Below are positions 1 through 64,000 of a stretch of 64,000 bases of DNA, in pieces. Under the pieces are notes generated by a model that saw only the letters and a program-made list of their open reading frames with translations, did no database searches and had not been told where the DNA came from. Source of the DNA: Streptomyces dengpaensis (GTDB lineage Bacteria; Actinomycetota; Actinomycetes; Streptomycetales; Streptomycetaceae); the NCBI RefSeq assembly GCF_002946835.1, contig NZ_CP026652.1, positions 3,472,001-3,536,000 of the forward strand, read 5' to 3'. A program made the position numbers and the translations under genes. How positions within the stretch are numbered: the stretch's first letter is position 1; each line of letters starts with the position of its first letter.

Positions 1-371
1 GGTCCGAGCTCGAACCCATAGGTCCAGCGGACTCCGTCTTCGAGTACGAAGTCGGCTTCGTAGAAGGTGCTTTCCGCGACCGACTTCGGGTCGAGCGCGA
101 ACTCCTCCCGGGGAATCCCCTGGTACGACGTCCACTGGGCGTACGAACCGAGCACCGCTTCCTTCATCTTCTTCAGCGCGACGATGACATTGGACTTGCC
201 CGAAGCGTTCGCACCGAAGATGCCCAGGAGCGGATAGACCTGGAGCGACTTTCCGTCGGACAAGGTCAGCGTGCGTGCCGCGTCCGACTCCTCGCCCTGC
301 GGCACCACGAAGGACAGCTCCTGCTCGTCGCGCAGCGATCGCACGTTCGCCACGCGGAATCGCAGCAGCAT
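1..371 (-). CDS. AAA-type ATP-binding protein, N-terminal part (runs off window)
   Basis: Partial gene on the minus strand: the ATG is at 371 and about 123 codons are visible before the window edge. The N-terminus (MLLRFRVANVRSLRDEQELS) and the Walker A motif GIFGANASGKSN are typical of the SMC/RecF-like AAA_15/AAA_21 ATPases found in OLD, RloC and abortive-infection proteins and in stand-alone ATP/GTP-binding proteins. These ATPases couple ATP binding to nucleic-acid or effector action. Only the first nucleotide-binding half is present, so Walker B and any effector domain cannot be judged. A defence role is a family-level possibility only; whether a RloB partner follows lies outside the window. 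Confidence 0.8.
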   Translation of the reverse strand, partial: MLLRFRVANVRSLRDEQELSFVVPQGEESDAARTLTLSDGKSLQVYPLLGIFGANASGKSNVIVALKKMKEAVLGSYAQWTSYQGIPREEFALDPKSVAESTFYEADFVLEDGVRWTYGFELG

Positions 372-458
372 GCCGTCCTCCTCTCATCGCGCACAGGGTA
401 TCCGTGTGATCGCGTACGCGCCTACTGGACGGTCACATCGGCCCGGGACCCGAGCGGG

Positions 459-1235
459 TCAGACGAGCCGTCGTGCCGTAGCCCACCGTGTCAGCTCGTG
501 CCGGTTGGACAGCTGGAGCTTCCTCAGGACCGCCGAGACATGGGACTCGACCGTCTTGACGGAGATGAACAGCTGCTTGGCGATCTCCTTGTACGCGTAC
601 CCGCGGGCGATGAGGCGCAGGACCTCGCGCTCGCGCTGGGTGAGACGGTCGAGGTCCTCGTCGACGGGCGGGGCGTCGGTCGAGGCGAAGGCGTCCAGGA
701 CGAAGCCGGCCAGGCGGGGCGAGAAGACCGCGTCGCCGTCCTGGACACGGAAGACGGAGTCGACGAGGTCCGTGCCGGTGATCGTCTTCGTGACGTATCC
801 CCGCGCGCCGCCCCGGATGACGCCGATGACGTCCTCCGCCGCGTCCGAGACGGACAGGGCCAGAAAGCGGACGGGCTGCTCGGCGTCGGCCATCAACGGG
901 GCGCAGCGGCGCAGCACTTCGACACCGCCGCCGCCCGGCAGGTGGACGTCGAGCAGGACGACCTCGGGCCGGGTGGCCGTGATGACCGTGACCGCCTGGT
1001 CGACGTCGGCGGCCTCGCCGACCACCTCGACGCCGGTCCGCTCGGTCTGCCCGATCTCGGCCTGCACGCCCGTACGGAACATCCGGTGGTCGTCGACGAG
1101 GACGACCCGCACGCGACGCCCGCCTGCGGCGGCACCCGCCGGCTCGGTCTTGCCCGTGGCCTCCGCGGATGCGGCGGCCGAGGGGGTCTCCTCGGCCGAA
1201 CCGCCGGACTCCACAGGCCCGTTCGCGTCGCTCAT
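459..1235 (-). CDS. LuxR/NarL-family response regulator
   Basis: 258 aa. The receiver domain spans about residues 41-165, with the acidic pair VLVDDH and the phosphoacceptor Asp about residue 96 in EVVLLDVHLPG. A C-terminal LuxR helix-turn-helix (about 195-255) shows the signature LTQREREVLRLIARG and VKTVESHVSAVLRKL. The N-terminal 40 residues are Ala/Ser/Glu-rich and probably disordered. The ATG overlaps the stop of the upstream histidine kinase gene by 4 bases (ATGA), so the two are translationally coupled and almost certainly form a two-component system acting as a DNA-binding output. Target genes cannot be read from the sequence; the divergent PspC/LiaF-like gene next door is the obvious candidate. 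Confidence 0.93.
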   Translation of the reverse strand: MSDANGPVESGGSAEETPSAAASAEATGKTEPAGAAAGGRRVRVVLVDDHRMFRTGVQAEIGQTERTGVEVVGEAADVDQAVTVITATRPEVVLLDVHLPGGGGVEVLRRCAPLMADAEQPVRFLALSVSDAAEDVIGVIRGGARGYVTKTITGTDLVDSVFRVQDGDAVFSPRLAGFVLDAFASTDAPPVDEDLDRLTQREREVLRLIARGYAYKEIAKQLFISVKTVESHVSAVLRKLQLSNRHELTRWATARRLV

Positions 1236-2527
1236 GACGTCTTCTCCGCCCTCTCCATCTCCAGCTCGACCTCCGTGCCGCCGTCCGGCACCGCGCGCAG
1301 TCGCGCCGTGCCGCCGTTGCGCTCCATGCGGCCGATGATCGATTCTCTGACGCCCATGCGGTCGACGGGTATCGCGTCGAGGTCGAAGCCGGGGCCGCGG
1401 TCGCGGACGGACACGAAGACCGTCCTGCCCTCGACTTCGGCGTAGACCTGTACGGCGCCGCCCTCGCCACCGTACTTGGCCGCGTTCACCATGGCTTCCC
1501 GCGCGGCCTGCATCTGTGCGGTCAGGCCCTCGTCGAGCGGGCAGTCGCCGACGACCACGACCTCGATGGGGACGCCGTGCTTGTCCTCGACCTCCGCGGC
1601 ATGGCGGCGGACCGCCTCGGCGAGGGTGTCGGGCTCGTCGGCCTCGTCCTTCCCTGTGCCCTCCGGCTTGTAGAGCCAGGCCCGCAGGTCGCGCTCCTGG
1701 GCGCGGGCCAGCCGTCGTACCTCATTGCCGTTGTCCGCGCTGCGCTGGATCAGGGTCAGGGTGTGCAGCACGGAGTCGTGGACATGGGCTGCGACCTCGG
1801 CCCGCTCCTGGGCGCGGATGCGCATCAGGCGCTCCTCGGAGAGGTCCTGGGTCATGCGCACAAGATAGGGACCGGCGAGCAGCGCTATGCCGACCAGGAC
1901 AGCGAGCGCGGCCTGCAGCACGGAGCCGAGGTGGGCCGCGGAGCCCTGGAGCACGAATATCCCCGTGACGCCCGCGGTGACGAGCAGGACGCCCACCGCG
2001 GAACGCAGCAGCGTGAGCGTACGACGACGACGGCGGCCGACCTCCATCCAGCGGGCCCGCCGCGCGTTGTCCGCCTGGCGCCAGACCAGGGCGACGCCCG
2101 CGCCGACGAGGACCGTCGGCCACAGATAGGCCGTGGCTCCCCCGCCGAGGTTCACATTGCCGACGAAGACCAGGGCCACGACGACCATGAGGAGCAGCGC
2201 GAGGATCTGGCCCTTGTCGGGCTTACGGGCCACGAGTCTGCGGCGGCCGTCCGGGGCGGTCTCGGTGCTGACGAATGCCGGTGGCCGCTGGGCGCCGACT
2301 CCGCCGACGCCGAGCGGCACGAAGAACCAGAACGCGGCGTACAGCAGCGCCCCCAGACCGTCGGCCATGAACAGTCCGACGAACACGAGCCGCACCCACA
2401 CGACGGGCAGTCCGAGATGCCCGGCGAGCCCTCGCGCCACGCCTCCGAGCCAGCGTCCGTCGCTGCTGCGGTAGAGCTTGCGCGGGGGCCGCGGGTCGTC
2501 GAGGGGCAGGGCTGCGGCTTCCGGCAT
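1232..2527 (-). CDS. PspC-domain sensor histidine kinase
   Basis: About 431 aa from the ATG at 2527; in-frame codons extend to 2626 and other starts are possible because no strong ribosome site marks either. An N-terminal PspC domain (KLYRSSDGRWLGGVARGLAGHLG, then hydrophobic helices) is followed by several transmembrane segments, a HisKA_3-type dimerisation region with the H-box AAHVHDSVLHTL, and a HATPase domain with the G-box RDRGPGFD. This is the usual architecture of actinobacterial envelope-stress sensors related to LiaS/DesK. It forms an operon with the downstream response regulator (4-base overlap) and is divergent from another PspC gene at 2706, suggesting a three-gene envelope-stress module. 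Confidence 0.9.
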   Translation of the reverse strand: MPEAAALPLDDPRPPRKLYRSSDGRWLGGVARGLAGHLGLPVVWVRLVFVGLFMADGLGALLYAAFWFFVPLGVGGVGAQRPPAFVSTETAPDGRRRLVARKPDKGQILALLLMVVVALVFVGNVNLGGGATAYLWPTVLVGAGVALVWRQADNARRARWMEVGRRRRRTLTLLRSAVGVLLVTAGVTGIFVLQGSAAHLGSVLQAALAVLVGIALLAGPYLVRMTQDLSEERLMRIRAQERAEVAAHVHDSVLHTLTLIQRSADNGNEVRRLARAQERDLRAWLYKPEGTGKDEADEPDTLAEAVRRHAAEVEDKHGVPIEVVVVGDCPLDEGLTAQMQAAREAMVNAAKYGGEGGAVQVYAEVEGRTVFVSVRDRGPGFDLDAIPVDRMGVRESIIGRMERNGGTARLRAVPDGGTEVELEMERAEKTS

Positions 2528-2705
2528 GCCATCGATGTTCACACGCCCGGCGGCCCGGGACATCAGGGTTGGCCCCCGAGACGCCCCTGATCTTCCAGAG
2601 ACCGGTGATCGAACGGTTCCCTTCACCCGTCTCAGGGCCGATATCAGGGTTCGGCCAGGGTCATCCCGACTGCCGCCGCGCCGCCTCGCCCGTCACCATG
2701 GACGC

Positions 2706-4217
2706 ATGACAGATCAGCAGCACGCGGCAGCGGAGCCGGACCCCGGCCCCGGCCCGGGCGCCCCTCCCCCGGGCACCGGGCCGCGGGACGCCGTGCCGCC
2801 GGCCCCGGGCCCCGCCGAAGGTGAGGAGCCGCGCGCGCACGAGGACCCGACCGGGCCCACGGATCGGACCGACCCCACCGAGCCCGCGGACTCGGTCCCC
2901 TCGGCACCCGCGGACCCGTCCGCCGCCCCCGGCGAACCCGGCGCCGGCGGACCCGAGGCCCCCGAGGTCCCGCGCAAGTTCCGGCGCGACCACCGGCAGA
3001 AGATGCTGGGCGGAGTGTGCGCCGGACTCGGCCGGCACTGCGACATGGACCCGGTGATCTTCCGGATCGTGCTCGCGGTGCTCTCCGCGACCGGCGGCAT
3101 CGGCCTCATCTTCTACGGCTTCGTGTGGCTGTTCGTCCCGTACGACGACGAGGAGGAGAACGAGGTACGCAAGCTGCTCACCGGCCGCGTCGACGGCCAG
3201 GCACTCGCGGCCGTGCTCTTCGCGCTCGTCGGCTGCGGAGTGTTCCTCTCCATGCTCAACAACGGCGGAGTGCTGACCTTCGCCGTCGTCCTCTCCCTCC
3301 TCCTGGCCGGCGCGGGGTACTGGTCGCAGCAGCGCGGCGCCCCCGACCCGCTCGCCGCCCAGGCGGTCGCCGACGCCCCGCCCGAGGCGCAGGCGCCGCC
3401 CGTCCCCGACTCGTACCCCTCCTGGTGGCGCGACCCGATCGTCAAGGACGGATCGCATGTGGGCGGCACCGGCTACCTGTGGGGCCCGAAGGACGCCAGG
3501 GACCGTGACGTAGCGGCGGCGATCAACATCGCCCGCGGCACCACCCGCCCCGACCTGCGCGGTACTCGCGAGCCGAGGCCCCAGGGCCCGCGCTGGATCG
3601 GCGGCAAGCTGTTCCTCCTCACCCTCCTGGCGGGCGGCCTGGGCACGGGCCTGACGTGGGACGACCACACACTCGGCACCAGCCTGCAGACCGGTCTGGC
3701 CTGCGCGCTGATCGTGCTGGGCCTGGGCATAGCCGTCAGCGCCTTCCTCGGACGCACCGGCGCGGGCTCCATCATCCTGGCCGTGCTCATCTCGGCCCTG
3801 CTGGGCGCGTCGGCGGCACTGCCCAAGGACATCACCACCCACTGGATACGCACCGAATGGACGCCCACCGCCACGGCCGACGTCCAACAGACCTACGACC
3901 TCGGCACGGGCGTAGGCACCCTGGACCTCACCCGCCTGGACCTCGCCAAGGGCCAGACGGTGACGACGACCGCGGAAGTGGGCGTGGGCCAACTCAAGGT
4001 CCTGGTCCCCGAGGACGTCACCGTGAAGCTGAACGTGGACGTGGGCGTCGGCGACATCCAACTGCCGGGCGACGACAAGAAGGATGTGGACGTGGAGCCG
4101 GGCAAGAGCAAGCAGGTGACGCTGATACCCACGACCGCCGACCAGAACGGCGGCACGCTGAACCTCGACCTGCACGTCGGCGTGGGACAGGCGGAGGTGA
4201 CCCGTGCTACGTCATGA
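2706..4217 (+). CDS. PspC-domain membrane protein with LiaF-like C-terminus
   Basis: 503 aa from the ATG at 2706. The first 90 residues are Pro/Ala/Gly/Glu-rich and probably disordered. A PspC domain follows (about 91-150, RKFRRDHRQKMLGGVCAGLG with an adjoining hydrophobic helix), then several more transmembrane helices. A repetitive beta-rich C-terminal domain contains recurring G-V-G motifs (TGVGTLDLT, VGVGQLKVL, VGVGDIQL, VGVGQAEV), the pattern of the LiaF/toast-rack fold. Such proteins sense or buffer membrane stress next to two-component systems. It is divergent from the PspC-kinase/LuxR pair, with about 180 bases between the starts, which fits co-regulation. The gene overlaps the next small membrane gene by 14 bases. 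Confidence 0.88.
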   Translation: MTDQQHAAAEPDPGPGPGAPPPGTGPRDAVPPAPGPAEGEEPRAHEDPTGPTDRTDPTEPADSVPSAPADPSAAPGEPGAGGPEAPEVPRKFRRDHRQKMLGGVCAGLGRHCDMDPVIFRIVLAVLSATGGIGLIFYGFVWLFVPYDDEEENEVRKLLTGRVDGQALAAVLFALVGCGVFLSMLNNGGVLTFAVVLSLLLAGAGYWSQQRGAPDPLAAQAVADAPPEAQAPPVPDSYPSWWRDPIVKDGSHVGGTGYLWGPKDARDRDVAAAINIARGTTRPDLRGTREPRPQGPRWIGGKLFLLTLLAGGLGTGLTWDDHTLGTSLQTGLACALIVLGLGIAVSAFLGRTGAGSIILAVLISALLGASAALPKDITTHWIRTEWTPTATADVQQTYDLGTGVGTLDLTRLDLAKGQTVTTTAEVGVGQLKVLVPEDVTVKLNVDVGVGDIQLPGDDKKDVDVEPGKSKQVTLIPTTADQNGGTLNLDLHVGVGQAEVTRATS

Positions 4218-4425
4218 GGTGATGCCGGGCAAGCTGGTCGCGGGGCTCTTCCTCACCGCCGCGGGTGTCATCTACGCCGGTGACGCGGGCGGCGCCTGGG
4301 ACACACCGTGGTTCGTGGTGATCCCCGTCGTCACGGGCGGCCTCTGCCTGGCGGCCACGGTGGCACTCGTCACCCGCGCCCTCCGCAGACGCCGCCCCGA
4401 ACCCGGGCCGCCGCCCGCGACGTGA
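4204..4425 (+). CDS. small two-helix membrane protein
   Basis: 73 aa starting at a GTG at 4204, with a good ribosome site (GGAGGTGA at 4193-4200) inside the end of the PspC gene. The last 14 bases of that gene overlap this one, so it is translationally coupled. Two hydrophobic stretches (LVAGLFLTAAGVIYAG and WFVVIPVVTGGLCLAATVALV) predict two transmembrane helices, followed by a basic/proline tail. No function is recognisable; the coupling suggests an accessory subunit of the PspC protein. Confidence 0.7.
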   Translation: MLRHEVMPGKLVAGLFLTAAGVIYAGDAGGAWDTPWFVVIPVVTGGLCLAATVALVTRALRRRRPEPGPPPAT

Positions 4426-4427
4426 GC

Positions 4428-4958
4428 CTAGCGATAACCCCCGGCGCCTTGCCGGCGCCGGGCTCGCAGGGCCGCGTCCACCGAGAAGACCGAAGCACCG
4501 GCGAGGACGAACGGCAGCCAAGCCATCAGGTAGGCGAGGTCGTTGCCGTAGTAGTAGGGATCGGTCGCCCAGCTCACTGTCAGCCACAGGCTCAGCGAGA
4601 TGAGCGCGCCGCCCAGCGCGGCGAGGCGGGCCAGCAGGCCGATCAGGATGCCGATGCCGACGGCCAGTTCACCGAAGGCGATCGCGTAGCCGAAGCCGAC
4701 GGGGTTCTTCAGGGACAGGTCGACCAGGGCCGGGATGGCCGACGAGTCGCGGACCGTGCGCATCATGTCCCCGATCGAGCCGGCGCCCGATTCCTTCATG
4801 AAGGCGCTGTCGGTGAGTTTGTCCAGGCCGGCGTAGATGAAAGTGACGCCGAGGAAGACGCGTAGGGGGAGCAGTGCGTAACGGGTGGCTGTGTCCCGCC
4901 AGTCCCGCCTCTCATCGAGGTAGGGGGTGTGCGTATCCGTGCGCATACCGTGCGTCAT
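4428..4958 (-). CDS. DoxX-family membrane protein
   Basis: 176 aa from the ATG at 4958, preceded by a GGAG-type ribosome site. It shows the DoxX pattern of four transmembrane helices, with the LRVFLGVTFIYAGLDKLTD first helix and the GFGYAIAFGELAVGIGILIG segment carrying the conserved Gly/Glu. DoxX proteins are small integral membrane proteins linked to redox or sulfur metabolism in some organisms, but most have no demonstrated reaction. It is convergent with the small membrane gene at 4204-4425, with only 2 bases between the stops. Confidence 0.88.
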   Translation of the reverse strand: MTHGMRTDTHTPYLDERRDWRDTATRYALLPLRVFLGVTFIYAGLDKLTDSAFMKESGAGSIGDMMRTVRDSSAIPALVDLSLKNPVGFGYAIAFGELAVGIGILIGLLARLAALGGALISLSLWLTVSWATDPYYYGNDLAYLMAWLPFVLAGASVFSVDAALRARRRQGAGGYR

Positions 4959-5183
4959 CGCTCTCCGCCGCCTCTCGCCCGCCTGCCGTGACCCCTCAAC
5001 AGACCATACGTACGACAACCGGCCCCGGCTCAATCCTCGGGGGGCCCACTTTCCCAACGTTGGCCCATCGCCGCCGCCCCAATACCACCCCGGCACCAGC
5101 GCCCCCGTTTTTCGCCCCCGCCGCCCCTACCCGTCCCATACCTGGGGGCTGCCGCCCCCAGACCCCCGCTGTTGGCCCGAACG

Positions 5184-5212
5184 GCCTCGTCCTCAAACGC
5201 CGGACGGGCTGA
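5184..5212 (+). repeat. Streptomyces intergenic repeat, copy 1
   Basis: 29-base element beginning GCCTCGTCCTCAAACGCC and ending GGACGGGCTGA; an identical copy lies 86 bases downstream. CGTCC and GGACG can pair around a 9-base loop. I recall this string as frequent in Streptomyces intergenic regions. Confidence 0.75.
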
Positions 5213-5269
5213 AAAACTTCGCCGCCCGGGGTGGAGGGGTCAGCGAGGTGGGTGGGTGCACGGCCCGCT

Positions 5270-5298
5270 GCCTCGTCCTCAAACGCCGGACGGGCTGA
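5270..5298 (+). repeat. Streptomyces intergenic repeat, copy 2
   Basis: Identical over all 29 bases to the element at 5184-5212, in the same orientation, between the DoxX gene and the 3' end of the next minus-strand gene. Confidence 0.75.
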
Positions 5299-5330
5299 GG
5301 GGGTGCACCCGCAGTCGCCAGCGCACGGAA

Positions 5331-5457
5331 GGGGCCGTGCCGTGCCGGTACATCACATGCCCGTCGCTTACGCCCGGATCTGGAGACGAATCCCCATAAG
5401 CCAACGTCTGATTCAGCGGCGACGGGCGGATGAACCGGCACGGCACGGCACGGCCCC
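5331..5457. repeat. long imperfect inverted repeat
   Basis: The left arm (5331-5368, starting GGGGCCGTGCCGTGCCGGT) is complementary to the right arm (5414-5457, ending CACGGCACGGCACGGCCCC). One extra GTGCC unit sits in the right arm and a few mismatches further in; the central loop is about 45 bases. It lies immediately downstream of the minus-strand membrane gene that ends at 5511, so it could end that transcript, or be a small non-autonomous element. The rest of 4959-5510 holds only the two 29-base repeats and no credible gene. Confidence 0.6.
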
Positions 5458-5510
5458 GACCCACCCACCCCGCGGACAGCGAACCGGTCAGCAACAGCGG
5501 CAGCGAACCG

Positions 5511-7034
5511 TCAGTCCGTCACATCGATCACGCAGCGGTTCGTCTCCACCCCCGCCGCGGTAACGACCTGCACCTCCACCCGCCCCGGCTCCACATCCAC
5601 CGGCACAGGCACAGTAAGCACCGCATCCGTGGGGTTACTGAACCCCCCCGCCACCGGCACCAACGGCACGTGCACATGCACCGCCCCGATCCGGACCACC
5701 ATCCGCGACAACCGATCCGCCGTCGTCGCCCCGGGCGGCACGAATCCGGCCCCCCGGATCTCGATGTCGTCGCCGGTGCGGATCGGCGCGTCCAGGTCGC
5801 CCGCCTCGCGGGAGCGGACCACGGAGAGGATCACCGGCCGCCCGCCCTCGGCGTATTTCCCGGCGAGATACGTCGCGGCAGAGACCAGCACCAGCAGCGC
5901 CAGCCCCCACGGAAGGTCCGGCAACTGCGACGGCCGCCGAGCCAGCCGCACCGCCGCGAACAGCAAAGCAGCCGCACCGATCACCACGTACTGGATGTCG
6001 GCGAAGCTCCCCCGCCCGGAGTCGTCCGTGAGCAGATCGGCCGCGCGCGGACGGTCCGCCCGTACCTTCTGCAGGCGCTGCCCCAGCACCCGCAGCCCCA
6101 CCACCCGCCGCACCAGCACGGCAACCCCGCACACCACGGCGACGACGGTCACCACACCGGCGCCCCGGGCGAGTTCGAGGCCGGCGATCAGTTCGTCCCG
6201 CGAGCGGTGCGCGGAGGCCGCCGCGAGCTGCCCCACCAGCACGAGCACCGCGTACACCACGAACAGCACCCACCCCACCGCCATCGCCCGCGAGGTGGAG
6301 AGACGGTTGTCCTCGCCGATGACAGGGGCGAGGGCACCGCCCCGCGCCCGGTGCCAATAGCCCGCACCGGTCAGCAGCCCGCCCACCAGCACCGCGGCGA
6401 GCAGCCCGGACGTCCGCGCGGCCGTCCAACCCACGCCGATCGCGGTGAGCGCCTGCACCAGGAGCAGCGCCGCGACGGCTCCCGACACCACCCAGGCCGT
6501 TGGCAGCCACAGCCGCCCCAGCCACGCCTCGCCCTCGACCCGCCCGCGTTCGGCGACGGCATCGGCGGACTGGGTCAGTTCGTCGGAAACCCACTGCCGG
6601 GACGCGGACGCGGAGTGTGCGACGGCGGCGGGCAACCCCTGCCCGGACGCCAGCTCATCGCGCCGGGCGAGGAATTCGGCAACGGCCCGCCGATGCCCCT
6701 CCCGGGCCCCGTGCGGACAGTCCCCACAGGTGCAGCCCCCCGCATGCGCCCCCTGCCCGGCACCGGACTCCGCACCGCGGCCGGCACCGCGCCCCGCACC
6801 GCGCTCCGCACCGTGTCTCGCCTCCTGCACCGCCACGCCCGCTGCCGCCTTCCCCACGCCAAGAACTCCCGTGCGGCAGACTTCCGCACGCCTTCGTACA
6901 CCGTCGTACGACTCCGCACGCCTCCGTACACCTTGGTACGCCCCCGCACGCCCCCGCACGCCTCCGTACGATTCCGCACGCCGTCGTACACCTTCGTACG
7001 ACCACGCAAGCCCAACTGCCGGACAGCCGGCCAC
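5511..7034 (-). CDS. multi-pass membrane protein with C-terminal beta domain, repeat-rich N-terminus
   Basis: Up to 507 aa; the start is uncertain. Residues about 10-55 are degenerate 10-residue repeats (GVRRRAESYG, GVRGRAGAYQ, GVRRRAESYD, GVRRRAEV) and may lie before the true start; in-frame GTG codons near 6870 are alternatives. A Cys-rich spot (CTCGDCPHG) precedes about six hydrophobic helices (about 175-385). The C-terminal 120 residues (GDDIEIRGAGFVPPGATT ... GGFSNPTDAVLTVPVPVDVEPG) look like an extracytoplasmic Ig/IPT-type beta sandwich; that fold call is inference. I do not recognise a function. Confidence 0.72.
   Translation of the reverse strand: MAGCPAVGLAWSYEGVRRRAESYGGVRGRAGAYQGVRRRAESYDGVRRRAEVCRTGVLGVGKAAAGVAVQEARHGAERGAGRGAGRGAESGAGQGAHAGGCTCGDCPHGAREGHRRAVAEFLARRDELASGQGLPAAVAHSASASRQWVSDELTQSADAVAERGRVEGEAWLGRLWLPTAWVVSGAVAALLLVQALTAIGVGWTAARTSGLLAAVLVGGLLTGAGYWHRARGGALAPVIGEDNRLSTSRAMAVGWVLFVVYAVLVLVGQLAAASAHRSRDELIAGLELARGAGVVTVVAVVCGVAVLVRRVVGLRVLGQRLQKVRADRPRAADLLTDDSGRGSFADIQYVVIGAAALLFAAVRLARRPSQLPDLPWGLALLVLVSAATYLAGKYAEGGRPVILSVVRSREAGDLDAPIRTGDDIEIRGAGFVPPGATTADRLSRMVVRIGAVHVHVPLVPVAGGFSNPTDAVLTVPVPVDVEPGRVEVQVVTAAGVETNRCVIDVTD
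6896..7015. repeat. degenerate 10/20/30-base tandem repeats
   Basis: Repeated units built from GCACGCC, TCCGTAC and CACC blocks (for example CGCACGCCTCCGTACACC). They generate the 10-residue arginine-rich repeats at the N-terminus of the minus-strand membrane protein and are rich in CGTACG palindromes. Confidence 0.7.
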
Positions 7035-7172
7035 CGGTCACAGGCCCACCGGACAACTGCCCCGTGATGACAGCGAATTGTGCCGTACGGAACACCGCCC
7101 GCATCCGGCAGGTCTGGTCAACGCGGGTGAAGTGCGTTTACCCCGTGTTGACCTGGCTGCGAGAATTTCTCC

Positions 7173-8054
7173 ATGGCCGAGATCATCCAGCGCGACGGGA
7201 CCTGGGCCTTCGACGGCAGCACGGTCAGGATCACGCCGGGACTCCGCCGGTCCGTGCCGCTGTTCCGGCAGACGTACGGAGAGATCGCCGTCCCCCTGGA
7301 GGCGATCTCAGGCATCGTCTACGAACCTGAACGCAAGCGCGGCCGCCTGCGCCTCAGGCTCCGCGAGGGCGCCGACCCGCTGCTGCAGGCGACCGGGGGC
7401 CGGCTGCCCGATGCGGCCGACCCCTACAAGCTCACGGTCGACATCGACCGTTCCGGGGTCGCCGAGTACATCGCCGAGGAGATCCGGCATGCCCTGCTCC
7501 TGGAGCAGATCCCCAAGGAACCGGCCAAAGCCTATCTCCTCTCCGGCCCGCCCGTCCCGGTGTCCGTCCGTTCCAGCGACGGCACCGTCTCCTTCGACGG
7601 CGCGCAGGTGCGGATCGACTGGGCGGACACCTCCGACCGGGTCAAGCGGGCGACGGGGCCGCGGATCATCGCCATCGGCGACCTCGTGCAGGTCGAGTGG
7701 CTGCCCAACTCCGGTTACGAGGACGGCTTCATGCGCTTCGTGACGCGCGAGGCGGCCTTCTCCAAGCTGCCGCCCGAGAAGGACCCGTACGCCCTCGACC
7801 TGTGGGGCAGCGCCCGCCGCGACCTGCTCACCGCGCTCGTCGCCACCGCGGTCACCGCACGCCTGCCGCATCCGTCCACCCGCACGGGCGAGTACGCCGA
7901 CCGCCCGCAACTCGCCGCCTCCGTACCGCCCCCGGCCGACCACCACGACGTACTCCTGCGTCGTCTGCGGGAGTTGGGCGAGCTGCACCGCGACGGGGTG
8001 CTGACGGACGAGGAGTTCGCCGCCACGAAGGCGGCGGTCCTGCGGGGCTTCTAG
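7173..8054 (+). CDS. DUF4429 protein with C-terminal SHOCT domain
   Basis: 293 aa. Two consecutive DUF4429-type units are visible (about 1-100, MAEIIQRDGTWAFDGSTVRI; about 125-215, VRSSDGTVSFDGAQVRIDW). A linker leads to a SHOCT motif at the C-terminus (LLRRLRELGELHRDGVLTDEEFA ... KAAVL). Such proteins are common in Streptomyces and of unknown biochemical role; SHOCT helices are thought to mediate oligomerisation. The ATG at 7173 is the only good start. Its promoter must lie in the 138 bases shared with the divergent membrane gene. Confidence 0.9.
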   Translation: MAEIIQRDGTWAFDGSTVRITPGLRRSVPLFRQTYGEIAVPLEAISGIVYEPERKRGRLRLRLREGADPLLQATGGRLPDAADPYKLTVDIDRSGVAEYIAEEIRHALLLEQIPKEPAKAYLLSGPPVPVSVRSSDGTVSFDGAQVRIDWADTSDRVKRATGPRIIAIGDLVQVEWLPNSGYEDGFMRFVTREAAFSKLPPEKDPYALDLWGSARRDLLTALVATAVTARLPHPSTRTGEYADRPQLAASVPPPADHHDVLLRRLRELGELHRDGVLTDEEFAATKAAVLRGF

Positions 8055-8062
8055 GGACCCCG

Positions 8063-8857
8063 CTAACTGAGCAGGTCGGGTTCGCTGCGGCTGATGTCCT
8101 GCCACAGCGGCTGGTAGTTGATCCACGCCACCAGGTCGCCGCCAAGCTGTTCGCGTGTCGCGACCGCCTGCTTGTGGTCGATGATGATCGGCCTGCCGGC
8201 GGCCCGCGCGGTGAGCTGAACCTGGCTGGAGCGCTCCATGGACAGGAACCACCAGGCCGCCGCGTCCACCGAGTCGCCCACCGTCAGCAGCCCGTGGTTG
8301 CGCAGGACGAGCGCCTTGCGGGTGTCGAGCGCGGCGGCGATCCGGCGGCCCTCCTCGGCGTCGACGGCGACGCCCGTGTACGCGTCGTACAGCGCGTGGT
8401 CCTCGTAGAACGCGCAGCTCTCCTGGGTGATCGGGTCGAGCAGATCACCGAGCGCGGACAGGGCGCGCCCGTGTACGGAGTGGCAGTGGGCGACGGCGAC
8501 GACGTCGGGGCGGGCGGCGTGAACCTGGGCGTGGACGGTGAACGCCGCCTGGTTCACGTGGTAGCGGCCCTCGATCACCTGTCCGTCCTGGTTGGCCATG
8601 ACGAGGTCGCTCACGGTGACGTGCTTGAACGGCATCCCGAAAGGGTTCACCCAGAAGCAGTCGCTGTACTCCGGGTCGCGCGCCGTGATGTGCCCGGAGA
8701 CCCCGTCCTCGAATCCAAGCCGCCCGAAGATCCGCAGCGCCCCGGCCAGCCGTTCCTTGCGGTGCCGCCGCTCGTCCTCCGACGACTCGTGCATCGGCGG
8801 CATGGCGAACCGCAGCCGGTCGGTGGGCAGGGGAAGGGGCGGGGTGGGCCCGTGCAT
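8063..8857 (-). CDS. class II aldolase/adducin family protein
   Basis: 264 aa from the ATG at 8857, preceded by GGAGG four bases upstream. The class II aldolase fold is evident: N-terminal SGHITARDPE, metal-binding AHCHSVHGRALS (His-x-His) and the third metal His in VLRNHGLLTVGDSVDAA. The family includes L-fuculose-phosphate and rhamnulose-phosphate aldolases, ribulose-5-phosphate epimerases and aldolase-like proteins with other activities, so the substrate cannot be assigned. The gene is convergent with DUF4429 (8 bases between stops) and divergent from the flavin oxidoreductase gene across a repeat-rich promoter region. Confidence 0.9.
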   Translation of the reverse strand: MHGPTPPLPLPTDRLRFAMPPMHESSEDERRHRKERLAGALRIFGRLGFEDGVSGHITARDPEYSDCFWVNPFGMPFKHVTVSDLVMANQDGQVIEGRYHVNQAAFTVHAQVHAARPDVVAVAHCHSVHGRALSALGDLLDPITQESCAFYEDHALYDAYTGVAVDAEEGRRIAAALDTRKALVLRNHGLLTVGDSVDAAAWWFLSMERSSQVQLTARAAGRPIIIDHKQAVATREQLGGDLVAWINYQPLWQDISRSEPDLLS

Positions 8858-8975
8858 ACGGCCTCCAGCACTGGGTTCCTTTACGGGGCGGAAGTTACCG
8901 TCGGTCAGCCCAAGAGGACAGAGCTGTTGTGTAAAGGTGACGTGCGCAACGATGACGTACGCGACCCGTACGCGG

Positions 8976-9060
8976 CGGATACCCGACGACACGCTACGGA
9001 TACCCGTCAGCACGCTGCGAATACCCAACGGATACCCGGCAAAAGGTGTCGGGTATCCGC
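8976..9060. promoter_or_regulatory. repeated GGATACCCG motif, candidate operator array
   Basis: CGGATACCCG occurs at 8976, 8997 and 9029, a variant CGAATACCCA at 9018, and the reverse complement CGGGTATCCG at 9050. The first two are exactly 21 bases apart (two helical turns) and the last two form an inverted pair around AAAAGGTGT. The array ends 15 bases before the ATG at 9075 and lies between two divergent genes, as expected for a repressor or activator target. Confidence 0.55.
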
Positions 9061-9074
9061 GTCACACTCCCCGT

Positions 9075-9575
9075 ATGAGCCACACGAACTCTGCGCACGC
9101 GACGAACTGGGCGGCCTTCACCTCCGCGGAACCGGCCCTCGCCAAGACGGTCGAGGACCGCTTTGGGACCTTCACGCACCACATCCTGGCGACCCTCCGC
9201 AAGGACGGTTCCCCCCGCACCACCGGCCTCGAGGTGCGGTTTCTGGACGGCGAGCTGTGGCTCGGCATGATGCCGAACTCCCTCAAGGCCCTCGACCTGC
9301 GCCGCGACCCGCGCTTCACGCTCCAGGCGAATCCGGGGTCGGGCACGGACATGGGCGGCGGGGACGTCCGGATCAGCGGGCGGGCGATCGAGACCGGCGA
9401 CGACGATCCGGCTGCGAAGGCCGCGTACGTGAAAGAGGTGGAACCGCCGGAGCCGTTCCACCTCTTCCGCACCGAGCTGACGGAGGTCGTACGGACCTAC
9501 GTCAAGGACGACACGTATCTGGTCGTCGAGATCTGGAAGCCAGGAGAGCCGGTGCGCACTCTCAGGCGGAAGTAG
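9075..9575 (+). CDS. pyridoxamine 5'-phosphate oxidase-like (PNPOx/FDOR fold) protein
   Basis: 166 aa. It has the split beta-barrel pattern of the PNPOx/flavin- or F420-dependent oxidoreductase superfamily: HHILATLRKDGSPRTTGLEV, LWLGMMPNSLKALDLRRDPR, VRISGRAIE and the C-terminal YLVVEIWKPGE. Members bind FMN, F420 or haem; the sequence alone does not decide which. The ATG at 9075 lies just after the GGATACCCG repeats, so this gene is the likeliest target of a factor binding there. It is convergent with guaA (9 bases between stops). Confidence 0.87.
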   Translation: MSHTNSAHATNWAAFTSAEPALAKTVEDRFGTFTHHILATLRKDGSPRTTGLEVRFLDGELWLGMMPNSLKALDLRRDPRFTLQANPGSGTDMGGGDVRISGRAIETGDDDPAAKAAYVKEVEPPEPFHLFRTELTEVVRTYVKDDTYLVVEIWKPGEPVRTLRRK

Positions 9576-9584
9576 CGCTGAGGA

Positions 9585-11171
9585 CTACTCCCACTCGATG
9601 GTCCCCGGCGGCTTCGACGTCACGTCGAGGACCACCCGGTTGACGTCCGCGACCTCGTTCGTGATCCGCGTCGAGATCTTGGCGAGGACGTCGTACGGGA
9701 GACGGGACCAGTCGGCCGTCATCGCGTCCTCGCTCGACACCGGACGGAGCACGATCGGGTGGCCGTACGTCCGGCCGTCGCCCTGGACGCCCACGCTGCG
9801 GACGTCCGCGAGCAGGACCACCGGGCACTGCCAGATGTCGCGGTCGAGGCCGGCGGCCGTCAGCTCCTCGCGGGCGATGGCGTCGGCCTCGCGGAGCAGG
9901 TCCAGACGCTCCTTGGTGACCTCACCGACGATACGGATGCCGAGGCCGGGGCCCGGGAACGGCTGGCGCTGGACGATCTCCTCCGGCAGGCCGAGCTCCT
10001 GGCCGACCATCCGGACCTCGTCCTTGAAGAGCTTGCGCAGCGGCTCGACGAGCTCGAACTCGAGGTCCTCGGGGAGGCCGCCCACGTTGTGGTGGGACTT
10101 GATGTTGGCCGTGCCGGTGCCGCCACCGGACTCGACCACGTCCGGGTAGAGCGTGCCCTGCACCAGGAAGGCGACGTCCTCGCCCTCCGCGGCCTCGACG
10201 ATGATCTCCGCCTGCGCCTGCTCGAAGACCCGGATGAACTCCCGGCCGATGATCTTCCGCTTCTCCTCGGGGTCGGAGACCCCGGCCAGCGCGTCGAGGA
10301 ACCGCTCCTGCGCGTCCACGACCTTCAGCTGGACGCCGGTGGCCGCGACGAAGTCCTTCTCGACCTGCTCGGTCTCGCCCTTGCGCATCAGACCGTGGTC
10401 GACGTACACGCAGGTCAGCTGGGAGCCGATGGCCTTCTGCACGAGGGCCGCGGCGACGGCGGAGTCCACACCGCCGGACAGCCCGCAGATGGCGCGCTTG
10501 GTGCCGACCTGCTCGCGGATGGCCGCGACCTGCTCCTCGATCACATTGCCGGTGGTCCAGGACGGGGTGAGCCCCGCGCCCCGGTACAGGAAGTGTTCGA
10601 GCACCTGCTGGCCGTACGTGGAGTGCATGACCTCGGGGTGGTGCTGGACCCCGTACAGCTTCTTCTCGTCGTTCTCGAAGGCCGCGACCGGGACGACGTC
10701 CGTGGAGGCCGTGACCGTGAAGCCCTCGGGGGCGGCGGAGCAGGCGTCGCCGTGCGACATCCACACCGGCTGCTCGTCCGGGGTGCCCTCGAACAGGGTG
10801 GAGCCGGACTTCGAGACGTACAGCGGCGTACGGCCGTACTCGCGGGCGCCGGTGTTGTCGACCGTGCCGCCGAGGGTCGTCGCCATCAGCTGGAAGCCGT
10901 AGCACATGCCGAAGACGGGGACACCGGACTCGAAGATCTCGCGGTCCAGGCGCGGGGCGCCCTCCGCGTACACCGACGACGGGCCGCCGGAGAGGATGAT
11001 CGCCGCCGGGTTCTTGGCGAGCATCTCCGCGACCGGCGTGGTGCTGGGCACGATCTCGCTGTAGACCCGGGCCTCGCGGACGCGACGGGCGATGAGCTGG
11101 GCGTACTGCGCGCCGAAGTCGACGACCAGGACGGTGTCGGGGGCGGCGGCAGCGGGAGTCGCTGATGACAC
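9585..11171 (-). CDS. guaA: GMP synthase (glutamine-hydrolysing)
   Basis: 528 aa. It converts XMP to GMP using glutamine and ATP in the cytosol. The N-terminal class I glutamine amidotransferase domain has the catalytic Cys in [11 protein letters not shown] and the His in GVQHHPEV. The ATP-pyrophosphatase domain has the P-loop [15 protein letters not shown], followed by the C-terminal dimerisation domain ending GTIEWE. The start is a GTG at 11171, chosen because GGAAGG lies about 6 bases upstream; a TTG 24 bases further up is less likely. Two IMP dehydrogenase-type genes lie 28 kb away in the same window. Confidence 0.97.
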
Positions 11172-11287
11172 GGGTTGCCTTCCGGCGGTGAGCAAGGGGT
11201 GTGTGGTGCCGATTCTACCGGGGGCTGGAGTGGAGGTGCCTACGCCGAGTTTTTCGCCCCCGCCGCCCCTGTCCTTCCCGTACCTGC

Positions 11288-11293
11288 CATACT
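11288..11293 (+). promoter_or_regulatory. candidate -10 box for the chorismate mutase leader
   Basis: CATACT ends 6 bases before the ATG of the 23-codon leader ORF, so transcription would begin at or next to that A, giving a leaderless leader peptide. No convincing -35 is seen. Confidence 0.35.
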
Positions 11294-11299
11294 GCTCCC

Positions 11300-11371
11300 A
11301 TGCTCACGCACGCGACCTTCGTCTTTACCTATGGCAACCGGCCCACCGGCTGCCATGGTCGTGCTGCTTGA
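11300..11371 (+). CDS. putative Phe/Tyr-containing leader peptide upstream of chorismate mutase
   Basis: 23-residue ORF reading [20 protein letters not shown] then RAA and stop. Two Phe and one Tyr codon fall within five codons, immediately before a small hairpin (GGCAACCGG/CCGGCTGCC, 11334-11353), and a strong GC hairpin follows at 11396-11422. This order is what a ribosome-mediated attenuator for an aromatic amino acid gene would need. No Shine-Dalgarno is seen, consistent with leaderless translation. Function is inferred only from position and codon content. Confidence 0.4.
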
Positions 11372-11395
11372 GCAACTGACAAGCGACTTCCCAGG

Positions 11396-11422
11396 CGCCC
11401 CGGGCCGACAAGGCCCGGGGCG
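11396..11422 (+). terminator. GC-rich hairpin, candidate attenuator
   Basis: An 11-bp perfect stem (CGCCCCGGGCC with GGCCCGGGGCG) around a GACAA loop, followed by TCTGCCGTTT, a weak U-tract. It lies between the leader ORF and the chorismate mutase start. Its 5' half (GGGCCG) can alternatively pair with CGGCCC at 11339-11344. Confidence 0.55.
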
Positions 11423-11477
11423 TCTGCCGTTTCCGGGCACTGCCGCTCCGGGGCACTCCCAGCAGAGGAGCCCCACC

Positions 11478-11762
11478 ATGGCCGACGTACTCGACAAGAC
11501 CGGCGCCCGCACCGACGAGGCCGCCGACGTGATCACCGGCGCGCGCGAGCGCATCGACGCTCTCGACGACCGGATCATCGGTCTCGTCCAGGAACGGATG
11601 GCCGTCTCGGCGGTGATCCAGGAGGCCCGGATCTCCTCCGGCGGACGCCGGGTGAACCTCTCGCGCGAGATGGAGGTTCTCGGCCACTACAGGGACGCCC
11701 TGGGCAAGCCGGGTACGTCGCTGGCCATGACGCTGCTGGAGCTGTGCCGAGGCAGGATCTGA
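11478..11762 (+). CDS. chorismate mutase, AroQ type
   Basis: 94 aa all-helical protein that isomerises chorismate to prephenate, the branch point to Phe and Tyr. The AroQ pattern is visible: ARERIDALDDRIIGLVQERMAVS (first active-site Arg on helix 1), then an RVNLSREMEVL segment and a C-terminal helix. The ATG at 11478 follows AGAGGAG. A possible attenuator precedes it. It is a stand-alone monofunctional enzyme rather than a fusion to prephenate dehydratase. Confidence 0.93.
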   Translation: MADVLDKTGARTDEAADVITGARERIDALDDRIIGLVQERMAVSAVIQEARISSGGRRVNLSREMEVLGHYRDALGKPGTSLAMTLLELCRGRI

Positions 11763-12177
11763 ACCCGTACACGGCGTACGCACGTACGCATTCCCTCTCA
11801 CCCGTACGGCGCGTGACCGGGCCGTCGCGGGCTTCGTTGGTCCCGGTGTCCGTGTCAGCCAGGGGCGGGCCCGAAAGAACCACGCGTGGCTCCGCTGGAG
11901 CGATGAGACGTACGGATCGTGCTGTGCGTCGTGGGACCTCGCTCCAGGGTTGTGGCCGGACGGCAGGGGACAGCAGTCCGGTCACTCATGAGAACGGTCG
12001 GCTCCGGGGACGCCCGGGGCCGGCCGGCGGAATCTCTTCCGAGGTGGTCCAGGCGGTTGCGGAGGCCGGCGCCCATCCAGCACGATGCCAGAACAGCCCC
12101 ATCCCACGGCACGTCCCCAGCAGACAACCGCACCCGTATCCGTACCGCCCGGTCGTCCGATCCGTACGGGTCGATCC

Positions 12178-12218
12178 GTACTGGCCGGTCTGTACTGGCC
12201 GGTCTGTACTGGCCGTCC
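12178..12218. repeat. 14-base tandem repeat (GTACTGGCCGGTCT)
   Basis: Two perfect copies at 12178-12191 and 12192-12205, then a partial third copy (GTACTGGCCGTCC). Confidence 0.8.
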
Positions 12219-12348
12219 GCCAATGGTCGACACCATGCGCGCGCCCCAAGTGCGCCGGGGCGCACGACCGGCGGTCACCCGGACCCGCGGCGCATCCCCC
12301 GGCGCCGTACCGAGGCACCGGCGCTGCCCTGACGTCGGTGCTGACGAA

Positions 12349-12383
12349 GAAGGGCCCCGCAGCTCCGTCCTGCGGGGCCCTTC
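12349..12383. terminator. bidirectional terminator hairpin
   Basis: A 14-bp perfect stem (GAAGGGCCCCGCAG with CTGCGGGGCCCTTC) around a 7-base loop. It lies 20 bases beyond the stop of the minus-strand gene at 12403 and also faces the plus-strand chorismate mutase. Confidence 0.85.
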
Positions 12384-12402
12384 GCCGTACCACTGCCCGT
12401 GC

Positions 12403-13683
12403 TCAGGTGCGGGACACCGTCCCGCAGGAGTCCGCGGCGGAGTTCCGGATGTCGCGGCTGCGGTCGTACGGGTCGACCGTGGGACCGCTCGGGGCCGCTC
12501 CGCTGGGGGCGGACGAGGGGAACTGCGGGTGCAGGAAGCCGTCGTAGACGTCGCACGCGGAGTTGGACAGATCCTGGTCGTACCGGACGATCGCCAACTT
12601 GCCGGGGGTGGCCTGGTACTTCGTCCGGTCGGCGACCTCCACGTCGAGGACGCGGCGCACGATCGTGCGGGTCACCTCGGTCCGCCCGTCGGCCGGGGTC
12701 AGCGGATAGACGAAGGTGTAGTCGACGTGGATGGCGACGGACGCGTGCTCGCCCGCCTTGAACGTCATCCGGCCACGGGTCTTGACCACGTCCCCGACCA
12801 GCCGTGCCTCGTCCGGGTCGAACCGGCTGAAGAGCGCCAGCGGATCACTGTCCTTGCCCGGCTTGCGCAACCAGCTGTTCGCGTCCTCGAGCATCCCGGG
12901 CTGTTTCGGGTCGAGGGTGCCGAGTGCGGCCTCGGGGCGATCGCCGCGCAGGGTCGCCGGGTTGAGGTTCGCGTCGACGAGAAGGGTCTTCGTCTGCCGC
13001 AGCGCGGTGGCCACCTGAGCCTGCGTCAGTGAGCCGACCGGCGTGGCCTTCGGTACGACGATGCCGGACGCGCCGTCGGCCCAGCGCTCGGCGGGCGATC
13101 CGGCGAACGGCCGGTCCAGGGTGGGGGTGTCGGACGCGACGGCGGAGGGCGCCGCGGTCGGCCGCGCGGTCTCATCGGGCAGCTGGGAGGCAGCGCCGGG
13201 GCCGTCGGACGGCGAGGACGACGAGGACGCGGTACCGAACGGATCGCCGGGCAGCAGGGACGGCTTCATCGCCACCACCGCGACGGCTATCGCGAGCGGC
13301 ACGCCGATGACCGCCCAGAGGCGACGGCGGCGGGCGGCCCGGCCGTTGATCTCCTGCAACGCGGGGCCGGTTCGCCAGCCCTCCGGCTGAACGCCGCGCG
13401 CGTCCTGCTGCCGCAGCCGTTCCGTCACCATGCGCGCCCGCGCGGACGGCTCCTTCGGGGCCGACGTCCGGATGTCGCGCTCGCTGTCACGGGCGAACTG
13501 TTCCCACACGTCGTCAGGGACAGCGGACTCCCCGACTCCTCCAGATCCTCCAGCTCCCGCGGCGCCGCTGGACTCCCCTCCCCCAACTCCCGTAGCGCCA
13601 CCGGGTTCCCCAACTCGCCCGGATCGCCCGGCTTCCCCCGCTTCCCCGGTGCCCCCGGGCTGCTTGTCAGACACGAGCGACAT
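12403..13683 (-). CDS. single-pass membrane protein, function unknown
   Basis: 426 aa from the ATG at 13683; a GTG at 13710 and one at 13674 are alternatives and no ribosome site decides. A Gly/Glu/Ser-rich N-terminal tail, a short acidic-basic cytoplasmic segment (VPDDVWEQFARDSERDIR), one transmembrane helix (WAVIGVPLAIAVAVVAM), a Ser/Pro-rich spacer and a 220-residue extracytoplasmic domain ending DSCGTVSRT are visible. Two Cys in the last 45 residues could form a disulfide. The layout resembles anti-sigma or penicillin-binding accessory proteins of Streptomyces but I do not recognise a family. Confidence 0.8.
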   Translation of the reverse strand: MSLVSDKQPGGTGEAGEAGRSGRVGEPGGATGVGGGESSGAAGAGGSGGVGESAVPDDVWEQFARDSERDIRTSAPKEPSARARMVTERLRQQDARGVQPEGWRTGPALQEINGRAARRRRLWAVIGVPLAIAVAVVAMKPSLLPGDPFGTASSSSSPSDGPGAASQLPDETARPTAAPSAVASDTPTLDRPFAGSPAERWADGASGIVVPKATPVGSLTQAQVATALRQTKTLLVDANLNPATLRGDRPEAALGTLDPKQPGMLEDANSWLRKPGKDSDPLALFSRFDPDEARLVGDVVKTRGRMTFKAGEHASVAIHVDYTFVYPLTPADGRTEVTRTIVRRVLDVEVADRTKYQATPGKLAIVRYDQDLSNSACDVYDGFLHPQFPSSAPSGAAPSGPTVDPYDRSRDIRNSAADSCGTVSRT

Positions 13684-13899
13684 TTCTAGGCGATTCGAAA
13701 GGCTGTCCACAAGTCACACCCCGGTGTGACCCAGCCCACATAAAAATCCTGTGAGTGGGCGCACAACCCTTCACATACCTCACCGGTCACACCTGCAGAA
13801 CCAACGGCCATACCCGCGCCCCACACGCGGAGGCCTCACCTATACGAGCCCATACGAGCGCCGCGGCGTCGCGGTGCACCCGGACTTTTCGAGGTCTTC

Positions 13900-14928
13900 A
13901 TGAAGCTTCGCCGTGCCATGGCCGCTGCGGCTGCGACGGCCGTCATAGCCCCGCTGGCGCTGTTGTCGGCGCCGACCGCGTTCGCGACGGACGAGACTCC
14001 GAGCACGTCGACGAGCAGCCCGGCGGCCGACGAAAGCACCCCCGCCGCTGACGACAGCACCCCCGCGGCGGACGAGAGCACTCCCGCCGCTGACGACAGC
14101 ACCCCCGCGGCGGACGAGAGCACCCCTGCCGCCGACGAGAGCACCCCGGCGGCGGACGAGAGCACTCCCGCCGACGACGAGAGCAGCCCCGCGGCCTCGC
14201 CGAGCCCCAGCGAGAGCGCCCCGGAGGACGACGTCGACCTGTGCGTCGACGAGGACGGCAACGACCTCACGCAGCTCAGCGACGACCTGACGAGCGGCCT
14301 GTCGGGCCTGCCGGAGACGATCGTCGCGGGCAGCGGCTGGACCAACTTCCGGTTCAACGTCTCCAACAAGGGTGACCACGACATCGAGGACATCGCCCCG
14401 ATGATCGGCGTCGCGGCGATCGGCTGGGACGAGAAGGACTACTCCGGCGAGATCACCGTCCAGGTCCTCGACAAGGCCAGCGGTCAGTGGCGTGAGGTCG
14501 CCGGTGCCGCGGGCGAGGGTGGCACGTTCACCTCGTTCTCGCTCGGCGCGGACCAGTCGACCTCGTACCAGCTGCGGCTGCGTGTCAGCGGCAAGGTGCC
14601 GGACGCCATCGGCGTGACCGGTGGATTCGCCCAGTACTCGGACGAGAGCGGCTGCTGGATCGCCGACGACCCGAACGGCTGGCTCTACTTCTTCGACGTC
14701 CTCGCCGCCGGCTCCGACGCGGGCAACCCGCCCGACGCCAAGCCGCAGACCGGCGGTCAGACGGAGATCGAGGAGGTCAAGGCGGTGGAAGCCACCGGCA
14801 GCCTCGCCGAGACCGGCTCCAACTCCGCCCTGCCGATCATCGGCCTCGTCGGCGGTGTCGCCGTCGTCGCCGGTGCCGGTGCGGTGTTCGTGGTCCGTCG
14901 CCGCAACTCGGGTGCCGCGACCGCGTAA
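13900..14928 (+). CDS. sortase-anchored surface protein (LAETG) with acidic tandem repeats
   Basis: 342 aa. A signal peptide (MKLRRAMAAAAATAVIAPLA ... AFA) is followed by eight 7-residue repeats of PAADEST/PAADDST type (residues about 41-96), a Ser/Pro spacer and a folded domain (about 108-270) with two Cys pairs. The C-terminal sorting signal is LAETG, a hydrophobic helix and an RRR tail. LAxTG motifs are substrates of class E sortases in Streptomyces, as for the chaplins and other wall proteins. The repeats are very acidic and likely an extended wall-spanning stalk. It is followed by a strong terminator at 14971-15012. Confidence 0.9.
   Translation: MKLRRAMAAAAATAVIAPLALLSAPTAFATDETPSTSTSSPAADESTPAADDSTPAADESTPAADDSTPAADESTPAADESTPAADESTPADDESSPAASPSPSESAPEDDVDLCVDEDGNDLTQLSDDLTSGLSGLPETIVAGSGWTNFRFNVSNKGDHDIEDIAPMIGVAAIGWDEKDYSGEITVQVLDKASGQWREVAGAAGEGGTFTSFSLGADQSTSYQLRLRVSGKVPDAIGVTGGFAQYSDESGCWIADDPNGWLYFFDVLAAGSDAGNPPDAKPQTGGQTEIEEVKAVEATGSLAETGSNSALPIIGLVGGVAVVAGAGAVFVVRRRNSGAATA
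14020..14187 (+). repeat. 21-base coding repeats (PAADEST x8)
   Basis: Eight near-identical 21-base units (CCCGCCGCTGACGACAGCAC type) inside the sortase substrate gene, alternating PAADEST and PAADDST; the last unit is diverged (PADDESS). Copy number could vary between strains by slippage. Confidence 0.9.
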
Positions 14929-14970
14929 GGCGGTAAGCCGCTGACCACGTAGGCATCACGCCTCGTACAA

Positions 14971-15012
14971 GAAGAAGGACCTGCGCTCGGAGGGGGGCAC
15001 AGGTCCTTCTTC
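14971..15012 (+). terminator. terminator after the LAETG gene
   Basis: A 13-bp perfect stem (GAAGAAGGACCTG with CAGGTCCTTCTTC) with a 16-base loop. Degenerate GGTCCTTC copies follow to 15065. Confidence 0.85.
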
Positions 15013-15085
15013 GTATATACGGTCCTTCGTGTATACGGTCCTTCTTCGTACGTACGGTCCCCCTTCGGCTGTCCCGGGTAGGGGG

Positions 15086-16924
15086 TTACGGCTTCGGCGG
15101 CACCGTCGGCATCCCCAGGAACGGCAGCTTCAGCGCGCCGAACGCGTCCGCGGGCACGGCGGGCTGGAGCGGCTCGACCGGCTTGAGGCGCTCGTACGCC
15201 GCTCCGGGCGCCGGACGGGGGTCGGCCTCGCCCTTGTTGGGCCAGTACGACATCGCGCGCTCGGCCTGGGCGGTGATGGTCAGGGACGGGTTGACCCCCA
15301 GGTTCGCCGACACCGCCGCGCCGTCGACCACCGAGATGCCCGGGTGGCCGTACAGCCGGTGGTACGGGTCGATCACGCCCGTCTCGGGCGAGCCGCCGAT
15401 CGGGCAGCCGCCGAGGAAGTGCGCGGTGAGCGGGGTGCCCATCAGCTCGCCTATGTTGCTGCCCGCGAAGCCGTTGATCTCGGCGGCGAGCGCGGAGGCG
15501 GCCTCCGAAGCGGCCTTGATCTGCTTGGGGTTGGGCGCGCCGTGCCCCTGGCGCGCGGTCAGCAGCCCCTTCCCCACGCCCTTCGGCTTCAGGTACGTCG
15601 TCAGGGAGTTGTCCAGCGACTGCATCACCAGGCCGATGATGGTCCGCTCCGACCAGCGGCGCTTGGAGAGGGAACGCGCCACCAGCAACGGGTGCCGGGC
15701 CACGTTCGCCAGCCAGGCCATCACGCGGGAGGAACTCTCCGCGTAGGGGACCTGGAGGATCGTCAGGCCGCCCATCGAGTTCGAGCCCTTGCCGTAGCGG
15801 ACCGGCTCGATGTGCGTGTTCTCGTCCGGGTGGACCGAGGACGTGATCGCCACGCCCTGCGTGAAGTCGGCCTTCGGCGTGCCGTGCGCCTTGCGGTAGC
15901 GGCGGTCGGTGGTCTGCGCGCCCACGAGCGCCTCGGAGTTGGTACGGGTCAGCACGCCCAACCGGTGCGAGAGATAAGGCAGTTGGCCGTTCGCCTTCAT
16001 GCGGTGCAGGAGCGTCTGCGTACCGTACGTACCGGCGGCGAGGACGACCCGGCGGGCCGTGAAGAGCCGCCCGTTGCCCTTCTTCTTCGCGTCCGTCGGC
16101 AGGGTGGCGACCGCGTAGCCGCCCTGCGAGTCATCGGTGACGGACACGACGGTCGTCATGGGGTGCACGACCGCGCCCGCCTTCTCGGCGAGGTGGAGGT
16201 AGTTCTCGTTGAGGGTGTTCTTCGCGCCGTGCCGGCATCCCGTCATGCACTCACCGCACTCGGTGCAGGCGTTGCGGGACGGGCCGGCGCCGCCGAAGTA
16301 CGGGTCGGCCACCTGCTCGCCCGGCTTCGCCTTCGCCGCCCCGTCGGAGTCCTTGCCGTCACCGAAGAAAACGCCGACCGGGGTCATGTGGAAGGTGTCG
16401 CCCACACCCATCCGCTGCGCCGCCGCCTTCAGGTGCACGTCGGACGGGGTCATGGTCGGGTTGAGCCGTACGCCGAGCATGCGCTGCGCCTGGTCGTAGT
16501 ACGGCTTCAACTCCTCCTGCCAGTCGGTGATGTCCTTCCACTGCGGGTCGTCGAAGAACGGCTTCGGCGGTACGTAGAGGGTGTTGGCGTAGTTCAGGGA
16601 ACCGCCGCCGACGCCCGCGCCCGCCAGCACCATCACGTTGCCCAGCAGATGGATGCGCTGGATGCCGTACATGCCGAGCTTCGGGGCCCAGAGGTAGTTC
16701 TTCAGGTCCCAGGAGTTCTTGGGGAGCGTGTCGCGGGTGAAGCGGCGGCCCGCTTCGAGGACGCCGACGCTGTACCCCTTCTCCGTCAGACGCAGGGCGG
16801 TGACGGAGCCGCCGAAGCCGGAGCCTACGACGATGACGTCATAGTCGTACGCCGGCTCGTTGTCCCGCTTCGCGTGGTCCTGCTTCCCGTTGTCCTGCTC
16901 GGGGACAGAGCTCTCCTGTGACAC
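15086..16924 (-). CDS. GMC-family oxidoreductase (cholesterol oxidase-like)
   Basis: 612 aa from the GTG at 16924 (GAGGAG upstream). The FAD-binding Rossmann motif VIVVGSGFGGSVTALRL lies near the N-terminus. The GMC second motif is GAGVGGGSLNYANTLYVPP and the C-terminal active-site region is FLGGCPIGGSPETGVIDP. A CTECGECMTGC cluster (four Cys in ferredoxin-like spacing) is conserved in the ChoD-type branch. These FAD enzymes oxidise sterol or other alcohols; the true substrate is not deducible. It is followed upstream by the SSADH gene on the same strand, and the spacer between them holds tandem duplications copied from the SSADH 3' end. Confidence 0.9.
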   Translation of the reverse strand: MSQESSVPEQDNGKQDHAKRDNEPAYDYDVIVVGSGFGGSVTALRLTEKGYSVGVLEAGRRFTRDTLPKNSWDLKNYLWAPKLGMYGIQRIHLLGNVMVLAGAGVGGGSLNYANTLYVPPKPFFDDPQWKDITDWQEELKPYYDQAQRMLGVRLNPTMTPSDVHLKAAAQRMGVGDTFHMTPVGVFFGDGKDSDGAAKAKPGEQVADPYFGGAGPSRNACTECGECMTGCRHGAKNTLNENYLHLAEKAGAVVHPMTTVVSVTDDSQGGYAVATLPTDAKKKGNGRLFTARRVVLAAGTYGTQTLLHRMKANGQLPYLSHRLGVLTRTNSEALVGAQTTDRRYRKAHGTPKADFTQGVAITSSVHPDENTHIEPVRYGKGSNSMGGLTILQVPYAESSSRVMAWLANVARHPLLVARSLSKRRWSERTIIGLVMQSLDNSLTTYLKPKGVGKGLLTARQGHGAPNPKQIKAASEAASALAAEINGFAGSNIGELMGTPLTAHFLGGCPIGGSPETGVIDPYHRLYGHPGISVVDGAAVSANLGVNPSLTITAQAERAMSYWPNKGEADPRPAPGAAYERLKPVEPLQPAVPADAFGALKLPFLGMPTVPPKP

Positions 16925-16936
16925 GTGCTGCTCTCC

Positions 16937-17054
16937 TCGTTGAGAACGGTTCGCGGCGGCTCGTTGAGAACGGTTCGCGGTGGCCTGGCGAAGGCGGAAC
17001 ACCTTCATGACCTTTCGCGGCGGCCTAGCGAAGGCGCAACACCTTCATGACCTT
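16937..17054. repeat. tandem duplications at the SSADH 3' end
   Basis: A 24-base direct repeat (TCGTTGAGAACGGTTCGCGG followed by CGGC or TGGC) at 16937-16960 and 16961-16984 overlaps a 39-base direct repeat at 16976-17014 and 17016-17054 with three mismatches. The second 39-base copy contains the last codons and stop of the SSADH gene, so the first is a duplicated gene end (KVMKV) in the spacer. Confidence 0.9.
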
Positions 17055-18737
17055 GAGACTCCGGCTCATGAACGCCGCGTACTTCTCGTCGTCCATGCCG
17101 AGCGACGGCGCCATCGGCAGCAGCCGCTGGTGGGCGACCGTCTGCGCCTCGGTGTACTTGAGGATGCCCTCGGAGCCGTGGCGGCGGCCGAGGCCGGAGT
17201 CCTTCATGCCGCCCATGGGCGACTGGACGCTGCCGTACGCGGGCGCGTAGCCCTCGTTGACGTTCACGGTCCCGGTGCGCAACCGCGCCGCGACCGCGCG
17301 TCCGCGCCGCCCGTCCTTGGTCCATACGGACGAATTGAGGCCGTACGGCGTGGAGTTGGCGAGTTCGACGACCTCGTCCTCGGTCTTGAACCGGTAGAGG
17401 GAGACGACGGGCCCGAAGGTCTCCTCGGCGCAGACGGCCATCGGGGCTTCGACTCCGTCGAGGATGGTGGGCTCGAAGAAGTAGCGGCCGATGTCGGGCC
17501 GGGCGACACCGCCGGCGACGACCTTGGCCCCCTTCGCGACGGCCTCCTCCACGTGACGCGTGACGGTCTCCAGCTGCCGCTCCCCGACGAGTGAGCCCAT
17601 GTCGGCCCCGTAGGCGAGGGACGTGCCGAGCCGCATGGCCTTGGTGCGCGCGGCGAACCGCTCGGTGAACGCGTCGGCGATGGACTCGTGGACGTACAAC
17701 CGCTCGATGGAGATGCAGAGTTGACCGGCGGAGGAGAAGCAGGCACGGACGGCGCCCGCGGCGGCCTTGTCGATGTCGGCGTCCTCGAGGACCACCATGG
17801 CGTTCTTGCCGCCGAGTTCGAGGGAGACGCCGACGAGGCGGGCAGCGGCGCTCTGGGCGACCTCCCGTCCGGTGCGGGTCGAGCCGGTGAAGGAGACGTA
17901 GTCGGCGTGCTTGACCACCTCCGGCCCGACGACGGGACCGTCCCCGATGACGACCTGGAAGACCTCGGCGGGCAGCCCGGCCTCGATGAGCAGGTCACGC
18001 GCCCACAGGGCGGTGAGGCAGGTCTCGGTGTCGGGCTTCATGACGACCGCGTTGCCCGCGACGAAGGCGGGGAGCGCGTCGCCGACGGAGAGTTCGAGCG
18101 GGTAGTTCCAGGGCGCGATCTGGCCGACGACGCCGCGCGGGTGGCGCAGTTCGGTGACCTTGGTGAGGGTCGGGACCGCACCGGTGTGCCGCTTGGGGCG
18201 GAGATACGCGGGCGCCTTGCGCCCGTAGTGCCGGGCGGCGACGGCCACGGCCTGGACCTCCTCGTGCGCGTGGAGGCGGGCCTTGCCGGTCTCCAACTGG
18301 ATCAGGTCCAGCACCTCGGCCTGGCGGTCGAGTACGAGATCGTGGAAGCGGAGGAGCACGGCGGCGCGCTGCCGTACAGGGGTGGCGCCCCAGGCGACTT
18401 GGGCCGCGCGGGCGCGCTCGAAGGCGGTCGCGACGTCGTCGGGGGTGGACTCGGGCAGGTCGGCCAGCTTCTCGCCGGTGAACGGCGTGTGGTTGGCGGT
18501 ACGTCCGGAACCGACGACACCCTTGGTGAGCTGGGCGACCAGCTCGGGGGTGACGACGTCGGCGGCGGTACGGGCCCCTGCGGGGGCGGGCGCGAGGGGG
18601 TTGGTACCGGTGGTGGCCGCCGGTGCTTCCGCGCGGGGGGTTTCCTCGGCCTGCGTTTCTTCGGCCTGCGTTTCCTTGGCCTGGGTTTCCTTGCCCTGCG
18701 TTTCCTCGGCCTGCTCCGGGGCCTGCGAGTCCGTCAT
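17025..18737 (-). CDS. gabD2: succinic semialdehyde dehydrogenase (NADP+-type)
   Basis: 570 aa aldehyde dehydrogenase that oxidises succinic semialdehyde to succinate, linking GABA breakdown to the TCA cycle. Visible ALDH motifs: IAPWNYPLELSVGDALPAFV, the cofactor motif FTGSTRTGREVAQ, the general base Glu in LELGGKNAMVVLEDAD, and the catalytic Cys in FSSAGQLCISIERLYV. The length exceeds the usual about 520 because of an N-terminal tail with five QAEET-type 5-residue repeats (residues 9-33), probably disordered. The symbol follows the actinobacterial GabD2 subgroup and is less certain than the family. Confidence 0.9.
   Translation of the reverse strand: MTDSQAPEQAEETQGKETQAKETQAEETQAEETPRAEAPAATTGTNPLAPAPAGARTAADVVTPELVAQLTKGVVGSGRTANHTPFTGEKLADLPESTPDDVATAFERARAAQVAWGATPVRQRAAVLLRFHDLVLDRQAEVLDLIQLETGKARLHAHEEVQAVAVAARHYGRKAPAYLRPKRHTGAVPTLTKVTELRHPRGVVGQIAPWNYPLELSVGDALPAFVAGNAVVMKPDTETCLTALWARDLLIEAGLPAEVFQVVIGDGPVVGPEVVKHADYVSFTGSTRTGREVAQSAAARLVGVSLELGGKNAMVVLEDADIDKAAAGAVRACFSSAGQLCISIERLYVHESIADAFTERFAARTKAMRLGTSLAYGADMGSLVGERQLETVTRHVEEAVAKGAKVVAGGVARPDIGRYFFEPTILDGVEAPMAVCAEETFGPVVSLYRFKTEDEVVELANSTPYGLNSSVWTKDGRRGRAVAARLRTGTVNVNEGYAPAYGSVQSPMGGMKDSGLGRRHGSEGILKYTEAQTVAHQRLLPMAPSLGMDDEKYAAFMSRSLKVMKVLRLR
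18639..18713 (-). repeat. 15-base coding repeats (QAEET x5)
   Basis: Five 15-base units encode QAEET, QGKET, QAKET, QAEET and QAEET at the N-terminus of the SSADH. Confidence 0.85.
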
Positions 18738-18807
18738 GGGCCGCAGGGTATGCCCGGGCGGACGCTTTGTGTACCCGTCGGTAATCGCCTTTCACGGAGT
18801 GCACACA

Positions 18808-18831
18808 TGCTGCCAGTGATCGCTGGCAGCA
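18808..18831 (-). terminator. terminator after the Uma2 gene
   Basis: A 9-bp perfect inverted repeat (TGCTGCCAG with CTGGCAGCA) around TGATCG, about 45 bases beyond the stop of the minus-strand Uma2 gene. Confidence 0.6.
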
Positions 18832-18876
18832 AAGTCCCTGATCAGGGCGTGGCCGGGTGGGACGATCACGAGTAGG

Positions 18877-19512
18877 TCACTCTGCCGGATCTCCGGCGGA
18901 GCGCTCCTGGCCTTCACCGGCCGGGTGTACGGCGAACCCCGAGGTGTCGAGCTCGAAGTCGAACGGCGCGGGCACGTGCAGCGACCGCCCGAAGGGGACG
19001 GTGGTCCGCGACCGGTACCCCTTGGCGGACGGGTCCCAGAAGGCGGTGACCTCCTGGGCCTGCATGTCGAGCACGAGGTAGACGGGCACCACCCGCCCGT
19101 AGGTGTCCAGCTTGTCGAGCCAGTCGGCATCCTTGGTGGAGTCGGAGGTCAGCTCGGCGACGAGGGAGAGGGCGGCGCCGTCGGCGTGGCGACCTTCCGT
19201 GTCGAAGGCGGCTTCGTCGGCTACATGGAGGTCTGGACCGAACCCGCGCTCGGAGCCAGCGAATGTGAAGAGAAACGGTGCCACATCGACGTCATGCCCA
19301 GCCGGAGCATGCGGCTCCAGCTGCAACCGCAGCGACTTCATCACCTTCTTGTAGCGCAGCTTCGACCACGGCGACACGACGATCTTCCCCCGGATGAGTT
19401 CGGCCTTGTAGCCGTCAGGCGTGTCCAGCTCTTCGACGATCCGGAGCATGTCCTCGAAGGCTCCGGCCGAAGGAGCGTCTATGGCCGTCGGGCGCTCGCT
19501 CATGATGGTCAC
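18877..19512 (-). CDS. Uma2-family (DUF820) putative restriction endonuclease-like protein
   Basis: 211 aa from the GTG at 19512, chosen because GGAGG lies 6 bases upstream; the ATG at 19503 is an alternative. The PD-(D/E)xK fold pattern is visible: YKAELIRGKIVVSP (Glu of helix 1), RGFGPDLHVAD (Asp), LVAELTSDSTKDADWLDKLD (E-x-x plus downstream Lys) and VYLVLDMQAQEVTAFWD. Uma2 proteins are very numerous in Streptomyces; their targets are unknown, although the fold is that of nucleases. It starts the accessory region 18.8-22.3 kb and faces away from the regulator fragment at 19592. Confidence 0.85.
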   Translation of the reverse strand: MTIMSERPTAIDAPSAGAFEDMLRIVEELDTPDGYKAELIRGKIVVSPWSKLRYKKVMKSLRLQLEPHAPAGHDVDVAPFLFTFAGSERGFGPDLHVADEAAFDTEGRHADGAALSLVAELTSDSTKDADWLDKLDTYGRVVPVYLVLDMQAQEVTAFWDPSAKGYRSRTTVPFGRSLHVPAPFDFELDTSGFAVHPAGEGQERSAGDPAE

Positions 19513-19591
19513 CGCGGTCCTCCACTGACTACAGGGCGTGTCGCTGACTCCACGGTAACGCCGAGACCCGCCGGCGGCCCGCCGCTCAGAC

Positions 19592-20341
19592 GCAATTGGT
19601 GCCAACCAGGCCCGGATCAGCAACATCGAGACGGGCCGCTTCGGGCTCAGCGAGCAGCGCATCCGAACCCTCGCCCACAACTACGACTGCACCGACGAGC
19701 CCTTGATTGAGGCCCTCGTCGCCATGGCGGCCCACCGCGAACGCGGCTGGTGGGAGGAGTACCGGGACACCCTCCCGCCCCGTTTCCTCGACGTCGCGGA
19801 GATGGAGCACCATGCCACCGCGCTGCACGTGGCCCAGGTCATCAACATCCCGGGCCTGCTCCAAACCCCGGAGCACGCCCGCACCCTCTTCCGCCAGGTG
19901 GTCCCGGCCCTACGCCCGCACGAGATCGAGTACCGCATCTCCCACCGAATCAAGCGGCAGGCCATCCTCTACCGCGAGCAGCCACCGTCGTACACCGCGA
20001 TCATCCACGAGGCCGCCCTGCGCATGCGGTTCGGCGGCCCCGAGGTGGCCCAGGCCCAGCTGAACCACCTCATCAAGGTGAGCGACCAGCCCCACATCAC
20101 CCTTCGGGTCATCCCCTTCGACGGAACGGTCTTCCCCACCGTCGGCCACGGACTGGACTACGCATACGGCCCGGTTCCCGCCCTCGACACGGCTCAACTC
20201 GACGCCGCCCACGGCAGCGAACTCATCGACTCTCCAGCACAGTTGACCAAGTACCGACTGGTACTGGACCGCATGGAGAAGGTCACCCTGGAGCCAGATG
20301 ACTCCCGCGACCTCATCCACCGCATCGCCCACGCCACCTGA
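19592..20341 (+). pseudogene. XRE/DUF5753 regulator lacking the first half of its helix-turn-helix
   Basis: The open frame runs from a stop at 19556 with no start codon before TTG at 19703, but coding similarity begins at about 19592 (AIGANQARISNIETGRFGLS), the second half of an XRE helix-turn-helix. A complete DUF5753 domain follows (WWEEYRDTLPPRFLDVAEME ... INIPGLLQTPEHARTLF ... DSRDLIHRIA). The first roughly 35-40 residues are missing. DUF5753/DUF397 pairs are Scr1-type toxin-antitoxin-like regulators in Streptomyces. A protein could still start at 19703 without DNA-binding helices. A matching N-terminal half lies at 21038-21180. Confidence 0.8.
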
Positions 20342-20350
20342 AGGACCACC

Positions 20351-20557
20351 GTGACCGAACTGAACTGGCAGAAGTCCACCTACAGCGAGGAAGCCTCCTC
20401 CTGCGTCTACCTCGCCGCCACCCGCACCGGCACGATCCTCCTCCGCGAAAGCGACGAACCGCAGACCATCCTCACCACCGGAACACCCCAGCTCGCCGCC
20501 CTGATATCCACCCTTTGCACCCTCCCTGGCACCTCACACCAGCCGCCGTCGGCATAA
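20351..20557 (+). CDS. DUF397 protein
   Basis: 68 aa starting at a GTG at 20351, 9 bases after the DUF5753 stop. The DUF397 pattern is clear: LNWQKSTYSEEASSCVYLAA, ILLRESDEP, then the LAALISTL helix. These small proteins are usually encoded directly after an XRE/DUF5753 regulator and are thought to be its partner, as in the Scr1/Scr2 pair. Here the partner regulator has lost its N-terminus, so this gene may be an orphan. Confidence 0.88.
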   Translation: MTELNWQKSTYSEEASSCVYLAATRTGTILLRESDEPQTILTTGTPQLAALISTLCTLPGTSHQPPSA

Positions 20558-20647
20558 GCCGAAGGCACATTCACCCATACGACTGAACCCACCCCATCTC
20601 GGGTCGGCCTGGGCAACACCCAGACCCGCGCATTCTGGAGGCACCTG

Positions 20648-20899
20648 ATGAGCACGCGCACGAGCCGCTTCCCCGGCAGCGGCACCATCATCGAGGAATC
20701 CCGCAACAAGGGCATCACCGAGGGCGAGGCCAAGGGCCGTGCCGAGGACATCCTCCGCATCCTCGACGTTCGCGACATCGAGGTTCCCGAATCCGACCGC
20801 GAGCGCATCACCACCTGCACCGACCTGGACACCCTCGGCACCTGGTTCGACCGCGCTCTCACGGCCACCAGCACGGAGGAGCTGTTCGCAGAGGCATAA
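20648..20899 (+). pseudogene. C-terminal fragment of a Rpn/transposase-like PD-(D/E)xK nuclease family protein
   Basis: 83 codons (MSTRTSRFPGSGTIIEESRN ... ITEGEAKGRAEDILRILDVRD ... ELFAEA). The EAKGRAE repeat and the helical tail DRERITTCTDLDTLGTWFDRAL match the C-terminal part of roughly 290-residue Streptomyces proteins I associate with the Rpn-like nuclease group. The N-terminal nuclease domain is absent, so this is most likely a remnant. A short protein could still be made. Confidence 0.6.
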
Positions 20900-21037
20900 C
20901 CAGCCATCGCGGCACAAGGGCCTCATTCAGTTCGACCTACGCGAGGCCCTTCGTCCATGCGCGCACGCCCTCACCGCAAGGAGGGCGACGGATGCGGACA
21001 ACCGTCCCCGCCGCACGTCCTGAAGCTACGGGGCGCC

Positions 21038-21180
21038 ATGGCCATCCGGCAGCCCCGCTCGTCGCACACCGACGGGGCTGCCGACGCCGCCACCCGGGTG
21101 TCCGACTACGGAGGCTGCGCGAGCGCGCGGACCTGTCCCCCACTCAGGCCGCCACACTGGTCGGCGCCACACAGTTGTGA
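21038..21180 (+). pseudogene. N-terminal half of an XRE regulator, frameshifted and cut
   Basis: Begins ATG at 21038 (MAIRQPRSSHTDGAADAATR). After a frameshift near 21100 it continues as VRLRRLRERADLSPTQAATL and VGATQL, then stop at 21180. That second part is the first helices of an XRE helix-turn-helix, ending exactly where the C-terminal half at 19592 begins (GATQ versus GANQ). The break at 21180 coincides with the end of the toxin fragment on the other strand. Confidence 0.6.
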
Positions 21181-21589
21181 AGCTGTTGCACTCCTCGGCT
21201 GCCTTCGCGGCCTCCTTCGCGGCCTTGTGACCCTTCTGCCAGTCCTTGAAGCCCGCCCACAGCTTCTTGCCCAGCCCGACAATGCGCTTGCCCAGGGCGT
21301 AAGCCTTGTCGGCCCGATACCAGTACTTCGACACCAGCTTGCCGACCGGACCACCGCCGATGAGCGACGTGACGACGTTCGCTGCGGTCGCGCCACAGGC
21401 ACCGAGACTGCCCGTCGTGAAACAGTCCAGCGCGTCCGTGATACCCAGTTCGTCGGCGATGATCTTGCCGAGTTCCTTGGCGATGGCGATCGCGCGCTGC
21501 TTGGCCGCCTCCTCCTTCGCACGGGCTTCGTCCGCCTTCTGCTGAGCGGGCGTGTACGTCGCGCCGTAGTCGGGGGTATCAGCTATCGC
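21179..21589 (-). pseudogene. polymorphic-toxin remnant: pretoxin region ending at the first residues of a Hint/intein domain
   Basis: The minus-strand frame reads YGATYTPAQQKADEARAKEE, ELGITDALDCFTTGSLGACG, VGKLVSKYWYRADKAYALGK and WAGFKDWQKGHKAAKEAAKA, ending AAEECNSFT. This is the linker seen before Hint (intein-like) self-cleaving domains in Streptomyces RHS-type toxins, where CNSF is the start of Hint with its catalytic Cys. The match stops abruptly after CNSFT at 21179. The Hint body, the toxin tip, the N-terminal delivery regions and any immunity gene are missing. Confidence 0.65.
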
Positions 21590-21637
21590 CCCCGAGTGCT
21601 TCTTCGGCCCTTGCCCGCACTCGTCCCAGCCGCCCAC

Positions 21638-22231
21638 GTGGGCACCCCCGAGGGCGCCCGGGCCGCCACGCACTACACCACCAAGCCGCACGGCAACTTC
21701 ACCCTCGACATCGGCGAGCAGAAGCACGAGGTGCTGCCTCATCTCGGCCTCGGGGCGATCCGCTGGGACGCCAGTGCCCCCACCGAGCTGCTGATCACTG
21801 GACAGTGCACGCTCGGCGCCTACCCGCGTGATGCCTTGGTTGTCCCCCTCACCAGCGACCAGGGGGAGACCGCAGCCTTCCCCGCCGCGCAGACTCAGCA
21901 CGCCGACGCCTTCACCGTCCGCGTGCCTGTCCCCGCCCTGTCCGCAGGCGTATGGGGCGGTGAACTCCGCGTCGGAGAATGGTCCGTACCCCTCCCTGCG
22001 CTACCGCAGAAACTGATCCCGGCCAAATGGCGTCGCCGGGGCCTCCCTTGGTACGCGAAGGCGCTGCCCAGCAGCGGCAGGCCCGGCAGCGGCGACGAGC
22101 GCTTCGCGCTCCAGGTCTCGAAGACCGACCTCGTCAAAGCGGTTGTGGGCCGGCCGGCCACTTCCGCACTGTCGTGGGGCACACACCAGGTCAAGTCGGG
22201 CGCCCCTTATAAGGACTTGACGTTCCCTTGA
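21638..22231 (+). pseudogene. C-terminal fragment resembling a wall-teichoic-acid-type glycosyltransferase
   Basis: 197 in-frame codons from GTG 21638 (VGTPEGARAATHYTTKPHGN ...) to the stop at 22231. The segment VPVPALSAGVWGGELRVGEW and the WRRRGLPWYAKALPSSGRPG tail resemble beta-sandwich C-terminal domains of Streptomyces bifunctional glycosyltransferase/CDP-glycerol glycerophosphotransferases. The upstream catalytic part is absent, the preceding sequence being the toxin remnant on the other strand. The family assignment is tentative, from memory of motif style. Confidence 0.4.
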
Positions 22232-22283
22232 CCGGAGCCTCATAGTCCCCTCACATCAAGACCATCAAAGGAAAAACCTGAAT

Positions 22284-23108
22284 ATGAAGAGATCCACGCT
22301 GTCGCGCACCGGCACCGCAGTGGTTGCGTCCGTTTTCTCGCTCGCCCTCGCGACCGGCTGCTCCGACAGTGGGTCGGGGGACGGGGACAAGGCCGGCGGC
22401 TCCGGGAAGCCGACGGCTGCCGCGAAGGCCCTGACCGACACTGAGTTGACGGAGCGGATCCTCGCGACGGGTGACGTCGACGGGTACAAGGTCGAGCCGG
22501 CCAACGAGGCCGGGGCGTTCGCCAAGTCCAAGGACGACGTGACGGTCGTAGCGGAGAAGTGCGCGCCGCTCGCGTACGTTCTCACCGGATTCGCGCCCGG
22601 CGACGAGGCCGCGTACGTCAACCGTATGGTCTCCAAGGAGGTTGGTGCCTCGCCCAGCGCGTCCTCGGACAAGGGCCTGGAGGACATGACGGACGCGGAG
22701 CTCGAGGAGGCGATGAAGGACCTCACCGACGTCCTCGGGCAGACGATGACGATCGTCTCGCTCTCCTCTTACGAGGGTGACGGCGCCCAGAAGACGATGG
22801 CGTCCGTGTCCGACGCGATCAAGGGATGCGGCAGCGGCTTCAAGGCCACCGCGAACGGCGAGCCCCAGAAGTTCACCAAGGTCGCGGAGGAGAAGGCATC
22901 CGGGACGGGTGACGAGTCGCTGGCCTTCGCTGTGACCGGGGACGCGGAGGGCCAGGAGGTCGTCGTGCATGCCGAGGTCGTACGCCACGGCAGCACGATC
23001 GCCACGTACTACGCCTTCAGCCTGGCCGCCTTCTCCGGCGAGGGTGGTGCCGGCGACTACGACGTTCCCGCCGAGATCATCAAGGGCCAGGCCGCCAAGC
23101 TCGCCTGA
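22284..23108 (+). CDS. secreted lipoprotein, function unknown
   Basis: 274 aa. A classic lipoprotein signal peptide has the lipobox LATGC (lipidated Cys about residue 26) followed by a Gly/Ser/Asp tether. The mature domain carries single Cys in AEKCAPLAYV and IKGCGSGFKA that could pair. The fold resembles the sensor-like lipoproteins next to actinobacterial kinases; no enzymatic motif is visible. The ribosome site AAAGGA precedes the ATG. It is convergent with kinase 1 (22 bases between stops) and may share its function in extracellular sensing, by position only. Confidence 0.85.
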   Translation: MKRSTLSRTGTAVVASVFSLALATGCSDSGSGDGDKAGGSGKPTAAAKALTDTELTERILATGDVDGYKVEPANEAGAFAKSKDDVTVVAEKCAPLAYVLTGFAPGDEAAYVNRMVSKEVGASPSASSDKGLEDMTDAELEEAMKDLTDVLGQTMTIVSLSSYEGDGAQKTMASVSDAIKGCGSGFKATANGEPQKFTKVAEEKASGTGDESLAFAVTGDAEGQEVVVHAEVVRHGSTIATYYAFSLAAFSGEGGAGDYDVPAEIIKGQAAKLA

Positions 23109-23130
23109 GGCATCGCCATCGGGCAGGGTC

Positions 23131-24864
23131 TCAGAGCTTGTTGATGTCCAGGTTCGCGATCGCGGCCTTGGCGACTTCACGGCCCCGGGCCGTGAAGTCG
23201 CCCTTGCCCGGGTAGCTGATCGAGAGCTTGTACATGTCGCCCGCGGAGGACTTGTAGTAGAAGATCTTCAGCTCGCGGGGGCGGGGGTTCTGGCTGTCGG
23301 TGGTCGTGTAGATCACCGTGTTCTCGGCGGACTCCTTGCCGCGGTATGTCGTATTCCCCTCGGGCGTCGTCTCCGGGCCCTCGGGCATGCTCAGGTTGTA
23401 CGAACCGCTGTCCTTGAACTCGCCGTCGTCGGCGTACATCTCGGCCCTCGCCGAGTCCTTGATCTGCTTGCTCGTGTCCTCGGACTTCTTGGCGAGGTTC
23501 AGCCCGATCCAGATGCTGCCGCTCCAGTCGGTGTACGTGACCCAGTTCTTGTCCAGGTCGTCCGCGTCCGGCTTGCCCACCTGATAGTCCGCCGGCACGG
23601 CGAGCGTCGCGCCCAGAGCCTTCTGCTCCCGCGTCTTCCAGCCGTCCGGCAGCGGCCCCGCGAACGGGTCCGCGATCACCAGGTACGCCGCCACCGCAGC
23701 CGCGACGACCGCCGCACCGAGGCCGATCAGTGTCTTGCGGCCCACGCGGATGCCCTTGCCGCCCGGCCCCGCGATCTGCACGACCTGCGTCGGCGCCTGG
23801 GCGGGCGGCTGCGCGGCCTCCTCCAGGAGGCGGCGGACCTGGGCCGCGCCGGGCCGGCGGGACGGCTCCTTGTCCAGCAGGCCGTTGATGACCTGCGCGA
23901 GCGGGCCGCTCGCCGAAGCGGGCGGCGTGGGCGTGGAGTTGAGGACCGACTGGAGCGTGGCGGGGGTGTTGCTGCGGCGGAAGGGGGAGACGCCCTCCGT
24001 GGCCGCGTAGAGCAGCACGCCGAGCGACCAGAGGTCGGAGGCCGGGCCGGGGCGCTGGCCCAGCACCCGTTCCGGGGCGATGTATTCGGGTGAGCCGACG
24101 AAGCCGCCGGTGTCCGTCAGGTTCGTCTCGCCCTCGATCTGGGCGATGCCGAAGTCGGTGAGCACAATGCGGTCGTGGCGGCCGAGGAGGACGTTGTCGG
24201 GCTTCACGTCGCGGTGCAGGATGCCCGCGGCGTGCGCGGCCTCCAGCGCGCCGAGGACCTCCAGGCCGACACGCGCGGACTCGCGGACGCCGAGGGTGCC
24301 CTCCTGGAGGGCGTCGCCCAGGGAGCGGCCCTGCACCAACTCCATGACGATCCACGGCTGTCCGTCCACGACGGCGACGTCGTGGACGTTCACGACCCCC
24401 GGGTGGTCGAGCCGCGCCGCCGCGCGCGCCTCGCGGCGCATCCGCTCGAAGGCGTTGGCGCGCTCACGCTCGGGAAGGTGATCCGGAACGCGCGGCTCCT
24501 TGACCGCGACCTCACGGTCCACCGTCTCGTCCTTGGCCCGCCAGACCGTGCCCATACCGCCATGGCCGAGCTTGGAGAGAAGCCGGTAACGGCCCCCGAT
24601 CAGCCGTCCGGCGCCGGGGTCCTGCGCCTGTTGCTCGGGTACGACCTGGGTGGGTTCCGGGACGACCTGGGTGGGTGAGGCATAGGGATTGCCCGGGTAC
24701 GGGACGCCCGGCTGCTGTGCGGGCGCACCCGACTGCCGTGCGGGCGCACCCGGCTGCTGTACCGGCACGCCCGGCTGTTGTCCGGGCCCACCCGGCCGTG
24801 GCGGTTGCAGACCGAAACTCGTTGGCTCGTTGGACCCGTAAGGGGCTCCCCCGTTGTTGCTCAT
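23131..24864 (-). CDS. membrane-anchored Ser/Thr protein kinase 1
   Basis: 577 aa. A Pro/Gln/Gly-rich N-terminal tail (about 1-85) precedes a complete Hanks-type kinase domain: glycine loop LGHGGMGTVW, ATP Lys in VAVKEPR, catalytic loop ILHRDVKPDNVLL, DFG in LTDFGIAQ, and SPEYIAPE. One transmembrane helix (about 375-400) is followed by a 175-residue extracytoplasmic domain ending NLDINKL. A single-pass receptor kinase, probably phosphorylating Ser/Thr on cytoplasmic partners. First of five kinase-like genes in a row on this strand. Confidence 0.94.
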   Translation of the reverse strand: MSNNGGAPYGSNEPTSFGLQPPRPGGPGQQPGVPVQQPGAPARQSGAPAQQPGVPYPGNPYASPTQVVPEPTQVVPEQQAQDPGAGRLIGGRYRLLSKLGHGGMGTVWRAKDETVDREVAVKEPRVPDHLPERERANAFERMRREARAAARLDHPGVVNVHDVAVVDGQPWIVMELVQGRSLGDALQEGTLGVRESARVGLEVLGALEAAHAAGILHRDVKPDNVLLGRHDRIVLTDFGIAQIEGETNLTDTGGFVGSPEYIAPERVLGQRPGPASDLWSLGVLLYAATEGVSPFRRSNTPATLQSVLNSTPTPPASASGPLAQVINGLLDKEPSRRPGAAQVRRLLEEAAQPPAQAPTQVVQIAGPGGKGIRVGRKTLIGLGAAVVAAAVAAYLVIADPFAGPLPDGWKTREQKALGATLAVPADYQVGKPDADDLDKNWVTYTDWSGSIWIGLNLAKKSEDTSKQIKDSARAEMYADDGEFKDSGSYNLSMPEGPETTPEGNTTYRGKESAENTVIYTTTDSQNPRPRELKIFYYKSSAGDMYKLSISYPGKGDFTARGREVAKAAIANLDINKL

Positions 24865-24966
24865 GGGTTCATGTCTATCGCGGCAAGCGCTTCGGCTTCC
24901 AGCCCGATCGGCCTCCGGTCACAGACCCGTGACGCTCAGCATCCCTTATTTCCTGTTTACGGTGCT

Positions 24967-25041
24967 CCCGTTTGCTGCGCGCCCGTTCACGGCGCTTCCG
25001 TTGACCGCATTTCCGTTGACGGCAGTCCCGTTGACGGCGGC
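24967..25041. repeat. 15-base tandem repeats after kinase 2
   Basis: Five consecutive 15-base units with consensus TCCGTTGACGGCAGT, becoming more regular toward the kinase 2 stop at 25047. In one minus-strand frame they read as AVNGx repeats, but no gene context supports translation. Confidence 0.85.
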
Positions 25042-25046
25042 GGCCT

Positions 25047-26705
25047 TCACGCCGCCACGAACGTGTCCACCGCCACGTCGAAGTACTCCTTCGCCTCCGT
25101 CACCTTGCCGACCGGCGCCGAGACCCACACGTCGTACATCCGCCCGCCCTCCTCCCAGCAGAGGTCATACGTGTGCCGCGCGCCCTCGGCCTCGGTGAAG
25201 CCGTTCCAGGTGAACTCCCAGAGTGCGGCGGGCTGTCCGTCGTGCGTGGTCTGGGTGACCGTGCCGTCGCGGTAGCCCGGGTTCGTGGAGGGTCCCTTGG
25301 CGGCCGCCCGCCGCATCACCCCGAGCGGGCCGCCCGTCTCGGGGTCGCTCACCTTGATGCCGAGGCGGACGGTCTGCCCCGGTGACAGGTAGAAGACCCG
25401 CTCCCCCTGCGGATCCCGGGTGAAGTCGTCGGGTACGGCGAGCGAGAAGCCGTACGGATCCCGTGCGAGGCGGTAACCCGAGGGCACCGCGCGGGCGGTG
25501 GAGGCCGGCGTCTCCTGCCGGGTCACCGTGACGGTGGGCGCGGGGGTCGCGGGCGGGCGCGAAGGTGAGCCGGACTCCGTACGCGACGGACTCGTACTCG
25601 GCGTACGAGGCGAACTGGAGGTGGGTGGTGTGCCGCCGCCGTTCCCACCGTCGTTCAGCAGCAGCGCCGCCGCCGACACCCCCGCCCCGGCCATCGCGGC
25701 GACCAGCGCGGCGGCGACGAGGATGCCCCGGGTGGAGGGCCGCGGCGGACGGTCCGCGGCGGCGACGGGAGGTGGTGGCGGGGCTGGCGAGGGCGCGGGC
25801 CTCGACTTCGGTACGTCCCGCTGCGTGGGCGTGTACGGTGCGGCGGTCCGGCGCGGCGTACGCCCCGTGTCCAGGAAGGCGCGCAGCATCCACTCCGCCT
25901 CCGCCGCGTCGAGCCGCCGTTCTGGATCGCGCTCCAACAGCCCCCGTACGACCGGCAGCAGCGGCGCTGCCTGGGCGGGCGGGCGTATCTCGTCGACGAC
26001 GACCGCGTGCAGGATGCCGCCCAACGAGTCGCGGCGGAAGGGCGACTCGCCGCTCAGGACCGTGCACAGCAGCGCGCCGAGCGACCACAGGTCGGACTCC
26101 GGGCCTGTCCTGGTCCCGGACATCCGCTCGGGCGCGGTGTACTCGGGCGATCCGACGAACGCCCCGCTCTCGGTGAGCGTCGTCGCGCCCGCGACCTGCG
26201 CGATGCCGAAGTCGGTGAGGACGACGCGGTCGGTGCCCGCCTCCATCAGGACGTTGGCGGGCTTGAGGTCCCGGTGCAGGACACCCGCGTCGTGCGCGCG
26301 GCGCAGCGCGCCGAGGAGATCGATGCCGATGCGGGCGGCCTCGCGCGCGTCGACGGGACCGCGCGTGGAGATCCGCTCGGCGAGCGAACCTCCGTCGATC
26401 AACTCCATGACGATGTACGGGCGTTCGTCGTCCTCGACCACGTCGTGCACGACGATGATGTTCGGGTGCTGCAGCTGGGCGACGGCCCGGGCTTCCCGCA
26501 GGGTGCGGTCCCGTTGCTGCCGGGCCTCGTCCGCGGAGAGCGTGTCGTCGAGGACGAGTTCCTTCACCGCGACCTGGCGGCCGAGCAGTTGGTCGGTGGC
26601 GCGCCATACGACGCCCATTCCGCCCCGCCCGATCCTGGCCTCCAGCCGGTAACGGCCGGCGATCACACGGACGTTCTCCCCCTCGGTCCCCATGGGCCCC
26701 ATCAT
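25047..26705 (-). CDS. membrane-anchored Ser/Thr protein kinase 2
   Basis: 552 aa from the ATG at 26705; ATGs at 26702 and 26693 are alternatives. Kinase motifs are intact: IGRGGMGVVW, VAVKELVL, VLHRDLKPANVL, LTDFGIAQ and SPEYTAPE. A Pro-rich linker, one helix (GILVAAALVAAMAGAGVSAA), a long Thr/Ser/Pro-rich stalk and an extracellular domain (SGYRLARDPYGFSLAVPDDF ... WEFTWNGFTEAEG) follow. This last domain recurs in kinases 3, 4 and 5 (DPEGFSVAV, GFSLALP, WEFT or similar), so the set shares a sensor fold not present in kinase 1's form. Confidence 0.94.
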   Translation of the reverse strand: MMGPMGTEGENVRVIAGRYRLEARIGRGGMGVVWRATDQLLGRQVAVKELVLDDTLSADEARQQRDRTLREARAVAQLQHPNIIVVHDVVEDDERPYIVMELIDGGSLAERISTRGPVDAREAARIGIDLLGALRRAHDAGVLHRDLKPANVLMEAGTDRVVLTDFGIAQVAGATTLTESGAFVGSPEYTAPERMSGTRTGPESDLWSLGALLCTVLSGESPFRRDSLGGILHAVVVDEIRPPAQAAPLLPVVRGLLERDPERRLDAAEAEWMLRAFLDTGRTPRRTAAPYTPTQRDVPKSRPAPSPAPPPPPVAAADRPPRPSTRGILVAAALVAAMAGAGVSAAALLLNDGGNGGGTPPTSSSPRTPSTSPSRTESGSPSRPPATPAPTVTVTRQETPASTARAVPSGYRLARDPYGFSLAVPDDFTRDPQGERVFYLSPGQTVRLGIKVSDPETGGPLGVMRRAAAKGPSTNPGYRDGTVTQTTHDGQPAALWEFTWNGFTEAEGARHTYDLCWEEGGRMYDVWVSAPVGKVTEAKEYFDVAVDTFVAA

Positions 26706-26764
26706 GAGCCCATCATGCCGCACCGGTCCGGAACCCTCCGTGACGGCAACCGGCCTAGTTGTGG

Positions 26765-28453
26765 TTACTGAGCCGTGGGACGCCAGCCGCGCAGGACCGC
26801 GTCGAACTGCCGGCGCGTGGTGTCCCAGTCCGCCGCCGGTGCGGACATGTAGATCGCGTACTCGACCCCGTCGCGGGCGAGATAGGTCTGCTCGATGGCG
26901 CGGCGCGGCCCCGGGAACGGCGTCTGCTTCGGCAGCGCGGTCCAGGTGAACTCCCAGAGGGCCCCGGGGCAGTCCCGGAAGGTGTTGGACTGCAGGCTCA
27001 CCCGGTTGTATGCGCTCAGCTTCCTCAACTGCTGCTCCAGGTCGAGCTGGTGCATGTACGGGTCGTCGAAGTCGGGCGAGTCGTCCACGGCGATGCGGAC
27101 GAAGTGCTTGCCGCCGTCGGGTGTGTAGTCGACCTGGGTGCCATTGGCCTCCCGCTGCCAGCGCTTGCTGGGCAGGGCGAGACTGAAGCCCTCTTCGTCG
27201 TCCACGCGTACCCAGCCGTCGGGGACGGCACCGGCATCGGTCGGCTGCCCGCTGTTCCCGTCCTTCCCGTCCTTCCCGGAGGTCCCGGAGGTCCCGGGAG
27301 TCGCGGGGGTCCCACCCGTGGCGCCGGCCGAGGCGCCGGCCGAGGCGCCGGCATCCTTCCGCCAGTCGTCCGCGTACCGCATGGCCACGGCGCCGCCGAC
27401 GCCGACCAGCGCGGCCATGACGACGACCAGGGCGATGGTGCGACCGCGGCGCCGCCTTCTGGGAGCGGCCTGCGCGGGCACGGGTTGGTGCAGGGTCGCA
27501 CCCTGCACAAGTGGTGCGGATCTCCGTGCCGCGCCCTGTGCGGTCGCCCCCTGGCGCCCACCCGCGTCAAGATCCACCCGTTGCGTCGGCACATGTTGCG
27601 TCGGCACATACGCCTGCGCCGCCCTCGGCATCCGCCCCTCCGCCGCCTCGGCGAGCATCTGCTCGGCCTCCTGCGCACTGGGACGTACGGCGGGATCCTT
27701 GCGCAGCAGCGCGGTGATGACCGGCTCCAGCGGACCGGCGTGCTCCGGCGGCGGGGGTTCTTCGTCGACCACGGCCTGCATGGTGGTCAGCGGCGAGGTG
27801 CGCCGGAACGGCGATCTCCCCTCCACCGCCGTGTACAGCGTCGCGCCGAGGGCCCACAGGTCGGAGGCGGGCCCGGGGTCGTGGCCGCGCACCCGCTCGG
27901 GCGCGAGGTAGTCCACGGAACCGACGATCTCGCCGGTGCGCGTGATGGTCGTGTCGCCCTCGACCTGGGCGATCCCGAAGTCGGTGAGCAGCCCGCGCCG
28001 GTCGGAGGACAGGAGTACGTTCCCGGGCTTCACGTCGCGGTGCAGCACACCGGCGGCGTGCGCGGCCCCCAGCGCGCGCAGCACCCACAGGCCGATGCGC
28101 GCCGCCTCGGCCGGTTCCACGCGCCCCCGCTCCTTGACCTCGTCGGCCAGCGAGTTGCCCTCGACCAACTCCATGACGATCCAGGGCCGGTTGTCGTGCT
28201 CAAGGACGTCGTGCACGGTGACGACGGCAGAGTGGTTGATCCGGGCGGCGGCCCGCGCCTCGGCGTGGGTACGGGCGAGCAGCGGGGCCAGATCGCCCTC
28301 GGTGACGTACAGCGCGGCGGTCAACTCCTTGACCGCGACGGCGCGATGCAGCACCTCGTCGTGCGCGCGCCACACCCGGCCCATGCCACCACTGCCGATG
28401 ATGTCGACAAGCCGGTAGCGGCCCGCGAGGAGCAGGCCCTGCATCTGATTCAC
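26765..28453 (-). CDS. membrane-anchored Ser/Thr protein kinase 3
   Basis: 562 aa from the GTG at 28453 (GGGGA just upstream). All catalytic motifs are present: IGSGGMGRVW, VAVKELT, VLHRDVKPGNVLL, LTDFGIAQ, and SVDYLAPE. One transmembrane helix (TIALVVVMAALVGVGGAVA) is followed by a Gly/Thr-rich stalk and a sensor domain with EGFSLALPSKRW and CPGALWEFTWTALP. The gene lies about 60 bases from kinase 2, on the same strand. Confidence 0.94.
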   Translation of the reverse strand: MNQMQGLLLAGRYRLVDIIGSGGMGRVWRAHDEVLHRAVAVKELTAALYVTEGDLAPLLARTHAEARAAARINHSAVVTVHDVLEHDNRPWIVMELVEGNSLADEVKERGRVEPAEAARIGLWVLRALGAAHAAGVLHRDVKPGNVLLSSDRRGLLTDFGIAQVEGDTTITRTGEIVGSVDYLAPERVRGHDPGPASDLWALGATLYTAVEGRSPFRRTSPLTTMQAVVDEEPPPPEHAGPLEPVITALLRKDPAVRPSAQEAEQMLAEAAEGRMPRAAQAYVPTQHVPTQRVDLDAGGRQGATAQGAARRSAPLVQGATLHQPVPAQAAPRRRRRGRTIALVVVMAALVGVGGAVAMRYADDWRKDAGASAGASAGATGGTPATPGTSGTSGKDGKDGNSGQPTDAGAVPDGWVRVDDEEGFSLALPSKRWQREANGTQVDYTPDGGKHFVRIAVDDSPDFDDPYMHQLDLEQQLRKLSAYNRVSLQSNTFRDCPGALWEFTWTALPKQTPFPGPRRAIEQTYLARDGVEYAIYMSAPAADWDTTRRQFDAVLRGWRPTAQ

Positions 28454-28610
28454 GTTTCCCCGCAATGGTCTTGACAGCGGTCAGACTAAAGAGCGGCCCC
28501 CCGCGCAGGGAACAGGCAGGCGCCTACGGAGACCGCACTGTGACGGTTATCCCTTCCGCGTACGAGAGGGAACCATCCGGTGTTCACCGCCTTGCGGCCC
28601 CGTGACGGGC

Positions 28611-31553
28611 TCAGCCGGCGACCTGATACGTCGCCGACGCCTGCTCGTACAGCCGTGTCACCTCGTCCCGTTCGGCCTCCGGGCCGCGCAGCTGCACCAC
28701 GTGGTACCGCCCGCCGATGAGGATCGCGAGGTTGCGTACGTACAGCGAGCGCCCTGCCGAGTCCTGCCAGGTGAACTGCCCCTCGGCCATCGTCCGTCCG
28801 CCCACGTCGATCCGCCGCATCCCACTGGACGTGGCCCAGGTCGAGTCCCGGAACGGCTGCAACTCACGCTCGCTCTCCCGCTGGTACGTCATCGGGTCGC
28901 CGCCGTACGTCGACGTGCTGTCCCGGCCGGGTACCACGATGAGCTCGAAGTCTCCCTGGGAGTACACGACTTGGCCGCTGCCGTTCTTCGGCGTACGGTC
29001 CCAGCCGTCGGCCACCGCGACGCTGAAGCCCTCGGGGTCCTTGCGGAGCTTGAACCCCTGGGCGACATCGGCGTTGCCGGACGACTGCGACTCGGTCGAA
29101 CTGGCCGCATCCGAGGGGCTCTTGTCGGCGCCGGGAGACGTCTGGTCGGGCCGTGGCTCGCTGCTCGCCTTACCGTCCCCGCCGGTGTCGGGGGCGGGGC
29201 TGACGTCTCCGGCGGCACCGGTCCGGTCACCGTCCGTGCCGCTGGTACTGCCGCTGCCGCCGCTGCTGGTCGGCTCGGCCTTCGGCATGAAGACCATGGC
29301 GTACGCGATCCCCGCGGCCAGCAGAAGCAGCACCAGCAGGAGCAGATTCCGGCCCAGACGGCGGGGCTTGGCCGGCCTGTCCTTCCTGGAACGCTTGTGG
29401 CGGGCGTGCGGACTGGTCGCGGGCAGCCCGGCGCGGCGCCTGCGGACGAGCTCGCCGCGGCGCCGTACGATCGGCAGCCGCCTCGGGTCGACGGGGGGCG
29501 TCGCGACGACATGCGTCCCGGCCTCGGGCTCCGGCGCGGACCGCACGAGGGAACGCAGCCAGCCGCGCAGCTCCTCGAAGTCGAGCCGCTCGGTGGGGTC
29601 CTGGCGCAGCAGCGACTCCACGACGGGCCTGAGCGGTCCGCACTCCTCGGCGAACGCGGGCGGCTCCGCGCACACCAACTGCACCAGTTCGGCGGTGTTC
29701 TCCTCCGGGTAGGGCGCGTGCCCCTGCACGGCGCGGAAGAGCAGCGCGCCCAGCGCCCAGAGGTCGGTGGCGGGCCCGATCGGCGCCGCCAACTGCCAGT
29801 TCTCGTGCACCGGCCCGGCCTGCTCCGGCGCCCATCGCTCGGTCACCGGCCCGACCACGGCCATCCGCGCCTGCCGGGCCCGCTCGGCGGCGAGCGCGGT
29901 GGCCGGACCCCGGCGCGGCGACGACGCCCCCGCGACCAGCTCGTTCCAATGGCCGGTCCGGCCCTGGGTGCCGTCGGGGGTTCGGGTGTGGTCCTGGGCG
30001 CCGACGGCCGTCGAGGGTCCGGGACCGCCGTGCTCGGCGGCGGACCACTGCCCCGGCGCGAGCGCGGGGGTACCGGTGCCGGTGCGCGCCGCGCTGTTCG
30101 GGCCGGCGGCGGGGAGCGCCGCGCGTCCTTGAGCGGTGCCACCGTCGATGGCACCGGAGTCGATGCCGGGATGGGTGCCGGTGCCGGGGCCTGTGCCCGT
30201 GCGCGGCTGGGCGCCATGCCAGGTGCTGCCGTTACCGGCCCGGACGCCGTACGGGTCGGCTATCTGACCGGGGGGTGTGGCTTGGCCGGGAAGCAGGGGA
30301 GCGCCGCCGCCCTGGCCGAGGGGCTGGGACGTGCTGTGCCCCGGGGCGTGGGCATGGGACCGGGGCTGGGGCTGGGGCTGGGGCTGGGGTGACGATGCGT
30401 CGGCTTGGCCGGCGCGTTCGGCAAGCTCCGCTTGATCGGCTTGAGCCGAAGGCCGAGCCGCGGGCAACGCGACCTGGCTGCCCCGCTGTTCTTCCTGCAC
30501 GCGGGCGGCGGCGCGCGCTCCGGCGCGGTACGCGGCGATGGCCCCGGCGCGCGCGGCCCGTATGTCGCCACCGGCGCCCCCCGCTTGGGCCGCCCCTTCC
30601 GCTCCCCCCGCTTCGAGCGCACGTGGGCCCGCGCCACCCGCGGCACTCCCCGTGGGCGTCCCCGGAACCGGCGCCCCCCGCTCCGCCCGAGCCTCGATCG
30701 CGGCCCGCCGAGCGGCCTCGGGGTCGGACCCGGCCGCCGACGCCGCCACAGCGACACCCGGCGTACGCCCACCGCCGAACCCGGACCCGCGGGGCGCACC
30801 TGGCGCACCGGTCCCGGCACCCCGCGGAACACCCCCGCCGGCGCCGGGCGAACCCCCGCCCCCCGCCTGCCCGGCGCGACCACCGGACCCGGCACCTCCG
30901 GCAACCCCTGACTCAGCAGCCCGAGTCCCGGAATCGTCCCGATCCGGTATCGGGTCGTACCCGCACAGCGCCTCCTCCGCGGCCCCGGCCGCCAGGCCGG
31001 TGAGCATCACGCGGCCGTCGTCGCAGACGAGCACCGTGCGCACGGTGATGTTCCGGTGCACCCACCCGTGCGCGTGCAGCACGCGCAGCGCGGTGAGGAC
31101 GTCGGAGGCGACCTCGGCGGCCCGGTAGGGGCTCAGCGGCTTCTCGGCGAGCAGCGCGGCCAGCGGCCTCGCGGGCACCAACTCGCTGACTATCCACAGC
31201 GACCCGCCCTCGGCGAACACGTCGAAGACCTGGTCGAGCCGGGGGTGGTCAGGGATCTGCGCGGCGGCCTGTGCGGCCTCGATCGCCCGTCGCACGGCCG
31301 GTTCGGTGGGCCGGCGCGTGGTTCGCGCGGACGCCCGCCGCACCCCGCCGTCCCGGGCCACGAACCCCTCGGGCAAGCCATCCGCGTCGAGCACCTCGGC
31401 CTCGACGACCTCCGGCAACGGCACCTGCCGTACCAGGACTTCCTGCCCGCTGTACGTGTCGAAGGCACGGGTCTCGGCGAGTTCGTACTCGTCCGCCGGC
31501 GGCAGCGGCAGGCGGTAGCGGTCGGCGAGTACCCGTCCCGCATAGTCGTCCAC
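28611..31553 (-). CDS. membrane pseudokinase with a very long activation-segment insert (kinase-like 4)
   Basis: 980 aa from the GTG at 31553, which has GGGGGAGG 4 bases upstream. The kinase fold is recognisable but the catalytic residues are lost. There is no glycine loop (RYRLPLPPADEYELAETRAF) and the VAVK Lys is Arg (EVLVRQVPL). HRD is HRN (WVHRNITVRTVLV, about residues 166-168) and DFG is TGL (RVMLTGLAAG). Between that point and the APE-like WAPEQAG (about 575) lies a 370-residue Gly/Ala/Pro/Gln-rich insert. The C-lobe (PATDLWALGALLFRAVQGHA), a transmembrane helix (about 737-755) and a sensor domain follow. It probably acts as a scaffold or allosteric partner of the neighbouring active kinases. 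Confidence 0.9.
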   Translation of the reverse strand: MDDYAGRVLADRYRLPLPPADEYELAETRAFDTYSGQEVLVRQVPLPEVVEAEVLDADGLPEGFVARDGGVRRASARTTRRPTEPAVRRAIEAAQAAAQIPDHPRLDQVFDVFAEGGSLWIVSELVPARPLAALLAEKPLSPYRAAEVASDVLTALRVLHAHGWVHRNITVRTVLVCDDGRVMLTGLAAGAAEEALCGYDPIPDRDDSGTRAAESGVAGGAGSGGRAGQAGGGGSPGAGGGVPRGAGTGAPGAPRGSGFGGGRTPGVAVAASAAGSDPEAARRAAIEARAERGAPVPGTPTGSAAGGAGPRALEAGGAEGAAQAGGAGGDIRAARAGAIAAYRAGARAAARVQEEQRGSQVALPAARPSAQADQAELAERAGQADASSPQPQPQPQPRSHAHAPGHSTSQPLGQGGGAPLLPGQATPPGQIADPYGVRAGNGSTWHGAQPRTGTGPGTGTHPGIDSGAIDGGTAQGRAALPAAGPNSAARTGTGTPALAPGQWSAAEHGGPGPSTAVGAQDHTRTPDGTQGRTGHWNELVAGASSPRRGPATALAAERARQARMAVVGPVTERWAPEQAGPVHENWQLAAPIGPATDLWALGALLFRAVQGHAPYPEENTAELVQLVCAEPPAFAEECGPLRPVVESLLRQDPTERLDFEELRGWLRSLVRSAPEPEAGTHVVATPPVDPRRLPIVRRRGELVRRRRAGLPATSPHARHKRSRKDRPAKPRRLGRNLLLLVLLLLAAGIAYAMVFMPKAEPTSSGGSGSTSGTDGDRTGAAGDVSPAPDTGGDGKASSEPRPDQTSPGADKSPSDAASSTESQSSGNADVAQGFKLRKDPEGFSVAVADGWDRTPKNGSGQVVYSQGDFELIVVPGRDSTSTYGGDPMTYQRESERELQPFRDSTWATSSGMRRIDVGGRTMAEGQFTWQDSAGRSLYVRNLAILIGGRYHVVQLRGPEAERDEVTRLYEQASATYQVAG

Positions 31554-31723
31554 GATGCCTCCCCCGGCCGATCGGCTGGTCAATTCCGTTCGCCTTGTGT
31601 GCCGTTACGGCTTCGTACTGTCCGCAACCACTCACGATACGTGCCGGAAGCAAGCCGCAAAGTGGGGATGGGAGATCTCAAGGCCCCCATCCGTGGCGGA
31701 ACGTCACATCGGCGAGCGGTACG

Positions 31724-33715
31724 TCACGACTTCGGCTGGAACGTCTTGGTCAGCGTCTTCCACGTGTCCTTGCGCAGCCCACCGTCCCAGTCAGACGCTT
31801 TGGCCGTGTACATCAGCGCGTACCCCTGATGCGCGTTGACGACGAACCCGCGGTCGATCGACCGGTACTTCGTGCCTCCGTCCGCATAAGTGAACTCCCA
31901 GTCGGCCGTGTTCCAGCCGCGGTAGTCCACTTGCTCGATGCGCACCCGCTGGTACTGCGAGCGCGTCATGTACCGCTCCTGGTTCTTCCAGTCCGCGACC
32001 GGGTCGTCCTTGGGCGTCGTCGTCCAGCCGACCAGAAGCTTCTGCCCGTCGGGACCGGTGAACCGGGCTCCCGCGCTGTCCGTCGACTGGTACTTCCACC
32101 CCTTCGGCAGCCCGATCGAGAACCCCTGACCGCTCTTGTACGTCGACACGGCGGTGCTGCCCGACTCCTTGCCGCCGCTGCCCGCACCGCCCGACGCGCT
32201 CGCACTCGGCGTCGCGCCCGACGTGGCGTTCGCGGTCCCCTCCGGGTCGGAACCCGCGGAGGCGCCCGTCTTGTCACCACCGTCGGTGTGAGTGCCGCCG
32301 CTGTTCTTGCTGCCGCTGCTCGCGGTCGCCCCGCTGGACACGGCCGCCTTGGTGTCGCCGCTCTTGCCGTCCTTCGCCCCGTCGCCGTCCCCGCCGCCAA
32401 GCGTCAGCGCCAGCACCGTTCCGAGCACGGCCAGCGCCACGATCACCGCGACGATCACCAACGTCCGCCGCGGCACCACATCCGTCAACGACGCCCGAGG
32501 CGCGGGCCGCGGCGGCCTATCGGGAGCCACCGGCCACCCGGATCCCGAGCCGGACTTGCCGGACGCCGCGGAGGAACCGGACGCCGAGGGCGACGCGGAC
32601 GCGGCAGGCGACACAGCAGTGGACGCACCCGCGGATGCCGCCCCCTCGTCACCCGCCGGCCCGGAGGCCTCCGTACCGGCCCCGGCCGCCGCCGCGGCCT
32701 TCCGCACGGAACGCAGCGCCCCGCGCAAACGATCCGCCGCCTCCTCGCCCCGCTTGGCCCCGGCGCCGCCCGAACTCCCCGCGCCCGGACCCTCATCGGG
32801 CACCGGCGGCCACGCCACGACCTTCGTCGCGTCCGACGGCTCCGGCACCGTCTCCTTGGGCTCGGAGGCGTACAGCACGTCGCTGAGCATCGCCCGCGCG
32901 CCGGCGTCGTCGAGCCGCTGCCCGGGGTCCTTGGCGAGGAGCCCGTAGATCACGTTCTCCAGTGGCCCCGCGTTCTTCGGCTGCTCCACCGGCTCGGTCA
33001 TCACCGCGGTGAGCGTCGCGATCGCGGAACCCTTGTCGTACGGAGGCACGCCCTCCACCGACGCGTACAGCAGACCGCCCAGCGACCACAGGTCGGCCGC
33101 TGGTCCGGGCTTGTGACCGCGCGCCCGCTCCGGCGAGATGTACGAGGGCGCGCCGACGAGCATGCCGGTCGAGGTGATGGACGGGTCGCCCTCGACCTGC
33201 GCGATACCGAAGTCGGTCAGCACGACCCGGCCGTCCTCGGAGATCAGCACGTTGGACGGCTTCACGTCCCGGTGCAGGATGCCCTCGCGGTGCGCGGAAC
33301 GCAGCACGTCGAGAATCGCCAGGCCCACTTCCGCGGCACGCTTCGGCGTGAGCAGGCCGTCCTCACGGATGACCTCGGCGAGAGACTTGCCCTCGATGAG
33401 CTCCATCACGATCCACGGCCGGTTGTCCTCGTCGACCACGTCGAAGACCGTCACCGCGCCGTTGTTGCGGATCCGCGCGATCGCCTTGGCCTCACGCAGC
33501 GTGCGCGTGATCAGCCGTCGCTTCTCGTCCTCGTCGATGCTCGACGGGAACCGCAGCTCCTTGACCGCGACCGTACGGCCCAGGGTCTCGTCCTCGGCCC
33601 GCCACACCGTGCCCATGCCACCGCGGCCGAGAACGTCTCCCAGCCGGTACCGCCCGGCGAGGAGACGTTCGCTCTTGTCCTGACGGGATGCTCCCGCCCG
33701 CTCCGCCTCCGACAT
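31724..33715 (-). CDS. membrane-anchored Ser/Thr protein kinase 5
   Basis: 663 aa from the ATG at 33715 (GAGGGG upstream). Intact motifs: LGRGGMGTVW, VAVKELRFP, ILHRDVKPSNVLI, LTDFGIAQ and APSYISPE. An Ala/Ser-rich cytoplasmic linker, a helix (RTLVIVAVIVALAVLGTVLA) and a Ser/Gly/Thr stalk are followed by a sensor domain (GFSIGLPKGWKYQSTDSAGA ... WEFTYADGGTKYRS). It is the most upstream of the five kinase genes on this strand; intergenic gaps in the array are 59-170 bases, so they may have separate promoters. Confidence 0.94.
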   Translation of the reverse strand: MSEAERAGASRQDKSERLLAGRYRLGDVLGRGGMGTVWRAEDETLGRTVAVKELRFPSSIDEDEKRRLITRTLREAKAIARIRNNGAVTVFDVVDEDNRPWIVMELIEGKSLAEVIREDGLLTPKRAAEVGLAILDVLRSAHREGILHRDVKPSNVLISEDGRVVLTDFGIAQVEGDPSITSTGMLVGAPSYISPERARGHKPGPAADLWSLGGLLYASVEGVPPYDKGSAIATLTAVMTEPVEQPKNAGPLENVIYGLLAKDPGQRLDDAGARAMLSDVLYASEPKETVPEPSDATKVVAWPPVPDEGPGAGSSGGAGAKRGEEAADRLRGALRSVRKAAAAAGAGTEASGPAGDEGAASAGASTAVSPAASASPSASGSSAASGKSGSGSGWPVAPDRPPRPAPRASLTDVVPRRTLVIVAVIVALAVLGTVLALTLGGGDGDGAKDGKSGDTKAAVSSGATASSGSKNSGGTHTDGGDKTGASAGSDPEGTANATSGATPSASASGGAGSGGKESGSTAVSTYKSGQGFSIGLPKGWKYQSTDSAGARFTGPDGQKLLVGWTTTPKDDPVADWKNQERYMTRSQYQRVRIEQVDYRGWNTADWEFTYADGGTKYRSIDRGFVVNAHQGYALMYTAKASDWDGGLRKDTWKTLTKTFQPKS

Positions 33716-33900
33716 GCGTCCCCTCATGCAACCCGCCCCGACAGAGCCTCCATTGTCTCTCACCCGGCAAGCGCTCCACGCCCAGGGGGCCCCTCGGACG
33801 CCGACCCGCTCGGTGACCGCGACACCTCTCACACCGGGACCACCCGAAGCCCGCCACAGCGACATCCCGCATGATGGGCCGCGACAAGGAAGGACCGCCG

Positions 33901-35163
33901 ATGCCAGCGCGCAGGACACCTCGGACACTTCTGGCCATTCCCGTGCTCCTGGCGCTGCTCTGCCTAGTCCCGACCGGCTTGCCGGACGTGACCCGGGCCG
34001 CCTCCCAAGACCCCGCGGCCTCGACCTCGGCCCCTGCCCCAGTCCCGGCTCCCGCCCCTGCCCCTCCCGAAGACACCGCTGCGGCCAAGGACGCGAACCC
34101 GGGCAGGGAAGCGACCCCGGGCAAGGACGCCAACCCCGCCGAAGACGCGCCCCCGGCCAAGAACGCCACCCCGCCCAAGGGCGCGGCCTCTGCCCAGAAC
34201 GCCACCCCGGCCGAAGACGCTGACCTCGCCCTCCTCGTCACCCGTGGCAAGGCCCCCGCCGCCGCCCTGCTGGCCCGCGACGACTCCGGCTCACGCTTCG
34301 TCGGCGCCGGTCACGGAATGGCCCGATCCGACCACTTCCGCGCGGGCAGCATCACCAAGACGTTCATCGCGACGCTGGTCCTGCAGCTCGCCGCCGAACG
34401 CCGGCTGTCCCTGTCCGACTCCGTGGACGATCACCTCCCCGGTCTGGTGCGCGGCGCGGGCAACGACGGCCGCCGCCTGACCCTGCGCGCCCTGCTCACC
34501 CACACCAGCGGCCTCTACGACTTCACCGCGGACACCAAGGGCACCGTCCCCGTCAGCCCGCTTCAGGCCGTACGCATCGCACTCACCCACCCCCCGGCCG
34601 ACCGCGGCCACTTCGCCTACTCGAACACCAACTACGTACTGCTCGGCATGGTCGTCGAGCAGATCACCGGCCACTCGTACGCCGCCGAGGCCGAGCGCCG
34701 CATCATCACTCCTCTCCGGCTGACCGGCACCTCCTTCCCCGGTGCCCGCTCCTCGCTGCCCTTGCCGCACGGTCGCGCGTACACCGCAGACGGCTCGGAC
34801 GTCACCGAACTCGACCCGCGCGTGGCCGGCGCCGCGGGTGAGCTGGTCAGCACGCTCGCCGACCTGAACCGCTTCTACCGGGCCCTGCTGGACGGCGACC
34901 TGCTGCTCCCACGCGTGCTGCACGAGATGCTCAACACCCGTGCCGCACATGGCTCGTACGGCATGGGCCTGTTCCCCGTGAAGCTGCCGTGCGGCACCAC
35001 GGTGTGGGGGCACAACGGCCGTATCTCCGGCAGCTACGTGCGCACCGCGGCCACCGTCGACGGTCGTCGTGTCCTCACCTTCCGGGTGAACACGGACGGG
35101 ATCGCAGACCCGAAACTCGAACCCGCCCTGCTCGCCGCCGAGTTCTGCCCCCGCACCTCGTAG
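33901..35163 (+). CDS. secreted serine hydrolase (beta-lactamase/D-Ala-D-Ala carboxypeptidase class C type)
   Basis: 420 aa from the ATG at 33901, with GGAAGGA upstream. A signal peptide (LLAIPVLLALLCLVPTG) is followed by about 80 residues of Lys/Asp/Pro/Ala repeats (AKDANPG, AEDAPPAKNATPP). The serine hydrolase fold has the S-x-x-K motif GSITKTFIA, the YSNTNY Y-x-N motif and the third motif WGHNGRISG in place of KTG. Such enzymes hydrolyse D-alanyl peptides or esters in the cell envelope. The 7-residue degenerate repeats in the stalk again show local expansion. It is divergent from kinase 5. Confidence 0.9.
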   Translation: MPARRTPRTLLAIPVLLALLCLVPTGLPDVTRAASQDPAASTSAPAPVPAPAPAPPEDTAAAKDANPGREATPGKDANPAEDAPPAKNATPPKGAASAQNATPAEDADLALLVTRGKAPAAALLARDDSGSRFVGAGHGMARSDHFRAGSITKTFIATLVLQLAAERRLSLSDSVDDHLPGLVRGAGNDGRRLTLRALLTHTSGLYDFTADTKGTVPVSPLQAVRIALTHPPADRGHFAYSNTNYVLLGMVVEQITGHSYAAEAERRIITPLRLTGTSFPGARSSLPLPHGRAYTADGSDVTELDPRVAGAAGELVSTLADLNRFYRALLDGDLLLPRVLHEMLNTRAAHGSYGMGLFPVKLPCGTTVWGHNGRISGSYVRTAATVDGRRVLTFRVNTDGIADPKLEPALLAAEFCPRTS

Positions 35164-35264
35164 AACGGACGGGCTCCGAGCGGAGATCCCAGATCACGAC
35201 ACTCGTTCGAGTGACATCAGCCCACAGGCCCAGCCCACAGGCCACAGAGCTCCGCTCAAAGCTT

Positions 35265-36971
35265 TCAAAGCGGCACGATGTCCGGCGCCCCCAGCCGCGC
35301 CGCGTCCGCCGTCAGGTCGTCCGGCTGGCGCTGGGACTCCCGCTCGGCCTCGACCCGCTTGTCGTAGTGCTCCACCTCGCGCTCGATCTGGTCCTTGTCC
35401 CAGCCCAGGACCGGCGCCATCAGCTCGGCCGCCTCGCGGGCGCAGCGCGTGCCCCGGTCGAAGGTCTCGATCGATATGCGGGTGCGCCGGGTCAGCACGT
35501 CGTCCAGATGCCGGGCGCCCTCGTGCGAGGCGGCGTAGACGATCTCGGCCCGGAGGTAGTCCTCGGCGGCTGCCAGGGGCTCGCCCAGGGACGGGTTCTC
35601 GGCGATGAGGTCGAGGAGTTCCTCGGCGAGCGACCCGTACCGGTTCAGCAGGTGCTCCACACGCGCCACATGGAGTCCGGTGCGCTGGGCGATCCGCGCT
35701 CGCGCGTTCCACAGCGCCCGGTATCCCTCGGCGCCCAGGAGCGGAATGTCCTCGGTGACGCAGTCGGCGACCCGCTGGTCGAGGCCGTGCACCGCCTCGT
35801 CCACCGCGTCCTTGGCCATCACCCGGTACGTCGTGTACTTGCCGCCGGCCACGACCACGAGCCCCGGCACCGGATGGGCCACCGTGTGCTCACGCGACAG
35901 CTTGCTGGTGGCGTCCGACTCGCCGGCCAGCAGCGGCCGCAGCCCCGCGTACACACCCTCTACGTCGTCGCGGGTCAGCGGCACCGAGAGCACCGAGTTC
36001 ACATGCTCCAGCAGATAGTCGATGTCCGCGCTGGACGCCGCCGGGTGGGCCTTGTCGAGGTCCCAGCCGGTGTCGGTGGTGCCGATGATCCAGTGGCGCC
36101 CCCACGGGATGACGAACAGCACGGACTTCTCGGTACGCAGGATCAGGCCTGTGGAGGAGTTGATCCGGTCCTTCGGCACGACCAGGTGTATGCCCTTGGA
36201 CGCCCGTACGTGGAACTGTCCCCGCTCCCCCACCATCGCCTGGGTGTCGTCGGTCCACACGCCCGTGGCGTTGACGACCTGTTTGGCGCGGATCTCGTAC
36301 TCCCCGCCCCCTTCGACGTCCTGCACCCTGGCACCGACGACGCGTTCACCCTCGCGCAGGAAGCTGGTCACGCGCGCGCGGTTGGCGACCTTCGCGCCGT
36401 ACGCCGCCGCCGTGCGCACCAGCGTGGTCACGTAGCGGGCGTCGTCCATCTGCGCGTCGTAGTACTGCAGGGCGCCGACCAGCGCGTCCTTCTTCAAGGC
36501 GGGGGCGACGCGCAGGGCTTGGCGGCGGCTCAGATGACGATGCGTCGGCAGTCCGCGGCCGTGGCCGCGCACCATCGACATCGCGTCGTAGAGCGCGACG
36601 CCCGAGCCCGCGTACCACCGCTCCCAGCCCTTGTGCTGGAGCGGGTAGAGGAACGGGACGGGCTTCACGAGGTGCGGTGCGAGCCGTTCGAGGAGCAGTC
36701 CGCGCTCCTTCAGGGCCTCGCGCACCAGCGCGAAGTCGAGCATCTCCAGATAGCGCAGGCCACCGTGGATCAGCTTGCTGGATCTGCTCGACGTGCCCGA
36801 CGCCCAGTCACGCGCCTCGACCAGGCCCGTGGACAGGCCTCGTGTCACGGCGTCGAGCGCCGTGCCCGCGCCGACCACTCCCGCGCCGATGACCAGCACA
36901 TCCAGCTCGTGCTCGGCCATGGCCGCCAGTGACTCGGCGCGCTCCGCCGGCCCCAGTGTCGCTGTCCTCAC
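35265..36971 (-). CDS. glpD: glycerol-3-phosphate dehydrogenase (FAD)
   Basis: 568 aa. It oxidises sn-glycerol-3-phosphate to dihydroxyacetone phosphate at the membrane, passing electrons to quinone. The FAD fingerprint VLVIGAGVVGAGTALDAVTR lies at about residues 25-44. The FAD signature SSRSSKLIHGGLRYLEMLDF and the internal repeat VNATGVWTDD plus GGKYTTYRVMAKDA are present, followed by the C-terminal DAO_C domain. The start is the GTG at 36971 with GGGAGG 5 bases upstream. The glycerol kinase and facilitator genes are not adjacent. Confidence 0.96.
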   Translation of the reverse strand: MRTATLGPAERAESLAAMAEHELDVLVIGAGVVGAGTALDAVTRGLSTGLVEARDWASGTSSRSSKLIHGGLRYLEMLDFALVREALKERGLLLERLAPHLVKPVPFLYPLQHKGWERWYAGSGVALYDAMSMVRGHGRGLPTHRHLSRRQALRVAPALKKDALVGALQYYDAQMDDARYVTTLVRTAAAYGAKVANRARVTSFLREGERVVGARVQDVEGGGEYEIRAKQVVNATGVWTDDTQAMVGERGQFHVRASKGIHLVVPKDRINSSTGLILRTEKSVLFVIPWGRHWIIGTTDTGWDLDKAHPAASSADIDYLLEHVNSVLSVPLTRDDVEGVYAGLRPLLAGESDATSKLSREHTVAHPVPGLVVVAGGKYTTYRVMAKDAVDEAVHGLDQRVADCVTEDIPLLGAEGYRALWNARARIAQRTGLHVARVEHLLNRYGSLAEELLDLIAENPSLGEPLAAAEDYLRAEIVYAASHEGARHLDDVLTRRTRISIETFDRGTRCAREAAELMAPVLGWDKDQIEREVEHYDKRVEAERESQRQPDDLTADAARLGAPDIVPL

Positions 36972-37240
36972 CGCTGCCTCCCGCTGTCCGTCGGGCTGGC
37001 GTCACCTTCCGCGACGCCCGGCTCACATCCCCCACGTCCAAAGTCTGACCGTCTTGCCCGCCTTCGGCCACCGGCCGTCCGCAGCCTGTGGACAACTCTC
37101 GGCGACGCGCAAGGAATCGCAGTCGAACAATCCAGCAAATCGGTCATATTTACTCCTAGTGTGACAGTGCGCTCGCCCGACCTGTCCACAGGGCTTGCGC
37201 ACCTGTCCCGCTTCGGTTACTGGGAAGGACGGCCCACTCC

Positions 37241-38449
37241 ATGCCCGCAGATCTCGCCGTCATCGGACTCGGACATCTCGGCCTGCCGCTGGCCCAGGCC
37301 GCCGTCGCCGCCGGCATCCCCACGCTCGGCTACAAGACGGGTCCGGAAGGCGGCTCCCTGACCCCCGCCGAACTGCGCCGGATGCTCTCGGGGGGCTTCC
37401 GGCCGGCCACCAACCCCGCGGAACTCGGCCGCGTACGCACCGCGGTCATCTGCGCGCCGACTCCGCGGGGCGCGGACGGCGGTCTCGATCTGGGTCAGGT
37501 GGAGGCGGCCGCCCGCACCCTTGCCGCGCAGCTGCGCCCGCACACCACGGTGATCCTGGAATCGCCCGTACATCCCGGCACCACGGAGGAATTCCTCCGC
37601 CCGCTCCTCGAAGAGGGCTCCGGGCTGCGCGTGGGGCGCGATTTCCACCTCGCGTACTCGCCCAGCCGGTTCGATCCCGGCAACCGCGACTTCGCCCCCG
37701 CCAACACGCCGAAGGTCATCGGCGGTCTGACCCCCGCCTGCACCGAGTCGGCCGCCGCCTTCTACGGGCGCCTCACCGACAAGGTCGTACGCGCGCGTGG
37801 ACCACGCGAAGCGGAAACGGTGCAGCTCCTGGAGACCAACTTCCGGCACGTCAACATCGCCCTCGTCAACGAGATGGCCGTGCTCTGCCACGACCTGGGC
37901 GTCGACCTGTGGGACGTCATCCGGTGCGCCGAGACCAAGCCGTTCGGCTTCCAGGCGTTCCGGCCGGGCCCCGGTGTGGGCGGCCACGGCATCCCCCAGG
38001 ATCTGACCGGCCACACGGGCCGCTCCCTCCGGATGGTCGAGCTGGCCCAGCAGGTCAACAGCCACATGCCGCAGTACGTCATCCAGCGCGCCGCCACCCT
38101 CCTCAACGAGCACGGCAAATCGGCCCGCGCCGCGCGCGTGCTGCTCCTCGGCGTCACCTACAAGCCCGATCTCGCCGACCAGGAGGGCTCTCCCGCCCAC
38201 GAGATCGCGCTGCGCCTGATGGAACTCGGGGCGTCCGTCAGCTACCACGACCCACACGTCCCGGCGTGGAGCGTCCTCGGGCGCCCGGTCCCGCGCGCCG
38301 ACTCCTTCTACGAGGCCGCGGCCGACGCCGACCTCACGATCCTGCTCCAGCAGCACCGCACGTACGACCTGCAAGGACTCTCCGTGAAGGCCCAACTCCT
38401 GCTGGACACACGGGGAGCGACCCCGACCGGGGCGGCGCACCGGCTCTGA
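37241..38449 (+). CDS. nucleotide-sugar dehydrogenase family protein lacking the catalytic Cys
   Basis: 402 aa with the three UDP-glucose/UDP-ManNAc dehydrogenase domains. The NAD motif is VIGLGHLGLPLAQAAVAAGI. The conserved motifs YSPSRFDPGNRDF and NTPKVIGG and the substrate Lys segment KPFGFQAF are normal. The active-site loop reads GPGVGGHGIPQDL where the family has GGHCIPVDP, so the thiohemiacetal-forming Cys is Gly. With that residue lost, full four-electron oxidation is not expected; the protein may bind sugar nucleotides, act as an epimerase-like or alcohol-only dehydrogenase, or be inactive. No surface polysaccharide genes surround it. Confidence 0.88.
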   Translation: MPADLAVIGLGHLGLPLAQAAVAAGIPTLGYKTGPEGGSLTPAELRRMLSGGFRPATNPAELGRVRTAVICAPTPRGADGGLDLGQVEAAARTLAAQLRPHTTVILESPVHPGTTEEFLRPLLEEGSGLRVGRDFHLAYSPSRFDPGNRDFAPANTPKVIGGLTPACTESAAAFYGRLTDKVVRARGPREAETVQLLETNFRHVNIALVNEMAVLCHDLGVDLWDVIRCAETKPFGFQAFRPGPGVGGHGIPQDLTGHTGRSLRMVELAQQVNSHMPQYVIQRAATLLNEHGKSARAARVLLLGVTYKPDLADQEGSPAHEIALRLMELGASVSYHDPHVPAWSVLGRPVPRADSFYEAAADADLTILLQQHRTYDLQGLSVKAQLLLDTRGATPTGAAHRL

Positions 38450-38542
38450 CCTCCGAAAACTTGACGCGCTTGGTCACTCGCGCCTGCTAATGTGCGGCAG
38501 CTCCCGCACACAAGTGCGCCCGTGACCCGGGCGCCGACAGAT

Positions 38543-38590
38543 GTGCGCTCACGTCCCTGGCGCACACCACAGGTGCGCTAACTTCCCTGG
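38543..38590 (+). repeat. direct repeat upstream of a membrane protein gene
   Basis: GTGCGCTCACGTCCCTGG at 38543-38560 and GTGCGCTAACTTCCCTGG at 38573-38590, centred 30 bases apart and ending at the ribosome site of the gene at 38601. TTGACG at 38461 followed by TGCTAAT is a weak promoter candidate. Confidence 0.65.
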
Positions 38591-38600
38591 GGGGAACCAC

Positions 38601-39122
38601 ATGAGTCAGTCGACTCCGCCACCGTCCGGCAACCCGTACGCCGACCAGCCCGGCCAGCCGCAGCAGGGCGTGCCCCAGCCCGGCTTCCCGACGGCCCCGG
38701 TCGCCCCGGCCGCTCCGGTGCGCGACAGCCTCGGGCTCGGCCTCGCGGCCGCCTTCGGTGCCGCCGTGGTCACGGCGGGCGTCTACGGCGCCATCATCGG
38801 TCTCACCAAGCACGAGATCGGCTGGGCCGCCGTCGGCGTCGGCTTCCTGATCGGCCTCGCCGCGGGCCGCGTCGGCGGCCGCAACCCGATCCTGCCGATC
38901 GTCAGCGTGGTCCTGTCGGCCGCCTCGGTCTACTTCGGCCAGCTGATCGGCGAGGCCATGATCGGCGCCAAGGAACTGGGCGTCGGCTTCAGCGAGGTCT
39001 TCTTCGACAACTTCGGCCTGGTCCAGGAAGCCTGGAAGGCCGACTCCGACCCGCTGACCTTCGTCTTCTTCGCGATCGCGGCGTACGTGGCGTTCACGAG
39101 CGCCCGCAAGGCCGGTCAGTAG
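38601..39122 (+). CDS. multi-pass membrane protein, function unknown
   Basis: 173 aa from the ATG at 38601, with GGGGGAA 6 bases upstream. A Pro/Gln-rich N-terminal tail (about 45 residues, NPYADQPGQPQQGVPQPGF) precedes four hydrophobic helices (GLGLAAAFGAAVVTAGVYGA; WAAVGVGFLIGLAAGRVGGR; ILPIVSVVLSAASVYFGQLI; LTFVFFAIAAYVAFTSARKA). No catalytic motif. It is convergent with guaB3 across a shared terminator. Confidence 0.85.
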   Translation: MSQSTPPPSGNPYADQPGQPQQGVPQPGFPTAPVAPAAPVRDSLGLGLAAAFGAAVVTAGVYGAIIGLTKHEIGWAAVGVGFLIGLAAGRVGGRNPILPIVSVVLSAASVYFGQLIGEAMIGAKELGVGFSEVFFDNFGLVQEAWKADSDPLTFVFFAIAAYVAFTSARKAGQ

Positions 39123-39141
39123 CCGGAAAACCGGCGTACGA

Positions 39142-39175
39142 AAGGGCCCGTCCATCGCGCGGTGGACGGGCCCTT
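39142..39175. terminator. bidirectional terminator
   Basis: A 13-bp perfect stem (AAGGGCCCGTCCA with TGGACGGGCCCTT) with an 8-base loop, between the convergent membrane protein and guaB3 genes. Confidence 0.85.
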
Positions 39176-39195
39176 CGCCGCAAGGGCGCTAGGGA

Positions 39196-40320
39196 CTAGC
39201 GCTTGTGCTGGGAGTCCGCGACCGTCACCTCGACGCGCTGGAACTCCTTGAGCTCGCTGTAGCCGGTGGTGGCCATGGCGCGGCGGAGGGCGCCGAAGAA
39301 GTTCATGGAGCCGTCGGGGGTGTGCGAGGGGCCCGTGAGGACCTCCTCGATGGTGCCGACGGTGCCGAGGTCGACCTTCTTGCCGCGCGGCAGCTCCTCG
39401 TTGACGGCCTCCATGCCCCAGTGGTGGCCCTTTCCGGGCGCGTCCGTGGCGCGGGCCAGCGGGGAGCCCATCATCACCGAGTCGGCGCCGCAGGCGATCG
39501 CCTTGGGCAGGTCGCCGGACCAGCCGACGCCGCCGTCCGCGATCACGTGCACGTACCGGCCGCCGGACTCGTCCATGTAGTCGCGGCGGGCCGCGGCGAC
39601 GTCCGCCACCGCCGTGGCCATCGGGACCTGGATGCCCAGGACGTTGCGCGTGGTGTGCGCGGCGCCGCCGCCGAAGCCGACGAGGACACCGGCCGCGCCC
39701 GTGCGCATCAGGTGCAGGGCGGCGGTGTACGTGGCGCAGCCGCCGACGATCACCGGGACGTCCAGCTCGTAGATGAACTGCTTCAGGTTCAGCGGCTCGG
39801 AGGCACCCGAGACGTGCTCCGCCGACACCGTCGTACCGCGGATGACGAAGATGTCCACGCCCGCGTCCACGACGGCCTTGGAGAACTGCGCCGTGCGCTG
39901 CGGGGACAGCGCGGCGGCGGTGACGACGCCGGAGTCGCGGACCTCCTTGATGCGCTGCCCGATCAGCTCCTCCTTGATGGGAGCCGCGTAGATCTCCTGG
40001 AGGCGGCGGGTCGCGGTGGCCGCGTCCAGCTCGGCGATCTCGTCGAGCAGCGGCTGCGGGTCCTCGTACCTCGTCCACAGGCCTTCGAGGTTCAGTACGC
40101 CCAGGCCGCCCAGCTCGCCGATGCGGATCGCGGTGGCCGGGGAGACGACCGAGTCCATCGGGGCCGCCAGGAAGGGCAGCTCGAAGCGGTAGGCGTCGAT
40201 CTGCCAGGCGATCGAGACCTCCTTGGGGTCCCGCGTACGGCGACTCGGGACGACGGCGATGTCGTCGAAGGCGTACGCCCGGCGGCCGCGCTTGCCGCGC
40301 CCGATCTCGATCTCAGTCAC
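39196..40320 (-). CDS. guaB3: GuaB3-type IMP dehydrogenase-family protein
   Basis: 374 aa from the GTG at 40320. A single IMPDH/GMP-reductase TIM barrel with no CBS pair: FDDIAVVPSRRTRDPKEV, LPFLAAPMDSVVSPATA, GVLVGFGGGAAHTTR and VIADGGVGWSGDLPKAIACG. The catalytic loop, GSICTTR in GuaB next door, reads GGAAHTTR here, so the active-site Cys is replaced by His, as I recall for the actinobacterial GuaB3 subgroup. This argues against ordinary IMP dehydrogenase chemistry, though cyanobacterial GuaB3 has been reported active. It lies downstream of guaB. Confidence 0.9.
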   Translation of the reverse strand: MTEIEIGRGKRGRRAYAFDDIAVVPSRRTRDPKEVSIAWQIDAYRFELPFLAAPMDSVVSPATAIRIGELGGLGVLNLEGLWTRYEDPQPLLDEIAELDAATATRRLQEIYAAPIKEELIGQRIKEVRDSGVVTAAALSPQRTAQFSKAVVDAGVDIFVIRGTTVSAEHVSGASEPLNLKQFIYELDVPVIVGGCATYTAALHLMRTGAAGVLVGFGGGAAHTTRNVLGIQVPMATAVADVAAARRDYMDESGGRYVHVIADGGVGWSGDLPKAIACGADSVMMGSPLARATDAPGKGHHWGMEAVNEELPRGKKVDLGTVGTIEEVLTGPSHTPDGSMNFFGALRRAMATTGYSELKEFQRVEVTVADSQHKR

Positions 40321-40374
40321 GTGTGTGGCCTTTCCTCTTCGCTTCTGCGCCTCCCAGTATCCCCGACGGGTACG

Positions 40375-40414
40375 ACAAGGGCGGCCCCGGAGGTTCATCC
40401 GGAGCCGCCCTTGT
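40375..40414 (-). terminator. guaB terminator
   Basis: Stem ACAAGGGCGGC(CC)CCGGA with TCCGGAGCCGCCCTTGT, with a short bulge, between the guaB stop (40460) and the guaB3 start (40320). Confidence 0.75.
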
Positions 40415-40459
40415 ACAGCTTCACACGCGCGTGTGTACGGCTTCACGCGCGCGTGGAGG

Positions 40460-42277
<1,818 letters not shown>

Positions 42278-42943
42278 CTACTGCTCCGCCAGTGCCCGCA
42301 AGCGGCTCAGCGCCCTGTGCTGGGCCACCCGTACGGCCCCTGGTGACATTCCCAACATCTGGCCTGTTTCCTCGGCCGTCAGGCCCACCGCGATGCGCAG
42401 CAGGAGCAGCTCGCGCTGGTTCTCGGGGAGGTTGGCCAGGAGTTTCTTGGCCCACTCGGCGTCGCTGCTGAGCAGGGCTCGCTCCTCGGGCCCGAGCGAA
42501 TCGTCCGGGCGCTCGGGCATCTCGTCCGAGGGGACGGCCGTCGACCCGGGGTGGCGCATCGCGGCGCGCTGCAGATCGGCGACCTTGTGCGCGGCGATGG
42601 CGAAGACGAACGCCTCGAAGGGGCGCCCGGTGTCCTTGTAGCGCGGCAGCGCCAGAAGCACCGCGACGCAGACCTCCTGCGCGAGATCCTCCACGAAGTG
42701 CCGCGCGTCACCCGGAAGTCGCGACAGACGGGCACGGCAGTAGCGCAAGGCCAGAGGGTGAACGTGGGCGAGCAGGTCGTGTGTGGCCTGCTCGTCTCCG
42801 TCGACCGCGCGATGGACGAGCGCACCGATCCCCGTCGTCTCGTCGTCACGCATCGGTCCATGGTGCCTTGGCGTCGTCCGATCCGTGGCACCGCGTCCGT
42901 AGTTGTGCACCGAAGCGTTATGAGCAGGTGCGCCGGAACTCAT
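42278..42943 (-). CDS. shbA: ECF-type RNA polymerase sigma factor, ShbA-like
   Basis: 221 aa from the ATG at 42943, which has GGGGAGG upstream; an inner ATG at 42853 is an alternative and would drop a 30-residue extension. Sigma region 2 ([15 protein letters not shown], then [19 protein letters not shown] and [17 protein letters not shown]) and region 4 ([38 protein letters not shown]) are visible. The position beside bldM and guaB matches ShbA, the sigma factor that drives hrdB transcription in S. griseus, and the mycobacterial sigD locus. Identification rests on synteny and motif memory. Confidence 0.82.
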
Positions 42944-43109
42944 CTCCTGCGCCCTCCCCTTCCGCTCGACCGACTCGTCCCCGAGAGACTCCACACCTCA
43001 AGGATGCGGCATCCGCGGCGAAACGAGCAGCAGGCACCCGGCGGGTCCCTTTGCCAACCCCGCCCACCATGAGGTAGGCGGGGATTCCCGTACCCCCGCG
43101 GCGGCTCAC

Positions 43110-43721
43110 TCAGCGAACCAGGCCCCACCGGAAACCGAGCGCCACGGCGTGCGCGCGGTCGGAGGCGCCGAGCTTCTTGAACAGCCGCCTGGCGTGCGTT
43201 TTGACCGTGTCCTCGGAGAGGAACAGCTCACGGCCGATCTCCGCGTTCGAGCGGCCGTGGCTCATGCCTTCGAGGACCTGGATCTCACGCGCGGTGAGCG
43301 TGGGCGCCGCGCCCATCTCGGCCGAGCGCAGCCTGCGCGGGGCGAGCCGCCAGGTGGGGTCGGCGAGCGCCTGTGTGACGGTCGCGCGCAGCTCCGCGCG
43401 GGAGGCGTCCTTGTGCAGATAGCCGCGGGCGCCGGCGGCGACGGCGAGTGCCACACCGTCCAGGTCCTCGGCGACGGTGAGCATGATGATGCGCGCACCG
43501 GGGTCGGCGGACAGCAGCCGCCGGACGGTCTCGACGCCGCCCAGGCCGGGCATGCGTACGTCCATCAGAATCAGGTCCGAGCGGTCGGCACCCCAGCGGC
43601 GGAGGACTTCCTCGCCGTTGGCCGCCGTCGTCACGCGCTCGACGCCGGGCACGGTCGCGACCGCGCGGCGGAGCGCCTCTCGGGCAAGCGGGGAGTCGTC
43701 GCAGACGAGGACGGATGTCAT
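43110..43721 (-). CDS. bldM: BldM, orphan FixJ/LuxR-type developmental response regulator
   Basis: 203 aa from the ATG at 43721, with GGAGG 6 bases upstream. The atypical receiver domain (MTSVLVCDDSPLAREALRRA, phosphoacceptor-site Asp in DLILMDVRMPGLG) precedes the LuxR-type domain (LTAREIQVLEGMSHGRSNAE, VKTHARRLFKKLGASDRAHA). The sequence is that of Streptomyces BldM as I recall it. It activates aerial-hypha genes as a homodimer and sporulation genes as a heterodimer with WhiI, without needing phosphorylation. A matching sigma-BldN promoter lies upstream (43855-43882). Confidence 0.97.
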   Translation of the reverse strand: MTSVLVCDDSPLAREALRRAVATVPGVERVTTAANGEEVLRRWGADRSDLILMDVRMPGLGGVETVRRLLSADPGARIIMLTVAEDLDGVALAVAAGARGYLHKDASRAELRATVTQALADPTWRLAPRRLRSAEMGAAPTLTAREIQVLEGMSHGRSNAEIGRELFLSEDTVKTHARRLFKKLGASDRAHAVALGFRWGLVR

Positions 43722-44111
43722 GGCCGCCCTCCGCAGCTGATGCGCGTCACCTTGAGCCTCCAGGCTGGTACGAATCGTCACCGGTGCGGTCGACACTCGC
43801 CGACGGTCACTGCCGCCTGCCCGAGCGCTTGTTCCTTCAACCGCCTCCGCACTCTCAACGATGGTCACTCGAAAGAGTTACGGGGCAGTCAGTCATCATC
43901 GGCACTGTACGTGAGGGCGCGGACACAGTGCAGACGTGCGCAACGGACCCTCAACGTTTCATCACAACCTATGCCCCATTTAGCCTGTTTTCTGGCCATT
44001 TACTGGTGTATGCGGCTAGATTCGCAATGAGTCATATTTTCATCTCCTTAGATCGTAGATGTACGGTCGGTGGGCACAGAGCATCCCGGAACGGCAACAA
44101 GGGGACACGCA
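43722..44111. other. 390-base divergent promoter region of bldM and whiD
   Basis: It holds the sigma-BldN promoter for bldM. The whiD-proximal half (43965-44060) is strikingly AT-rich for this chromosome (CCATTTAGCCTGTTTTCTGG, AGTCATATTTTCATCTCC), as expected for developmentally controlled whiD promoters. No ORF is credible here. Confidence 0.7.
43855..43882 (-). promoter_or_regulatory. sigma-BldN promoter of bldM
   Basis: On the minus strand CGTAAC is followed after exactly 16 bases by CGTTGA, the published BldN consensus (CGTAAC-N16-CGTTGA). The -10 hexamer ends about 135 bases before the bldM ATG. The spacer carries an ACTC/GAGT inverted repeat, of the kind a developmental repressor could use, but its half-site spacing differs from a BldD box. 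Confidence 0.85.
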
Positions 44112-44441
44112 ATGGCAGATTTCTCCCGCCTTCCCGGTCCGAACGCGGACCTCTGGGACTGGCAGCTCCTCGCGGCCTGCCGCGGGGTCGACAGCTCGCT
44201 CTTCTTCCACCCCGAGGGCGAGCGTGGTGCGGCACGGAGCGCTCGCGAGAACTCGGCCAAAGAGGTCTGCATGAGATGCCCGGTACGCGCGGAGTGCGCG
44301 GCGCACGCGCTGGCAGTGCGTGAGCCGTACGGCGTGTGGGGCGGGCTGACCGAGGACGAGCGCGAAGAGCTCATGGGGCGGGCGCGCAACCGGCTGGTCT
44401 CGGCGTCGGCCAATGGAGGCGGTTCCGCTTCGAACAACTGA
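44112..44441 (+). CDS. whiD: WhiD, WhiB-like iron-sulfur transcription factor
   Basis: 109 aa. Four Cys of the Wbl iron-sulfur cluster are visible (Cys23, then CMRCPVRAEC), followed by the GVWGG turn (YGVWGGLTEDEREELMGRAR) and a basic/Asn tail. WhiD is needed for late sporulation and its [4Fe-4S] cluster reacts with O2 and NO. As a WhiB3-family protein it is expected to bind HrdB region 4. The ATG at 44112 has AAGGGG 8 bases upstream. It is divergent from bldM. Confidence 0.97.
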   Translation: MADFSRLPGPNADLWDWQLLAACRGVDSSLFFHPEGERGAARSARENSAKEVCMRCPVRAECAAHALAVREPYGVWGGLTEDEREELMGRARNRLVSASANGGGSASNN

Positions 44442-44460
44442 AGGAACGTTTCTGCACCTC

Positions 44461-44480
44461 GGGCACGCACACGCGTGCCC
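44461..44480 (+). terminator. whiD terminator
   Basis: GGGCACGC and GCGTGCCC perfectly inverted around ACAC, followed by CCTAGTTTTCG. Degenerate CACGCACGCGTGCC copies continue to 44600, into the 3' end of the LysR gene. Confidence 0.7.
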
Positions 44481-44576
44481 CTAGTTTTCGCCGCACGCAC
44501 GCGTGCCCGTGGCTGTCACTGCCCGCACGCATGACCGTAGTTGTCGCCGCATGCGTGCCCGGCGCCACTTCGCGTC

Positions 44577-45548
44577 CTACGCGTGCGTGCCCCCGCCTTT
44601 CGCGCTACGCGCGCGTGCCCCGTCTTCGCCGGCCTCCGTCGGCCTTCGCCGTTGCCGAGCCGCCGCCCGCGCCAGCCGCTCAAGGGTCGCCGCCACCGCG
44701 GGTACCTGCGCCAGGTCCGGCAGTGTGAGCGCGACGATCTCGCGGCGGACCGCGGGCTCCACCGTCACCGTCCGCGCCCCCTTGGGACGCACGGACTCGA
44801 CGGCGAGCTCCGGAAGGACCGCGACGCCCAGACCCGCGCCGACGAGGCCGACCACGGCCGGGTAGTCGTCGGTGGCGAAGTCGATGCGGGGCTCGAAGCC
44901 CGCGCCGCGGCAGACCTCGACCAGTTGTCCGCGGCAGCGCGGGCAGCCCGCGATCCACGGCTCTCCGGCGAACTCGCCGATCGCGACCGAGTCCGCCCCG
45001 GCGAGCCGGTGCCGCTCGGGCACGAGCCCGACAAGACGGTCCGTCAGCAGAGGCCGTACGACCAGGTCGTCCCACTCCTCGACACCCGCCGCGCCCTCGT
45101 ACCGGAAGGCGAGCGCGATGTCGCAGTCGCCGGCCCGGAGCTTCTCCACGGACTCGGGCGGCTCGGCCTCCTCCAGGGAGACACGGGTGCCGGGGTGCGC
45201 GGCGCGCAGCGCGGCGAGCGCCGTCGGTACGAGCGTGGAGCTGCCGCTGGGGAAGGAGACGAGCCGCACCCGGCCCGCGCGCAGACCCGCGATGGCGGCG
45301 ACCTCCTCCTCGGCGGCCGTGAGCCCGGAGAGAATGCCCGCCGCGTGCCGGACCAGTGCCTCGCCGGCCACGGTGAGGCGCATCTCGCGCCCGGTGCGGA
45401 CCAGCAGTGGTGTGCCGACGGACGACTCCAGGGCCTTCATCTGCTGGCTGACGGCGGGCTGGGTGCAGCCCAGTTCGCGTCCCGCCGCCGAGAAGGAGCC
45501 GGTGGCGGCGACAGCACGCAGGACGCGGAGATGACGGGCCTCGATCAC
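44577..45548 (-). CDS. LysR-family transcriptional regulator
   Basis: 323 aa from the GTG at 45548. The N-terminal winged helix-turn-helix (HLRVLRAVAATGSFSAAGRE, LGCTQPAVSQQMKALESSVG) is followed by the type 2 periplasmic-binding effector domain (GRVRLVSFPSGSSTLVPTAL ... FATDDYPAVVGLVGAGLGVA). Upstream lies a divergent MOSC gene, so the LysR may control it, as LysR genes often control their divergent neighbour. The last 25 residues are basic and low-complexity. Confidence 0.93.
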   Translation of the reverse strand: MIEARHLRVLRAVAATGSFSAAGRELGCTQPAVSQQMKALESSVGTPLLVRTGREMRLTVAGEALVRHAAGILSGLTAAEEEVAAIAGLRAGRVRLVSFPSGSSTLVPTALAALRAAHPGTRVSLEEAEPPESVEKLRAGDCDIALAFRYEGAAGVEEWDDLVVRPLLTDRLVGLVPERHRLAGADSVAIGEFAGEPWIAGCPRCRGQLVEVCRGAGFEPRIDFATDDYPAVVGLVGAGLGVAVLPELAVESVRPKGARTVTVEPAVRREIVALTLPDLAQVPAVAATLERLARAAARQRRRPTEAGEDGARARSAKGGGTHA

Positions 45549-45627
45549 CTTCTGAGCATAAGTGATCCTTGGATGCGATGACGAATATCCCGTCGACGCT
45601 TTGACTCCGATCACCTAGCGTGGGGCT

Positions 45628-46264
45628 ATGAAGCTTCTGTCGCTGAATCTGGGCCGCGCGCGGGCCGTCGAGTACACGGACCAGCCGGAGGGCGTGACCG
45701 GCATCGACAAGCAACCCGTCGAGGGGCCCGTTCGGGTGACCACTCGCCGGGGACGCGGTGTGCGAACTGCGCCATCACGGCGGCAACGACCAGGCCGTGT
45801 ACGCGGTCGCGCGCGAGGACCTCGACGACTGGGAGCGCGAGCTCGGCCGGACGCTGCGAAGCGGCATGTTCGGCGAGAACCTCACGACAGAGGGGCTCGA
45901 CGTGTCCGGCGCGCTGATCGGCGAACGCTGGCGCATCGGCCCTGAGGTCGTCCTGGAGGTCGCCAGTGGACGCATCCCCTGCCGGACCTTTCAGGGGCAC
46001 GTCGGTGAGAAGGGCTGGGTCAGGCGCTTCACGGAAAAGGGCGCGCCCGGCGCGTATCTGCGGGTGATCGAGCCCGGCGAGATCCGCTCCGGCGACGCGA
46101 TCGAGATCATCCACCGGCCGGACCACGACGTCACCGTCGCTCTCCAGTTCCGCGCCGTCACGACCGAACGGACGCTGCTGCCAAGGCTGTTGGCCGCGGG
46201 AGACGCCCTGGACCCGGAGGCGCTGGCGGTGGCCGAGAAGTACGTGGCGAAGTACGGCGCGTAG
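45628..46264 (+). pseudogene. MOSC-domain protein, frameshifted
   Basis: The N-terminal part (MKLLSLNLGRARAVEYTDQP, EGVTGIDKQPVEGPVRV) is in one frame from 45628. The rest (GDAVCELRHHGGNDQAVYAV to YVAKYGA, stop at 46264) is in the next frame, with the switch near 45737-45745. Together they give one normal YiiM/MOSC protein with the CRTFQGHVGEKGWVRRF cofactor-site segment. The net change is +1 (or -2) base. MOSC proteins handle sulfur transfer or molybdenum-cofactor chemistry. Either this strain's gene is broken or a sequencing error lies in the CGCCGGGGACGCGG stretch. Confidence 0.8.
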
Positions 46265-46361
46265 GACCTGGTGAGCCGCGGTGCGGGGAACTCGTGGAGC
46301 GTGGCCGGACGTTGGGTGGCACCGCGCGCCGGACGCCTGGCCAGGTCACTAACCTTGCGCC

Positions 46362-47135
46362 ATGACAACGGCTCTGATTACGGGATCTACCGCGGGCATC
46401 GGCGCCGCCTTCGCGCGGCGTCTGGCGGCTGACGGGCACAACCTCGTGCTGGTGGCGCGCGATACGAAGCGGCTGCGCGAGCAGGCCACCGAACTGCACG
46501 ACCGGCACGGCATCGAGGCGGAGGTGCTGACGGCGGACCTGGCGACCGACGACGGCATCGAGGCGGTGGCCGAGCGCCTCGGCGACCGCAGGAACCCGGT
46601 CGACCTGCTGGTCAACAACGCGGGCTTCGGCAACAAGGGCCGCTATCTCGACGTATCGATGGCCGACGAGCTGACGATGCTCAAGGTGCACTGCGAGGCG
46701 GTGCTCCGGCTGACGTCGGCGGCGACCGCGTCCATGCGGGAGCGCGGCCGGGGCGGGGTCGTCAATGTCGCCTCGGTGGCCGCGTTCGTGCCGCGGGGTA
46801 CGTACGGGGCGTCCAAGGCGTGGGTCGTGCAGTTCACGCAGGGCGCGGCGCGGGACCTGGCGGGCAGCGGCGTACGGCTGATGGCGCTGTGCCCCGGTTT
46901 CGTGCGCACCGAGTTCCACCAGCGGGCCGGGATGGGGACGGACAACATCCCGAACTGGATGTGGCTCGACGCGGACAAGCTGGTCGCGGCGGCGCTCGCG
47001 GATCTCGCGCGCGGCAAGACGCTGTCGGTTCCGGACCCGCGCTACAAGGCGCTCATGGGCATGGTGAAGGTGACGCCGCGGGCGCTGCTGGGCGGGATCA
47101 CGTCGAAGACGGGACGGAAGTACGGGCCGCAGTGA
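46362..47135 (+). CDS. SDR-family NAD(P)-dependent oxidoreductase
   Basis: 257 aa. Classical short-chain dehydrogenase: cofactor motif TGSTAGIG, NNAG (VNNAGFGNKG), catalytic Ser in VVNVASVAAFVPRGTY and Tyr-x-x-x-Lys in YGASKAW. The C-terminal part is typical of the ketoacyl or dihydro-diol reductase-like SDRs. Substrate unknown. A U-tract terminator lies 68 bases beyond its stop. Confidence 0.92.
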   Translation: MTTALITGSTAGIGAAFARRLAADGHNLVLVARDTKRLREQATELHDRHGIEAEVLTADLATDDGIEAVAERLGDRRNPVDLLVNNAGFGNKGRYLDVSMADELTMLKVHCEAVLRLTSAATASMRERGRGGVVNVASVAAFVPRGTYGASKAWVVQFTQGAARDLAGSGVRLMALCPGFVRTEFHQRAGMGTDNIPNWMWLDADKLVAAALADLARGKTLSVPDPRYKALMGMVKVTPRALLGGITSKTGRKYGPQ

Positions 47136-47202
47136 GATCGGCGGCGGCGGCGCCGTTACGCCCGGTAGTTTCCTGGAGTACGGCCTGGGTGGACAGCAGT
47201 CG

Positions 47203-47235
47203 AATCCCCTTCAACCAAAACGGTTGGAGGGGATT
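47203..47235 (+). terminator. intrinsic terminator with U-tract after the SDR gene
   Basis: A 14-bp stem (AATCCCCTTCAACC with GGTTGGAGGGGATT, one G-U pair) around AAAAC, followed by TTC. A T-rich tail is unusual in Streptomyces. It ends 52 bases before the next gene, so it could also be an operator or leader for that gene. Confidence 0.7.
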
Positions 47236-47287
47236 TTCACTAAAATGGGGGCGTTCATACCGGACCCAGGGGGCCGGAGGCGGCGCC

Positions 47288-47995
47288 ATGACATTCGTAC
47301 AGCTCATCGACTGCAAGACCAGTCGGTTCGACGAGATGAACCGGCTGATGGACACATGGGCCGAACAGACCAAGGGCAAGCGGGCCGCGACGCACAACGT
47401 GATCGGCAAGGACCGGTCCGACGCGACCCACTTCATAGAGATCGTGGAGTTCCCCTCGTACGAAGAGGCGATGCGGAACTCGAACCTCCCCGAGACCGAC
47501 AAGATCTTCCGGGAGATGGTGGCGCTCTGCGACGAGATGCCGACGTTCACGGACCTGGAAGTGGTCCGCGACGAGCAGATGTACGCGGCCAACATCCGCA
47601 GGTTCTACGAGACGCTGGCCACCGAGGGTGAACTTCCGCCGCTCAACAGCCTGATGGCGGAGAACTACCACGACCACGATCCCGCCAACGAGCAGGACAC
47701 CATCGGACTCGACGCGATGCGGCGCGAGATCGACATGTGGCGCGGTGGGTTCGACTTCTCGTTCGCCGTCGACGACCAGATCGCCCAGGGCGACCGGGTC
47801 TGTACGCGGTGGACCTGGAGCGGCACCCACAAGGGCGACTTCCTGGGGATTCCCCCGACCGGGCGGCAGGTCACCATGACCGGCTCGACCATCTTCCGCT
47901 GCAATGAGGACGGGAAGATCGCCGAGGGCTGGTGGCAGTACGACCGGCTGGGGCTGATGAGTCAGCTCGGGGCGCTGGACGAGCTGGAGACCTGA
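47288..47995 (+). CDS. SnoaL/NTF2-like protein with N-terminal dimeric alpha-beta domain
   Basis: 235 aa from the ATG at 47288 (GGAGG 7 bases upstream). The first 95 residues (FVQLIDCKTSRFDEMNRLMD ... FIEIVEFPSYEEAMRNS) resemble an ABM-type dimeric alpha-beta barrel. The C-terminal half (LMAENYHDHDPANEQDTIGL, GWWQYDRLGLM) is a SnoaL-like ester cyclase/NTF2 fold. Such proteins act on small polyketides or have no known ligand. No enzyme neighbours suggest a substrate. Confidence 0.85.
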   Translation: MTFVQLIDCKTSRFDEMNRLMDTWAEQTKGKRAATHNVIGKDRSDATHFIEIVEFPSYEEAMRNSNLPETDKIFREMVALCDEMPTFTDLEVVRDEQMYAANIRRFYETLATEGELPPLNSLMAENYHDHDPANEQDTIGLDAMRREIDMWRGGFDFSFAVDDQIAQGDRVCTRWTWSGTHKGDFLGIPPTGRQVTMTGSTIFRCNEDGKIAEGWWQYDRLGLMSQLGALDELET

Positions 47996-48064
47996 CATCA
48001 CGGCATGGCCGGCTGTGGATCCGACAGCACGGCATGGACCCTGGGAGCCCTGACGGCACAGCAC

Positions 48065-48100
48065 GAAGGCCCGGTTCCCCCGCGGGGAAACCGGGCCTTC
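48065..48100. terminator. terminator between groEL and the SnoaL-like gene
   Basis: GAAGGCCCGGTTCCCC and GGGGAAACCGGGCCTTC pair with a one-base bulge, between the stops of two convergent genes. Confidence 0.85.
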
Positions 48101-48117
48101 GCCGTCAGCTACGAACC

Positions 48118-49755
<1,638 letters not shown>

Positions 49756-49857
49756 TCAGCCCTCTCGGAACTTGGGAGAAACGAACGGCGCCCCCGGCGC
49801 CCGGCTTGTCAAAGGTCGCGGGGGCCAGGGGCGCAGTTCACTGCGATGCTCGGTGAA

Positions 49858-50166
49858 TTACTTCTCGATGATCGCGAGCACGTCGCGAGCCGAGAGGACG
49901 AGGTATTCCTCGCCGTTGTACTTCACCTCGGTGCCGCCGTACTTGCTGTACAGCACGACATCGCCGACGGCCACGTCGAGCTCGACGCGCTTTCCGTCCT
50001 CGATGCGGCCCGGGCCCACGGCCAGGACGACGCCCTCCTGGGGCTTCTCCTTGGCGGTGTCCGGGATGACCAGGCCAGAGGCCGTGGTCTGCTCGGCGTC
50101 CAGCGGCTGGACCACAATGCGGTCCTCGAGCGGCTTGATGGCAACCTTGGTGCTGGCGGTCGTCAC
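49858..50166 (-). CDS. groES: co-chaperonin GroES
   Basis: 102 aa from a GTG at 50166, with GGGAGG upstream. It is the seven-subunit lid of the GroEL chamber. Motifs: [20 protein letters not shown] (mobile loop), [20 protein letters not shown] and [20 protein letters not shown]. It is transcribed first, before groEL1, from a region with two CIRCE operators. Confidence 0.97.
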
Positions 50167-50263
50167 GATCCGACCTCCCCCTTCGGAGATCTCACGGGGT
50201 TAACTGTCTGAGGTGGCGACCAGGTCGATCCGTCGTCGCGGGTGCCGGACCTGCCCGTCGCTA

Positions 50264-50290
50264 TTGGCACTCTCCAGGGGGGAGTGCCAG
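50264..50290. promoter_or_regulatory. CIRCE operator 1
   Basis: TTGGCACTC-N9-GAGTGCCAG, the inverted repeat bound by the HrcA repressor, 98 bases upstream of the groES start. Confidence 0.93.
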
Positions 50291-50310
50291 AGCCGACACT
50301 ATGACTGCGA

Positions 50311-50337
50311 TTAGCACTCGGTCAAGCGGAGTGCCAA
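50311..50337. promoter_or_regulatory. CIRCE operator 2
   Basis: TTAGCACTC-N9-GAGTGCCAA, closer to consensus (TTAGCACTC-N9-GAGTGCTAA) than operator 1, and 47 bases from it on centre. Tandem sites should strengthen heat-inducible control of groES-groEL1. Confidence 0.95.
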
Positions 50338-50411
50338 AGCCCTGTGGCGCGGCGCGTGTTTTTTCATCACCTTCGGCGGTGTGGGCGTCTCCTGACGGCC
50401 GGGCCGAGCCA

Positions 50412-51236
50412 TCAGAGGTAGTCCTCAAGGCGCCCTGCCGTGAATCCCTCCTTCTGGACGCGGCGCAGCAGTCTGGTCGTGGCCTCCGTCTGGTCGGGGC
50501 CGTCGAAGCCGAGCAGGATGTCGCCGGGGCGGAGCGGCCGCGCGTCGGCGTGCCGCCCCAGGACGATCGCGGCCACCCCGCAGTCGGCGGCGGCGCGCAG
50601 CGTGGTGGTGTCGTACGCGCCGTACGGCGGGCGGAAGAACCGGGGCCGGATGCCGAAGCGCTGCTTGAGTTTGTCCTGCTGGCCGCAGATCTGGGCGCGC
50701 TGGCCGATGTACGGCAGGCCGCGCAGGGAGGCGTGGTCGAGGGTGTGGTTCTGCACGCTCGCGCCCACCGAGCGCAGCCGCGCGAAGTGCCCGTACCCCG
50801 GCCCGACGACACTGTCCGTGAGGAACATGCTGACCGGCAGCCGCAGTTCACGGACCATGTCGACGAACCGCGGATCGCGCTCGGCGCCGTCGTCGTACGT
50901 CAGGAAGACCACCTTGTCGCGGGTGGGGACGCGGTCCACGACGGGCGGCAGCGCCGGGCCCGCGGAGCGCACGGTGGGCCGGGAGGGCGGTCTCGGCGCC
51001 CGGGCGAGCGGGGCGGCGAGGCCCCAGCGGCGGTACGCCGACTCGTGCGGGTGTACCTTCTGCGCCGCCTTCTTGCCCAGCCGCTCGATCGGGTCGACGG
51101 ACTGGGCGCACCCGCTGAGCAGTGCGGCCGCGGCGAGCACGGCGACGGTCAGCCCCCGCACGCCAGGCCCTGGCCCGCCCATACGCCTTGGCGCACCCAG
51201 GTGCCCCGGCAAGCTCACAGGCACCTGCACGCTCAC
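50412..51236 (-). CDS. polysaccharide deacetylase-like lipoprotein A
   Basis: 274 aa from a GTG at 51236 that overlaps the stop of deacetylase B by 4 bases (GTGA). The signal ends AAALLSGCAQS (lipobox). NodB motifs: VVFLTYDDGAERD (T-x-DDG), NHTLDHASLRG (H-x3-H), FFRPPYGAYD. The C-terminal motif, which in family members is L-x-H, is GDILLGFDG here, so the catalytic His is lost. It may therefore be a binding rather than active deacetylase. GlcNAc or peptidoglycan substrates are typical. Confidence 0.86.
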   Translation of the reverse strand: MSVQVPVSLPGHLGAPRRMGGPGPGVRGLTVAVLAAAALLSGCAQSVDPIERLGKKAAQKVHPHESAYRRWGLAAPLARAPRPPSRPTVRSAGPALPPVVDRVPTRDKVVFLTYDDGAERDPRFVDMVRELRLPVSMFLTDSVVGPGYGHFARLRSVGASVQNHTLDHASLRGLPYIGQRAQICGQQDKLKQRFGIRPRFFRPPYGAYDTTTLRAAADCGVAAIVLGRHADARPLRPGDILLGFDGPDQTEATTRLLRRVQKEGFTAGRLEDYL

Positions 51237-52207
51237 AGGTAGTCCTCCAGGCGGGCCACCGCGTACCCCTTGTCCGTGACCTTCTCCATGAAATGGCGGA
51301 CCAGGTCGGGCATGCTGCCGTTCCATTCGTTCCGGCCCCGGAAGTGGGTGAGGACGATGTCGCCGGGGTGCAGGTCCTGGTCCCACTCGCGGTACTCCCA
51401 GCGGTCGACGAAGACTTCCTCGGCCCAGAGGACGGCGTACTCGATGCCGCAGGACTTCGCGGCGCGCAGGGTGTCCCCGTCGTAGTTGCCGTAGGGCGGC
51501 CGCAAGAGCGTCGGGCGCTTGCCGAACTGCCGCTCCATCACCCTTTGCATGCCGCAGATCTCGTACTGCTGCTCCGCGTACGGGAGTCCGGGCAGGTAGG
51601 CGTGGTGCAGCGTGTGGTTGCTGAGGCCGACGCCCCGGTCGCGCATCTTCCGGAAGTACCGGTAGTTGTCCTTGATCAGATAATTGCTGAGGAAGGCGGT
51701 GTACGGGATCTGCAGATCGCTCATCATCCGCAGGAACTCCGGGTCCTTCTCCGCGCCGTCGTCGACGGTGAGGAAGACGACCTTGTCCTTGGTCGGGACG
51801 GTCGTGAAGACCGGGGGCAGCTCCAGCTCCTCGTGGCCGTCGGCCTCGAACCCCTCACGGGTCCTGATCGCCGGCTTCCTGACGGGCGCGGGCGGGGCCG
51901 GCAGGGGTGTCTCGGCCAGCCCCCAGCGCTGGGCCGCGGCGACGCGCCGGGCGTGTGCCTGACCGAGCTTGGAGGCGTACGCGTCGAGGGCACGGGCGGG
52001 GGGTGCCTTCAGCGGCTGCTGACCATAGGCCCCCTCCAGGCGGTCGAAGGGGACGTCCGTACAGCCGGGGACGAGGGCGGCGAGGGCGAGCACGGCGATA
52101 CCAGCACGGAGACCGGCTCCACGGCGGGCGGCCCCACGGAGACCGGCCCCCCGGTGGAGACCGAGGCCTTTTGCCCCGTATTTGTACTTTTGTCGTACTG
52201 GTCGCAT
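51233..52207 (-). CDS. polysaccharide deacetylase-like lipoprotein B
   Basis: 324 aa from the ATG at 52207. A lipoprotein signal (ALAALVPGCTD) and a NodB domain are visible: VVFLTVDDGAEKD (T-x-DDG), NHTLHHAYLPG (H-x3-H), LLRPPYGNYD and the intact C-terminal GDIVLTHFRG with His. A pair-paralogue of deacetylase A, transcribed upstream of it and translationally coupled. Likely modifies cell-wall or other extracytoplasmic amino sugars; the substrate is not deducible. Confidence 0.9.
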   Translation of the reverse strand: MRPVRQKYKYGAKGLGLHRGAGLRGAARRGAGLRAGIAVLALAALVPGCTDVPFDRLEGAYGQQPLKAPPARALDAYASKLGQAHARRVAAAQRWGLAETPLPAPPAPVRKPAIRTREGFEADGHEELELPPVFTTVPTKDKVVFLTVDDGAEKDPEFLRMMSDLQIPYTAFLSNYLIKDNYRYFRKMRDRGVGLSNHTLHHAYLPGLPYAEQQYEICGMQRVMERQFGKRPTLLRPPYGNYDGDTLRAAKSCGIEYAVLWAEEVFVDRWEYREWDQDLHPGDIVLTHFRGRNEWNGSMPDLVRHFMEKVTDKGYAVARLEDYL

Positions 52208-52298
52208 GGCGTCGCATCCTCCCAGGTGCGGGGCCCGCCCGAGGCCCCGACACCGCCGCCGGACGCGCACCGTCCACCGACTGGCCCACAATGGCCCC

Positions 52299-53474
52299 GT
52301 GAACGACGTCTCCTTCGCCTCCCTTCTCACCCCCGAGGGCCTCGCCCTGCTCGACGAGGTCCGCGGCACCGAACCGGCACAGGAGCTGGCCGTCGCCACC
52401 CGGCTGCGCCGCGAGCACCCGGCCGAGCTGGTCTCGGCGGCCCTCGGGCAGGCGCGGCTGCGGCAGCGGGCGGCGGCGAAGTTCGGGACCGAGGACGCCG
52501 AGCGGATGTTCTTCACCCCGAACGGGGTCGAACAGTCGACGCGTACGACGGTCGCGACGCACCGGGCGCGTCGATTCGCGGACCTGGGCGTCCGTTCCGT
52601 CGCCGACCTCTGCTGCGGCATCGGCGGCGACGCGATCGCGCTGGCGCGCGCGGGCATCAGGGTGCTCGCCGTCGACCGCGACCCGCTGACGGCGGCGGCG
52701 GCCCGCGCGAACGCCGACGCGCTCGGGCTGGCCGACCTGATCGAGGTACGGGAGGCGGACGTCACGCAGGTGGACACCGCCGCGTACGACGCGGTCTTCG
52801 TGGACCCGGCTCGACGCGGCGGACGGGGCCGGATCTTCGACCCGGAGGCGTACTCGCCACCACTCTCCTGGGCGATCGAGACGGCCACGAAGGCCCCCCG
52901 CGCGGCCCTGAAGATCGCCCCCGGCATCCCCCACGAGGCGATCCCCGCCGAGGCGGAGGCCGAGTGGATCTCGGACGGCGGGGACGTGAAGGAGGCGGTG
53001 CTGTGGTTCGGCACCGAGCCTGGCCTCGTGCGGGCCACCCTGCTGCCGGGCCCGCGCGAACTCCGGGGCCGCGGGCTGCCGGACCCCGCGGTGCGCCCGG
53101 TCGGGCGTTATCTGTACGAGCCCGACGGCGCCGTCATCCGGGCCCATCTGGTCGCGGAGGTGGCCGAGGAGCTGGACGGCGGCCTGATCGACGAGACGAT
53201 CGCGTACGTCACGGCGGACGAGCCGCGCCCGACGCCGTACGCCTCCGCGTACGAGATCACCGATCAACTCCACTTCAACGTCAAGAGGTTGAAGGCGCTG
53301 CTGCGGGAGCGGGAGGTCGGCGTGCTGACGGTGAAGAAGCGGGGGTCGGCCGTCGAGCCGGAGGAGCTGCGCCGGAAGGCCCTGCCCAAGTCACACGGGC
53401 CGTATTCCGCGACGGTGTTCCTCACGCGCGTCGCGGGCGCCCCGACCATGCTGGTCGGCCACCCCGTGGGGTGA
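52299..53474 (+). CDS. class I SAM-dependent methyltransferase
   Basis: 391 aa from a GTG at 52299. The N-terminal helical region (FASLLTPEGLALLDEV) precedes a Rossmann methyltransferase with VADLCCGIGGDAIALARAGI (SAM loop), LAVDRDPLTAAAARANADAL and the YDAVFVDPARRGGRGRIFDP motif. The fold matches THUMP-like methyltransferases. The target could be RNA or protein; it is not identifiable here. No good ribosome site is seen. Confidence 0.9.
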   Translation: MNDVSFASLLTPEGLALLDEVRGTEPAQELAVATRLRREHPAELVSAALGQARLRQRAAAKFGTEDAERMFFTPNGVEQSTRTTVATHRARRFADLGVRSVADLCCGIGGDAIALARAGIRVLAVDRDPLTAAAARANADALGLADLIEVREADVTQVDTAAYDAVFVDPARRGGRGRIFDPEAYSPPLSWAIETATKAPRAALKIAPGIPHEAIPAEAEAEWISDGGDVKEAVLWFGTEPGLVRATLLPGPRELRGRGLPDPAVRPVGRYLYEPDGAVIRAHLVAEVAEELDGGLIDETIAYVTADEPRPTPYASAYEITDQLHFNVKRLKALLREREVGVLTVKKRGSAVEPEELRRKALPKSHGPYSATVFLTRVAGAPTMLVGHPVG

Positions 53475-53544
53475 CGACCGCCCGCCCTGCCGGACGCCGC
53501 AGGCACCGAGGCTCGCCACTCCTCGGGGTGATCGCGCCCCGCTG

Positions 53545-54939
53545 TCAGCCGCACTCCTCCGTGCGCGCCAGCAGGAGTTCGCGCTCCCGTTCGTTGCGGG
53601 CCAGGGACGCCGCGCGCTCGAATTCCGCGCGTGCCTCCGCCGTACGCCCGAGGCGTGCGAGCAGGTCGCCGCGGACGCTGGGGAGCAAGTGGTAGTCGCG
53701 GAGGGCGGGTTCACTGGCGAGGGTGTCGACGATCTCCAGGGCGGGGGCCGGGCCGTCCGCCATCGAGACGGCGACCGCGCGGTTCAGTTCGACGACGGGG
53801 GATGGGGAGCGGACCGCCAGCAGGCCGTAGAGGGTGGCGATCTGGTGCCAGTCCGTGTCCTCGTGCGCGTACGCCTGCGCGTGGCAGGCGGCGATGGCGG
53901 CCTGGAGGGCGTACGGGCCGGGGCCTCCCGTCGCGGTCGCGTTGGCTCGGGCGAGTGCGGTGAAGCCTCGGCGGATCAGGAGGCGGTTCCAGCGGCCGCG
54001 GTTCTGGTCCTTGAGGAGGATCGGTTCGCCGGACGGGCCGGTGCGGGCCGCCGTGCGGGATGCCTGGAGCTCCAGCAAGGCCGCCAGAGCGTGCACTTCC
54101 GGCTCCTTCGGCATCAACTCGGCCAGCACACGGGCCAGTCGGAGCGCGTCCTCGCACAGGGCGGGGCGCAGCAGGGTGTCGCCGGCCGTGGCCGCGTACC
54201 CCTCGTTGAAGATCAGGTAGATGACCTCGAGCACGGACCCGAGCCGGGCCTCGCGCTCCGGGCCGTACGGGACCTCGAAGGCGACCCCCTTCGTCGCCAG
54301 CGTCCGTTTGGCGCGCACGATGCGCTGGGCGATCGTCGCCTCGGGAGCGAGGAAGGCGCGGGCGATCTCGGCGGTGGTCAGACCGCCCAGCAGGCGCAGG
54401 GTGAGGGCGATGCGGGCCTCGGCGGACAGCACGGGGTGGCAGGCCGTGAAGACCAGGCGGAGGAGGTCGTCGTCGATGCCGTCCGGGTCGGAGGGTTCGT
54501 CCAGGCGGTGCGGGGCGCTCAGGGAGAGGTCCCGGCCGACCTCCTCCAGCTTGCGCATGTAGCGTTCCCGGCGGCGTACGAGGTCGATCGCGCGGTGCTT
54601 GGCCGTGGCCATGAGCCAGGCGCCCGGGTTGTCCGGGACGCCGTCCCGCGGCCACTGCTCAAGCGCCGCGACCAGGGCGTCCTGGGCGAGCTCCTCGGCT
54701 ATACCGACGTCCCGGACGATCCGGGCGACGCCGGCGATGATGCGGGGCGACTCGATGCGGAAGATCGTCTCGACGGTTTCGCTGGTACGGGGTGAGACGG
54801 CTTCCGGGGGCCTGGGTGCGGTGGCTTCCTGGGGATCGGGTGCGGTGGCTTCACTGGTACCGGGTGTGCGGGCTTCATCGGTACCGGGTGCGGCGACCGC
54901 ATCGGTACCGTGTGTGCCGGCGGTGGGCTGCTGTTCCAC
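53545..54939 (-). CDS. ECF42-type RNA polymerase sigma factor
   Basis: 464 aa. Region 2 (AGVARIVRDVGIAEELAQDA and PGAWLMATAKHRAIDLVRRR) and region 4 (IALTLRLLGGLTTAEIARAF, APEATIAQRIVRAKRTL) are followed by the long helical tail unique to ECF42 (VLEVIYLIFNEGYAATAGD ... NRAVAVSMADGPAPALEIVD, DYHLLPSVRGDLLARLGR). The tail is thought to replace an anti-sigma factor. A Thr/Glu/Pro-rich N-terminal extension of about 55 residues is unusual and repetitive (PGTDEA, PGTSEA). It lies 45 bases after a DGPF gene, the classic ECF42 partner. Confidence 0.93.
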   Translation of the reverse strand: MEQQPTAGTHGTDAVAAPGTDEARTPGTSEATAPDPQEATAPRPPEAVSPRTSETVETIFRIESPRIIAGVARIVRDVGIAEELAQDALVAALEQWPRDGVPDNPGAWLMATAKHRAIDLVRRRERYMRKLEEVGRDLSLSAPHRLDEPSDPDGIDDDLLRLVFTACHPVLSAEARIALTLRLLGGLTTAEIARAFLAPEATIAQRIVRAKRTLATKGVAFEVPYGPEREARLGSVLEVIYLIFNEGYAATAGDTLLRPALCEDALRLARVLAELMPKEPEVHALAALLELQASRTAARTGPSGEPILLKDQNRGRWNRLLIRRGFTALARANATATGGPGPYALQAAIAACHAQAYAHEDTDWHQIATLYGLLAVRSPSPVVELNRAVAVSMADGPAPALEIVDTLASEPALRDYHLLPSVRGDLLARLGRTAEARAEFERAASLARNERERELLLARTEECG

Positions 54940-54984
54940 AGCCCACCATCAGACACCCGCGGGGCGTTCGGGCCAAGTCCTGGC

Positions 54985-55341
54985 TCAGCCCTCCGCGATC
55001 TCCCGCACCTCACAGGTCACGTTCCAGTGCTCCTCGTGCACCTGCAGGAACCGCTTGGTCCACTCCAGGGCCTCGGCCATGTCCTTGCACTGCATGAGCG
55101 CGTAGCCGCCGACGACCTCCTTGGACTCGGTGAAGGGCCCGTCGGTGACGGACAGCTGCCCGCCTTCCCAGTGCACCCGCTTCCCCTGGGCGGACGGAGT
55201 CAGCCCGGCGGTGTCGAGCATGACCCCGGCCTTGGTGATCTCTTCGAGCAGCTCTCCCATCCGCTGCATCAGCTCGGGGCTGGGGCCCTCGGCGGGCGCG
55301 GTGCTCTCGTCGATCTGGACGAGCGACAGATAGCGCGGCAT
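54985..55341 (-). CDS. YCII-related DGPF-domain protein
   Basis: 118 aa from the ATG at 55341 (GAGGAG upstream). The motif LSVTDGPFTESKEVVGGYAL defines the DGPF family. DGPF proteins are regularly encoded next to ECF42 sigma factors, whose regulon includes them; their activity is unknown. Forms an operon with the sigma gene. Confidence 0.92.
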   Translation of the reverse strand: MPRYLSLVQIDESTAPAEGPSPELMQRMGELLEEITKAGVMLDTAGLTPSAQGKRVHWEGGQLSVTDGPFTESKEVVGGYALMQCKDMAEALEWTKRFLQVHEEHWNVTCEVREIAEG

Positions 55342-55532
55342 GGTGACTCCTCGTGTCTCTTGCCTCTGCGGAGGCCGGGCTTCTCCTGACCTCTCACCCG
55401 TGCGTCGAACGGGAGACGCCGGGATCGACACGCGCGCCGGATTTCTTCGAGAATTTTTCCGGCACGGGAATTTCCGCCGGTCAGTAACGGTCGGCGGTGG
55501 TGCGGGCCGGGGCCCGGACGCCCCTGCCCGTC

Positions 55533-57095
55533 TCACTTCACCCGCACCTCGCATCGCATCCGCCGCTCCCGCCCCACGACCCGCTCGGGCCCGGTCAGCG
55601 TCACCGGCACCGCATACCGCACGTCGTCGTCGGCGCTGGACATCGCCAACCGCAGTTCCAGCTCCCCCGGTTCGACGATCCGGTCGCCGTCGGGTCCGGT
55701 GTACGCGGCCAGGTCGGCCGGAACCGTGAAGTGGACCTCCGCCGACGCGCCCGCCTCCAGCGGCACGCGTGCGTAGCCGATCAGGCGGACCACCGGGCGG
55801 GCCACCTTGCCCACGGGATCGTGGAGATAGAGCTGGACGACCTCCGTACCGGACCGCTCCCCTGTGTTGCGGACGGTCAGCCGCAGGGTCGTCTCGCCGT
55901 CCGTCGGGAACGCGCTGTCGTCGACCGACGGCCGCTGCCAGGCGTACGACGTGTAGGACCGCCCGTGTCCGAACGGGAACAGCGGCGTGGGGTCGAGAGT
56001 GCTCGCCTCACCGCGCCGTCCGAGCGGCGGGGCGAGATACGTCCACGGCTGCCCTGCGGAGTCGCGCGGCACGCTCACCGGGAGCCGTCCCGACGGGTTC
56101 ACCCGCCCCGACAGGACCCCGGCCACCGCGGGCCCGCCTTCCTCGCCCGCGAAGAACGCCTGCACCACCGCCCCGCACCGGTCCGCCCAGCGCCCGAGCG
56201 CGTACGGGCGGCCGGAGAGCAGCACCAGCACGACCGGTGTCCCAGCGGCCAGCGCCGTGTCCACCACCTCGCCCTGTCCGCCGGGCAGTTCGAGATCGGC
56301 CGCGTCACAGCCCTCGCCCGACGTACCGCGCCCGAACAGCCCCGAACGGTCTCCGACCACGACCACGCACACGTCGGCCGCCATCGGATCGGCCGTGAAC
56401 TCCGCGTCCGGCAACTCCGCGCGCAGCGCTTCGAGCAGCGTCGGCACGGTGACCCCCGTCTCGACCTCGGGGTAGTCCAGCAGGACATGGCGCGGGAAGC
56501 TGTAGCACCCGAGCATCCCCGCCGGATCGTCGGCGAGCGGCCCGAGCACGGCGATCCGCCGCACCCCGGACGCAAACGGCAACGCACCGTCGTTTGCCAG
56601 CAGGACCACGGACTCCTCGGCCAACTGCCGTGCCAGCGCGCGCATGTGGGGTGGGTCGAGATCGACGGGGGCGGGGGCGGTGGTGGCGGGCGCGGCCGCC
56701 GAAGCGGTGGACGCGGCGACGAGGGCAGCCGACCCGACAGCCGGATCAGCGACCACCGTGCCCACACCAGAGGCGTGCGCGACCTCCTCAACCCCCCGGA
56801 TGATCTCCACGGCCCAGGGACTGTCGAGGTCGTTGAAGACGAGGTCGATGAGGGCGGCCCGGCCACCCGGCGCGGCGGGCCTGCGCTGGTAGCCGTGGTG
56901 CCGCAACAGGTCCTCGACCCGAGCCCGGGTCTCCGGCGACACATCGGAGCGGCCGTTGACGACACGCGACACGGTGGGCACCGAAACCCCGGCCTGCCGG
57001 GCGATCTCGGTGATCGTCACCTTGTTCTTGAAGCTCTCCCGGGCTACTGCGCCCACCTCCGTCGACGTATCCAAGACGCCCCTACGGTTCCACAC
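55533..57095 (-). CDS. chimera: LacI DNA-binding domain fused to the C-terminal half of a GH3 glycosidase
   Basis: 520 aa. Residues 26-50 are a LacI helix-turn-helix (VTITEIARQAGVSVPTVSRV), then the hinge and the start of the LacI ligand domain (ALIDLVFNDLDSPWAVEIIR, about 80-115). An Ala/Thr linker (116-143) leads directly into a GH3 C-terminal domain (about 144-365; ESVVLLANDGALPF, GRGTSGEGCDAADLELPGGQ, VVLVLLSGRPYALG, PSGRLPV, LFPFGHGRSYTSY) and a fibronectin-III-like domain. The GH3 N-terminal barrel with the nucleophile Asp and most of the LacI ligand domain are missing. GTG 57095 or TTG 57074 could be the start. Probably made by a deletion between neighbouring genes. Confidence 0.85.
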   Translation of the reverse strand: MWNRRGVLDTSTEVGAVARESFKNKVTITEIARQAGVSVPTVSRVVNGRSDVSPETRARVEDLLRHHGYQRRPAAPGGRAALIDLVFNDLDSPWAVEIIRGVEEVAHASGVGTVVADPAVGSAALVAASTASAAAPATTAPAPVDLDPPHMRALARQLAEESVVLLANDGALPFASGVRRIAVLGPLADDPAGMLGCYSFPRHVLLDYPEVETGVTVPTLLEALRAELPDAEFTADPMAADVCVVVVGDRSGLFGRGTSGEGCDAADLELPGGQGEVVDTALAAGTPVVLVLLSGRPYALGRWADRCGAVVQAFFAGEEGGPAVAGVLSGRVNPSGRLPVSVPRDSAGQPWTYLAPPLGRRGEASTLDPTPLFPFGHGRSYTSYAWQRPSVDDSAFPTDGETTLRLTVRNTGERSGTEVVQLYLHDPVGKVARPVVRLIGYARVPLEAGASAEVHFTVPADLAAYTGPDGDRIVEPGELELRLAMSSADDDVRYAVPVTLTGPERVVGRERRMRCEVRVK

Positions 57096-57181
57096 ACACC
57101 CGCGAAAAATTGCACGAGTCTTCCGGAAAATGGGAGCGGGATCGGAATCGGATCGGGATCGGAAATGGGAAACCGCAGCCG

Positions 57182-57433
57182 TCAGGCCACCGACTCGAAC
57201 CGCCAGCGATGCACGGCCCGAGTCACCAACTCTCCATCAGGCTCAGGAAGTTCGGGCAGCTCGGCGTCGTACGCCGCATCCCACCACGTGATGACGAGAA
57301 CCCGGTCCTGGGGAGCCCGAAGGATCTCTCTCCGCAAGGGCGTCCCGGGCAGCTCCTGCGACCGCACCCAGTCGAGCAGCTCGTCACCACGCCCGGCGAC
57401 GGCCCGCGCCTCCCACATCAGCGCGACGGTCAC
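57182..57433 (-). CDS. small conserved-looking protein after tsaD
   Basis: 83 aa. The ATG overlaps the tsaD stop by 4 bases (ATGA), indicating translational coupling. Sequence [20 protein letters not shown] ... [20 protein letters not shown] suggests a ferredoxin-like alpha-beta (antibiotic-biosynthesis-monooxygenase-like) fold. That fold call is inference; no active site is visible. Confidence 0.75.
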
Positions 57434-58578
57434 GAGTACAGGTTCTCCTTGCTGACCTCGTGCACATGATCGTGCGAGTGCACATGGCCATGGTCATGGT
57501 CATGGTCATGGTCATGGTCATGAGAGTTCCCGGGCACATGCGGGTCGGTCACCGGCAGCGAGGAGTCCGCCGACAGATCCCAGTCGGAGGCGGCCCGGTT
57601 CCGGGCGACCATCTCAGCCCCGAGCGCGGCCACCATCGCCCCGTTGTCCGTGCACAGCTTCGGCCGCGGCACCCGCAGCCGGATCCCGGCGGCCTCGCAG
57701 CGGTCCTGGGCGAGCGCGCGCAGCCGGGAGTTGGCGGCCACGCCGCCGCCGATCATGAGGTGGTCGACGCCCTGGTCGCGGCAGGCCCGTACGGCCTTCC
57801 TGGTCAGCACGTCCACCACCGCCTCCTGGAAGGAGGCCGCGACGTCCCGCACCGGCACCTCCTCCCCCGCGGCCCGCTTGGCCTCGATCCAGCGGGCCAC
57901 GGCGGTCTTCAGGCCGGAGAAGGAGAAGTCGTACGCCGGGTCGCGCGGCCCGGTGAGCCCGCGCGGGAAGGCGATCGCGGTGGGGTCTCCCTCGCGCGCG
58001 TACCGGTCGATGACCGGACCGCCCGGGAAGCCGAGGTTCAGTACGCGCGCGATCTTGTCGAAGGCCTCGCCGGCGGCGTCGTCGATGGTCGCGCCCATGG
58101 GCCGTACGTCGGACGTGATGTCGGTCGAGAGCAGCAGGGACGAGTGGCCGCCGGACACCAGAAGCGCCATCGTCGGCTCCGGCAGGGCGCCGTGCTCCAG
58201 CTGGTCCACGCAGATGTGGGACGCGAGGTGGTTGACGCCGTACAGCGGCTTGCCCAGCGCGTACGCGTACGCCTTCGCCGCCGAGACCCCGACGAGCAGC
58301 GCGCCGGCGAGTCCGGGCCCGGCGGTGACGGCGATCCCGTCGAGATCGCGGGCGCTCACACCCGCCTCCTTCAGCGCCCGGTCGATGGTCGGCACCATCG
58401 CCTCCAGGTGGGCGCGCGAGGCCACCTCCGGCACGACCCCGCCGAAGCGCGCGTGCTCGTCGACGCTGGACGCGACCGCGTCCGCGAGGAGCGTGGTGCC
58501 ACGGACGATCCCGACGCCGGTCTCGTCGCAGGAGGTCTCGATGCCGAGTACGAGAGGCTCGTCGCGTGAGTCAGCCAT
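57430..58578 (-). CDS. tsaD: tRNA N6-adenosine threonylcarbamoyltransferase TsaD
   Basis: 382 aa. It transfers threonylcarbamoyl from TC-AMP to A37 of ANN-decoding tRNAs with TsaB and TsaE. The ASKHA fold is evident: [18 protein letters not shown], the metal-binding HLASH pair ([13 protein letters not shown]), [11 protein letters not shown] and the [10 protein letters not shown] segment. The last 35 residues are an Asp/His tail ([20 protein letters not shown]) not found in most TsaD and encoded by a GTCATG microsatellite. The start overlaps the rimI stop by 8 bases. Confidence 0.96.
57483..57523 (-). repeat. GTCATG hexanucleotide microsatellite in tsaD
   Basis: About six copies of CATGGT/ATGGTC in tandem (57483-57523), encoding the HD repeats of the TsaD tail. 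An in-frame hexamer is free to expand or contract without frameshift. Confidence 0.88.
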
Positions 58579-59143
58579 TGCTTTCGGTTCCTAGTGCTGA
58601 AGGTGCTGAAGGTTCTGCAGGTTCTGCAGGTACTGCAGGTACTGCAGGTACTGATGTCGCCGGATCGTGGAGGCGCATGACCAGGGCGTCGACATTCCCC
58701 GGCTGGTAGTAGCCGCGTCTGAAGCCGATGGCCTCGAAGCCGAAGCGCTCGTACAGCTTCTGCGCGCGGACGTTGTCCACGCGGCATTCGAGCATCACCT
58801 CGGCGCACTCGAACGCGGTCGCGGCCCGCAGCAGCTCGGTGAGCAGCCGGGCACCGAGCCCGGTGCCCCACTGGTCACGGCGTACGGCGATGGTCTGTAC
58901 GTCGCCGACCGCGGCGAAGCCGCTATCAGACGCAGTGCCGGAGGCGGCGAGCCCCGCGTACCCGACGAGCCGCTCATCCTCGACGGCCACGAGATACCGC
59001 CGCGTCGCCTCCGGGCCCCGCGAGTGGGCCAGCTCGGACCAGAACATGCCCCGTGACCAGGCGTCCTCGGGGAAGAGGTCCTTTTCCAGTTGCAGTACGG
59101 GATCGATGTCCCACCAGCGCATTTCGCGCAGCTCGGATGTCAC
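58571..59143 (-). CDS. rimI: ribosomal-protein-alanine N-acetyltransferase RimI
   Basis: 190 aa from the GTG at 59143, overlapping the tsaB stop by 4 bases (GTGA). The GNAT fold has [20 protein letters not shown] at the N-terminus and [20 protein letters not shown] (acetyl-CoA loop; R-x-x-x-G-x-G). It acetylates the N-terminal Ala of ribosomal protein S18. The C-terminus has extra Pro/Ala repeats ([20 protein letters not shown]) coming from 9-base tandem units. Between tsaB and tsaD, as is common in actinobacteria. Confidence 0.93.
58596..58649 (-). repeat. 9-base tandem repeats at the rimI 3' end
   Basis: Six units with consensus (G/T/A)CTG(A/C)AGGT (GCTGAAGGT twice, TCTGCAGGT twice, ACTGCAGGT twice), read in frame as Pro/Ala/Glu triplets. 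Confidence 0.88.
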
Positions 59144-59787
59144 TTCGGGGTGACCACCTTGTAGTTCTTCGGTACCTGGGCGTCCGGGCGGCGCAGGTAG
59201 AGCGGCCGGGGGGCCTCCAGCTCCTCGCCCGCGGCGAGCTTCTCCGCGGCAAGGGAGGCCAGCGCGGCCGCCGAGACGTGCTCGGGCGCGCGGGCGTCCG
59301 GGAAGGTGTCGGGGTAGAGCAGGGCGCCCGCGCCGACGGCGGGCAGGCCGTCGAGGTCCAGGTCGCCGGGCCGGTCGACGGCGGGCTCCGACAGGCGCGT
59401 GCGGCGGTCGGCGTACCGCGCCCAGTAGACCTCCTTGCGCCGCGCGTCTGTCGCCACGACGAAGGGACCCTCGATGTCGCTCGCGTACGCGAGCCCGTCG
59501 AGGGTGCACAGGCCGTGCACGGGCACGCCGAGCGCGAGCCCGAAGGTGTCGGCGGTCATGAGGCCGACGCGCAGCCCCGTGTACGGGCCGGGGCCGACGC
59601 CCACGACGATGCCGGTGACGGCGTCGAGCCGCCGGCCTGCCTCGGCGAGCACCCGGTCGACGGCCGGCAGCAGCAGTTCCCCGTGGCGGCGGGCGTCCAC
59701 CTGGCTCGACGAGGCGATGACGGACGTGCCGTCGTGCAGGGCGACGGTCACAGCGGGGGTGGCGGTATCCAGAGCGAGCAAGAGCAC
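59140..59787 (-). CDS. tsaB: tRNA threonylcarbamoyladenosine biosynthesis protein TsaB
   Basis: 215 aa. A TsaD homologue without metal sites that dimerises with TsaD to activate t6A formation: LALDTATPAVTVALHDG, GVGPGPYTGLRVGLMTADT, VATDARRKEVYWARYAD. The GTG at 59787 is the start. Operon order tsaB-rimI-tsaD with GTGA and 8-base overlaps throughout. Confidence 0.95.
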   Translation of the reverse strand: MLLLALDTATPAVTVALHDGTSVIASSSQVDARRHGELLLPAVDRVLAEAGRRLDAVTGIVVGVGPGPYTGLRVGLMTADTFGLALGVPVHGLCTLDGLAYASDIEGPFVVATDARRKEVYWARYADRRTRLSEPAVDRPGDLDLDGLPAVGAGALLYPDTFPDARAPEHVSAAALASLAAEKLAAGEELEAPRPLYLRRPDAQVPKNYKVVTPK

Positions 59788-59910
59788 GCAAACAGCGTAC
59801 GGCGCCCGGGCCGGACGTACGGCCGTCCGGGACTACAGCTCCCCTGCTGCTACCGTCACAGCAAAGGACGTACAAGGTGAGAACGCGGGTACGAGAGGTG
59901 GGCATACAAG

Positions 59911-60465
59911 GTGGCTAGGAGCAGCTCGGGATTCGTGGCCGGGCTCACCGTGGCGGCCGTCGCCGCAGTCGGCTTCCTCGCCTACCAGGCGTCCGCGAAT
60001 GTGCCGGACACCCTGGGCAAGCCGCGCGCGAGCGCGTCGCCCAAGACCGCCGCGCCGAAGGCCCCCCGGGACAAGAAGAACCCGGCGGCGCTGCCCGCCC
60101 AGTCCGGCACCGGTGAGCGGGTCGTCTACTCGACCGACGACGACCGCGTGTGGCTGGTCGGCGCGGACAACAAGGTCCAGCGCACCTTCAAGGTCACGCC
60201 GGGCACGATCGACCCGGCCGCCGGCACGTACGCCGTCACGACGCGTGCCAACGCGACCACCGGCTCCGACGGTGTGCAGATCGAGCACGTCGTACGGTTC
60301 GCGCTGGTCGACGACATCGGCATCGGCTTCAGCGCGGCGGTGGACGGCTCGACGGTTGCCCCGGACTCCACGCGGAAGCTCGGTGGCATCCGCGAGTCCC
60401 GCGCGGACGGCGAAGCGATGTGGAACTTCGCGACGATCGGCGTGAAGGTCGTCGTCATCCAGTAG
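59911..60465 (+). CDS. secreted or anchored protein, function unknown
   Basis: 184 aa from a GTG at 59911. An N-terminal signal or anchor (GFVAGLTVAAVAAVGFLAYQ), a Lys/Ala/Pro stalk and a beta-rich domain (ERVVYSTDDDRVWLVGADNK, TFKVTPGTIDPAAGTYAVTT, IGVKVVVIQ) are visible, without known active-site residues. The V-Y-S-x-D-x-R-V-W-L motif resembles beta-hairpin lids of L,D-transpeptidase-type proteins, but no catalytic Cys is present. It diverges from the tsaB operon. Confidence 0.82.
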   Translation: MARSSSGFVAGLTVAAVAAVGFLAYQASANVPDTLGKPRASASPKTAAPKAPRDKKNPAALPAQSGTGERVVYSTDDDRVWLVGADNKVQRTFKVTPGTIDPAAGTYAVTTRANATTGSDGVQIEHVVRFALVDDIGIGFSAAVDGSTVAPDSTRKLGGIRESRADGEAMWNFATIGVKVVVIQ

Positions 60466-60517
60466 GCGTCACGCCGCTCGGGAGCGCGCCGCCAGGCGTG
60501 CGTCGGGCCGCTTGGCG

Positions 60518-60709
60518 TCAGGCCGCCTGCGGGCGCCGTACCTCCGCGGGCTCCGTCACGGGCGGCGCGGGCTCGAGAGGCGGCGTGGACACCGCCCGGG
60601 CCGCGGCGCACGACGCCAGCAGGTCCCGCATCGACACCCTGGCCTCCGTGCGCGGCTGCGCCGGCACGTCACGTGCTGAAGCCGACTCTGACGACTCTGA
60701 AGCCGACAT
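60518..60709 (-). CDS. small protein of unknown function
   Basis: 63 aa from the ATG at 60709, with AGGAGG 5 bases upstream, which is strong evidence that it is translated. MSASESSESASARDVPAQPR then the hydrophobic MRDLLASCAAARAVSTPP segment and a Pro/Glu tail. The last motif recurs in small Streptomyces proteins I recall but whose role is unknown. A perfect 7-bp palindrome (60740-60755) lies 31 bases upstream. Confidence 0.7.
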   Translation of the reverse strand: MSASESSESASARDVPAQPRTEARVSMRDLLASCAAARAVSTPPLEPAPPVTEPAEVRRPQAA

Positions 60710-60739
60710 GGACGCCTCCTGGGGCTTCGGGGGAGCGCG

Positions 60740-60755
60740 GTTAGGTAGACCTAAC
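60740..60755. promoter_or_regulatory. perfect palindrome GTTAGGT-AG-ACCTAAC
   Basis: 7-bp inverted repeat with a 2-base centre, upstream of the 63-aa gene. It resembles iron-box arms (TTAGGT/ACCTAA) but with shorter spacing than the DmdR consensus, so it may be a different repressor's operator. Confidence 0.55.
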
Positions 60756-60859
60756 TACAGACTGATGTCCATGTGACCACGTGCGGGATGCCGAACGCAA
60801 CATCTTGCCGACGTATTGTCGGAACGTTCATGAGGAGCGGGGCGAAAACCCCCGCCCAC

Positions 60860-61010
60860 CAGGCCACGAGCACGGCCGCCCCGCGAGCGCGATCAGGCCA
60901 CGAACACAGCCGCCCCTCCGAGCACGGTCAGGCCACGAACACACCCCCTCCGAGCGCGATCAGGCCACGAACACAGCCGCCCCTCCGAGCGCCATCAGGC
61001 CGCGAGCACG
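60860..61010. repeat. 33-35-base tandem repeats derived from the tsaE 3' end
   Basis: The string CAGGCC(A/G)CGA recurs at 60860, 60894, 60929, 60961 and 60996, with intervening GCGCGATC and ACAGCCGCCCCTC blocks; the last unit is the end of the tsaE gene itself. The array has grown outward from the tsaE stop (60995). Confidence 0.85.
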
Positions 61011-61534
61011 CTCAGATCCACCGTCGCCCAGCGCGCCCCCAGCCCGGTGACCGTGACGTGCCGTACCTCGTCCGTGGTGTCGCCGACGGCCCGGTGGATG
61101 ACGACGAGCAGCCGGTCGTCGGTGAGCTCCTCGACCTTGCCCTCGCCCCACTCCACGACGATCACCGAATCGGGGAGCGAGACATCGAGGTCGAGGTCCT
61201 CCATCTCGTCGAGCCCGCCGCCGAGGCGGTACGCGTCCACGTGGACGAGCGGCGGGCCGTCGCCGAGGGACGGGTGCACGCGGGCGATGACGAAGGTCGG
61301 GGAGGTGACCGCGCCGCGCACGCCGAGCCCCTCGCCGAGTCCGCGGGTCAGCGTGGTCTTGCCCGCGCCGAGCTCCCCGTTCAGCATCACGAGGTCGCCC
61401 GCGCGCAGCAGCTTGGCGAGGTGGCGGCCCACCTCCCGCATCTGTTCGGGGGAGGTGACGGTGATCTGCGCGCTGACACCCTCCGGTGCGGGATCAGCGG
61501 GGTTGTGCGGTGCTGCTGGTGCTTCCATAGGCAC
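60995..61534 (-). CDS. tsaE: tRNA threonylcarbamoyladenosine biosynthesis ATPase TsaE
   Basis: 179 aa. The ATPase needed with TsaB/TsaD for t6A tRNA modification. P-loop GELGAGKTTLTRGLG at about residue 55; SPTFVIARVH (Ser/Thr motif) and HVDAYRLGG follow. Start GTG at 61534 or ATG at 61528. It overlaps the end of the hydrolase gene by 35-41 bases. The 3' end is the seed of the tandem repeats that follow. Confidence 0.93.
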   Translation of the reverse strand: MPMEAPAAPHNPADPAPEGVSAQITVTSPEQMREVGRHLAKLLRAGDLVMLNGELGAGKTTLTRGLGEGLGVRGAVTSPTFVIARVHPSLGDGPPLVHVDAYRLGGGLDEMEDLDLDVSLPDSVIVVEWGEGKVEELTDDRLLVVIHRAVGDTTDEVRHVTVTGLGARWATVDLSVLAA

Positions 61535-62729
61535 CCACGGTAGCCCCTGCCGGGACGGCGCCCGCGCGCATGAGGAGGTCGGCGAGACGGTCTATGACGA
61601 CCTCGGGATGCTCCAGCATGACCAGGTGTCCGGCGTCGGGCACGAGCACCAGCTCGGCGTCCGGCAGCAGGTCGGCTATGGCCTCGCTGTGCTCGCTCGG
61701 GGTCACCAGGTCCTTGACGCCGGCGAGGACGAGGACGGGCAGCTCGGCGAAGCGGGCGAGCGCCGCCGTCTTGTCGTGTGCGGTGAACGCCGGGTAGAAC
61801 TCGGCGACCACGTCGATCGGCGTGCCCTCGATCATCCGCTCCGCGAACCGCTCGACGGCCGGGTCGACGTCCCGGCCGGCGAACGAGTACCGCTTGATCA
61901 CACCGGCGAACAGATCGGCGGTGGCCCGCCGCCCCCGCTCCACCAGGTCGGCCTGCTGGCCGAGCGCCCTCAGTACGCCGGGCAGCACGCGCCGCACGGC
62001 GTTGACACCCGCGACGGGCAGCCCGAAGTTGACCTCGCCGAGCCGCCCCGACGACGTACCGACCAGGGCGACGGCGACGACGCGGTCGCGGATCAGCTCC
62101 GGGTACTGGTCGGCCAGGGCCATGACGGTCATGCCGCCCATGGAGTGCCCGACCAGCACGATCGGGCCCTCGGGCACGGCCGCGTCGATGACGGCCTTCA
62201 GGTCGCGGCCGAGCTGGTCGATGGTGACCGGCGTCTCGTCGTCGAGCTGGGACTTGCCTCTCCCGGAGCGCCCGTGGCTGCGCTGGTCCCAGTGCACCGT
62301 CCGTACGACACCGCGCAGTGCGGCGCGCTGGAAGTGCCAGGAGTCCTGGTTGAGGCAGTAGCCGTGGCTGAAGACGACGGTGACGGGGGCCGGGGCCTTG
62401 CGGCCGAAGAGCCGGCGGCGGCGCGGGGCGAGCGGGGCCTGTGGCTCGGCGTCGTCGACCTCGTAGTACAGCTCGGTTCCGTCGTCCGCGTACGCCTTGC
62501 CGGGCGTGCCGCGCAGCGCTCCGTACGGTCCCGTCGAGTCGAGGGCGAGACGGGCCTTCTGGCGCATGCCGCGGCCGACCGTGAGCCGCTCTATGGCGAC
62601 TCCCGCGGCGGCGCCCGCGGCGACGACGCCTATCGCGGCGCCGACGACACCGGCCTTGCGCCAGTTCCCGGCGGAGGCGGCGGCCACCGAGGCCGCGCTC
62701 ACGACGGCCTCCGCGCTGCTCTCGCTCAC
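61494..62729 (-). CDS. alpha/beta-hydrolase with N-terminal membrane anchor
   Basis: 411 aa from a GTG at 62729 (GAGGAG upstream). One N-terminal hydrophobic helix (AGVVGAAIGVVAAGAAAGVA), then an alpha/beta-hydrolase with VVFSHGYCLNQDSW, nucleophile elbow VGHSMGGMTV, and the acid/base pair Asp in VLAGVKDLVTP and His in DAGHLVMLEHPE. Substrate unknown. It lies between alr and tsaE, in the same order as in mycobacteria. Confidence 0.9.
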   Translation of the reverse strand: MSESSAEAVVSAASVAAASAGNWRKAGVVGAAIGVVAAGAAAGVAIERLTVGRGMRQKARLALDSTGPYGALRGTPGKAYADDGTELYYEVDDAEPQAPLAPRRRRLFGRKAPAPVTVVFSHGYCLNQDSWHFQRAALRGVVRTVHWDQRSHGRSGRGKSQLDDETPVTIDQLGRDLKAVIDAAVPEGPIVLVGHSMGGMTVMALADQYPELIRDRVVAVALVGTSSGRLGEVNFGLPVAGVNAVRRVLPGVLRALGQQADLVERGRRATADLFAGVIKRYSFAGRDVDPAVERFAERMIEGTPIDVVAEFYPAFTAHDKTAALARFAELPVLVLAGVKDLVTPSEHSEAIADLLPDAELVLVPDAGHLVMLEHPEVVIDRLADLLMRAGAVPAGATVGAYGSTSSTAQPR

Positions 62730-62798
62730 GTCACGCTCCTCTTCGCTGTGCGCTCTTCGCCGGTTCGCTGTGCGCTCTTCGCCGGGCCCGACAGGTCA

Positions 62799-63956
62799 TT
62801 ACCCGGCTTGTTCCTCATTCACGTTCACGTAGACGCGCGGGACGCGGGTTCCGATCCGGGTGACGATTTCGTACGCGATCGTGCCCGCCGCGCGGCCCCA
62901 GTCCTCGGCGGTCGGCTCGCCGCGGTCGCCCGGGCCGAACAGGATCGCCTCCGTGCCGGGCTCCGGCTCGTCCCCGCCGAGATCGACGGCGAACTGGTCC
63001 ATCGCGACCCGGCCCGCGACCGTACGCCACTTGCCGTCGACCAGGACGGGGCCGGTGCCGGAGGCGTGGCGCGGGATGCCGTCCGCGTAGCCGACGGGCA
63101 CCAGGCCGAGGGTCGTGTCGCCGGGGGTGGTGTAGTGATGCCCGTAGCTGACGCCGTGGCCGGCCGGAACGTGCTTCACCAGCGCGAGTGACGCGCTCAG
63201 CGTCATCACCGGGCGCAGCCCGAAGTCGGCCGGGGTGCCGAGCTCGGGGCTGGGCGAGATGCCGTAGACCGCGAGGCCGGTGCGTACGAGGTCGAAGTGG
63301 CTCTCGGGAAGGGTCAGTGTGGCGGGCGAGTTGGCGAGGTGCCGCACCTCGGGGCGGGCGCCCTGCTCCTCGGCGTACGCCACCATCTCGCGGAAACGGG
63401 TGAGTTGGGCCGGGATGGAGGGGTGACCGGGCTCGTCGGCGCAGGCGAAGTGCGACCAGAGACCGGTGACGGTGATCAGCCCCTGAGCCTCGGCGCTCAG
63501 GGCCTCCCTGACGAGTTCCGGCCAGTCGGCGGGCTGGCAGCCGTTGCGTCCGAGGCCGGTGTCGGCCTTGAGCTGGACGCGGGCGGGCGCGCCGGCGTCC
63601 CGGGCCGCTCGCACGACCTCCCGCAGGGCCCACATGCCGCTGACCGACACATCGAGATCGGCCTCGATCGCCTCCCGCCAGGGCCCTCCGGGCGTCCAGA
63701 GCCAGCACATGATGCGCCCCGGCAGACCGGCGGCCCTCAGTGCGAGGGCCTCCTCGGGGGTGGCGGTGCCGAGCCAGGTGGCACCCGCCTCGCGTGCCGC
63801 GCGGGCACACGGCACCGCCCCGTGGCCGTACGCGTCGGACTTGACCACGGCCATCACGGCCGCGGACGGCGCGTGGGCGCGCAGGGTCCGCACGTTGGCC
63901 CGCAGGGCTGACAGGTCGATCTCGGCGCGGGCGCGCAGGGCTGCTGTCTCGTTCAT
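62799..63956 (-). CDS. alr: alanine racemase
   Basis: 385 aa from the ATG at 63956; in-frame codons continue to 63989 but have no better start. A PLP enzyme making D-alanine for peptidoglycan. The PLP Lys is in AVVKSDAYGHG, the C-terminal catalytic Tyr is in HGVSYGHHYTT and the GRVAMDQFAVDL segment is present. Last gene of the alr-hydrolase-tsaE group. Confidence 0.96.
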   Translation of the reverse strand: MNETAALRARAEIDLSALRANVRTLRAHAPSAAVMAVVKSDAYGHGAVPCARAAREAGATWLGTATPEEALALRAAGLPGRIMCWLWTPGGPWREAIEADLDVSVSGMWALREVVRAARDAGAPARVQLKADTGLGRNGCQPADWPELVREALSAEAQGLITVTGLWSHFACADEPGHPSIPAQLTRFREMVAYAEEQGARPEVRHLANSPATLTLPESHFDLVRTGLAVYGISPSPELGTPADFGLRPVMTLSASLALVKHVPAGHGVSYGHHYTTPGDTTLGLVPVGYADGIPRHASGTGPVLVDGKWRTVAGRVAMDQFAVDLGGDEPEPGTEAILFGPGDRGEPTAEDWGRAAGTIAYEIVTRIGTRVPRVYVNVNEEQAG

Positions 63957-64000
63957 CGCGCCAAGTGTCTCAGAGGGGTCTGACACCACTCCGGCGCCGG

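Follow-up and report, generated by a model that had tools for sequence, protein, structure and literature searches.

The window, by which we mean the whole 64,000-nucleotide stretch of Streptomyces dengpaensis DNA that was analysed, carries on its minus strand an open reading frame that begins as a LacI-family regulator and ends as a GH3 glycosidase. Its parts, and the features flanking it, are as follows.

55533..57095, minus strand: chimeric open reading frame of 520 amino acids with a GTG start, the 5' part of lacI1 and the 3' part of a GH3 gene joined in frame
56751..57095, minus strand: lacI1-derived part, residues 1-115 (N-terminal tail, helix-turn-helix, hinge and start of the ligand domain), placed by residue conservation and by 88-92% protein identity to lacI1 in ten of ten relatives
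56886..57017, minus strand: LacI helix-turn-helix domain, residues 27-70 (Pfam PF00356, 56 bits, cut-off 27)
56709..56750, minus strand: junction zone, residues 116-129, with a reliable alignment to neither parent side
55533..56708, minus strand: GH3-derived part, residues 130-520 (inter-domain linker, GH3 C-terminal domain and Fn3-like domain), 81-89% identical in protein to GH3 in ten of ten relatives; the linker resembles those of proteins P0038 and P0014
55953..56609, minus strand: GH3 C-terminal domain, residues 163-381 (Pfam PF01915, GH3_C, 155 bits, whole profile 1-200)
56313..56315, minus strand: codon of E261, aligned with Glu517, the acid/base residue in the beta-xylosidase of Thermotoga maritima; it is Glu in 78 of 78 orthologues
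55635..55844, minus strand: Fn3-like domain, residues 418-487 (Pfam PF14310, 69 bits)
55483..55532, no strand: second junction, a short spacer in place of about 3.3 kb of the Streptomyces albiflavescens locus (L009) with lacI2 and other genes (window 55529 to 55482 corresponds to L009 7147 to 10477; lacI2 present in ten of ten loci)
57121..57128, no strand: TTCCGGAA palindrome 5' of the chimera, a candidate operator retained from lacI1 and found upstream of lacI1 in ten of ten relatives
57103..57114, minus strand: remainder of the conserved upstream block by comparison with relatives, TGCAATTTTTCG in the window, TGCAAAGTTTC in seven of ten relatives and TGCAAGGTT in the others

A Pfam search of the chimera (E <= 0.001) returned the LacI, GH3_C and Fn3-like domains together with two weaker generic helix-turn-helix matches, and no match to the GH3 barrel (PF00933) or to a periplasmic-binding-type ligand/dimerisation domain. 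The lacI1 gene of a relative does encode a ligand domain (PF13377, 137 bits). The intact GH3 of S. albiflavescens passes the NCBIfam model NF052329 for beta-xylosidase/alpha-L-arabinosidase (1105 bits, cut-off 1050); the chimera scores 532 bits, below that cut-off, with residues 138-519 aligned to profile positions 353-750 only. Similarity to intact LacI proteins ends at V115, and residue 116, which is Ser in all 119 listed LacI homologues, is Ala in the window; similarity to intact GH3 proteins begins in the linker ahead of PVDLDPP. E261, within SGEGCD, aligns with Glu517 of the Thermotoga maritima beta-xylosidase (PDB 7zb3), and the nucleophile of that enzyme, Asp281 (D281N/E517Q mutant, PDB 8c7f), lies within the barrel missing from the chimera, both residue numbers being counted by hand along the printed alignments. 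The architecture read from the letters in the earlier note is thereby confirmed: a LacI headpiece, a GH3 C-terminal domain and an Fn3-like tail share one reading frame, the LacI part runs up to residue 115, and the barrel with its nucleophile is absent while the acid/base region is kept. Because the barrel that holds the nucleophile is gone, the chimera should not hydrolyse glycosides or act as a retaining beta-xylosidase, as judged from sequence.

In an AlphaFold2 model the core formed by the GH3 C-terminal and Fn3-like domains is confident and resembles PDB entries for GH3 enzymes, most closely the beta-xylosidase of Thermotoga (TM-score 0.61, taken by query length). Mean pLDDT in the helix-turn-helix blocks is 50-67, and the ligand-domain remnant (residues 83-116) is modelled with helices and no strands, from a shallow alignment and without an intact-LacI control model. 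The acid/base loop (253-266) and residues 343-376 fall below a pLDDT of 50. We considered whether this results from loss of the barrel and rejected the idea, since a control model of the S. albiflavescens GH3 (730 aa of the protein) is equally low at 463-475 and 556-586. Both models were built on shallow alignments, of 37 rows for the chimera (9 of which cover the LacI part) and 27 rows for the control.

The origin of the two halves is apparent from related loci. A scan of GTDB genomes, of which the best 80 of 431 matches were kept, yielded 79 loci, and the comparison used ten of the closest Streptomyces loci with both pieces and a second lacI gene (L009, L010, L011, L022, L070, L071, L073, L074, L077 and L078). 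In all ten, the LacI and GH3 parts lie in separate, co-oriented genes 5.2-5.6 kb apart (tblastn); the LacI-part matches, at 88-92% identity, end at residue 116, and the GH3-part matches, at 81-89% identity, run from residue 125-145 to 520. The second lacI gene, lacI2, directly follows GH3 in each of the ten, with 47-59% identity to the chimera's LacI part. In S. albiflavescens, alone among the ten in having been annotated gene by gene, the order is lacI1, a solute-binding protein (SBP_bac_1), two permeases (BPD_transp_1; all three by Pfam), GH3 and lacI2. An alignment of window DNA with this locus is unbroken to L009 717, picks up at 5974 and then jumps from 7147 to 10477 past the GH3 stop, so two segments are gone from the window, measuring about 5.3 kb and 3.3 kb by the L009 yardstick. 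The first lost stretch begins at codon 115 of lacI1 and reaches the GH3 inter-domain linker, and its loss created the fusion. The second, which goes beyond anything in the earlier note, lies downstream and covers lacI2, as well as a GH10 xylanase gene if L011 and L022 are taken as reference. An internal deletion joining a lacI gene to a downstream GH3 gene, as had been proposed, is therefore supported, and the question of whether close relatives have separate lacI and full-length GH3 genes is answered in the affirmative (10 of 10 loci).

The exact breakpoint, and any microhomology at it, cannot be fixed, because residues 116-129 match neither side and the linker of GH3 orthologues is hypervariable (a pattern extracted it from 53 of 78). 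Across the ten relatives, the longest word that the vicinities of both breakpoints have in common measures 7-14 bases, so there is no long repeat to invite misassembly.

Among the other loci of the scan, Actinocatenispora comari (L059:6001-7769) has the two pieces in reverse order: no more than about 130 bases separate a GH3 piece from a LacI stretch after it that is 69% identical to the LacI part of the chimera. The record L064, titled Vibrio cholerae strain 35D, has a GH3 and a LacI gene with a layout and identities resembling those of the Arthrobacter loci L047 and L069, and its contig looks foreign or mislabelled.

The relatives' locus matches a bxl-type locus for xylo-oligosaccharides, a name based on the order of the genes, the match to NF052329 and operator-type sites. 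The bxl cluster is given in the part of PMC12772271 available to us as bxlR, bxlE, bxlF, bxlG, bxlA, with the BxlR motif CGAANxTTCG, and the BxlR site in xylan genes is given in the corresponding part of PMC4743123 as 5'-CGAAACTTTCG-3'. In ten of ten relatives, one copy of the TTCCGGAA palindrome stands upstream of lacI1 and another ahead of the solute-binding gene. At L009:1575-1609, and at the equivalent place in the other nine, CCGATAATTNTCGG and TTCCGGAA occur together before the solute-binding gene, and the two are, by sequence, good candidates for LacI-type operators. A CGAAANTTTCG site follows lacI2 in six of the ten loci. In two of these, L011 and L022, the next gene is that of a GH10 xylanase with a CBM2 domain (Pfam), and it starts 22-23 bases downstream of where the site begins. 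L009 and L010 do not have CGAAANTTTCG, and L070 and L071 end short of the expected place. No GH10 motif was seen at the L010 locus and, together with the lack of CGAAANTTTCG in L009 and L010, this means that such losses are not special to the window. In S. albiflavescens, what remains of the GH10 xylanase after lacI2 is its rear part alone (profile 182-309 of 311), followed by a CBM2 domain (L009:8422-9141); given this truncated gene, the same cluster is eroding in that species too.

What the locus has lost was not found in the rest of the S. dengpaensis genome. GH3 barrels occur at three other places with 32-36% identity, none of them an orthologue of the lost barrel, and none was found among all 39 candidates scored; the earlier note had named a barrel elsewhere in the genome as an outcome that would speak against it. 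The lost 5.2 kb has no good match on any contig, the best being 72% identical and 182 bases long (scores were computed for 40 of 557 first-look candidates), and the 21 short matches, at 68-96% identity, are as expected of paralogous transporters. The xylanase search covered GH10 and GH11: no GH10 gene was found by a search that was positive in 4 of 14 control genomes, and no GH11 gene by one that was positive in 1 of 14. Exact CGAAANTTTCG occurs nowhere in the genome, compared with 1, 5, 6, 6, 6, 1, 5 and 5 times in the genomes of eight relatives, two of which (G236 and G319) have their sites at identical places and probably represent a single genome; the reversed pattern, counted as a control, was seen at most once in any of these nine genomes. 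This absence is supporting, not decisive, evidence, since the site read by lacI1, whether CGAAANTTTCG or TTCCGGAA, is not settled. The window's genome has lost more than the bxl-type locus itself. At L155:2346-2483 (G000:C1:4159345-4159482), a 46-codon open stretch is 55% identical to chimera residues 476-519; no GH3 domain was detected there by Pfam and no GH3 body adjoins it, and it is possibly the tail of another lost GH3 gene.

Whether the same fusion occurs elsewhere had been posed as a question, and no second example was found among the matches listed or in 295 genomes of the genus. In a search of 5.8 billion proteins with the whole chimera, only the window's own protein covers the full query among the best 120 of 7996 matches; the other 119 have a GH3 C-terminal domain and no LacI, three of these 119 falling below full length (P0049 and P0070, which have no barrel, and P0106). 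With the LacI part as query, none of the other 119 among the best 120 of 2638 carries a GH3 domain. In the genus sample, 19 genomes, including the window's own, match at a threshold of 1e-160, and none of the 18 others aligns before residue 73. A further 60 'relatives' genomes, more distant at the locus (best GH3 match 68%), gave no match spanning both halves. A full-text literature search turned up no report of a LacI/GH3 fusion, its one match concerning Bacteroides in the part of the text available. To our knowledge, no LacI-type regulator uses a glycosidase half as its effector domain.

Neither half of the chimera has visibly decayed. In the GH3 C-terminal part, the window departs at none of the 182 columns invariant in 78 GH3 orthologues, where orthologues left out in turn depart at 0-4, and it has five residues seen in none of the 78. 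One of these is an Arg that changes GHGLSYT to GHGRSYT; we dropped it as proof of decay because the column is variable (L 71, T 3, I 3, M 1 of 78), and it gives at most a slight hint of decay. Residues 23-115 of the LacI part contain no residue unseen among 119 homologues. Pairwise dN/dS values, which for the chimera blend the time before and after fusion, are 0.208 for the GH3 C-terminal part (0.167-0.210 in the ten relatives) and 0.136 for the LacI part (0.130-0.165); the neighbouring sigma-factor gene gives 0.168 (0.153-0.167 in three relatives). As a rough estimate, with the branch taken as half of the dS to L009 and zero changes at the 182 columns, the GH3 C-terminal part has been unconstrained for at most about 5% of the branch, so that the fusion, if not still under constraint, is very young. 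Its occurrence as a singleton in a dismantled locus favours a young fusion over a selected one. That the frame is open says little in favour of function, as random joins of the L009 lacI1 and GH3 genes are in frame and stop-free in 33% of 20,000 cases.

We consider it probable that the chimera is a recent, catalytically dead deletion relic of an eroded bxl-type xylo-oligosaccharide utilisation cluster. A deletion fusion relic is recognised by parent genes that are separate and in the same order in relatives and by the absence of the DNA that lay between them; here the parents are separate in ten of ten loci and the lost DNA was not found elsewhere in the genome, at the search depth given above. 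Relaxed constraint after the fusion would be a further mark; no excess change was seen in either half. We infer that the window's ancestor had the relatives' layout, which would have read lacI1 (BxlR-like), solute-binding protein, permease, permease, GH3 beta-xylosidase and lacI2, with a GH10 xylanase next in some relatives. One deletion, of about 5.3 kb, would have begun at lacI1 codon 115, ended in the GH3 inter-domain linker and left the two remnants in frame; another would have removed lacI2 and what came after. The upstream region and start of lacI1, the DNA-binding headpiece and the GH3 C-terminal and Fn3-like domains are kept, and transcription, if any, would start from the old lacI1 promoter with its retained TTCCGGAA palindrome. 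LacI proteins dimerise and read sugar via their ligand-binding domain. With that domain missing, the headpiece may fold but would be unlikely to bind an operator tightly unless the GH3 part dimerises, and DNA binding would be weak at most. The fusion is presumably recent and without a selected function.

A more productive fate can be imagined for the protein, namely that the BxlR-like headpiece works on the TTCCGGAA-type site at its own promoter while the GH3 C-terminal and Fn3-like domains replace the ligand domain, by oligomerising or by weak sugar sensing. The intact frame, the undecayed halves, the LacI part with no unprecedented residue and the upstream palindrome that was kept all fit such a protein, yet the fusion was found once among the matches listed, the transporter and xylanase genes that it would control were not found in the genome, and an in-frame join arises by chance in one-third of cases. 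The sugar site of GH3 enzymes is formed mainly by the barrel domain, which the chimera does not have, and the remnant of the ligand domain is predicted without strands, with the caveat of a shallow alignment and no intact-LacI control. We regard this reading as very unlikely, and as highly improbable its more specific form, a newborn regulator whose headpiece binds its own conserved upstream site, whose GH3 C-terminal and Fn3-like domains dimerise or sense sugar, and both halves of which are kept by purifying selection. It is very unlikely, too, that lacI1, the transporter genes and GH3 are really present and were dropped by the assembler: the join is known from one genome, and from its assembly rather than from reads, but the contig that carries the window is 8.54 Mb long and one of three in a genome with a completeness rating of 100%, the missing 5.2 kb was found on no contig (at the search depth given above), and relatives share no word longer than 14 bases near the breakpoints. 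The neighbouring second loss and the lack of GH10 and GH11 likewise fit a real loss. Least probable of all is a remnant expressed from the old lacI1 promoter with a side effect, its headpiece competing weakly at remaining LacI-family sites; the promoter-side block is conserved and the LacI part has matches at 12 other places in the genome, but exact CGAAANTTTCG is absent from that genome.

Of the interpretation first offered for this locus, the deletion origin is supported. The idea of a sugar-sensing regulator gains no positive support, the fusion having been found once, the transporters, second regulator and GH10 and GH11 genes being gone, and an open join having a one-in-three chance; it keeps a small probability because the sequence shows no visible decay. 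Read as a deletion relic, the locus shows two steps in the dismantling of a Streptomyces xylan-sugar cluster, and it illustrates that gene loss can yield a clean, long, in-frame chimera that resembles an invented protein, which is a useful warning for the interpretation of unusual domain orders in genomes rich in GC. Were the protein functional, it would be a regulator that nature had made from a glycosidase, and it could serve to test how regulators originate.

Deletion-born gene fusions and pseudogenes of reduced operons consist of a one-off in-frame join with the genes between lost, and the chimera does not differ from them in kind, the LacI/GH3 pair itself being unreported in the full-text literature search. 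Like GH3 beta-xylosidases/alpha-L-arabinosidases (NF052329; Thermotoga maritima, PDB 7zb3, 7zdy and 8c7f), it has the C-terminal domain, the Fn3-like tail and the acid/base Glu, but it lacks the barrel and the nucleophile Asp. It shares the helix-turn-helix and hinge region with LacI-family regulators (PDB 1rzr and 1zvv, among the matches), from which it differs in missing nearly the entire ligand-binding/dimerisation domain. The relatives' locus, for its part, resembles the bxl cluster of Streptomyces, as far as the portions of PMC12772271 and PMC4743123 available describe it, in the order and families of its genes (LacI regulator, ABC solute-binding protein, two permeases and GH3 beta-xylosidase) and, in L011 and L022, in a CGAAANTTTCG site ahead of the neighbouring GH10 gene, and departs from it in the extra second lacI, which is absent from those portions. 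In the window, unlike in the bxl cluster, the bxlR-like and bxlA-like genes are reduced to fused ends.
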